Assembly: GCA_017461635.1 (NCBI GenBank)
Contig: JAFTXK010000084.1
Coordinates: 1-34,953 of the forward strand
Length of the DNA stretch: 34,953 bases
From: Clostridia bacterium
GTDB taxonomy: Bacteria; Bacillota; Clostridia; Oscillospirales; CAG-272
Reading direction: 5' to 3'
In this document: positions 1 through 34,953 of the stretch, one piece after another
Layout of the letters: each line of letters begins with the position of its first letter
Position numbering within the stretch: position 1 is the first letter of the stretch
The notes under the pieces: model-generated
The model's database searches: none
What the model was told of the DNA's origin: nothing
Seen by the model: only the letters and a program-made list of their open reading frames with translations
Position numbers and translations under genes: made by a program

Positions 1-1677
1 CCCGAGGGAGAAAAGCTCTCGGGCGGTGATATTCCGCTGAGCGTCTATCCCAGACCGCGGATGGTGAGAAGCTCCTATCTCTGCCTTAACGGAGAATGGG
101 ACTTCGGATGGGGCAAGTCCCCGAAATACGGCGAAAAAATTCTCGTTCCCTTCCCGCCCCAATCTCTTCTCTCGCGGATCGAAAAGAAGATATCTCAAAG
201 CGATACTCTTTTTTATAAGCGAAGCTTCACTCTGCCGGAAAGCTTTTCCCGCGGCGAAAGGATCATCATCCACATCGGCGCGGCGGATCAGTATGCATCA
301 GTATATCTTAACGGCAAAAGGCTGGGAGAGCACGAGGGCGGATATGAGTCCTTTTCATTTGATATAACCGAGCATCTTGAGCCAATAAATGAGCTGAAAA
401 TAACCGTCCGCGATGAGCTTGACAGCTTTGTTCTCCCTTACGGAAAGCAATGCGAAAAACGCGGCGGCATGTGGTATACCCCCTTTTCGGGAATTTGGCA
501 GACGGTTTGGCTGGAAAGCGTTCCCGAAAACCATATTACAGGCGTTTCGGCAGACTGCGATACCGAATGTGCCATTATCAAGGTCACGGCATCGGGCAAA
601 AATGACGGTGTTCTGATATTTGAAGGGGAAGAGATACCCTTGGCAGACGGCATGGCAAGGATCAAGCCTGCAGATCCTATTCTTTGGTCGCCTGAAAATC
701 CCCATCTTTATTATTTTAAAGTGCGTTTGGGCAAGGATGAGATCAGCTCATATTTCGCTCTCAGAAAAATCGAATCAAGGGTCATAGCAGGCATCCCGCG
801 CCTTTGTCTCAACGGCAAGCCCTATTTTTTCCACGGAGTTCTTGACCAGGGCTATTTCAGCGACGGAATATGTACCCCGGCAGATTCCGTCAGCTTCGAA
901 AGAGACATAAAGCTGATGAAAGAAATGGGCTTCAACACTCTGCGGAAGCATATAAAGACCGAGCCGGAGCAATTCTATTATGACTGCGACCGCCTGGGCA
1001 TGATAGTTTTCCAGGACATGATAAATAACGGTCCATATTCCTTTATCCGCGATACCGCTCTGCCAACGGTGGGACTGAAGTGCCTTCCCGACAAATTCAT
1101 GCACAGGAATAAAAAGACGCGAGCCGCATTTGAAAGATCTGCCGTCCAAACGGTCATGCGGCTGAAAAATCATCCCTCGGTTTGTTATTTCACGATCTTT
1201 AATGAGGGCTGGGGGCAATTTGACAGCGAAAAAATGTATCATAAGATCAAGGCGATCGCGCCGAATCACATCATCGATACCGCTTCGGGATGGTTCAAGG
1301 GTGCTGAAAGCGATGTTGTCAGTCCTCATGTTTATTTTAAGCCCGTAAAAATAAAAAAGGCTGATAAGCCCATTGTTCTTTCAGAATTCGGCGGATATTC
1401 CCATTCGCCCGAGGGGCATGTTTTCAATCCCTACAAAACCTATGGATATAAGCTTTTCGAAAGCACAAAAGACCTTGAAAACGCTATTGTCGGGCTCTAT
1501 GAAAAAGAGATAATTCCTGCCGTTAAAAACGGGCTTTGCGGCGCGATCCTTACCCAGTTTTCGGATGTTGAGGACGAAACAAACGGACTTGTGACTTATG
1601 ACAGAAAATTGGTCAAGGTCTCGAAAGGAAGAATGCAAAGGATCGCCGAAAAATTATATAAGGAAATTGAAAAATGA
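1..1677 (+). CDS. Glycoside hydrolase family 2 enzyme (5'-truncated by window edge)
   Basis: Retaining beta-glycosidase of the beta-galactosidase/beta-glucuronidase clan. The reading frame is open to base 1 without a stop, and the residues before the first ATG (position 61) read PLSVYPRPR followed by MVRSSYLCLNGEWDF. That is the usual GH2 N-terminus, so position 61 is not the true start and the gene is cut by the window. From position 61 the order is a sugar-binding jelly-roll domain (GGMWYTPFSGIWQTVWLE), an Ig-like domain, then a TIM barrel. Numbered from base 61, the acid/base is E382 in FNEGWG and the nucleophile is E442 in VLSEFGG. No signal peptide is visible in the part present, so location is unknown. 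The substrate (galactoside, glucuronide or other) cannot be told from these motifs. The family and both catalytic glutamates are secure. Confidence 0.93.
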   Translation, partial: PEGEKLSGGDIPLSVYPRPRMVRSSYLCLNGEWDFGWGKSPKYGEKILVPFPPQSLLSRIEKKISQSDTLFYKRSFTLPESFSRGERIIIHIGAADQYASVYLNGKRLGEHEGGYESFSFDITEHLEPINELKITVRDELDSFVLPYGKQCEKRGGMWYTPFSGIWQTVWLESVPENHITGVSADCDTECAIIKVTASGKNDGVLIFEGEEIPLADGMARIKPADPILWSPENPHLYYFKVRLGKDEISSYFALRKIESRVIAGIPRLCLNGKPYFFHGVLDQGYFSDGICTPADSVSFERDIKLMKEMGFNTLRKHIKTEPEQFYYDCDRLGMIVFQDMINNGPYSFIRDTALPTVGLKCLPDKFMHRNKKTRAAFERSAVQTVMRLKNHPSVCYFTIFNEGWGQFDSEKMYHKIKAIAPNHIIDTASGWFKGAESDVVSPHVYFKPVKIKKADKPIVLSEFGGYSHSPEGHVFNPYKTYGYKLFESTKDLENAIVGLYEKEIIPAVKNGLCGAILTQFSDVEDETNGLVTYDRKLVKVSKGRMQRIAEKLYKEIEK

Positions 1678-1685
1678 TAGGACAG

Positions 1686-1714
1686 AAGGTGGCTCACAAA
1701 AAGTGAGCCACCTT
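1686..1714. terminator. Bidirectional rho-independent terminator
   Basis: A perfect 12-bp stem (AAGGTGGCTCAC and its complement) with an AAAAA loop lies between the convergent GH2 gene (stop at 1677) and the WG-repeat gene (stop at 1715). T-rich sequence flanks the stem on both strands, so it probably ends both transcripts. Confidence 0.85.
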
Positions 1715-2827
1715 TTAAACAAGATAATACAATATTCCGTAAACCTGATCGTAATCATCCTCGGTCAGCAGAACCTTTCCGTTTTTATCCACTATTTCAA
1801 ATTCGCTGTTGTGGTGATGATCCCAGGCAATAATATATCCGTCGCTGTATGAAGAATAATTTGTATATGCACTCTTTACCATTTTCTTTCCCTCTGTATT
1901 TATCAGATAAAAATCACAGATACAGGGAAAATTCCAGCATTTATCCGGCGGATCATTACTGATTGTAGCATAGCCGTATTTATCGAAGCTATAGGCTTGA
2001 GCATATTGGAGAGTTATAGAGTAATTTCCGTCTTTGTCAATATAACCGTACTTTCCGTCTATACTTACACATGCAAGTCCGCAGGGGGCAAAATCCTCAG
2101 CGGTATCGAATTTAGGCTTGATCAGAAAATACCCTTCTGTATCGATGTATCCCCATTTGCTTCCAAGCTTAACCCTGGCAATTCCCTCCTCCGTAAAGGA
2201 AGACGCATCATCGAATACGGGTTCAATATAATATTTTCCCTTTTCATTTATATATCCCCATTTGCCCTCATATTTAACTGCCGCATAGCCGCAGAAAAAA
2301 GCTGAAGCTCTTTCATATACCGCTTCGGTCAGCTTTTTTTCGCTTGGTTTCTTATAACCGTATTTATCCCCCTCGCGGTATATTTCAAAATCCTTTTTCT
2401 CTTCGGCATCGGTCTCTTCCGGGGCTTTTATTTTTTCACCCTTTGTATTAATATAATAGGATTCATCGCCTTCGGTAACATAGGCACAGCCATTCTCAAA
2501 GGGCTTGGTATATCGAAATTTCGGTTCAACTATGTATTCACCGCCTATATCAATATATCCGTAAAGAATATCTCCATTGCTGTCACGCTCACCTACCTCG
2601 GCAATGCCGTATTCATTAAAGTCGCATGCACTTGCGAATTTCAGATCAATAACAAGGCTGAAGCTTTCATCAATATAGCCCCATTTATCTCCCTTTCGAA
2701 CAGCAAGGAGCCCTTGATTAAACAACGTGACATCATTAGTATCATTTTCCTCGACCTGCTCACCGCAAGACACGCACAAAAGCGTCAAAGCGATGAAAAG
2801 GGATAATAAAAACAGGTTTTTTCTCAT
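1715..2827 (-). CDS. WG-repeat lipoprotein (370 aa)
   Basis: Exported lipoprotein of unknown function. The start is set by the ribosome site: AGGAG at 2836-2840 lies 8 nt before ATG at 2825-2827, whereas an in-frame ATG at 2845 would put the Shine-Dalgarno inside the gene. The protein begins MRKNLFLLSLFIALTLL and has a lipobox at LCVSC, with lipidation probably at C21. The rest is seven or eight WG repeats of about 35 residues of the type KWGYIDESFSLVIDLKF, with two or three degenerate members near the ends. Such repeats are common in Clostridia and their ligand is unknown. It has its own strong promoter and shares terminators with its neighbours, so it is probably monocistronic. A longer paralogue lies at 19090-20610. 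Confidence 0.85.
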   Translation of the reverse strand: MRKNLFLLSLFIALTLLCVSCGEQVEENDTNDVTLFNQGLLAVRKGDKWGYIDESFSLVIDLKFASACDFNEYGIAEVGERDSNGDILYGYIDIGGEYIVEPKFRYTKPFENGCAYVTEGDESYYINTKGEKIKAPEETDAEEKKDFEIYREGDKYGYKKPSEKKLTEAVYERASAFFCGYAAVKYEGKWGYINEKGKYYIEPVFDDASSFTEEGIARVKLGSKWGYIDTEGYFLIKPKFDTAEDFAPCGLACVSIDGKYGYIDKDGNYSITLQYAQAYSFDKYGYATISNDPPDKCWNFPCICDFYLINTEGKKMVKSAYTNYSSYSDGYIIAWDHHHNSEFEIVDKNGKVLLTEDDYDQVYGILYYLV

Positions 2828-2883
2828 AAAAAACGCTCCTTTCATGTTCTATATATTGTTTTCTATCGATCTTCTTTAATTTT

Positions 2884-2912
2884 ATTATACAGTATTTGCT
2901 TTTGTTTGTCAA
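2884..2912 (-). promoter_or_regulatory. Consensus sigma-70/sigma-A promoter for the WG-repeat gene
   Basis: Read on the minus strand, TTGACA (2907-2912), a 17-nt spacer and TATAAT (2884-2889) match the housekeeping consensus at all twelve positions. The transcript would start near 2877, giving a leader of about 50 nt. Confidence 0.85.
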
Positions 2913-2927
2913 CATTTTGAAAACAGC

Positions 2928-2951
2928 AAGGGTCGGCTTCAGCCGACCCTT
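2928..2951. terminator. Hairpin terminator after the propeller lipoprotein gene
   Basis: An 11-bp GC-rich stem (AAGGGTCGGCT and complement) with a 2-nt loop lies 20 nt beyond the stop of the 2971-4908 gene. On the minus strand it is followed by GCTGTTTTC, a weak T-tract. It also stands just upstream of the promoter at 2884-2912 and would insulate the next gene. Confidence 0.7.
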
Positions 2952-2970
2952 TTATCGTTTTATCATGCAA

Positions 2971-4908
2971 TTACCAAGAGGTAACTCTTGTAAATTCCCA
3001 TGCGCCGTTATTATTTATTATATAATATATCCTTGCCTGTGCTCCGTAGGCCTTCTGAGTTGTAACGCCGTCTTCTCTGAGGGCGGTATCATCATTGCTT
3101 TGTGCCGCAATATAATAGAAACCGTTGCCGAGAGAGATACAGCCGTTATCTCCCTGAAGTGCGGTATTGATACCGCAGATCCTTGCGGCATAACCCGTAT
3201 CGCCATAGGCTATGGCATCATGATTATCGATATTCCCCTTTTCGCAAACGCATTTGAGCGTTGCATGCCAGCCAATAAGCCTTTCACCTCTGTTTCCGTC
3301 ATTATCAAGGTCATTTATATCTGTATAATTTTCTGCGTACTCCATGGCGATCCTGTAATGCTCGCTATCCTGGGGAACGCTCTGACCAACCTCAACTACG
3401 TCCATATAAAGCTTCTTCGAGCCATCGATAACGGTGAGGCTGTCCTTTGGATATTCGTTGGTTTCCTTTGATCTTCCGTATGTCCAGAGCAGGTAATCGC
3501 CCGTGGTCTTATCATAGCAGATGACCTGAGTACCGTAAGTATGATATCCGCAATAAACATACATATTATATTTGATATCGATAGTAGTGTCATCATCATT
3601 TGTAACTCTCTCATAGGTCATAGGCAGGAGGTTTTCCTCTGTGATATCATCAAAATCGAATATCATTATCTGCTGATTATCATCGTCATAGCGGTAAGTA
3701 TCATAAGAGCCTTGGGTCCGCACGGCAATGATATAATCCTCATCATCATTCACTTCCACATCCTCTGTGAGAACGGTGCCCGCCTTATAGACTGTTCCGT
3801 CAGAAGCCGTTATATCCTCATCCGTCTTATAGCCTGCGGGAAGAATATAGCCGCCGCCGGGAAGCTTACCGACAGTAATACCGTCAATACCGCCGCCGCC
3901 AAAGCGTGCCACAGCTTTTCCATCGGAATTGGTAAAGGTTCTGTCAATTGAAAGCTCTGCGATATTTAAACCGTAAAGCAGAGGATCCTCTTCGCTATCC
4001 TGAATATAACCATTATCAAAAACGCTGTCGTCAAGCACTCCGATATATCTCTTATGCTTACTGAGAGAGGTTTTGCTGATTCCGAGACCGATATAGATCT
4101 TCCCCTCATGCCAATAAAGGTTTCCGATATGAGTGGAAAGGGATATCATCTCATCCGATACCTTATAAACTCCCACCTCTTCGCCCTGCTGATTTACCTT
4201 AACTATAATACCGGTGAAGGAAAAATAAATATTGCCCTCATCATCCATGGTCATGCCTTGCAGATGCTGTGCGCCATAGATCTCGCTGCCCTCATTATCT
4301 GCATATCTTGTATAGCGGTTGGGAGTTGCGACTGTGGGAACATATTTTGCGCTGAGATTATCGGTATCTTTATATACAAAGGTTTCGGGAAAAATGACCT
4401 TGCCGTCCGATATGAAATTTTCGATAAAATAATTCACCGCGTTATATGTTGCAATATCGGAAAGACCCAGGATCACAATATCCTTGCCAGAGACCGTGAC
4501 AACATAATCAAGATTGTTTTCCAGAAGAGCCGCGGCTTCATCTGCGGCGGTGCGGTCTGCCTTGCCTATGATGATCTCCGCCCCCGATGCCGCGCCCGAA
4601 TCGGTTGCAACGCTGAGCCTTGCGCCCGTTTCTGCGGCAATGGCGCTCTGAAGAATGGTCAGCAACTTTTTTACCATTTCGCTTGCGCCTTCAGAACGGA
4701 TAATAGTCCATTCTTTAATATCCAAGGTGCTTTCAACCGTTTCGGCTGCGGTTTCCGCATTTGTTTCGGCAACTGTATCCGCAACTGTATCGGCAATCGT
4801 TTCGGTTAAGGTATCTGTGTCCTTCACTGTGTCTTTACCCTCTCCGCAAGAGCAAAGAATAAGCAAAAGGGAAAGTAAAAGGCAAAGGATAAGTAATGCT
4901 TTTTTCAT
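2971..4908 (-). CDS. Lipoprotein with N-terminal GH20b-like domain and C-terminal propeller-like domain (645 aa)
   Basis: Secreted lipoprotein, function unknown. The start is the ATG at 4906-4908, preceded by GAGGAG at a good distance; the longer reading frame to 4992 lacks such a site. The signal MKKALLILCLLLSLLLILCSC has its lipidation cysteine at C21. A Thr/Asp/Glu-rich linker follows. Residues of about 65-165 (TGARLSVATD, AEIIIGKADR) resemble the small alpha/beta domain found before catalytic domains in GH20/GH67-type proteins; that is a by-eye likeness only. From about residue 188 to the end is a domain with repeated beta-strand units (DDEGNIYFS, EGKIYIGLG) and a DLDNDG calcium-type loop. 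It is clearly homologous to the end of the neighbouring 1999-residue protein. I read it as a beta-propeller. No catalytic residues are recognised. Confidence 0.75.
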   Translation of the reverse strand: MKKALLILCLLLSLLLILCSCGEGKDTVKDTDTLTETIADTVADTVAETNAETAAETVESTLDIKEWTIIRSEGASEMVKKLLTILQSAIAAETGARLSVATDSGAASGAEIIIGKADRTAADEAAALLENNLDYVVTVSGKDIVILGLSDIATYNAVNYFIENFISDGKVIFPETFVYKDTDNLSAKYVPTVATPNRYTRYADNEGSEIYGAQHLQGMTMDDEGNIYFSFTGIIVKVNQQGEEVGVYKVSDEMISLSTHIGNLYWHEGKIYIGLGISKTSLSKHKRYIGVLDDSVFDNGYIQDSEEDPLLYGLNIAELSIDRTFTNSDGKAVARFGGGGIDGITVGKLPGGGYILPAGYKTDEDITASDGTVYKAGTVLTEDVEVNDDEDYIIAVRTQGSYDTYRYDDDNQQIMIFDFDDITEENLLPMTYERVTNDDDTTIDIKYNMYVYCGYHTYGTQVICYDKTTGDYLLWTYGRSKETNEYPKDSLTVIDGSKKLYMDVVEVGQSVPQDSEHYRIAMEYAENYTDINDLDNDGNRGERLIGWHATLKCVCEKGNIDNHDAIAYGDTGYAARICGINTALQGDNGCISLGNGFYYIAAQSNDDTALREDGVTTQKAYGAQARIYYIINNNGAWEFTRVTSW

Positions 4909-4956
4909 TTTGTGTTCTCCTCGAATAATAATTTGCAATAGTAACATTACTGTCAC

Positions 4957-5031
4957 AAACAATCCCTCAGTCACGGCGAATGAAAAAATCACTCTAATTT
5001 TAGTTATTTCGCCGTGACTGAGGGATTGTTT
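4957..5031. repeat. MITE-like palindromic element (24-bp perfect inverted repeat)
   Basis: Arms 4957-4980 and 5008-5031 are exact reverse complements, with a 27-nt AT-rich loop. The arm core CCCTCAGTCACGGCGAA resembles small intergenic repeats seen in many gut Clostridia (from memory, not searched). It is inserted about 50 nt upstream of the start of the 645-residue lipoprotein gene and could end or modulate transcription entering from the right. Confidence 0.75.
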
Positions 5032-5054
5032 CCTGTGGTGAGTTACTTCTTCGC

Positions 5055-5128
5055 TAAATTATTGGCAACCTCTAAAAACTCAAAATAAATAAATAAATAA
5101 ACAATAATTTAGAGTTTTTAGAGATGCC
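5055..5128. repeat. Dispersed repeat, copy A, with interleaved inverted repeats
   Basis: Four segments alternate. TAAATTATT (5055-5063) is complementary to 5103-5111, and CTCTAAAAACTC (5070-5081) is complementary to 5112-5123. GGCA at 5064 also pairs with TGCC at 5125-5128. The two stems interlock and cannot form together except as a pseudoknot. The block 5066-5086 is identical to 34761-34781, and AAACAATAATTTAG at 5099-5112 recurs at 34791-34804. An AAAT microsatellite run (about 5082-5100) forms the spacer. Confidence 0.75.
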
Positions 5129-5168
5129 CTATTGCTAACATGTCTTAAAATATTATCATATATTCCGC

Positions 5169-5198
5169 CAAAGGGCTGTCGGAAAAGACAGCCCTTTG
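5169..5198 (-). terminator. Rho-independent terminator of the 1999-residue LRR gene
   Basis: A perfect 12-bp stem (CAAAGGGCTGTC and complement) with a 6-nt loop lies 15 nt after the stop of the 5213-11212 gene. The T-run after the stem is short on the minus strand. Together with the repeats to the left, it suggests that the two propeller-domain genes are not simply one transcript. Confidence 0.7.
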
Positions 5199-5212
5199 AA
5201 GAGATATAAAAC

Positions 5213-8200
5213 TCAGGAATCTGATACTCTTACGAAAGACCAAGAACCGTGATAGCGGCTGATTCTATAAAGTCTCGCCTGTCCGCCGTAAGCGGTCTGC
5301 TCTGTTGTACCGTCTGTTTTGTACATTGTGGTATTACTCTGAGCCGCAACATAGAAATAGTCATTTCCAAGGCTGATACAGCCATTGTCACCAGCAAGAC
5401 CGGGTCTTGCGCCGCAGTATTTGACAGCATGGCCGGTATCACCATAGACAACTTCCTCGTGGTTATCGAGATGAAGCTTACCGCATACGCACTTAAGCGT
5501 CATATGCCAGCCAAGCAGCTGCTCTGATGTATCACCGTCGTTATCCAGGTCCTTTTCATCGGTATAGTAGGTTGCCCATTCGCTGGCAGTATCATAATAC
5601 TCGCCGGTCTCGGGAACGCTCTGACCAACCTCAACTACGTCCATATAAAGCTTCTTTGAGCCGTCAATAACATTAAAGTTATCATCCGGGAACTCATTGC
5701 AGCTGTCGGCTCTGTCATAAGGCCACAACTGTATATCGCCTGTGCCCTTATCATAGCAGATAACCTGACAGCCGTATTCATGATAACCGACATAAACGAA
5801 CATATTGTACTTAATGCTGATGATATCTGCGTCATATTCGGAAGCAACTCTATCATAAGTCATGGGAGTGAGATTTTCGCCGTCAACGATATCGTCAAAA
5901 TCAAATGCCATTATAATTTGATTATCGTCGTCATAGCGGTATTCATCATAAGAACCGATAGTTCTTACACCGAAGAGATAGTATTCTTCATCTGTGACTT
6001 CAAGATCCTCTGTAAGTTCTGTTCCTGCGGTATATACATTGCCGTCCGAGCCTGTTACATCCTCCTTCAGAGTATAGCCTGCGGGAAGGATATAACCCTT
6101 GCCAGGAAGCTGACCGACTGTGATACCGTCGATACCGCCGCCGCCAAATTTGGCATGAGCCACTCCATCGGCAGAAGTAAAGGTTTTGTTATAAGAAATA
6201 TCTTCAATGCAAACAGCCTTCATCAAAGGAGCAGAATCGCTGTCCTGAACATACCCGCCGTAATCCTCAAATACACTTTCATCAAGAACGCCGATATATC
6301 TCTTACCGCCGGATACCTCTGTTTTACTGATTCCGAGACCGATATAGATCTTGCCCTCATGCCAGTATATATTACCGATATGCATGGAAAGCTTTGATAT
6401 CCATTCGGAAGCCGACTTATAAACGCCTACCTCTTCGCCTGCCTGATTGACCTTAACGATCATATTTGTAAGCGAGAAGTAAATATTTCCTTCATCGTCC
6501 ATAGTCATACCCTGGAGATGCTGAGCACCGTATTTCTGAGAAGCATCGGGGGTTTGATATCTGGGATAACGGTTGGGAGTGGTTACTGTAGCGGCATAAT
6601 CGATAGATTCGCTGTATTCGGGAACTTCAGTGCCCTGATCGGCAATCGTAACCGCCAATGTCTCGCCGAGAATATAGGTATCGGCAGGAATAAGTGCTTC
6701 TGCCGCCGCGATGATCTCATCTGTAATAGCAACACCCTTCTCGCTGCGGACAAAGGGGATATAGGTCTCGCTATCCGAATACTCACGAACGAGAGTAACC
6801 GTAACACCCTCATAGCCATTGAGTGCTGTTTCCCTGATGGAGGTGTCCGCACCCTGAAGCAGAGTATTCCATACAGCCTTTTCATCAATATTTGCACTAA
6901 GAATGCCTATCTTATCGGAATTCAGACACATATCAAGGGTCACATCATAGAGATTAAAGAAGATCTGACCGTCTTTTGTGGCATAATTTGCATAGAGAAC
7001 ATAGTCATAACCGTCAGCATCGGTATATACCACATATGCGCATGAATAGATATCTCTCTTGTGATTTGCACTGTATTTTACAACCGAACCTGCAAAGTCA
7101 ACATGCTCGCCCTTAACTGTGGTTTTAAGAACCTTTCCGTATTTTTCGCCTTCATCCGTGATCTGATATACCGGAATCTTTTTGATGGATGTTGCCTCAG
7201 AGACATAATTACCGTTTCTGAGCTTGATATCAACTCCGCCCCATACATCATATTCGGATGCGGAGGTAAGCACAACGCCATATTCCTTAAGGGTATATCC
7301 AAGTGCTTCAATATTATCATTCTTCTTTTCGTCAAAGGAGAAGATAGCGCGCAGACCGTTATAGGAATTATAACGGATCTCAAAGCCCATTGCCGAGATA
7401 GAGCCGTTTATATTCTTTACGGTATATACAAGTGAACTGAGCGCAGAGGAAACCGCATCGCTCGTAACATGCAGAACAAGACCGTCATTTGCGGGGAATG
7501 TTTCAGCAGTTGCCGAAGAAAGATCGAAATTCGGCTTTTCGATCACGATCTTTGTCAGCTTATCGCAGCCGTAAAATGCATTTGTACCGATTCCGCCGAA
7601 TCCCTCGGTGATAACGATATCGGTAAGATTCTTACAGCCATAGAACATATTGTTCGCAATAATTATTGCCGCATTATCAGATGATTGTCTTGTAAGCTCT
7701 GAGGGCATGATAACCTTTTTGATAGATTCACATCCTGAGAACATTGAGGGCATATTATAGTCCTGCTTCTTCCAGAAGGAAAGGTCAATAACTCCGTCAT
7801 AACTGTCATCCGAGCCATAGCTTACGGTAGTAAGCGAGGGACAATTCTGGAAAAGACCGTTAGTACCGCTACTGCTTATGGAAATTCTGTAAAGAGCTCT
7901 GGAGAAATGAATATGCTTAAGATTGGGAAGATTTGAGAAAGCGCAGTCCTGATGCTGAGCATATATCTGTGTGCCGCCAAAATTAACAACATAGATAGAT
8001 TCGATAACATCGGTCCAAGTCGTCTTCCAATCCTGCCAAACAGTTGTATATTTATTCATGCTAAAATTAGAGCTGTTGCTTGCTGTCTCACCGGCAGATG
8101 GGGTAATGGTAAGCTTACCTTCTGTCTCATCTAAGAACCAACGGAACTGTACAGCACCAGTATTCGAATTTATAGCTGCGTCCTCACGGAGAAGCGAATT

Positions 8201-11200
8201 ATCGCCTGTCATTTCCACGGTATAATACTTGTGAATGATGTTTTCGGCACTCGATGCGCGCAGTGCACCTGACGCGGTGCCGCTGGGGTAGGTATAAACC
8301 GTTACGGATGCGCTGTCTGCGCTGACCCAATCAAGCTCGCCCGAAATTGCGGCTGTCTTTGCAAGATAAACAGTAGGAGTTACAGATGCAAATGAACCTG
8401 CAAAGGTATCGGAAGCGAGTGTTGTTACCGTGCGAAGATCGATAATGCCCTCTCCTGCAAAGGAAGCATCATAATAATCGTTATAAAGAGCAACGGTATT
8501 AAGCAGGGGAAGGTAAGCAAAGCTCTTTGCCCCAAGGGTTGTCAGTGTAGAAGGGATAGCAACGGTATTGCAGGCAGGGAATATGGAGAAGAATGATTCC
8601 GCAATGTCTGTAATGCCCGTTGACTCATCGATAACGACTCTGGTAATCTTAGAAAGGTACTCGGCGGAAATATTATCAGCACTGAGAGTAGTACCGATTG
8701 TTTCGGTCGCCTTTGAGATGAGCATTGTATAGCCTGCCGCGCCGTCAACCGTATCGTGGTTTTCACGGAGCATATAAGCAAAGCCTGTGCCGTCAGCAAG
8801 AAGATTTCCGCTTATGGCGAGAACGGCCTTAGTTTTTTCATAACCGAAACCGTTTATGGTGTTATACTGTGCTTCCGAAGCGCAGATGATAACGAGGTCA
8901 TCCTGATCCGGGAATGCTGTTTTATCTGCAATGGTCAGATCAGCGTTTGTAATTGTGATCTCGCGGAGATTTGTACAATTCGCAAAACCATTAGCTTCAA
9001 TCTTAGTATAGTAAGAAGGAATAGAGATACTTGTAAGAGAAGTACAGCCGTCAAACATTCCCGAGAATACAGCGGGATCATAGCTGCTTGAGCTATCCTT
9101 CAAGGTTGCCGGGAATATGATCTTGGTGATGGAAGAGCACCCCTTGAACATCTCTGCCCAGCCTCCGCCTGAAAATTCATACCAGTTTGAAAGGTCGATA
9201 ACATTATCTATGGTGTCATCTGTTCCAAAGCTGATAGTTGTCAGCTTTGGGCACTCTTCAAAGAGACCGTCGGTGCTTCCGCCCTTAAACTGGATATTGA
9301 GCTTTTTGGAAACGGGATATCCTGCCAAATGAATACTTTCAAGGTTTTTAAAATGATTAAAGGGAGATTCATAGTAACCGTTATTGATCTGAATCTTTCT
9401 TGTTCCCGCACCGGAAACAACGATCCGCTTAACCGCATCTCTCCATGTCTGTTTCCAAGGCTTGATCTCATTAATTGTATAGCCTCGCCAAAGGAAATCA
9501 CCTGTATAGCCTTCGCCGGGTGAATATGTGAGTACTCCGGTCTTATCATCAAAGGTCCAATCAAAGGTATTTGCGCCTGAACTTGAATTGATTGCCGATC
9601 CGCTTCTCACAAGGCTTTCATCCCCTGTCTGATCAACTGTCAGATAAGAGAACGCCACGTTGTTAGCTCTGAAATATGTTGCAGGAGAGCTCGTAGGATA
9701 TGTGTAATAAGCTGCAACAGTATCTGAAGCAAACCAAGAGAAGGCTTCGAAGGGCGCTTCAAGGCTCTTGCCCATATAAACGCTTACCTCAGCAGCAGCG
9801 GAAGAGCCGCTGAAGGTATCGTCAGCCGCCGAGGTAATACCCAGCAGGTTGATAATGCCTGCGCCTGCTGTGCTGTCCTCGGAATACGCTGTGTAATCAA
9901 CGACGGTCGTCAGATTTTTCATATTTGCAAAGGAAGCCGCGCCCAACTCTGCTAGAGTTGAAGGGATAACAACGGTATCAGCAATAAAGCCGTCAAAGAA
10001 ATTATCCGCAATAGCTGTGATGCCGCTGTCCTCTGTGATAATAACAGTATTTACCACGCCATTAAGACTGAGCTCAAGATCGGTAGAAAGGGTCGTCAGT
10101 GAAGCATCGGTGTTATCTGCCTTTGTGATAGTCAGAACGCGGCTCTTAAGTTCATATGCATAGCCTGTGCCGTCAGAAAGGAAATTTCCGCTCATTTCGA
10201 GATTGACGGATTCATTTTCCAGATCGAGAGCATTGATGGCTGCCGCCTGCGCAACAGACGAGCAGTTGATAACGAGATTTTCGTTATCCGGAATCACCAT
10301 TCCTTCGGGAATGGTAAGTTCAGGGTTTTCAAAGGTAATGCTCGTAAGACCCGTACAGCCTGTCAGTGCCGACGCAGATATAGTTGCAACATTAGCGGGG
10401 AACGTAATGCTTGTAAGTTTTTCACAATTGTAAAAAGCATTATCCTTCACCTCTACTGCCCATGTGGGTATTTCAACACTTTCAAGCGCGGTACACCCAT
10501 AGAACATACCAACGTGTACATAAGGGTCAATTGAAGTCGGGAACACAACATTTTTTACAGAAGTACATTCTGCGAGAAGATATCTGGTATTATTAATTTT
10601 ATTTTCTGTGTATGACTTGGGAAAATACAGTTGCGAAAGATTTACAAGATTCTCCACCTTATCTTGACCGGCACCGTAAACAGTCTTGAGATTGGGACAA
10701 TTATAAAACATTGCGCCTTGTCTTATATAATCTTCACCACCGGCATAACTGTGCTCACCACTGCTCGTATTTATTCTTGCAATGCTTCCAAGATAAATTG
10801 TATGAACACTCAGCCAATTCGCAAATGGTGAACTATAGTGCTGCCATCCGACCTTGGTGAAATCATCTTCCACATAAATTATTTGTACCGCATTTGCATA
10901 ATCAGGGTAATTAGCTTTCCACTCTGCAAGATCACCGTAGGTTTTTCCGCTTCCCTGTGTATACAAACGGCACTCGGAGTTTCCGCTGCTAAGAGAAAAA
11001 GTCAGCGTATAAGTGTCAGGATCATATGTCCAAGTGTATGGATAATCTCCGCCACTGTGACCGCCCGTAAGCCCGTCATCTACAGTTTCCGTAGATTCGG
11101 TTTCTGTAGATTCAGTTCCTGCCGCCTCGGTCTCTGCCGCAAAGACCGAAGCTGTAAATACGGTCATGCAGATAAGAGCCGCAAGAAGCACAAATAGAAT

Positions 11201-11212
11201 TTTCCTTTTCAT
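5213..11212 (-). CDS. Giant secreted BspA-type LRR protein with C-terminal propeller-like domain (1999 aa)
   Basis: Cell-surface or secreted protein. GGAGG stands 6 nt before the ATG, and the signal peptide MKRKILFVLLAALICMTVFTASVFA is followed by a Thr/Glu-rich stretch. Three large homologous modules then begin near residues 54, 547 and 1021. Each opens with a WTYD/WTFD/RWFLD strand unit and runs into BspA-type LRRs (MFYGCTALESVEIP, MFDGCTSLTSISIP, MFYGCKNLTDIVIT). Modules 1 and 2 are about 480 residues; module 3 is shorter. Residues of about 1275-1500 hold a domain (YNSYNGLRAIF, LKEYGVVL) also present in the LRR protein at 22927-26382. From about 1535 to the end is the propeller-like domain shared with the adjacent lipoprotein, including DLDNDGDTSE. 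No LPXTG, dockerin or C-terminal membrane segment is seen. A role in binding host or dietary polymers is a guess from other BspA-type proteins. Confidence 0.88.
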   Translation of the reverse strand: MKRKILFVLLAALICMTVFTASVFAAETEAAGTESTETESTETVDDGLTGGHSGGDYPYTWTYDPDTYTLTFSLSSGNSECRLYTQGSGKTYGDLAEWKANYPDYANAVQIIYVEDDFTKVGWQHYSSPFANWLSVHTIYLGSIARINTSSGEHSYAGGEDYIRQGAMFYNCPNLKTVYGAGQDKVENLVNLSQLYFPKSYTENKINNTRYLLAECTSVKNVVFPTSIDPYVHVGMFYGCTALESVEIPTWAVEVKDNAFYNCEKLTSITFPANVATISASALTGCTGLTSITFENPELTIPEGMVIPDNENLVINCSSVAQAAAINALDLENESVNLEMSGNFLSDGTGYAYELKSRVLTITKADNTDASLTTLSTDLELSLNGVVNTVIITEDSGITAIADNFFDGFIADTVVIPSTLAELGAASFANMKNLTTVVDYTAYSEDSTAGAGIINLLGITSAADDTFSGSSAAAEVSVYMGKSLEAPFEAFSWFASDTVAAYYTYPTSSPATYFRANNVAFSYLTVDQTGDESLVRSGSAINSSSGANTFDWTFDDKTGVLTYSPGEGYTGDFLWRGYTINEIKPWKQTWRDAVKRIVVSGAGTRKIQINNGYYESPFNHFKNLESIHLAGYPVSKKLNIQFKGGSTDGLFEECPKLTTISFGTDDTIDNVIDLSNWYEFSGGGWAEMFKGCSSITKIIFPATLKDSSSSYDPAVFSGMFDGCTSLTSISIPSYYTKIEANGFANCTNLREITITNADLTIADKTAFPDQDDLVIICASEAQYNTINGFGYEKTKAVLAISGNLLADGTGFAYMLRENHDTVDGAAGYTMLISKATETIGTTLSADNISAEYLSKITRVVIDESTGITDIAESFFSIFPACNTVAIPSTLTTLGAKSFAYLPLLNTVALYNDYYDASFAGEGIIDLRTVTTLASDTFAGSFASVTPTVYLAKTAAISGELDWVSADSASVTVYTYPSGTASGALRASSAENIIHKYYTVEMTGDNSLLREDAAINSNTGAVQFRWFLDETEGKLTITPSAGETASNSSNFSMNKYTTVWQDWKTTWTDVIESIYVVNFGGTQIYAQHQDCAFSNLPNLKHIHFSRALYRISISSSGTNGLFQNCPSLTTVSYGSDDSYDGVIDLSFWKKQDYNMPSMFSGCESIKKVIMPSELTRQSSDNAAIIIANNMFYGCKNLTDIVITEGFGGIGTNAFYGCDKLTKIVIEKPNFDLSSATAETFPANDGLVLHVTSDAVSSALSSLVYTVKNINGSISAMGFEIRYNSYNGLRAIFSFDEKKNDNIEALGYTLKEYGVVLTSASEYDVWGGVDIKLRNGNYVSEATSIKKIPVYQITDEGEKYGKVLKTTVKGEHVDFAGSVVKYSANHKRDIYSCAYVVYTDADGYDYVLYANYATKDGQIFFNLYDVTLDMCLNSDKIGILSANIDEKAVWNTLLQGADTSIRETALNGYEGVTVTLVREYSDSETYIPFVRSEKGVAITDEIIAAAEALIPADTYILGETLAVTIADQGTEVPEYSESIDYAATVTTPNRYPRYQTPDASQKYGAQHLQGMTMDDEGNIYFSLTNMIVKVNQAGEEVGVYKSASEWISKLSMHIGNIYWHEGKIYIGLGISKTEVSGGKRYIGVLDESVFEDYGGYVQDSDSAPLMKAVCIEDISYNKTFTSADGVAHAKFGGGGIDGITVGQLPGKGYILPAGYTLKEDVTGSDGNVYTAGTELTEDLEVTDEEYYLFGVRTIGSYDEYRYDDDNQIIMAFDFDDIVDGENLTPMTYDRVASEYDADIISIKYNMFVYVGYHEYGCQVICYDKGTGDIQLWPYDRADSCNEFPDDNFNVIDGSKKLYMDVVEVGQSVPETGEYYDTASEWATYYTDEKDLDNDGDTSEQLLGWHMTLKCVCGKLHLDNHEEVVYGDTGHAVKYCGARPGLAGDNGCISLGNDYFYVAAQSNTTMYKTDGTTEQTAYGGQARLYRISRYHGSWSFVRVSDS

Positions 11213-11264
11213 AATTATCCTCCATGATGTAATCTAAGGCTTTCGCCATTTTTTAGGGAAATAT

Positions 11265-11306
11265 TCAGGATACGGTATATCCTGAGCAAATGGGTACCCA
11301 TTTGCT
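11265..11306. promoter_or_regulatory. Two adjacent palindromes in the leader of the giant LRR gene
   Basis: TCAGGATA (11265-11272) pairs with TATCCTGA (11278-11285) around a 5-nt loop. Directly beside it, 11285-11306 is a perfect 22-bp palindrome whose centre reads AAATGGGTACCCATTT. Both fall at roughly +7 to +50 of the predicted transcript, between promoter and start codon. This is a fitting place for a repressor operator or a leader RNA structure. Confidence 0.6.
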
Positions 11307-11319
11307 TCTATTTAGCTAT

Positions 11320-11348
11320 ATTTTACTATATATCCCGGTATTTTTCAA
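11320..11348 (-). promoter_or_regulatory. Predicted promoter of the giant LRR gene
   Basis: On the minus strand, TTGAAA (11343-11348), a 17-nt spacer and TAAAAT (11320-11325) form a good housekeeping promoter. It puts the transcript start near 11313, about 100 nt before the ATG. Confidence 0.65.
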
Positions 11349-11638
11349 GAAATTATGGTTATATTGTTAAAAACTTTGGTAATTAACATTTAATCCATCA
11401 AAATCGATGGCAAAAACCCCGTTTTTAAACCGTTTTTGTGCTCATTTTCACAAAATTTGTTACTTTTGTGAAAATCGTTAAAGACAAATTTTTGAATATT
11501 TTTTAAAATAGAGTTTTAAAAATAATTTATCAGTGAAATAAACGGCGGCGTTCTCTGCCGTTTATTTCACTGATAAATTATTGTTTGGCATTAAGTTTTG
11601 ATTTTTGTGCGATACAAACTAAATATTGAGCGCAAAAA
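11349..11638. other. AT-rich intergenic region with two inverted repeats, no gene seen
   Basis: No convincing reading frame with a ribosome site occurs here. The stretch holds an 11-bp inverted repeat TTTTCACAAAA / TTTTGTGAAAA (11445-11455 and 11464-11474, 8-nt loop). It also holds a perfect 26-bp inverted repeat with arms at 11521-11546 and 11557-11582 and a 10-nt loop, described separately. Confidence 0.6.
11521..11582. repeat. Perfect 26-bp inverted repeat with 10-nt loop
   Basis: The arms are exact reverse complements (cores CAGTGAAATAAACGGC and GCCGTTTATTTCACTG). The outer ends AATAATTTA match the AATAATTTA segment of the repeat at 5103-5111, suggesting related miniature elements. No T-tract beyond ordinary AT content marks it as a terminator. 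Confidence 0.7.
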
Positions 11639-11658
11639 AGGACTGCCGAAGCAGTCCT
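11634..11658 (-). terminator. Rho-independent terminator of the TrpXYZ operon
   Basis: On the minus strand the stem AGGACTGC, loop TTCG and GCAGTCCT are followed by a run of six T. The UUCG-type tetraloop and U-run are classic. It lies about 60 nt after the stop of the ATPase gene. Confidence 0.9.
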
Positions 11659-11719
11659 AAATTTATTTTTCTGATGCCGTATTTGACGATATAATCCTTC
11701 TTATCAGAATATATTGCCG

Positions 11720-12493
11720 TCAGTTACCGCATTCGATGCTGATCTCATTGAATATCGTAAGAAGATCAGGCACTGTTGCCTTCTGCTTTTCCTCTCCCGC
11801 CTTATCGAGAATGACATTTCCTCTATGCATCATCACGAGCCTTGTGCCGTATTCAACCGCATAGCGCAGATTGTGAGTGACCATTATGGCTGTCAGCTTT
11901 TTCTGCTTTACTATCATATCCGTAAGCTCCATTATAGTCTCCGCGGTCTTGGGGTCAAGTGCCGCGGTATGCTCATCGAGTATGAGAAATCTCAGGGGGG
12001 TCATGGTTGCCATGAGAAGCGACATCGCCTGCCTCTGTCCGCCCGAAAGCGAACCCACAAGGGTATTCATCTTATCTTCGAGACCAAGTCCGAGCGGGGT
12101 CAGCATATCTTTGTAATAATCGATCCTTTTCTTGTCAACACCCATTCCGAGCCCGTATTTTTTTCCTTTGCCATCGGCAAGAGACATATTTTCAAGAATG
12201 GTGAGATCGGGACAGCTTCCCATTGAGGGATTCTGATAAACTCTGCCGATCTGCCCGTATCTTTTATATTCGGGCATAGCGGTGATATCCTTGCCATCAA
12301 GCAATATCTTGCCCTTTTCCACAGGGATCGAGCCGCAGATTATATTCAGAAGCGAGGTCTTTCCGCTTCCGTTTGACCCGACAACGCTTATAAATTCCCC
12401 GTCCTCGGCTTTGAAATTGAAATTTTCGAAAAGACAGGTCTCATTTATCTCGCCGGGGTTATAGATCTTTGTTATATCGATAAGTTCCAGCAT
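11720..12493 (-). CDS. trpZ: ABC transporter ATP-binding protein, TrpZ-like (257 aa)
   Basis: Cytoplasmic ATPase that powers the importer made with the two genes upstream. The sequence shows Walker A GSNGSGKT at residues 39-46, the LSGGQRQA signature, Walker B LILDE followed by HTA, and the H-loop in VTHNLR. Length is normal for a single-domain subunit. Its ATG overlaps the permease stop by one base (TAATG), which implies translational coupling. It resembles the ATPases paired with PF04392-type binding proteins. The substrate, tryptophan, is inferred from the T-box upstream and not from this protein. The symbol follows the trpXYZ naming used for this operon type. Confidence 0.88.
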   Translation of the reverse strand: MLELIDITKIYNPGEINETCLFENFNFKAEDGEFISVVGSNGSGKTSLLNIICGSIPVEKGKILLDGKDITAMPEYKRYGQIGRVYQNPSMGSCPDLTILENMSLADGKGKKYGLGMGVDKKRIDYYKDMLTPLGLGLEDKMNTLVGSLSGGQRQAMSLLMATMTPLRFLILDEHTAALDPKTAETIMELTDMIVKQKKLTAIMVTHNLRYAVEYGTRLVMMHRGNVILDKAGEEKQKATVPDLLTIFNEISIECGN

Positions 12494-13431
12494 TATTTCT
12501 TTACCCCCTGCGATTTTTTCTTCAGCGAAGTGCTTAAGATCAGTGCCAAAGTGAAGAGCAATGCCATTATCAGCTTATTATACGCGCTCGGCATTCCCAG
12601 CTTCTGCGCAAGGGTCAGGCAAGCCTGATATATTATAGCTCCGAAGATGACCTTTGTGGTGGGCTTCATAAAATGGACCTTGCGGAAAAGCGACAGGCCG
12701 ATTATGAGCGAGGCAAGACCGATAACGACCATTCCGATACCCATGCTCTGATTTACATTTCCGCTTATCTGAGTATAAAGCGCGCCAGATACCGCCGCAT
12801 AGCCGTTTCCGATGGCAAGACCGAGAATCTTGCTTTTGCCGGAATCGATGGAAAGGGTCGTAACAAAGCGGTCGTTATTGCCTGCCGCGCGGAGCAGAAG
12901 TCCGCATTTTGTCTTAAGAAAAAGATCCAGCAGGAGCTTAAAGAGCACCGCGATAAGGAAAAACAGAACAAGATCGCGCACGCCGATATTTTCGATTTTT
13001 GCGGGGATCAGATTCATCGGGAATGTATTATGAAGTGTGGGCGCGCGGCGTCCGAAGCTGATCGAGGACGCCGTCTCACCCGTAAAATCTCCGTTAAGTC
13101 CCGCACCCACAGCCACAAGATTTATCGAGATAAGGGCGGTGGAAACAAGGATTCCGCAAAGCAGAGGACGGATATTCATCTTGACATGAAGCACGCCCGT
13201 CACCGCGCCGAAGGCAAAGCCAACGATAAATGCGGCTATAAGAGCCAGCCATGCGTTTATATTGTTATAAACAAGAATACCGTATGTAACCGCTCCCGAA
13301 AGGAAGGTTCCCTCAACCGTAAGATCGGGAAAATCCAATATGGTGTAGGTTATATAATATCCCATTGCGATAAGGGAAAAAACAAATCCCGTTTCAAGAA
13401 AAACCTCTATGGTTGCAAGTGCGTATAACAT
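12493..13431 (-). CDS. trpY: ABC transporter permease, TrpY-like (312 aa)
   Basis: Integral membrane permease of the branched-chain-amino-acid/ribose type (BPD_transp_2-like), with about eight to nine hydrophobic segments. GLAIGNGYAAVSGALYTQISGNVNQSMG-type loops, typical of the family, occur in the second half around residues 205-235. The start has AAGGA six bases ahead. It is 33 nt downstream of the binding-protein gene and shares a base with the ATPase gene, so the three form one operon. Substrate assignment rests on the T-box. Confidence 0.87.
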   Translation of the reverse strand: MLYALATIEVFLETGFVFSLIAMGYYITYTILDFPDLTVEGTFLSGAVTYGILVYNNINAWLALIAAFIVGFAFGAVTGVLHVKMNIRPLLCGILVSTALISINLVAVGAGLNGDFTGETASSISFGRRAPTLHNTFPMNLIPAKIENIGVRDLVLFFLIAVLFKLLLDLFLKTKCGLLLRAAGNNDRFVTTLSIDSGKSKILGLAIGNGYAAVSGALYTQISGNVNQSMGIGMVVIGLASLIIGLSLFRKVHFMKPTTKVIFGAIIYQACLTLAQKLGMPSAYNKLIMALLFTLALILSTSLKKKSQGVKK

Positions 13432-13464
13432 GACAGTTCCTTTCGGATCTTAATAATTTGAATT

Positions 13465-14460
13465 TTATTCGCCTATAACGGCGGCATTTGCCAGTGCTTC
13501 GGGAAGGGTCATTCCGAGAGCTTCCAGAACTGCCGTGTTTACGATGGGGGTCGCATCGGAAATAGTGCGGACAGGCATTTTGGATGCATCGGCACCGCCG
13601 AGAACGTCAGCCGCCATCTCGCCCGTTACCTTTCCGAGAGCAACATAGTCGATGGAAACTGAAGCCAGACAGCCGTTCTTGACCTGCTCCTCCTCCGAGC
13701 CGTAAACGGGAATACCGTAATTTTCAGCGGCGGAGAGTACTACCGAAAGACTGTTTACAACATTATTATCGGTAAAATTATTGATGCAATCCACCCCGGA
13801 AGCAAGATCCTCGGCAGCCGCGGGAATATCCGCGGAATTCTGAACGGCCTTTGCAACAACCTCGATCTCTCTTTCGGCGCAAACCTCCTTGAAAACAGCA
13901 AGGTTTGAAACCGAATTATCCTCAGAGGAGGTATAAAGAATACCGATCTTCTTTACATCGGGCTGCATTGCCTCGATAAGGTCTACCTGTGCGTCAAGAT
14001 CGAGAACATCGCTCGTTCCGGTGCAAAGATCACCGGGATTTTCGTTGCTTTCAACAAGACCTGCCGCCACAGGATCGGAAACCGCGCAGAAAATAACGGG
14101 AATGTCGGTATCCGCGGTTGCGGTATAAGCCGCCTTTGCCGCGGGAGTTGCGATAGCGATTATCATGTCATAATCGGAAGCGACCATATTTTTAGCAAAG
14201 TTTGTGCAATCGGAATCAGCGGAGTTTGCAGATCCTGTCTGGCGGTCCGCCTCATATTCAATGCCGGATTCCTCAAGAGCCGCGATAACGCCGTTATAGC
14301 AGTTATCAAGAGAAGGATGGCTCATATACTGAATGATGCCGATCTTAAGCTTACCGTCGGTATCATTTTTGCCGTCAGAGCTGTCGCCGCAAGAGCCGAG
14401 CATAAGAAGCGCAGATGCGGAAAGAATTACTGCAAGAATTATAGATATAAGTTTTTTCAT
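13465..14460 (-). CDS. trpX: ABC transporter substrate-binding lipoprotein, TrpX-like (331 aa)
   Basis: Extracytoplasmic binding protein of the PF04392 type. The signal sequence ends in the lipobox LGSC with C24 as lipidation site. The mature part opens with KIGIIQYMSHPSLDNCYNG, and contains IIAIATPAAKAAYTA and PVIFCAVSDPVAAGLV, segments characteristic of this family. GAGGT lies 8 nt before the ATG. It is the first full gene after the tryptophan T-box (14575-14845), which makes tryptophan or a precursor the likely ligand. PF04392 proteins with other T-boxes can carry other amino acids, so the ligand call is context-based. Confidence 0.88.
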   Translation of the reverse strand: MKKLISIILAVILSASALLMLGSCGDSSDGKNDTDGKLKIGIIQYMSHPSLDNCYNGVIAALEESGIEYEADRQTGSANSADSDCTNFAKNMVASDYDMIIAIATPAAKAAYTATADTDIPVIFCAVSDPVAAGLVESNENPGDLCTGTSDVLDLDAQVDLIEAMQPDVKKIGILYTSSEDNSVSNLAVFKEVCAEREIEVVAKAVQNSADIPAAAEDLASGVDCINNFTDNNVVNSLSVVLSAAENYGIPVYGSEEEQVKNGCLASVSIDYVALGKVTGEMAADVLGGADASKMPVRTISDATPIVNTAVLEALGMTLPEALANAAVIGE

Positions 14461-14514
14461 TTTTATTTACCTCTTTTAAAATAATATTTTTGTGTTTGCA
14501 AAGCTGTGAATATT

Positions 14515-14556
14515 TCAGAAAAAAGAAATAAACCGCCATCGTCTGTCAAGTTTCAT
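14515..14556 (-). CDS. Short Trp-containing leader ORF between T-box and trpX (13 codons)
   Basis: A small reading frame encodes MKLDRRWRFISFF and ends in TGA. GGAGGT at 14563-14568 sits 6 nt before the ATG at 14554-14556; another in-frame ATG at 14560-14562 directly abuts the Shine-Dalgarno and is less likely. It starts after the T-box terminator and stops 54 nt before trpX. It holds one Trp codon in an arginine-rich context. This is too short for coding statistics, but the strong ribosome site is hard to explain otherwise. It may couple trpX expression to charged tRNA-Trp or to translation. Confidence 0.5.
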   Translation of the reverse strand: MKLDRRWRFISFF

Positions 14557-14574
14557 GATCATACCTCCGAAAAC

Positions 14575-14845
14575 AAATAAAAATCCCGAGTATCTTAAAG
14601 ATACTCGGGACGAATAATCAAAATCCGCGGTGCCACCCGAATGAAGCTCTATAATGAGCCCTCTCTGCGCATACAATCATATGCTTGCCCATGATAACGG
14701 GAGCCCCCGTCGAAGCCTACAGAGATGAAATCTCTTTCGGTTCGCCCTCGAAAGTCCATTCGCCGCACCGTTTTTACCGCGATCGCACCACCCGCGGCTC
14801 TCTTTGAAAAACTCAGTGAGGTTACTACTCTTCCTCATCGGTTTA
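14575..14845 (-). ncRNA. Tryptophan-specific T-box riboswitch
   Basis: Minus-strand leader with all main T-box parts. The 5' end reads GATGAGGAAGAGTAGTAAC. Stem I carries the specifier loop GAA-TGG-A, with UGG at 14756-14758. The conserved T-box GGGTGGCACCGCGG is at 14625-14638. The terminator stem TCCCGAGTATC and its complement (14584-14610) is followed by TTTTTATTT. The antiterminator bulge reads UGGC, which would pair with a GCCA tRNA end; bacterial tRNA-Trp has G at the discriminator position, so bulge and specifier agree. Uncharged tRNA-Trp would turn on the downstream TrpXYZ importer. The specifier was assigned by aligning the loop with glyQS-type leaders by eye. Confidence 0.93.
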
Positions 14846-14849
14846 GTGT

Positions 14850-14878
14850 AGTATAGCACACAAAATTCCATTTGTCAA
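14850..14878 (-). promoter_or_regulatory. Promoter of the T-box/trpXYZ operon
   Basis: On the minus strand TTGACA (14873-14878), 17 nt, TATACT (14850-14855). Transcription would begin around 14843, exactly ahead of the T-box Stem I. Confidence 0.85.
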
Positions 14879-14911
14879 TAGCTTTTTAAAAATTTTTTCC
14901 GAAAATCATTT

Positions 14912-14948
14912 GCTGTATCTTGACGCATACAGCTTTTTAAGATATAAT
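14912..14948 (+). promoter_or_regulatory. LysR gene promoter with overlapping inverted repeat
   Basis: TTGACG (14920-14925), a 17-nt spacer and TATAAT (14943-14948) form a strong plus-strand promoter. GCTGTAT (14912-14918) and ATACAGC (14927-14933), separated by 8 nt, flank and overlap the -35 box. The T-N11-A spacing inside the repeat suits a LysR-type site, so autoregulation is likely. The divergent T-box promoter is only about 35 nt away. Confidence 0.75.
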
Positions 14949-15039
14949 ACTTTTGAGAGTACAGCAGGGATCACTTTACTATTTACTGTATTTAATTTTA
15001 AATCCTAAGTTATCAATCAATATGAACAGGAGAAGCACC

Positions 15040-15897
15040 ATGGAACTTTTATGGCTCAAATACTTTTGCGATGCGGCACAAACAGAGAATTTCTCTGAGA
15101 CGGCAAGGCATTATTTTGTTCCACCGTCAAATATTTCTCAGACAATAAAAAAGCTTGAAAAGGAGCTTGGCATTGAGCTTTTCGACCGCACAAAAAATAA
15201 GCTGACCCTAAGTACCGGCGGAAGGATCTATTACGAGGGGGTAAAACGAGCTTTAGACCAGCTCGAAAGCACAAAAGCGGCACTCTCGGACAGCACGGGG
15301 ATCATCTCGGGCGAGCTTCGCCTCAAAGTATGTACAAACCGACGCATCGTTACAAAAGCCATAGAGCATTTCAGCGAGCTCTATCCCTCCGTATCATTCA
15401 GAATACGGCACGAGGGCGGTCAGGACAGCGATTTTGATATTATTATAACCGACACCGAGCTTGACAGCGACCGTTTTGAAAAAAAGCTTCTCATAAATGA
15501 AAAGGTAGGTCTTGCGCTCAATCGGAAAAATCCTCTTGCCGAAAAAGAAAATATCGAGCCTTGCGATCTTTCCTCGGAGCATTTTATAACTATGCATGAG
15601 GGTAGCAGCATGTACCGCCTTGCAAAGCGGATCTGCTCCCAAGCGGGCTTTGAACCGAATATCGCCATCTGCACTGATGACCCCTTATATATCAGAAAAT
15701 ATATTGAAATGGGGCTTGGCATCTCCATCTTCCCGATATTTTCATGGAAAGGGCAGTTTTCGGATGGCGTTATGCTGAAAAACATCGGAGATTTTCACAG
15801 AAAAACATATATTTACCACCCTAAAAACCGCTATATATCCCGTGCATCATCTGTCTTCAAGGAGCTCCTTTTTAAAATGGTGGAAAATGAGCTCTGA
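15040..15897 (+). CDS. LysR-family transcriptional regulator (285 aa)
   Basis: DNA-binding regulator with an N-terminal winged helix-turn-helix (residues about 1-60: WLKYFCDAAQTENFSETARHYFVPPSNISQTIKKLEKELGIELF in outline) and a periplasmic-binding-protein-like effector domain from about residue 90. The start is the ATG at 15040, with AGGAG 7 nt ahead; the longer frame from 14953 begins at the predicted transcript start and is rejected. It is divergent from the tryptophan transporter operon and convergent with the TlpA-like gene, with only 23 nt and no visible hairpin between. Its effector is unknown; control of its own promoter, and perhaps of the transporter, is an inference from the inverted repeat. 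Confidence 0.9.
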   Translation: MELLWLKYFCDAAQTENFSETARHYFVPPSNISQTIKKLEKELGIELFDRTKNKLTLSTGGRIYYEGVKRALDQLESTKAALSDSTGIISGELRLKVCTNRRIVTKAIEHFSELYPSVSFRIRHEGGQDSDFDIIITDTELDSDRFEKKLLINEKVGLALNRKNPLAEKENIEPCDLSSEHFITMHEGSSMYRLAKRICSQAGFEPNIAICTDDPLYIRKYIEMGLGISIFPIFSWKGQFSDGVMLKNIGDFHRKTYIYHPKNRYISRASSVFKELLFKMVENEL

Positions 15898-15920
15898 ACA
15901 ATGGCAGAAATCATTATCTA

Positions 15921-16592
15921 TCATTCAAGAAGCATTCCGATGCCCTGCGCCAGAGAAGAAGCGTCGAGCATACCCATACCGTAAGCTACCATTTTGCCTT
16001 CGGCATCAATGAAGAAGGTCATGGGAATAGAGGATGCGCCATAGGCTATCGATCCTTCAAGCCCCGTATCGAAATACACAGGGAAGGTATAACCCGCCGA
16101 TTCAATAAAGGACTTTGCCGTTTCAACAGTCTCCCTTGAACCGTCGGTAACATTCAGCATAATAAAGTTTATATCTTCGCCGTATTCCTTATATGCGCTC
16201 TCAAAATCAGGCATCTCGCTCTTACAGGGCGGACACCAGCTCGCCCAGAAATTCAGTATCACGGGTTTGCCACGAAAATCAGAGAGTTTAAAGCTGTTTC
16301 CCTCTCTATCCGCCATAGAGAAATCGGGCGCAAGCCCGTTATCCTCCGATTCGGTTTCGGCAGATGTTTCCGACGTATCTTCAGGTGCATCTGTTTCTCC
16401 GCCCGAAAGATCGACGGTAACGGTATCTCCAATCTCGTCCTGAACAGGCGTTTTAGTATCGCTTCCTCCCTGAGTTATGAGAGAATTCGGTTTATACCGA
16501 TCGCCCAGACGCGCATAAAGAACCGAGGCAACAATAATTAAGATCACCAAAGCCGCTACAGCTATTATCAGCTTGATCTGTTGTTTTTTCAT
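15921..16592 (-). CDS. Membrane-anchored TlpA/ResA-like thiol-disulfide oxidoreductase (223 aa)
   Basis: Extracytoplasmic thioredoxin-fold protein held by one N-terminal membrane segment (residues about 8-26). A Thr/Glu/Asp-rich linker runs to residue 85 and is followed by the TlpA/AhpC-type domain (APDFSMADREGNSFKLSDFRGKPVILNFW in part). The active site is WCPPC with C120 and C123, and the cis-proline loop is SIPMTF. The start is set by AGGAGG 5 nt before the ATG at 16590-16592; the longer frame to 16637 runs into ccdA. It is the last gene of the FTR-trxA-ccdA operon, and CcdA is the expected source of its electrons. Its substrate could be disulfides of secreted proteins; no cytochrome c maturation genes are nearby. 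Confidence 0.9.
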   Translation of the reverse strand: MKKQQIKLIIAVAALVILIIVASVLYARLGDRYKPNSLITQGGSDTKTPVQDEIGDTVTVDLSGGETDAPEDTSETSAETESEDNGLAPDFSMADREGNSFKLSDFRGKPVILNFWASWCPPCKSEMPDFESAYKEYGEDINFIMLNVTDGSRETVETAKSFIESAGYTFPVYFDTGLEGSIAYGASSIPMTFFIDAEGKMVAYGMGMLDASSLAQGIGMLLE

Positions 16593-16602
16593 GCCTTCCT
16601 CC

Positions 16603-17262
16603 TTATGCAAGAAGAGTAAGAAATCTGCCGAGTACACCCGTCATCATCAGAATACCCACAAGGATCAGCAGAGAACCGCAAACAATATTTATTATCTTGT
16701 AATTACGTTTGATGAAATCAAAAGCATTTTTCAGGCTGTCGATAAGCAACGCGCTCGCCACAAAGGGAATTCCGAGACCGAGAGAATATGCAAGGAGCAT
16801 AATTATCCCCTTCAGCGCCTGCCCCTCGCTTGAAGCCAGCATAAGTGCCGATCCGAGAAAAGCACCGACGCAGGGCGTCCAGCCAACCGAAAAGATCACT
16901 CCGAAAAGAAGCGAGCTGATAAACCCCTTTTTCTTTCCTATATTTCCGCCGCCAAAGCCGCGCATAAAGCTCAGATCAAATAATCCGAGATAGCTGAGTC
17001 CGAAAAATACCACAACAGCTCCCGTAACAATATCGAGAACGGTTCTGTATTTCACCAAAAACGATCCGAGAGTACCCGCAAGTGCTCCCATCAGTACAAA
17101 AACGGCGGTAAATCCCGTCACAAATCCCAGAGCTCCCGCAAGAGATCTCCTTTTTGAGCTTTCACCGCCGGCAAAATAGGAAATATAGATCGGTATCATG
17201 GGAAGCAGACAGGGAGAAATGAAGGTTATTATACCTTCAAGAAATGCGATAAAATAGGTCAT
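16603..17262 (-). CDS. ccdA: CcdA/DsbD-type transmembrane thiol transporter (219 aa)
   Basis: Polytopic membrane protein that passes electrons from cytoplasmic thioredoxin to extracytoplasmic thioredoxin-like proteins. The two key cysteines are visible in their usual settings: FISPCLLPMIP in the first membrane helix and GWTPCVGAFLG in the fourth. About six hydrophobic segments fit the family. The ATG at 17260-17262 follows the trxA stop by a single base and is preferred over an upstream TTG at 17274 that overlaps trxA; both are possible. It is tightly packed with trxA upstream and the TlpA-like gene 10 nt downstream. Confidence 0.93.
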   Translation of the reverse strand: MTYFIAFLEGIITFISPCLLPMIPIYISYFAGGESSKRRSLAGALGFVTGFTAVFVLMGALAGTLGSFLVKYRTVLDIVTGAVVVFFGLSYLGLFDLSFMRGFGGGNIGKKKGFISSLLFGVIFSVGWTPCVGAFLGSALMLASSEGQALKGIIMLLAYSLGLGIPFVASALLIDSLKNAFDFIKRNYKIINIVCGSLLILVGILMMTGVLGRFLTLLA

Positions 17263-17263
17263 A

Positions 17264-17575
17264 TCAGCCTTCAAGCAGAGCCAGGACCTCAGACTTCGGA
17301 CGCGCTCCGATGATCTTTCCCTCAGCCTTTCCGTTCTTTATAACGATAAGAGTCGGTATGCTCATGATCCCAAATGCCTGCGCCAGCTCGGCTTCATCAT
17401 CAACATTCACCTTTCCCACAAGATACTGCGGATTCTCCTCCGCGATCTCGTCAACGATCGGTGACATCATACGGCAGGGGCCGCACCATGTTGCCCAAAA
17501 ATCAAGCAGTACGGGCTTTTCGCTCTTCATAACCTCATTTTCAAAATTATCCTTTGTTACAGTTAATACAGACAT
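17264..17575 (-). CDS. trxA: Thioredoxin (103 aa)
   Basis: Cytoplasmic dithiol carrier. The active site is WCGPC (C31, C34) after LLDFWAT, and the cis-proline loop is SIPTL. Length and motifs are canonical. AAAGGAGG stands 8 nt before the ATG. It lies 14 nt after the FTR-like gene and one base before ccdA. This suggests it takes electrons from the FTR-like protein and hands them to CcdA. No thioredoxin reductase (TrxB) gene is in the window. Confidence 0.96.
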   Translation of the reverse strand: MSVLTVTKDNFENEVMKSEKPVLLDFWATWCGPCRMMSPIVDEIAEENPQYLVGKVNVDDEAELAQAFGIMSIPTLIVIKNGKAEGKIIGARPKSEVLALLEG

Positions 17576-17589
17576 AGTAAAATCCTCCT

Positions 17590-17790
17590 TTAATTATCCT
17601 TTTCTTTATAATAAAGCATGCAGTGACAGTAGCCCTCAAAATCGGGATCTGCCATCTGCTCCCGAAATTCACGGCAGATGCATTTAGTATCCTCGCTTCG
17701 CTCCATCCTGCAAGGGCAATAACCGTCCTTCGCCTTAAGCCCTTCCTTTATGGTGGCTACCATTTCCTTGTCCTCATTGAGACGTATCAC
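17590..17790 (-). CDS. Ferredoxin-thioredoxin reductase catalytic-chain-like protein (66 aa, GTG start)
   Basis: Small iron-sulfur protein related to the catalytic chain of ferredoxin-thioredoxin reductase, which reduces thioredoxin with ferredoxin electrons at a [4Fe-4S] cluster next to a disulfide. Six cysteines occur in three pairs: CPC (C25, C27), CIC (C37, C39) and CHC (C55, C57). By comparison with the plant/cyanobacterial enzyme, C27 and C57 would be the redox disulfide and the other four the cluster ligands. The spacing (9 then 15 residues) differs from the CPC-X16-CPC-X8-CHC of photosynthetic enzymes and fits the shorter anaerobe type. The start is GTG at 17788-17790 after AAGGCGGTGA. 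No variable-chain partner gene is nearby. It is first in the operon with trxA. Confidence 0.85.
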   Translation of the reverse strand: MIRLNEDKEMVATIKEGLKAKDGYCPCRMERSEDTKCICREFREQMADPDFEGYCHCMLYYKEKDN

Positions 17791-17812
17791 ATTATCACCG
17801 CCTTTCCTATTT

Positions 17813-17841
17813 AATATAACATAAAAACGCAAAAAATGCAA
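17813..17841 (-). promoter_or_regulatory. Promoter of the FTR-trxA-ccdA-tlpA operon
   Basis: On the minus strand TTGCAT (17836-17841), 17 nt, TATATT (17813-17818). The transcript would begin about 16 nt before the GTG start codon. Confidence 0.7.
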
Positions 17842-17870
17842 GAGGATATTTTGGGTATAAAATATCCTCT
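17841..17870. promoter_or_regulatory. Palindrome abutting the -35 box of the redox operon
   Basis: AGAGGATATTT (17841-17851) and AAATATCCTCT (17860-17870) form an 11-bp inverted repeat with an 8-nt spacer. Its proximal edge touches the first base of the -35 hexamer. The position and dyad symmetry suggest a binding site for a dimeric regulator, perhaps redox-responsive. No regulator gene is adjacent, so identity is unknown. Confidence 0.55.
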
Positions 17871-17880
17871 CTGCACATTT

Positions 17881-17909
17881 GCACAAGTCCGTTAAAAACG
17901 GACTTGTGC
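17881..17909. terminator. Hairpin terminator between the surface-protein and redox operons
   Basis: GCACAAGTCCGT (17881-17892) pairs with ACGGACTTGTGC (17898-17909) around a short A-rich loop. It lies downstream of the 17966-19060 gene on the minus strand, though the T-tract on that side is poor (AAATG). It probably ends the upstream operon and insulates the redox promoter. Confidence 0.6.
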
Positions 17910-17965
17910 AAAATTTTGATGACTATTTTATTTAAGATTTGTTTTTTCAACGCTTTTTTGTTATA

Positions 17966-19060
17966 TTATTTTCTTCTTATTCTTATTCCCATGAGAAAGC
18001 CCAATGCAAAGAAAATAACACATAAAATTATTAAAACTAATACCGTGACCCTGCCGTTGCCATTTGAAGCACCTGTATCTGCGGTATCGGACACAGACTT
18101 ATCTGTGGATTCAGGGGAAATATCGGTCTCCACACTGCTCTCATCAAGGTCATCTGCCGATCCACTGCCGGATTCGGGCGATGCTTCTGTCTCATAGACC
18201 GAGGTACTGATGCCCAAGGTGCTCTGAATTCTGCTTTTCAGCTCCGCATCTTCAGTCTTGTTTGCGTAAACTCGTATTTCCTCTTCCATGGCAGATATCA
18301 AATTTCCGCACCAATATATCCCGCCGTGGTCGTAATCATAAGAAATATCCGTCTCGTCAAAACCGTCTTCTCGGTAATCAAGCCAAAGACTGTAATATTT
18401 ATCCTGCGATATCAGTCCTTCGCTTTTCAGATAAGACATCTTATCGCCTTTTGATCTATCCGAAATATCATCCTCGGCACTGTAATCAAAGGGGTGCATA
18501 CCCACAAGTATTTTTCCTGTGTATATAACCGTATCAAGATCATTTAATGCCTCATAGGTTATGTATTCATATTTCTCTCCTGTGCTGTCGATATATTCCC
18601 ACCTTCTTGACAGAGGCTGACCGTTTTCGCCATAAAATGATGCCGATAAATGACCGTTGTCATAACTCGTTCTGACCTCAGCCACAGGTTCTATCTTAAA
18701 TATAAATCCGTTTTTGGGGCGACCGGAGCTATCGCCATCGATTGAAATTCTCTCGGCTCCGTAACCGCTGGGAAGAGACTCTGTCACAAGCTCGCAGGTA
18801 TAATAATCCCCTTCGGGGCGTTCAAAGGAAAAGTATCCGTCCTTATCGGTAAATATCGCAATCGGACGCGAGCCGTAATACCAGCCGTTCTCCCCCTGCT
18901 CATATGCACTTACCTCTATCTTCACATTAAGCAGATTGATATTTTTATCTGCTTTTACCTGACCCTCAATTATCTCTCCTGCAAAAGCGCTCACCGCCAA
19001 AAAACAGATCAAAGCCACAGGTATTAATATATATATAAGCCTAAAAATCGAGTGCTTCAT
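17966..19060 (-). CDS. Membrane-anchored surface protein with prealbumin-like N-terminal domain (364 aa)
   Basis: Function unknown. The signal peptide MKHSIFRLIYILIPVALICFLAVSAFA is followed by a beta-sandwich region (IIEGQVKADKNINLLNVKIEV, FTDKDGYFSFERPEGDYYTCEL in parts) like the Cna-B/carboxypeptidase regulatory folds that cap surface proteins. The middle (residues about 140-290) is rich in aromatic and acidic residues and is not recognised. A Ser/Asp/Glu-rich linker leads to a C-terminal membrane helix (VLVLIILCVIFFALGFLMG) and an RIRRK tail. This gives an exterior domain tethered by its C-terminus without a sortase motif. AAGGAGG precedes the ATG. It is 29 nt after the WG-repeat gene, so they are likely co-expressed. 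Confidence 0.75.
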   Translation of the reverse strand: MKHSIFRLIYILIPVALICFLAVSAFAGEIIEGQVKADKNINLLNVKIEVSAYEQGENGWYYGSRPIAIFTDKDGYFSFERPEGDYYTCELVTESLPSGYGAERISIDGDSSGRPKNGFIFKIEPVAEVRTSYDNGHLSASFYGENGQPLSRRWEYIDSTGEKYEYITYEALNDLDTVIYTGKILVGMHPFDYSAEDDISDRSKGDKMSYLKSEGLISQDKYYSLWLDYREDGFDETDISYDYDHGGIYWCGNLISAMEEEIRVYANKTEDAELKSRIQSTLGISTSVYETEASPESGSGSADDLDESSVETDISPESTDKSVSDTADTGASNGNGRVTVLVLIILCVIFFALGFLMGIRIRRK

Positions 19061-19089
19061 AAATTATCCTCCTTATCGGCATTGATTTT

Positions 19090-20610
19090 TCAATATAAGA
19101 GCGATGCTGTAATAGAATAATCAATGGAAACATCTATTTCTTCAAACTCGCGAGGCACTATCTCATTCAGCTCCCAATCGTATATGCCCCAGCTTTCTTC
19201 ATCTCCAACGATTATATATCCGTCGCTTCCTATAGCAATGCGGTCCATTTCGGGCGGAAATATCTCCTTTCCCTCTGAGTTCACAAGTCCGTATTCAGAA
19301 TACCCCAAGCATCCATCGAAATATTCGGTTGTGGTGATAGCAAGTCCCATGCCGTAAAAGTAGGTCATCATATCATATTTAGGCTTGATCAAATAATTTC
19401 CTTCAAGATCGATAAATCCGCATTTTCCGTCTGCATAGACCTTAGCAAATCCGTTCCAAAAATCGCTTACATCCTCAAATTCGGGTTCAATTATAAAATA
19501 TCCTTCATTATCGATAAAGCCCCATTTATTCCCCAATTTTACACGCGCAATACCGTTTTCCGCAAAATCATATGCATCATCAAAGCAAGGCTCGATATAG
19601 TATTCGCCATTCTTATCTATATAGCCCCATTTGCCGTCCATCTCAACTGCCGCGAGACCGAAAGAGAAGCTTTTAACTCCATCGAAGGTATAGTCAATGA
19701 TGAGTTCCTCGCTTTTATTGATAAATCCAAATTTTCCATTCAGCTTTACTCCTGCAAGCTCCTCAGAAAAATCGTATGCATACTCATATTCAGGTTCTAT
19801 AAGCACATCCCCCGAATAATCTATATATCCATATTTCCCCTCAAAAACAATAATGGCTATTCCATCCTCTTCAAATGAATAAATATCATCATATATAGCA
19901 TCACAGCCGATATTACCGTCCTTATCAACAAAGCCTTTCTTTCCGTTAACAGTATATGTATAAGTCTTGTATTCCTCATGACGGTATGAGCAAAAGATAT
20001 CTTCGATCTCAACATCAAGAATATCATTGCCGTTTTTGTCCTGTAGATAAGACGTTTCCTTATAACCTCCGCTGAATACGGATTGCTCGGGATGCCTTTC
20101 ATATTGATTCCCCTCGGTATCAATTACATAACTAAAGCTTCCTGCTTTGACATATGCATATCCATCTTCATAAAATCTGAAGGACTTACTATAGCGCGGC
20201 TCGATTATCATCTCCCCGTCACGGTCAATAAATCCCCATCTTCCGTTCAGCTTGACGGAAGCGAAGCCGTTACTGAAGGGCTCTGCATTATCAAATCGTT
20301 GATCGGTTATAAAATCTCCGTTTGTATCAATATAACTCCACTTGTCTTCAATCCTCACGGGCGCGATGGCGTCCTTTGTAAAATTCTCCGCGCTGTCAAA
20401 TTTAAAATCTATAACGGTCTTGCCCTTTTCATTTATAAATCCCCACTTACCGTCCTTTTTGGCGGCAATCAGACCGAATTTGAAAACTGCATCGCCATCA
20501 TATTCGGCAGTTTTCTTCCCCCCGCATCCAAAGAAGCAAAAAAGGAGGATGCATGAAAGAAGGATCAAGATAAATAATGCAGATGGGTTCTTTAGAGTTC
20601 TCTTTTTCAT
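19090..20610 (-). CDS. WG-repeat lipoprotein (506 aa)
   Basis: Exported lipoprotein with lipidation expected at C29 (FFGC). GGAGG stands 6 nt before the ATG. About ten WG repeats of 30-40 residues follow (GKWGFINEKGKTVIDFKFD, NGRWGFIDRDGEMIIEPRY, GKWGYIDKNGEYYIEPCFD). The fourth is degenerate, with a longer acidic insertion (residues about 165-215). It is a longer paralogue of the protein at 1715-2827: units such as ARVKLGxKWGxID with EGYFxIxPxF are nearly shared. WG repeats probably form a beta-rich solenoid or propeller on the cell surface, and no ligand is known. It is first in a two-gene operon with the 364-residue membrane protein. Confidence 0.85.
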   Translation of the reverse strand: MKKRTLKNPSALFILILLSCILLFCFFGCGGKKTAEYDGDAVFKFGLIAAKKDGKWGFINEKGKTVIDFKFDSAENFTKDAIAPVRIEDKWSYIDTNGDFITDQRFDNAEPFSNGFASVKLNGRWGFIDRDGEMIIEPRYSKSFRFYEDGYAYVKAGSFSYVIDTEGNQYERHPEQSVFSGGYKETSYLQDKNGNDILDVEIEDIFCSYRHEEYKTYTYTVNGKKGFVDKDGNIGCDAIYDDIYSFEEDGIAIIVFEGKYGYIDYSGDVLIEPEYEYAYDFSEELAGVKLNGKFGFINKSEELIIDYTFDGVKSFSFGLAAVEMDGKWGYIDKNGEYYIEPCFDDAYDFAENGIARVKLGNKWGFIDNEGYFIIEPEFEDVSDFWNGFAKVYADGKCGFIDLEGNYLIKPKYDMMTYFYGMGLAITTTEYFDGCLGYSEYGLVNSEGKEIFPPEMDRIAIGSDGYIIVGDEESWGIYDWELNEIVPREFEEIDVSIDYSITASLLY

Positions 20611-20760
20611 AACATACCTCCGTTTATTCAGTTGTGTCTGCTGCAGCCCCTTGGCTGTATTTTTAATATATCATATATTTATGAATTGAGTATGAATTAT
20701 TATCTCCGCGTTCATTATATAAACGAATGAAAAGAAAAATTCTCACACTTCCCGGATAAA

Positions 20761-20802
20761 ATTTTGTGAGGAGCGCTCAACATATGATGCTCCTCACAAA
20801 AT
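20761..20802 (-). terminator. Terminator overlapping the hemolysin III stop codon
   Basis: ATTTTGTGAGGAGC (20761-20774) and its exact complement (20789-20802) form a 14-bp stem with a 14-nt loop. The right arm ends at the last base of the gene and the left arm runs into TTTTAT on the minus strand. The rest of 20611-20801 is AT-rich leader for the WG-repeat gene without a clear -35/-10 pair. Confidence 0.75.
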
Positions 20803-21476
20803 TATATAACATAGAAGAATATACAGAAAAATTGCAAAAGCGAACCGATAACGCAGAAGATATGGAAAACAGAATGCATATATCTGAATTTTCTGCCAAG
20901 ACCGTAGATCACCGCGCCGATGGTATATGCAATACCTCCGAGAAGGAGAAAGGTCGTTCCCGCAAAGCCCAGCGCATCAGTAACCGTCTTCCATGAGAAA
21001 ACAACGCACCAGCCCATGACGAGATAGCAGATCATGGAAAACACCTTATATTTTTCAAGATCGACTGCAGTCAAAGTAATTCCCAGTGCCGCCATTGCCC
21101 AGACAACTCCGAAAAGAGCCCAGCCCGTAACAGCACTCGCTTCTCTTACCGTGCAAAGCACTATGGGGGTATAAGTTCCCGCTATCAGCAGATAGACCGA
21201 GCAATGGTCGATAACTCTGAAGACCCTCTTTGCACCAAGCTTTGGGCTGAGCCCGTGATAGATGCTTGACATGGTATAGAGCACTATCATCATCGCGCCA
21301 TAGATACTGCACCCCACAACGCCCCATGCATTGCCTCGGATCGCCGCGAATATAACGCAAAGCGCCGTTACCACAACTCCCACACCGCCGCCTACGATAT
21401 GGCTGGTCATATTAAATATCTCTTCCCCATGGGTATATTTCGGGATCTCAATATATCTCTTCTCATTCATGTGCAT
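20802..21476 (-). CDS. Hemolysin III family (PAQR/TrhA) membrane protein (224 aa)
   Basis: Seven-helix membrane protein of the YqfA/HlyIII/PAQR superfamily. The family signature is visible: an early E and SH motif (GEEIFNMTSHIVGGG), YHGLSP after the third helix, IDHCSVYLLIAGTYTP, and a C-terminal HSVFHIF. The histidines and acidic residue are the presumed metal site. Despite the name, bacterial members are linked to membrane-energy homeostasis more than to toxin activity. AAGGAG lies just before the first ATG; a second ATG two codons later is also possible. The gene is divergent from the SDR gene at 21678. Confidence 0.92.
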   Translation of the reverse strand: MHMNEKRYIEIPKYTHGEEIFNMTSHIVGGGVGVVVTALCVIFAAIRGNAWGVVGCSIYGAMMIVLYTMSSIYHGLSPKLGAKRVFRVIDHCSVYLLIAGTYTPIVLCTVREASAVTGWALFGVVWAMAALGITLTAVDLEKYKVFSMICYLVMGWCVVFSWKTVTDALGFAGTTFLLLGGIAYTIGAVIYGLGRKFRYMHSVFHIFCVIGSLLQFFCIFFYVI

Positions 21477-21616
21477 AAAACTCCTTAATGTGGTTTTGTA
21501 TACTACATTATATCACATTAATATTCAAATTAAAAGTATTTTTCGAAATTTATTTGTGAATTTTTTATATACAAGAAGAAAAAGGCGATAAACATATATA
21601 AAAAAACTGTTTTTTC

Positions 21617-21645
21617 TTGACATCATGGTATTTTCGGGGTAAAAT
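21617..21645 (+). promoter_or_regulatory. Promoter of the SDR gene
   Basis: TTGACA (21617-21622), 17 nt, TAAAAT (21640-21645). The transcript would begin near 21652, which rules out the in-frame GTG at 21651 as start codon. Confidence 0.75.
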
Positions 21646-21677
21646 TAACAGTGAAAAAACTTGAAAGGTATATTACT

Positions 21678-22445
21678 ATGAAAAAAATTGCAATTATCAC
21701 AGGCGCCTCCTCGGGAATGGGACGCAGCTTTGCTGTAAAGCTCGATGCTTCCCGCAGCTTTGATGAGATCTGGCTTATCGCGCGCCGACTTGACAAGCTT
21801 GAAGAGCTGGCAAAGGAGCTGAAAGCCCCGGCAAAATGTATCTCTCTCGACCTTACCGATCCCCTGTCCTATGAGGAATATAAAAAGCTTCTTGAAGCCG
21901 AAAAGCCTCAGGTGGATATTCTTGTTTGCGCCGCAGGCTTTGGCAAGTTCGGTACATTTACCGAAATGCCTCTCGAGCCTCAGCTCCGCATGGTGGATCT
22001 CAATGTGAAGGCTCTTGTGGCAATTACTTATGAAACTCTGCCTTATATGACGGCGGGCGGTCAGATCTATGAGCTTGATTCGCTCTCCTCTTTTCAGCCC
22101 GTGCCTTATATCAATGTTTATGGCTCAACAAAGGCATTTGTGCTCAGCTTTTCACGCGCACTCAATGTAGAGCTGGTCAAGCGCGGTATTCATGTTATGG
22201 CGGTTTCCCCCGGATGGGTCAAGACCGAGTTTTTTGACCATGCCGTTACCGATGATACTATCGTCTATTACAACCGCTATTATGAATCCGACGAGGTAGT
22301 CGACAGGGCACTGCGCGATATGAAGAAGGGCAAGGATCTCTCGATCTGCGGCTTCCCCGTACGCGCTCAGGTGTTCTTTACCAAGCTCTTGCCCCACCGC
22401 CTTATTATGAGAATCTGGTGCAAACAGCAAAAAAAGCCCTTTTGA
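21678..22445 (+). CDS. Short-chain dehydrogenase/reductase (255 aa)
   Basis: NAD(P)-dependent oxidoreductase with a Rossmann fold. The cofactor motif TGASSGMG lies at residues about 8-15, AAGFG in the fourth strand region, and the catalytic YxxxK is Y148-K152 in YGSTK, with a serine-rich segment before it (ELDSLSS). The start is the ATG at 21678 with AAAGG 9 nt ahead. A basic residue soon after the second strand (IARRLDKL) favours NADPH. The C-terminal part (VFFTKLLPHRLIMRIW) is typical of SDRs annotated as DltE/YqjQ-like. The substrate is unknown. It stands alone between its own promoter and a strong terminator. Confidence 0.93.
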   Translation: MKKIAIITGASSGMGRSFAVKLDASRSFDEIWLIARRLDKLEELAKELKAPAKCISLDLTDPLSYEEYKKLLEAEKPQVDILVCAAGFGKFGTFTEMPLEPQLRMVDLNVKALVAITYETLPYMTAGGQIYELDSLSSFQPVPYINVYGSTKAFVLSFSRALNVELVKRGIHVMAVSPGWVKTEFFDHAVTDDTIVYYNRYYESDEVVDRALRDMKKGKDLSICGFPVRAQVFFTKLLPHRLIMRIWCKQQKKPF

Positions 22446-22563
22446 TTTCGCTTTGTGATCTTACATTAATATAATTTTGCTAAAAGAAAAGATATATAAA
22501 AGCTCGTGTGAATAATAATTTATACGTTTTATTTCTCTTACATTTTAATAAATACACATATAT

Positions 22564-22608
22564 CAGCAATGGGTCATCTCACATGATTGTTGAGATGACC
22601 CATTGCTG
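22564..22608 (+). terminator. Terminator after the SDR gene
   Basis: An 18-bp perfect stem with arms 22564-22581 and 22591-22608 (core AATGGGTCATCTCA) and a 9-nt loop. TTTTC follows on the plus strand. It lies 120 nt after the SDR stop, so it could also be a small intergenic repeat acting as terminator. Confidence 0.65.
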
Positions 22609-22628
22609 TTTTCAAGGTGATAATGACA

Positions 22629-22657
22629 AACCCTCGCATCGTACGCATGCGAGGGTT
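22629..22657 (-). terminator. Terminator after the small-peptide gene
   Basis: AACCCTCGCAT (22629-22639) pairs with ATGCGAGGGTT (22647-22657). The minus-strand 3' side reads TGTCATTATC, a weak T-tract. It lies 31 nt after the stop of the 36-residue peptide gene. Confidence 0.65.
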
Positions 22658-22688
22658 GCCACAAATTAATGGATATTAGTCGGACAGA

Positions 22689-22799
22689 TCAACCGAAGAT
22701 ATCACTAGCACCAACTTCATTATCATTTTCGCTGGTAGTAATGATGTCCTCTACATCAAGAAGCACGATATCCATTTTGGGAGCGATATAATTCTTCAT
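22689..22799 (-). CDS. Small peptide of the KYxAPxM...EDIITTS type (36 aa)
   Basis: Tiny gene with an excellent ribosome site (AAGGAGG, 9 nt before the ATG at 22797-22799). The peptide is MKNYIAPKMDIVLL followed by DVEDIITTS and an acidic, Asn/Gly-rich tail ending in GASDIFG. Peptides with this pattern (short basic start, AP-M, hydrophobic stretch, E/D-D-I/V-I-T-T-S) recur in gut Clostridia genomes as hypothetical proteins; this is from memory. No modification enzyme, exporter or immunity-like gene is adjacent, so a RiPP precursor is not supported. It lies 127 nt downstream of the LRR gene on the same strand and could be co-transcribed with it. Confidence 0.75.
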   Translation of the reverse strand: MKNYIAPKMDIVLLDVEDIITTSENDNEVGASDIFG

Positions 22800-22926
22800 T
22801 TCTCGGATCCTCCTTTTCTGAATATTATTCTGCGTACTTATATTCAATATATGCTGCAAGCTTTTTATCACAGCATAAATATTGACATTTAATAACTTGC
22901 TTTGGTATCAGATCAAAATACCAAGC

Positions 22927-25900
22927 TTATTCTGCTGCCGGCAAACCGGAATTTTCATGAATATTGGTAGCAGTTTCGGGAAGGTTAACTGTTGTGATAA
23001 GCGATGCACCGTTAAATGCCTGCTCAAGCACATCTGTGATTGCAGTGTTGGAGAAATCTGCAACGCCTTGGACAAAAGCTGTATCGCCGCAAGCAACGCT
23101 TACAAGTGCACTTGCATTCTGGAATGCCTGCTTTCCGAGAACTGTTACATTTTCGGGAAGACGGATCTGCTTAACGCTTTCATTTCCATTAACCATATAA
23201 GCGGTTGTGAGTTCTTCGATGCAGCTTACATCGATAAGACCTGCAACGGGAGTTGCGCCTATCTCGTAAACTGTATCAACACCGCAGGACTGGAATACCG
23301 CCTTTGCAGCCTTTGTAAGGCTCTTAGGAAGTACAACCGTCTTAAGCGAACGCATCTGATTGAAGAGCTCATCACCAAGCTCTGTGATGCCTTCCTTAAT
23401 AATAACGGTCTTTATCTTACCCTCAACATCGGAATTGAGAACGGGATTGGGCACTGCACTTGAAACAGTTTCCCAAGAAGCTTTGTCATATTTAGTAGCG
23501 AAGCCGGCAGAAAGCTGATTAACAGTTCGAGGACCTCCCCATCTTTCACTTTTGGGAATAGCGCCTGTACCTGTATAAACTGCCACATACTCATCATTAT
23601 ACTCATAAAGAGTAACCTTAACATCAGAAGCTGTAAAGGTAAGAACAGAATCAACATCTGTCTGAGTAACTACGGGAACATTGCTGAATGTGAATGTATC
23701 GCCGATCGCATTGCCTTCAAGGTCGGTCTGACCTTCAACAATTGCATAGTCTGTGCCTGCGGTAAGTGTTACAACACCTGCGCTGAGCGCATCGAGAGCA
23801 ATATTTCCGCTCTCCTCTGTGAGAACGCCATCCATATACATTCCGAGAGTAATATCATAAAGGCTAGCCTCTTCGGTATCAGTATAGTAGAATTCGATAC
23901 CGCCTTTAGCATTCTTAACAACGGCATAACCGCGCATCACGATATCAGTCTTGTAGCTTGCCTCGGGAAGCTTGACAAGAGAAATAGCAAAGTCTGTTTT
24001 ATCATCACTGCTGGTCTTAAGGATCTTATTAACGATAATGCCGTTTTTGTAAACCGCACTCTTAACGATCTTTTCGCCTGCAGTTACATAATCAGTACCG
24101 CTTACGTTGAGATCCATGCCGGATGCTGCGCTGTTTGCAGCGGTTGCTACGATAGCACCGTACTCAACAACAGTATATCCTTCAGCCTCAAAAGCATCGA
24201 TATCAGCCTGAGCTACGGAGAATACGCCGCGGAGACCGTTATAATTATTGACACGAACCGAATAGCCGTCAAAAGCTACAGGGCTCTTGGGATAATACTT
24301 AAATGTGATATTCTGGCAGATATTTTTATTTTCAGCATATCCGCCCGCAAGATACATAGTTACAAAGTCATCGATTGCTGTTCCTTCATAGATCTTGAAT
24401 GTAAGACCCTTACACTTCTGAGCGATCTTTTGAACACCGAATGACTCAAGATTTTCGCCCAGAAGGATCGTAGGTGTGCAATTTTGGAAGGAATCGTCAA
24501 TTGTATAACCACCGAATTTAGTAATATTTGTGAAATCGATAATGCCTTCAACTGCTTCATTACCTGCGATAACTACCGTATCAAGAGCATGATTATATGA
24601 AAAAGAACCTGAGCCGCTTATATCAGTAAGAGTTGCGGGGATCGTCATCTTTTTGCAATTGGTCAATTGAGACAGCATATAATTCTTTACCGTGGTAATT
24701 GGAGCTTCAATGATAACTTCCTCAACGTCCTTCTGGATTCCATGCTCGATCCAAGGCAGCTGAGCAACAACCTTGTCATTTTCAGTAGCTTTACCATTAT
24801 AAGAGATTGCATAGTCCATTTCAAGGACTGTTGCTGTACCGGAAATAGTCAGAACCTTTGTATTGGGATTATATGAATATGTAAGGTCGTTCTTTTCAGC
24901 GAACTTGCCTGTGATAATAACGGTCTGAACGTCAACCGTAATATTATTTGCAGTTGCCCATTCTTCTGCATAGGATTCTTCATCAACTGTAAGCACAACA
25001 TCGGGGCAAGCTGCAAATGCGCCGTCCTCAATAGCTGTGATATTAGAACCGATAACAACGGATTCAAGATTTGTGCAGCCTGCAAATGTACTTGCCTGTA
25101 TCGTTGTCAGAGCCTCACTCTCGGGGAGAATAACCTTCGTTATCTTACCGCAGTTCTTGAACATATTAGCAAGCCATATTGAAGCAGAGTCATCGGTATT
25201 GATATTTGCTCCGGAAAGATCCGCAACACCGTCAGCGAGCTCGCCGCCGAAGGTTACAGACTTAAGAGCTGTGCATCCTTCAAACCAACCAATGCTGTCT
25301 GCCGATGTATTCTGCATACGCTGATCTGCGGCAAAGGTTACTGTTTCCAGATTTGTCATTCCCGCAAAGAGAGGACTGATTCCGCCTGAAGAGGAACTAC
25401 TGAATGAAAGCTTTTGGAAATATGCAACTGTAGCAGTCTTTACCTTGGAGCCCCAAACAGACTTAAACAACTGCCAGTTAGCATCATTGGTGTCAAACTG
25501 AATCCAGCCGGCAGCACCTTCTGCCTGCTTGATTTCAAGCGCACCGGTTTCAACATTCAGCGACCATGCGGCATGACCGTCGGATTCCTGACCTGTGGGA
25601 CTTGCAATTTCGGTGAGATCATAATATTCAATATTTACGTTTGCGCCCTGAACATAATTGCCGGATGTAACCTCCTGCAGGCTCTTTACATATGTTTCGC
25701 ACTCAGAGCCCTCGACAACTTTGAAGGTTACTTTCGTATCGGAAGCAAAATTCTTTGTACTTATTATGGGCGAGGATGAAAAATAAGGCATAAGAACTGT
25801 TATAGTCTTGCCCTTTGCGCAGCTCTCGAGACCCTGGCTGGTGCTTCCCTTCAGATTGCGCAGGTCGATAGTATTCTCGGGTGTTCCCTCGGGACCGAAG

Positions 25901-26382
25901 GTTGTGAGCTCCCACATATTAGCGAATGCCATTGAAAGCTTGGTCTTTAATGTGATGGCATTATCGGGGAGGATGAATGTATGCACATTATAAAGCTGAT
26001 TGAATGCACAAGGCTGAACAATATTAGTGATAGGAGCCTCGATCACTACCTTTGTTACAGCATCTTTATAAGCATACCACGGAACTGTATCAGCCCCCAT
26101 TTTATCCCAAGCAGCGCCGGAATTGAAAGTAAGGGTAGTTTCGGTACCTGTGATAGTAAGGACTGTTTCTGTTTTTTCACCCTCGGTGACCTGATCGACA
26201 GTCCATTTAAGGTCTGTTCCCTCAGTGCCTTCAAAGGCTGTTTCGCCATCCTCGCCATACATTTGAACCCAACCGGATGCGGGATATGTAAGCTCGGAAG
26301 CGGCAGCTCCAAAAGCGAACACAACCGTAAGAACGGTGATTACAGCAAGGAAAATCAAAGATTTTCTTAACGTAAGCTTCAT
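22927..26382 (-). CDS. Secreted BspA-type LRR protein (1151 aa)
   Basis: Cell-surface or secreted protein with the signal peptide MKLTLRKSLIFLAVITVLTVVFAFGAAAS. Several repeats of a beta-strand unit plus BspA-type LRRs follow: PWYAYKDAVTKVVIEAPIT near residue 90, PWIEHGIQKDVEEVIIEAPITT near 550, and LRR motifs such as TFAGCTNLESVVIGSNITAI. Residues of about 700-860 carry the same domain (VNNYNGLRGVF, VVEYGAIV) found in the 1999-residue protein; GLR...EYG domains are frequent in Clostridia surface proteins. The last 200 residues return to LRRs and stop abruptly at NSGLPAAE, with no anchor and no propeller domain, unlike its larger relative. GGAAGG lies about 10 nt before the ATG. The function is unknown. 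Confidence 0.87.
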   Translation of the reverse strand: MKLTLRKSLIFLAVITVLTVVFAFGAAASELTYPASGWVQMYGEDGETAFEGTEGTDLKWTVDQVTEGEKTETVLTITGTETTLTFNSGAAWDKMGADTVPWYAYKDAVTKVVIEAPITNIVQPCAFNQLYNVHTFILPDNAITLKTKLSMAFANMWELTTFGPEGTPENTIDLRNLKGSTSQGLESCAKGKTITVLMPYFSSSPIISTKNFASDTKVTFKVVEGSECETYVKSLQEVTSGNYVQGANVNIEYYDLTEIASPTGQESDGHAAWSLNVETGALEIKQAEGAAGWIQFDTNDANWQLFKSVWGSKVKTATVAYFQKLSFSSSSSGGISPLFAGMTNLETVTFAADQRMQNTSADSIGWFEGCTALKSVTFGGELADGVADLSGANINTDDSASIWLANMFKNCGKITKVILPESEALTTIQASTFAGCTNLESVVIGSNITAIEDGAFAACPDVVLTVDEESYAEEWATANNITVDVQTVIITGKFAEKNDLTYSYNPNTKVLTISGTATVLEMDYAISYNGKATENDKVVAQLPWIEHGIQKDVEEVIIEAPITTVKNYMLSQLTNCKKMTIPATLTDISGSGSFSYNHALDTVVIAGNEAVEGIIDFTNITKFGGYTIDDSFQNCTPTILLGENLESFGVQKIAQKCKGLTFKIYEGTAIDDFVTMYLAGGYAENKNICQNITFKYYPKSPVAFDGYSVRVNNYNGLRGVFSVAQADIDAFEAEGYTVVEYGAIVATAANSAASGMDLNVSGTDYVTAGEKIVKSAVYKNGIIVNKILKTSSDDKTDFAISLVKLPEASYKTDIVMRGYAVVKNAKGGIEFYYTDTEEASLYDITLGMYMDGVLTEESGNIALDALSAGVVTLTAGTDYAIVEGQTDLEGNAIGDTFTFSNVPVVTQTDVDSVLTFTASDVKVTLYEYNDEYVAVYTGTGAIPKSERWGGPRTVNQLSAGFATKYDKASWETVSSAVPNPVLNSDVEGKIKTVIIKEGITELGDELFNQMRSLKTVVLPKSLTKAAKAVFQSCGVDTVYEIGATPVAGLIDVSCIEELTTAYMVNGNESVKQIRLPENVTVLGKQAFQNASALVSVACGDTAFVQGVADFSNTAITDVLEQAFNGASLITTVNLPETATNIHENSGLPAAE

Positions 26383-26485
26383 AACTATTTTTCCTTCCTT
26401 AGTTAAAAAAGTATATATAATCGGAACTCCATCCGAAAATATCCAGCAAAAGGGAACAGGGAAAAATCACGGGCATTAAACGCAA

Positions 26486-26504
26486 ATGGGTATAACTATC
26501 CCAT
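26486..26504. promoter_or_regulatory. ATGGG-N9-CCCAT dyad in the leader of the 1151-residue LRR gene
   Basis: The dyad lies at about +12 to +30 of the predicted transcript. Its TACCCATTTGC half (minus strand, 26482-26492) is identical to the one in the leader of the giant LRR gene (11286-11296). This suggests a shared regulator or RNA element. Confidence 0.45.
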
Positions 26505-26522
26505 ATTATTACTCATGATAGT

Positions 26523-26551
26523 ATCTTACCACAAAAACTGAGATTTGTCAA
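26523..26551 (-). promoter_or_regulatory. Promoter of the 1151-residue LRR gene
   Basis: On the minus strand TTGACA (26546-26551), 17 nt, TAAGAT (26523-26528). The leader to the ATG would be about 134 nt. Between this promoter and the pfkA terminator (26552-26674) I see nothing else. Confidence 0.75.
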
Positions 26552-26674
26552 CCTTATTTATAGTAACAAAACAACAAAAACACACAATATCTTGTGATTT
26601 TCAGCCTCCATTCTAAAATTTTACATTTTGTTAACAAAGCAGTGGATTTCTTATGAAAAACACAAGAAATACAG

Positions 26675-26728
26675 TATCGGCGCACAATATAGCTCCTTCA
26701 AGAAGATGAGCCGCAAAGTGCGCCGATA
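26675..26728 (-). terminator. Long-loop terminator after pfkA
   Basis: TATCGGCGCAC (26675-26685) and GTGCGCCGATA (26718-26728) form an 11-bp GC-rich stem with a 32-nt loop, 14 nt beyond the pfkA stop. The T-tract is poor (CTGTATTTC), so efficiency is uncertain. Confidence 0.55.
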
Positions 26729-26741
26729 TGGTTATATTGAA

Positions 26742-27812
26742 TTATTTTGCAAGTGCATTGGCAAGATCATAAAGCTCTTTTACATAAGCGGTCTTGCGGG
26801 CGCAGAACTCGCGCATTTCCTTTATCTGCTCCTCTGTAAAGGCATCAAGATCTCCGTCCTTCAGTTTCTTCTTATACATCTTATCAAGAGCGAAGGAATA
26901 ATTGATATCAACAGGAACGATATCGGAATCGATCTCGCAGACAACGAGATTGCTCTTGCCTTCAAGAAGAAGGTCAACAGCCTTTGCACCCATTCTGGAA
27001 GCAGCAAGACGGTCACGCAGAGTGGGAATACCGCCTCTTACAATATGTCCGAGCCTGTTAAAACGGGTTTCGATCCCTGTTCTCTCCTCTAATATTTCGG
27101 CAAGCTCCTCGCCAAAATCAGACTTCATTCCGCCAACGCCTTCGCTTACTATGATCTGGAAGCTTCTCTTGCCTTCAGCACGAAGCTGAATCATCTTCTT
27201 AATACAAGCCTCTACATCAAAATCGATCTCGGGAATAGCCACCGCAACAGCACCTGACGCAATGCCCGTAAGCAGAGCGATCTCGCCGCAATGACGCCCC
27301 ATAACCTCTGTTACCATGCATCTTGCATGGGATTCGCCCGTATCGCGCAGACGGTCGACCATTTCGATAACGGTATTCATAGCGGTATCAAAGCCAACTG
27401 TATAATCGGTTGCAGAAATATCGTTATCAATAGTTCCGGTAACACCGATGGTAGGGATGCCGTGGTTTGTCAGATCGGTAGCACCGCGGAAGGTTCCGTC
27501 GCCTCCGATGGCAACTATAGCGTCGATATGATGCTTCTTGCAGGTCTCAATAGCCTTTGCCATTCCTTCCGGTGTCTTGAATTCGTCACAGCGGTCGGTA
27601 AGCAGAAGAGTACCGCCCTTTGCGATGGAATTCGAAACATCGCGTGCAGTAAGCGGTATGACCTTATCATTGATAAGTCCGCTGTAGCCGCCAATTATGC
27701 CGAGAACCTCAATGCCGTTTTCAAGTGCAGTTCTTACAACAGCTCTTACACTTGCGTTCATACCGGGAGCGTCGCCGCCCGAGGTAAGTACGCCTATTTT
27801 TCTGAATTTCAT
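26742..27812 (-). CDS. pfkA: ATP-dependent 6-phosphofructokinase (356 aa)
   Basis: Glycolytic enzyme phosphorylating fructose 6-phosphate to fructose 1,6-bisphosphate in the cytoplasm. The ATP-binding LTSGGDAPGMN lies at the N-terminus. GGDGTFRGA and GTIDND with glycine at both discriminating positions indicate ATP use; PPi enzymes have Asp and Lys there. EVMGRHCG, a substrate/effector motif, and RLGHIVRGG follow. It is about 35 residues longer than the E. coli enzyme, mainly through a C-terminal helical tail. GGAGG precedes the ATG by 8 nt. It is monocistronic, with its own promoter at 27858-27886. Confidence 0.96.
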   Translation of the reverse strand: MKFRKIGVLTSGGDAPGMNASVRAVVRTALENGIEVLGIIGGYSGLINDKVIPLTARDVSNSIAKGGTLLLTDRCDEFKTPEGMAKAIETCKKHHIDAIVAIGGDGTFRGATDLTNHGIPTIGVTGTIDNDISATDYTVGFDTAMNTVIEMVDRLRDTGESHARCMVTEVMGRHCGEIALLTGIASGAVAVAIPEIDFDVEACIKKMIQLRAEGKRSFQIIVSEGVGGMKSDFGEELAEILEERTGIETRFNRLGHIVRGGIPTLRDRLAASRMGAKAVDLLLEGKSNLVVCEIDSDIVPVDINYSFALDKMYKKKLKDGDLDAFTEEQIKEMREFCARKTAYVKELYDLANALAK

Positions 27813-27857
27813 ATATTTTTCCTCCGGGGTATATTTCCTTTTTATAAATCAAATCAT

Positions 27858-27886
27858 ATTGTAATACATTGTTAAATAAAAATCAA
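27858..27886 (-). promoter_or_regulatory. Promoter of pfkA
   Basis: On the minus strand TTGATT (27881-27886), 17 nt, TACAAT (27858-27863), giving a leader of about 40 nt. Confidence 0.65.
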
Positions 27887-27963
27887 TATATTTCGACTTT
27901 TTACCATTAATTTGACTATAATTTTATTGAATTTTTATATTCTTTTTCATTGAATTTCCTGTT

Positions 27964-29121
27964 TTATTTCACGAAAGAGCAAAATATCAGCATTACTGCA
28001 AGAAAGCCGAAATTCATAAAAGAAAAAACAGCAAGATACTTTTTTCCCGATCCGCCATGGCTTACAAACTCCCTGAAGGTTATAAGACTGGCAAGGGAAG
28101 CGATAAGAGTTCCCGTTCCGCCGATATTTACCCCCACCAGCAGGTCGCGGTAATTCTCCGTGAACTGAGAGAGCAATATCGCAGAGGGAACATTACTGAT
28201 AAACTGACAGGAAAGCGCAGAGAATACAAGAGTATTCTTCTCCAAAAGGAAGGAGAAAAATTCTCTCACCGCACCAATGCGCGACATATTTCCCGCAAAA
28301 ATGAAAAAGGCAACAAAGGTGAGAAGCAGAAGATAGTCTACATCCCGCAGAGCCTTTCGGTCAAGGGCAATAAGAGCCGCCGGAATGAGGATAAGCCCCG
28401 TCCAGTACGGAATTACACGGAAAACAAGCACGACCGAAAAGGCAAAAAGGAGCAGATAAAGCACCGTCTTCGCCTTCGGCAGAGGTGCAAAATCCCTGCT
28501 TTTCAGTGAAAGCTTTTCGTTTTTTATGGGCAGACAGCAAAGAGCGATCAGCGTTACCGCAAGGGCAAAGGGCGGAAACATTATCCTCATAAATTCGCCG
28601 TTCGCAATGCCGTATTTTTCATAAATATATAGATTTTGCGGGTTTCCAAAGGGAGTAAGCATGCCCCCGAGATTAGCCGCTATATTCTGGAGCACAAAGG
28701 TGTACGCCATATATTTTTCCTTGCCTGTTGAGGACAGAAGATAATATCCGAGGGGCAGGAAGGTCAGCAGAGCCATATCGTTTGCGATCAGCATAGAGCC
28801 AATAAAGGTTATGCAAACGAGCATAAATATCGCCGATCTGGCATTTCCCGCAAAAGTGACTATCTTTTCCGCTATTTTAGTAAAAAATCTTACATTTTTC
28901 AGCGCACAGATCACCGCCAGAGTACAAAAAAGACAGGTGAGAGTTTTAAAATCGAAATATCCGAGATACTCTCCGTCCGGCGGAACTATAACGCAGGTCA
29001 CTGCCGCAAGAAAAACGGCAATGACAAAAACAGTATTTTTTCGCACGAAGTCTGCGATCGCCGCCGCAATATCATGGCGGCGGTGAGGCCGAACGTGCTT
29101 CGGGTAATAAGAACCAACCAT
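27964..29121 (-). CDS. ArsB/NhaD (ion transporter superfamily) permease, SLC13-like (385 aa)
   Basis: Integral membrane transporter with about ten to eleven helices. Signature loops are NLGGMLTPFGNPQN in the first half and QFISNVPSAILLSQ with VNIGGTGTLIASLAS in the second. The arrangement is that of the ArsB/NhaD/CitMHS and SLC13 groups. The N-terminus (HVRPHRRHD) is basic and cytoplasmic. The substrate could be an anion such as arsenite, citrate or sulfate, or sodium/proton exchange, and motifs do not decide. No clear Shine-Dalgarno precedes the ATG, so the start is uncertain. It follows the Nudix gene by 37 nt and is probably in the infB transcript. Confidence 0.85.
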   Translation of the reverse strand: MVGSYYPKHVRPHRRHDIAAAIADFVRKNTVFVIAVFLAAVTCVIVPPDGEYLGYFDFKTLTCLFCTLAVICALKNVRFFTKIAEKIVTFAGNARSAIFMLVCITFIGSMLIANDMALLTFLPLGYYLLSSTGKEKYMAYTFVLQNIAANLGGMLTPFGNPQNLYIYEKYGIANGEFMRIMFPPFALAVTLIALCCLPIKNEKLSLKSRDFAPLPKAKTVLYLLLFAFSVVLVFRVIPYWTGLILIPAALIALDRKALRDVDYLLLLTFVAFFIFAGNMSRIGAVREFFSFLLEKNTLVFSALSCQFISNVPSAILLSQFTENYRDLLVGVNIGGTGTLIASLASLITFREFVSHGGSGKKYLAVFSFMNFGFLAVMLIFCSFVK

Positions 29122-29158
29122 TTATTTTAATTGTTCACGCTTTCAATATTTTTATGTA

Positions 29159-29593
29159 TTAAACCTTTACGCCCTCTTCGCTCGCTATATACTGAAGAGC
29201 CATTTTGAGAACATGGCGGTCGTTTGCATGGTCAAGAACCTCATTCGCTCTCGAAACATCAACCCAGAATGCCTCGGCTATCTCGCCGCGTCGCGGGCAG
29301 ATCTCTCTTCTGTCGGTATAAGCAAGGAAATAGACTACGTCCTTTTCAACACCCTTTGCGGGGCTGTAACGAATCGTCTCTCTGAAGGCGGATCTGATCT
29401 TTATCCTCACCGCCGTCTCCTCAAAGACCTCTCTTTCGGCGGTCTCTATCTCGGTTTCGCCAAATTCCACATGACCTTTCGGAAAGGACACGGGACCTGA
29501 GCGATACTGCCGGATAACGAGAAGAAAACGGCGGTGGGGATCATCTGCGTCTCTGCGGAGCACTATGGCTCCGCAGGATTTTTCATATTTCAA
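29159..29593 (-). CDS. Nudix hydrolase (144 aa, TTG start)
   Basis: Cytoplasmic nucleoside-diphosphate-linked hydrolase. The Nudix box runs from G40 to V62: G-x5-E46-x7-R54-E55-V-x-E58-E59, with the final glycine replaced by alanine (A61). CGAIVLRR at the start and FPKGHVEFGE resemble the Ap4A-hydrolase-like subgroup, which cleaves diadenosine tetraphosphate; substrate is not certain. The start codon is TTG at 29591-29593, with GGAGTGA in front. It lies 15 nt after infB, where rbfA is found in many Firmicutes. Confidence 0.9.
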   Translation of the reverse strand: MKYEKSCGAIVLRRDADDPHRRFLLVIRQYRSGPVSFPKGHVEFGETEIETAEREVFEETAVRIKIRSAFRETIRYSPAKGVEKDVVYFLAYTDRREICPRRGEIAEAFWVDVSRANEVLDHANDRHVLKMALQYIASEEGVKV

Positions 29594-29608
29594 ATTCAGT
29601 CACTCCGT

Positions 29609-32278
29609 TCAGCGTTCGATCTCTTCCATGATGTAAGCCTCGAGAATGTCTCCAACCTTAATATCATTGAATCTTTCAAGTCCTATACCGCATTCATAGC
29701 CGGTTGCAACTTCCTTAGCATCGTCCTTGAAACGCTTGAGAGACGAGATCTTATCCTCAAAGATAACGATACCGTCTCGGACAACGCGGATCTGAGACTG
29801 ACGGGTAACCTTACCGTCCTGAATATAAGAACCTGCAATAGTTCCGACATTGGGAACGTGAATAGTCTGACGAACCTCGGCATGACCGAGCAGTGCTTCT
29901 CTGTATTTGGGTGCCAGCATGCCCTTCATAGCCGCGGTGATCTCCTCAATGCACTCATAGATAACGCGGTATGTGCGGACATCGACATTCTGTCTCTCAG
30001 CGCTGTCGAGAGCCATCTTATCGGGACGAACATTAAAGCCAACGATAATGGCATTGGAAGCCGCTGCCAGCATAACATCTCCCTCGGTAATACCGCCGGT
30101 TGCCGCATGGATGACCTTTACCTTAACTTCTTCATTGGATATCTTTTCAAGAGAAGCGCGAACAGCTTCAACGCTTCCGCCAACGTCTGCCTTTACGATG
30201 ATATTGAGATCCTTAACGCCCTCTGCGATCTGAGCAAAGAGGTCATTGAGGTTGGCTCTCGCGTTAGCCTTGAAGATCTCTTCCTTAGCCTTATCCTTAC
30301 GCTGATCCGCAAGGGTTCTTGCCATTCTCTCGTCCTCAACTGCCTGGAATTCATCGCCGGCAGAAGGAACATCGGCAAGACCGATGATCTCAACAGGAAC
30401 CGAAGGAGCGGCACTCTTAAGAGTTTTGCCGTTATGGTCTGTCATAAGACGAACGTGACCTACGGCACTGCCCGCAATAACGATATCACCCTGATGGAGA
30501 GTACCATTCTGAACAAGTACTGTTGCAACAGGGCCTCTGCCCTTATCAAGTCTCGCCTCAATGACGATACCCTTCGCGCGGCGACCCGGATTAGCCTTAA
30601 GCTCCTTGACCTCGGCAACGAGAAGGACATTTTCAAGAAGGTCATCAATACCCATTCTTGTGAGAGCGGATACGGGAACGCAGATAACATCACCGCCCCA
30701 TTCCTCGGGAACGAGGTCATAAGCGGTAAGCTCCTGCTTGATGGCATCGGGGTTAGCTGTGGGTTTATCCATCTTGTTGATGGCAACGATTATATCAACT
30801 CCTGCAGCCTTTGCATGGTTTATAGCCTCAATGGTCTGGGGCATGATACCGTCATCAGCCGCAACAACGAGTATCGCGATATCGGTAGCCATTGCGCCGC
30901 GGGCACGCATTGCTGTAAATGCTTCATGACCGGGAGTATCAAGGAAGGTGATGGGCTTGCCGTCGACCTCAACTCTGTAAGCACCGATATGCTGTGTGAT
31001 ACCGCCTGCCTCGCCTGTGGTAACGCTGGTATTTCTGATAGCGTCAAGGATAGAGGTCTTACCATGGTCAACGTGACCCATTACGCAGACAACGGGCGCA
31101 CGAAGCTCAAGGCTCTCTTCGCTGTCCTCGGTATCGTCAAAGAGCTTCTCCTCGATGGTGACTACAACCTCCTTCGTTGCGATAGCGCCAAGCTCATCGG
31201 CAACGAGATAAGCTGTATCATAGTCGATGACCTGATTTACAGTTGCCATAACACCCATCATCATCAGCTTCTTTATGACCTCACCCGCAACTACCTTAAG
31301 GCGCGAAGCGAGCTCGCCTACCGAGATCTCATCGGGAATGGTGATCTCAAGAGGCTTCTTCTTTATGGGCTGCTGGGGCTTCTTTATAAATTCTTCCTTA
31401 TTCTTGCGGTAAGGATCGCGGTTGTTCTGCTTTTTAAGCTTCTGCTTATCGGCGCGCATGTTATGAGAATCCGGCACAAAATTTTCAAGTCTTTCATCGT
31501 ATTTAGAAAGATCGACAGTGCTGGAGCGTGTGTCAACAACTCTGGTCGCACCTCTCTGGCTGGGCTGATTTACAGTGCCCTTGGGTGTCTGACCTCTGAC
31601 TATCGCCTGGGGCTGGAACTTAGGCTTTGGAGCACTGGGAACATAATCCTCGCCCATGTTCTGACCGAAGCGGTTATTTCCGCCCTTCTGCTGCCCCTTA
31701 TTCCTATCAAATCCGCCCTGAGGACGGTCGCCGTAAGGCTTGCGGTCGCCGCCGAAGCGGTCGCTTTGAGGTCTGTCGCCCTGAGGTCTCTGTCCCTGCT
31801 GTGCGGCAGGTCTCTGCTGTGTATTCTGAGCAGGTCTTGTCTCGATCTTCTTTTCGGGAGCCTTCTCCTGCTTCTTTTCTTCTTCCTTCCGGGGCATCTT
31901 TTGAGGTGCCTTTTCAGCCTTGACCTCGGGCTTCTTTTCCTCCGCCTTGACCTCGGGCTTCTTTTCTTCCTTAAGCTCGGGTGCGGGAGCACTCTTCTTT
32001 TCCTCAGCCTTTGCCTCGGACTTTTTCTCTTCCTTCTTCGCTTCCTCGGGCTTGACCTTGGAAGGAATGTATGTTACGCCGTCTATATAATCGTCGATAT
32101 TTTCGATCTGGTTAGCCTTGGTAAGAGAATCCATAAGGACGCCGAACTCGATAGCCTCAAGGGATGCCTGGCTCTTTACCTCAAAGCCCTTAGAGCCGAG
32201 AAGATCAGTGATCTCCTTGCCCTTCAGTCCCAGATCCTTTGCAAGTTGGTTTACCTTGAACTGATTGTTTGCTGCCAT
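29609..32278 (-). CDS. infB: Translation initiation factor IF-2 (889 aa)
   Basis: GTPase that brings initiator tRNA to the small ribosomal subunit. The start is the ATG at 32276-32278 (MAANNQFKV) with AAGGA 8 nt ahead; the frame continuing to 32407 runs into ylxQ. Order: an N-terminal IF2_N domain (residues about 1-55), a Lys/Glu/Ala-rich then Gln/Arg/Gly-rich linker (about 75-260), a second IF2_N domain ([16 protein letters not shown]), the G domain with GHVDHGKT near residue 400, DTPGHEAF and NKMDKP, then the C-terminal fMet-tRNA-binding domains. Length is normal. It belongs to the rimP-nusA-ylxR-ylxQ-infB operon. Confidence 0.97.
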
Positions 32279-32357
32279 ATAATAAATCCTTGTTTCACCG
32301 CAGGGCGGTAAAACTCCCTTTCTTTTAAGATGAATAATTCGCTGATATATCAAAACG

Positions 32358-32711
32358 TCACGAAAGTGGCGGTAGTTCCTTAATCTTTGCCATAACTGCG
32401 CGTGCAAGTCCTTCGTCTCTGATGCCGACTGCGGAAAGCTGCGATCTCTTTCCCACAGCCTCGCTCAGCTCCGCCATGCTTATGGGAAGCCTTATGAGCT
32501 CTGTTTCATAAAACGCGCATTTATCCGTAAGTTTTTTATGTGTATTTTCCGAAGTGTCCGAGCCCTCCAGCACCAGCACGCATTTTTTTGCGCCGTTCAT
32601 TCTGAGGCTCTCGCATATCAGAGGTGTGCCAAAGACCGCTTTGCCTGCCTTTGCGGCAAGTCCTATGGTCATCTTCAGCTTTTGCAGCGGTGAATTCTTT
32701 TCAGCTTTCAA
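32358..32711 (-). CDS. ylxQ: L7Ae-family RNA-binding protein YlxQ (117 aa, TTG start)
   Basis: Small K-turn-type RNA-binding protein of the L7Ae/L30e family, usually found between ylxR and infB. The family core is visible in [21 protein letters not shown] and [17 protein letters not shown] in parts. The preferred start is TTG at 32709-32711: GAGGAGG lies 9 nt ahead, inside the end of ylxR, and the two genes overlap by 11 nt. The first ATG ([11 protein letters not shown]) would remove about a dozen residues and has no good ribosome site. Confidence 0.88.
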
Positions 32712-32991
32712 GAGAAAGTTCCTCCTCAAGCGCGTTCCAGACCTCGTCCGATATCGCACATTCAAGCATTTTCGAGACCCTTCCCGATTTTCTGATCTTC
32801 TTTAGACAAGCGGCGCTATGACAGATATAAGCTCCTCTGCCCGCCTTTTTGCCCGTGTAATCGAGCTCCACATTGCCCTCGGGAGTTCTCACTATTCTGA
32901 TAAGTTCTTTTTTGGGCTTTTTTATGTTACAACCCATGCATTGGCGCTCGGGTTGCTTCTTTATCTTTGCGCCCTGAAGATTTTCCGCCAA
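32701..32991 (-). CDS. ylxR: YlxR (DUF448) RNA-binding protein (96 aa, TTG start)
   Basis: Small nucleic-acid-binding protein of the DUF448 family, conserved next to nusA. The signature RQCMGC appears near the start, then KKELIRIVRTPEG, and GRGAYICHSAACLKKIRK. Start choice: GGAGGTGA at 32997-33004 would overlap a GTG start at 33000 but sits 5 nt before TTG at 32989-32991, so TTG is preferred. The 3' end overlaps ylxQ. It is the third gene of the rimP-nusA operon. Confidence 0.93.
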   Translation of the reverse strand: MAENLQGAKIKKQPERQCMGCNIKKPKKELIRIVRTPEGNVELDYTGKKAGRGAYICHSAACLKKIRKSGRVSKMLECAISDEVWNALEEELSLES

Positions 32992-33021
32992 AATGCTCAC
33001 CTCCGCTTTCCTTTCGGGAAA

Positions 33022-34047
33022 TTATTCAGCCTTGATATCTATCTTAAAGCCTGTAAGTCTTGCAGCAAGACGTGCGTTCTGACCCTCTTTACCGATAGCG
33101 AGCGAAAGCTGATCGGGAGCTACCGTAACTCGGCAGCTGCGCTCGCCGTCAAGCGTTACCGAGAGAACAGAGGCAGGCGAAAGAGCCGCCTTGATATATT
33201 CCTCGGGAGTTTCGCTATAATTTATGATATCGATCTTCTCTCCGCCCAGCTCATCGACAACAGCCGCGATTCTCATTCCCTTATTACCGATACATGCGCC
33301 TACTGCGTCAACATCCTCGTCTCTCGACCATACCGCTATCTTGGTTCTGGAGCCTGCTTCTCTCGCAACGCCCTTTACCATAACGATACCGTCCTGAATT
33401 TCGGGAACCTCAAGCTCAAACATACGCCTTACCAGACCCGAATGAGAACGGGAAAGAGTTACCAGAGGTCCTCTGCTTTCCTTATTTACTTCTGTTACGA
33501 ATACCTTGATCTTATCGCCTACACGGAGGATCTCGCCGGGGATCTGCTCGCCCTTCAGAAGCACTGCTGTGCTGGTATCGGTATCGATAATGGCATTTCC
33601 GTTATCGGGATCGATCTTGCTGACAGTTGCCGTAATGATCTCCTCGCGCTTATTCTCATAAGCCTCCTGCATAGCTCTTCTTTCAGCCTCGCGGATACCC
33701 TGAATGATAACATTCTTTGCCGCGCCTGCGCTGAGACGGCGGAAGTTCTTGGTCTTAAGCTCGGTTTCGATAACCTTACCGAGAGTATTTCTCTTTGAGA
33801 GTGCCTTTGCATCCTCAAGAGATATCTCCGCAACAGGATTTTCAACTACCTCAACAACCGTCTTCTGCTGATAGACCTTAACGTCCTTCTTTGCAGGGTC
33901 GATAACGACTCTTACATTGACATTATTTCCGTGTTCCTTCTTGTAAGCCGCAACAAGAGCCGCTTCTATCTTTTCAAACATGTACTCCTGGGGGATTCCT
34001 TTTTCCTTCTCGAGGAGCTCGAGAGCGGTGAAAAATTCTGAATTCAT
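33022..34047 (-). CDS. nusA: Transcription termination/antitermination factor NusA (341 aa)
   Basis: RNA-polymerase-binding elongation factor. The order is the N-terminal polymerase-binding domain (residues about 1-120), the S1 domain (ITATVSKID ... ILRVGDKIKVFVTEV), and two KH domains (GACIGNKGMRIAAVVDELGGEKIDII in part, LAIGKEGQNARLAARLTG). It lacks the acidic C-terminal repeats of proteobacterial NusA, as usual in Firmicutes. AAAGGA lies ahead of the ATG. It follows rimP by 36 nt. Confidence 0.97.
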   Translation of the reverse strand: MNSEFFTALELLEKEKGIPQEYMFEKIEAALVAAYKKEHGNNVNVRVVIDPAKKDVKVYQQKTVVEVVENPVAEISLEDAKALSKRNTLGKVIETELKTKNFRRLSAGAAKNVIIQGIREAERRAMQEAYENKREEIITATVSKIDPDNGNAIIDTDTSTAVLLKGEQIPGEILRVGDKIKVFVTEVNKESRGPLVTLSRSHSGLVRRMFELEVPEIQDGIVMVKGVAREAGSRTKIAVWSRDEDVDAVGACIGNKGMRIAAVVDELGGEKIDIINYSETPEEYIKAALSPASVLSVTLDGERSCRVTVAPDQLSLAIGKEGQNARLAARLTGFKIDIKAE

Positions 34048-34083
34048 TTTCGTATCCTTTCAATTATTATATGTTAAAATTTA

Positions 34084-34566
34084 TTAAGCGTCAAAATCAA
34101 AAACGGTGCTTATCTTAGCAACGCTTGCTCTGGGGAAGATCTTTGCATCCTCAGCGCCTCCCATATTCAGAGCAATGTCTCCATTTTCGGTGAGCCCGAG
34201 AAGAACACCGCGATAGAGCTTCGAGCCATCAAGAGGAGCATAAAGCTTGACCTCAACATCCCAGCCCTCGCATGCCTCGATCTGCATATCGTTTTTCAGA
34301 TCTCTCTCGATTCCGGGTGAGCTGACCTCAAGAGTATAAGCATCCTCAATGGGGTCTGCCTCGTCAAGAAGAGGATCAATAGCCCTATGCATCTTTTCGC
34401 AGTCCTCGATATTGATGCCCTCCTCGCTATCGATGGTTATGCGCAGATACCACTGTGCGCCCTCTCTGACATATTCCACATCCCAGATAAAATATCCGAG
34501 ACTTTCCGCAAGAGGTTCGGCAATGGCTCTGACTGCAGTGACCACGTTTCCGCCTTTTTTTGCCAT
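34084..34566 (-). CDS. rimP: Ribosome maturation factor RimP (160 aa)
   Basis: Helps mature the 30S subunit. Family motifs are LGYFIWDVEYVREGAQWYLR in part, IDSEEGINIEDCEKMHRAIDPLLDEAD in part, and YTLEVSSPGIERDL. Length is normal. AAAGGA stands about 12 nt before the ATG, somewhat far but the only site. It is the first gene of the operon, behind the promoter at 34654-34682 and a leader hairpin. Confidence 0.95.
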   Translation of the reverse strand: MAKKGGNVVTAVRAIAEPLAESLGYFIWDVEYVREGAQWYLRITIDSEEGINIEDCEKMHRAIDPLLDEADPIEDAYTLEVSSPGIERDLKNDMQIEACEGWDVEVKLYAPLDGSKLYRGVLLGLTENGDIALNMGGAEDAKIFPRASVAKISTVFDFDA

Positions 34567-34604
34567 ACTTAATTAAAATCCTTTCGAAAAATCCACACAA
34601 TAAA

Positions 34605-34632
34605 TTGAGAGTGGACTTTCGCCCACTCTCAA
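34605..34632 (-). terminator. Leader hairpin/attenuator ahead of rimP
   Basis: TTGAGAGTGG and its complement form a 10-bp stem with an 8-nt loop. On the minus strand TTTATTGTG follows. It stands at about +16 to +43 of the rimP transcript, between promoter and gene, so it acts, if at all, as an attenuator of the rimP-nusA-infB operon. Confidence 0.6.
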
Positions 34633-34653
34633 GGTATCATGTTTACTTTAAAT

Positions 34654-34682
34654 AGTATACCACACTTTTTCCCATTTTGCAA
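34654..34682 (-). promoter_or_regulatory. Promoter of the rimP-nusA-infB operon
   Basis: On the minus strand TTGCAA (34677-34682), 17 nt, TATACT (34654-34659), with a transcript start near 34648. Confidence 0.75.
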
Positions 34683-34760
34683 GGGGTTTTGCTGAATTTT
34701 TTAAATTTTTTTCAAAAAACAAGATTATTATTGATTTCGCATTAAATGATAAACAATAGT

Positions 34761-34804
34761 CAACCTCTAAAAACTCAAAATTTCAATGTTAAACAATAAT
34801 TTAG
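34761..34804. repeat. Dispersed repeat, copy B (degenerate)
   Basis: Positions 34761-34781 match 5066-5086 exactly, and AAACAATAATTTAG (34791-34804) matches 5099-5112. The second arm GAGTTTTTAGAG of copy A is missing here, replaced by CGGATAGTTAG, so this copy is truncated or decayed. Confidence 0.75.
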
Positions 34805-34838
34805 CGGATAGTTAGTTAATACCCTATGAGATCCTTCG

Positions 34839-34953
34839 CCGAGGCTCAGGATGACAGTACTGTACTGTTCGCAATGTTTTCTACGTTAAATCACGGTCAA
34901 CTTAACAGTAGGAAACCAAGTTGGCGATCCCTTATTGTCATCCTGAGCCTCGG
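34839..34953. repeat. MITE-like element with 18-bp terminal inverted repeats, cut by window edge
   Basis: Positions 34839-34856 are the exact reverse complement of 34936-34953 (core GAGGCTCAGGATGACA). Upstream of the left arm, GAGATCCTTCG extends the familiar pattern of small ATCCTGAG/TGACA repeats seen in gut Clostridia (from memory). The element is non-coding, and the right end probably continues past the window. Confidence 0.75.

Follow-up and report, generated by a model that had tools for sequence, protein, structure and literature searches.

The window analysed here is a stretch of 34,953 nt from a Clostridia bacterium (CAG-272, Oscillospirales; assembly GCA_017461635.1, contig JAFTXK010000084.1). 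It contains two neighbouring genes, both on the reverse strand, that encode a lipoprotein and a giant secreted LRR protein. Their coordinates, and those of the features within them, are given in Table 1. The length of 645 aa given for the lipoprotein in a preliminary description of this DNA agrees with the reading from the ATG at 4908, which is preceded by an AGGAGA ribosome site. An alternative GTG start would yield a protein of 673 aa; this reading is unlikely, given the AGGAGA at the ATG and the location of the GTG near intergenic inverted repeats. The spacer between the two genes contains a likely terminator hairpin and two long inverted repeats (CTCTAAAAACTC... and CAATCCCTCAGTCACGGCGAA...) that are reminiscent of small mobile elements; transcription of the two genes may be separate. 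The gene downstream of the lipoprotein gene (window 1715-2845, reverse strand) encodes another lipoprotein, in which eight WG repeats were recognised (PF14903, E 5.9e-53).

Table 1. Features of the two neighbouring genes (window coordinates)
Feature	Position	Strand	Remarks
Lipoprotein gene, 645 aa	2971..4908	-	Signal peptide with LCSC lipobox (Cys21); AGGAGA before ATG
Propeller domain, copy 1 (lipoprotein)	2974..4353	-	BLASTP alignment; AlphaFold2 pLDDT 91.6
CxC(x7)H(x14)C insert, copy 1	3175..3252	-	Secreted clade only
DLDNDG calcium-type loop, copy 1	3295..3312	-	DxDxDG in 12 of 16 secreted copies; calcium binding putative
GH20b/GH67N-like accessory domain of lipoprotein	4354..4728	-	AlphaFold2 pLDDT 95.2; structural Z 13.4
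Intergenic region	4909..5212	-	Separates lipoprotein and LRR genes; contains hairpins and two long inverted repeats
Secreted LRR protein gene, 1999 aa	5213..11212	-	Signal peptide, BspA-type LRR_5
Propeller domain, copy 2 (LRR protein)	5216..6607	-	BLASTP; 65% identical to copy 1
Middle domain of LRR protein	6608..7420	-	Repeated 18 times in genome; no Pfam family

The preliminary description had proposed that the C-terminal regions of the two proteins align along their length. This was borne out by BLASTP, in which residues 186-643 of the lipoprotein, counted from the ATG at 4908 (214-671 in GTG numbering), matched residues 1536-1997 of the LRR protein with 65% identity (299 identical positions in 463 columns, 6 gaps, 608 bits, E 0.0). 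The motifs that had been listed as common to the two, GAQHLQGMTMDDEGNIYFS, KLYMDVVEVGQSVP, DLDNDG and KCVC, are each found in both copies. The DxDxDG loop is variable among the secreted copies. It had also been suggested that the presence of one domain in two adjacent proteins hints at a common ligand or partner; the domain is indeed present in both, but it is a module of many proteins, so that little can be concluded about a shared ligand from the adjacency of these two genes alone.

The shared domain had been thought to lack a named family, and the database searches agree. No model for it was found in Pfam, where the lipoprotein had no match at all and the LRR protein, weak matches aside, matched LRR_5 alone, or in NCBIfam, where matches were limited to the signal-peptide region and repeats. 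PHROGs gave no convincing match, a search of PDB sequences with a single domain sequence gave nothing credible, and no close relatives were found in phages at E 1e-3. The sole PDB match of the family profile (P22, 8h2i; E 3.8e-5 over 37 residues) was judged to be a repeat artefact, and a Pfam match to Diphtheria_C (E 0.12) was dropped as falling under its own cut-off. Matches to NHL and SBBP models in single members (E 0.02-0.03) were also below the cut-offs, and are in keeping with a propeller. A literature search found no account of the domain. No profile placed the region in a well-described family, and no difference in fold between the two proteins was found.

An AlphaFold2 model of the domain, built from an alignment of 23 sequences, was predicted with confidence (pLDDT 91.6, pTM 0.92) and supports the earlier proposal of a beta-propeller. 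The order of the strands assigned by DSSP and the repeated motifs HLQGMTMD, HIGNLYW, GIDGITVG, YGTQVICYD and DNGCISLG fit five blades by our count, as do the best structural neighbours. The highest Z-scores were obtained with glutaminyl cyclases (3mbr, 15.6 over 205 residues, rmsd 2.9; 2iwa and 3nol, 14.9), followed by a GH32 invertase (14.3) and Escherichia coli YjiK (14.0); numerous GH43 and NHL chains scored about 13. Foldseek E values were modest (best 2.8e-5) and TM-scores were below 0.5, which indicates that the domain has no close structural relative in the PDB copy searched; the Cu/Zn-SOD, NHL and Cdc20 chains among the Foldseek hits (TM < 0.5) were set aside as generic propeller matches. 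The model provides good support for assigning the shared C-terminal domain to the five-bladed beta-propellers.

Comparison with known propeller families revealed likeness in fold accompanied by differences. The plant/bacterial-type glutaminyl cyclases (Pfam Glu_cyclase_2), which are five-bladed, gave the best Z-scores, but the fold matches show only 11-13% identity and the secreted proteins described below carry an extra insert of approximately 60 residues. None of the 23 members matched PF05096 (glutaminyl cyclase) at E <= 1, and in a by-eye alignment a hydrophobic residue appears to occupy the position of the catalytic Glu of the second blade. When glutaminyl cyclase sequences were sought for a profile comparison, 148 Clostridia genomes yielded a single match, below the cut-off. 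The five-bladed glycosidases of GH43 and GH32 resemble the domain in fold (Z about 13-14), and a carbohydrate setting is also suggested for the domain; they appear to differ in that the domain has just one acidic invariant, D157, at its inner-strand starts. Membership of GH43 (PF04616) was rejected, as the hhalign probability against sequences from GH43 matches was at most 8.8% and E was 0.15 for the whole family. NHL/SMP-30/Drp35-type propellers are typically six-bladed. Their likeness to the domain consists of the weak NHL/SBBP matches in single members and the Foldseek matches; the NHL repeat (PF01436) was matched by 2 of 23 members, with a best E of 0.025, under the curated cut-off. Lac161_ORF10, a five-bladed, DUF377/GH130-like protein without a recognised GH domain, proved to be a beta-galactosidase (PMC5342196). 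It is a member of PF04041, a Pfam family to which no match was found among the propeller members.

At least six copies of the propeller are encoded in the organism's own genome: besides the window pair, there are four in frames of 1499-1847 aa on other contigs. Seven were found in a metagenome-assembled genome from sheep rectum that represents a second species of this genus. When genomes were searched with the family profile, which also detects single-domain proteins of approximately 350 aa, 19 of the 97 close ones had matches, as did 12 of the 391 sampled from the class and 49 of the 394 sampled from the order. The matches in the order include a shorter subgroup of approximately 280 aa with the same motifs. 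In a sample of 398 genomes from the phylum, only the organism's own genome and one other of the same order were matched, so that within the genomes searched the family appears to be confined to Clostridia. Profile-profile comparison linked the secreted copies to the single-domain proteins (E 3e-55 over 326 columns) and to the short subgroup (E 4e-29 over 250 columns), and membership of all three in one family is well supported by these sequence comparisons. Most of the single-domain proteins have no signal peptide at their start, as read by eye; one (L049) has a lipoprotein signal. The three subgroups would represent a new propeller family of five-bladed type. Roughly one of every eight genomes sampled from the order has it, and the libraries searched contain no entry for it.

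The 16 secreted copies, almost all of them from exported contexts, group in a single clade (support 0.857; 0.963 for an inner group of 14). Within it the two lipoproteins are sisters (0.948), and the LRR copy from the window groups with one in a second-species LRR protein (0.72). The constant feature found only in this clade is the CxC...H...C insert: C368, C370 and C393 are present in 16 of 16 copies and H378 in 15, and the 48 proteins of about 350 aa have gaps at all three Cys positions of the alignment. Such an insert could bind zinc or form disulfides. Other residues are shared by the whole family. H30, Q32, T47, K52, H75, G77, Y87, D157, Q276, Y292 and G404 are near-invariant, each being conserved at 85% or more in every subgroup (72 sequences), and by DSSP on the AlphaFold2 model H30/Q32, H75, D157, Q276 and G404 lie at or just before the inner-strand starts of blades 1 to 5. 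Of the acidic residues at these starts, D157 alone is conserved throughout the three subgroups; conservation of D223 was seen in A1. In propellers the ligand site usually lies on the face onto which the inner-strand starts open, and from the topology of the model the invariant residues would be expected to cluster at the propeller centre.

The scaffolds to which the propeller is attached were also analysed. The N-terminal domain of the lipoprotein has no credible match in Pfam. It had been described as GH20b-like, and structural comparison agrees, the best matches being the accessory domains of GH115 (Z 13.4 over 123 residues, rmsd 2.8) and GH67 (Z 13.2) enzymes, with GH20 and GH84 at about 10 and GH138 also matched. 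The fold is thus that of the GH20b/GH67N-like domains, but in the window lipoprotein it is followed by the propeller instead of a catalytic TIM-barrel enzyme. The module is present in 20 copies in the organism's own genome, an unusually large set of such lipoproteins, and in 30 in the second species. Among 22 sampled C-terminal parts of sister lipoproteins, the N-terminal domain is followed by GH26 in 17, and by AXE1, a beta-helix or a metallo-beta-lactamase in single members. The propeller occupies the GH26-type slot both in the window lipoprotein and in its counterpart.

The LRR modules reported for the N-terminal half of the giant protein are of the BspA type (LRR_5, PF13306; E 1.5e-46, 157.9 bits against a cut-off of 27.7, in six stretches). 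This match is what links the protein to the BspA-type LRR surface proteins; its middle domain and C-terminal propeller lie outside that family as described, as far as the literature search found. The middle domain is present in 18 copies in the organism's own genome and 40 in the second species, and among 39 genomes was found in its own genus only. A second protein in the window (22927-26382, reverse strand) contains it (match at 23734-24276) and ends in further LRR-like sequence without a propeller. Several of the LRR-scaffold frames that were read end in the propeller and many in nothing or in further LRRs. A few have a C-terminal part that is GDSL-like (recognised by its motif, the matching PDB entry being an uncharacterised protein) or GDPD-like, or a part that looks by eye like a phosphoesterase and matched no PDB chain. 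One propeller protein on this scaffold has an N-terminal GDSL domain. The GH20b module and the LRR middle domain, with about 20 and 18 copies, mark a large cell-surface repertoire that annotation has missed.

The best explanation for these data, to which a probability of roughly one half is assigned, is that the propellers form a Clostridia family, one lineage of which has been exported and fused to surface scaffolds and functions in glycan or glycoconjugate processing. The form that looks ancestral would be the single-domain one, which measures about 280-350 aa and for the most part lacks a signal peptide. One lineage would have been exported, would have gained the CxC-His-Cys insert, and would have been fused to at least two surface scaffolds, the GH20b-domain lipoprotein and the BspA-type LRR proteins. 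The lipid anchor or the LRRs would position the propeller, the centre of which may process carbohydrate or glycoconjugate by means of H30, Q32, H75, D157 and Q276, residues predicted to open the inner strands of four of the five blades. A processing module is favoured because of the GH26 position that the propeller occupies and its conserved polar residues, and a catalytic role appears more likely than a merely adhesive one. Several observations point the other way. No catalytic residues are assignable, D157 being the only acidic residue at an inner-strand start that is retained throughout, unlike the situation in GH43 and GH32. Many LRR scaffolds have no recognisable extra domain, and one sister protein, the 1736-aa LRR-scaffold protein L249:2512-7719, ends by eye in what looks like a different, LVIVD-like propeller repeat region. 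A more specific form of the processing proposal, put forward tentatively and at somewhat less than even odds, is that the propeller founds a new family of carbohydrate-active enzymes, be they glycosidases, lyases or esterases, in which the centre of the five-bladed fold relies on His, Gln and Asp and possibly on a metal; surface-exposed and apparently cytosolic versions would exist in gut Clostridia. As the secreted form takes the position that GH26 has in sister lipoproteins, plant or mucin glycans would be reasonable substrates on which to assay it.

The lipoproteins BtuG and XusB capture cargo, and their propellers are among the Foldseek matches. By analogy, the propeller might be a non-catalytic module that binds glycans or small ligands and captures substrate for neighbouring enzymes. 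The fusion of one copy to CBM_X2 and laminin-G domains is consistent with this, as are the cases (L045, L039) in which an N-domain-GH26 lipoprotein gene shares a contig with an LRR-propeller gene and lies no more than a few kilobases from it. On balance such a role is a less likely, though serious, alternative: the same polar residues are retained in single-domain proteins without a signal peptide, where surface capture is not needed, and in the lipoprotein the propeller replaces a catalytic domain rather than joining one. Considerably more doubtful is a role, together with the LRRs, as a platform for protein-protein interaction or adhesion with no glycan-related function. BspA-type LRRs are known for adhesion, propellers commonly serve as such platforms and a recognisable enzyme is missing from many of the LRR scaffolds, but the strict polar conservation at the inner-strand starts, in secreted and single-domain proteins alike, is more typical of a site than of a surface for interaction.

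Glycan-related genes are common among the neighbours of the single-domain propeller genes and include GH106, GH27, GH35, GH51, GH78 and AXE1 genes. A glycan role was not deduced from this, as GH78 is not clearly enriched (5 near copies compared with about 2.5 expected, at about 6 per genome) and the two cases of GH35 represent one genus. In three related genomes (L105, L106 and L165) the single-domain gene lies in a fixed block with mannose-6-phosphate-isomerase-like and EamA-like transporter genes, and an FGGY kinase gene was also seen in one of them. In L101 and L110 the single-domain gene adjoins a gene resembling those for iron-containing alcohol dehydrogenases (PF13685 in L101; by eye in L110), which possibly encodes a glycerol-1-phosphate dehydrogenase.
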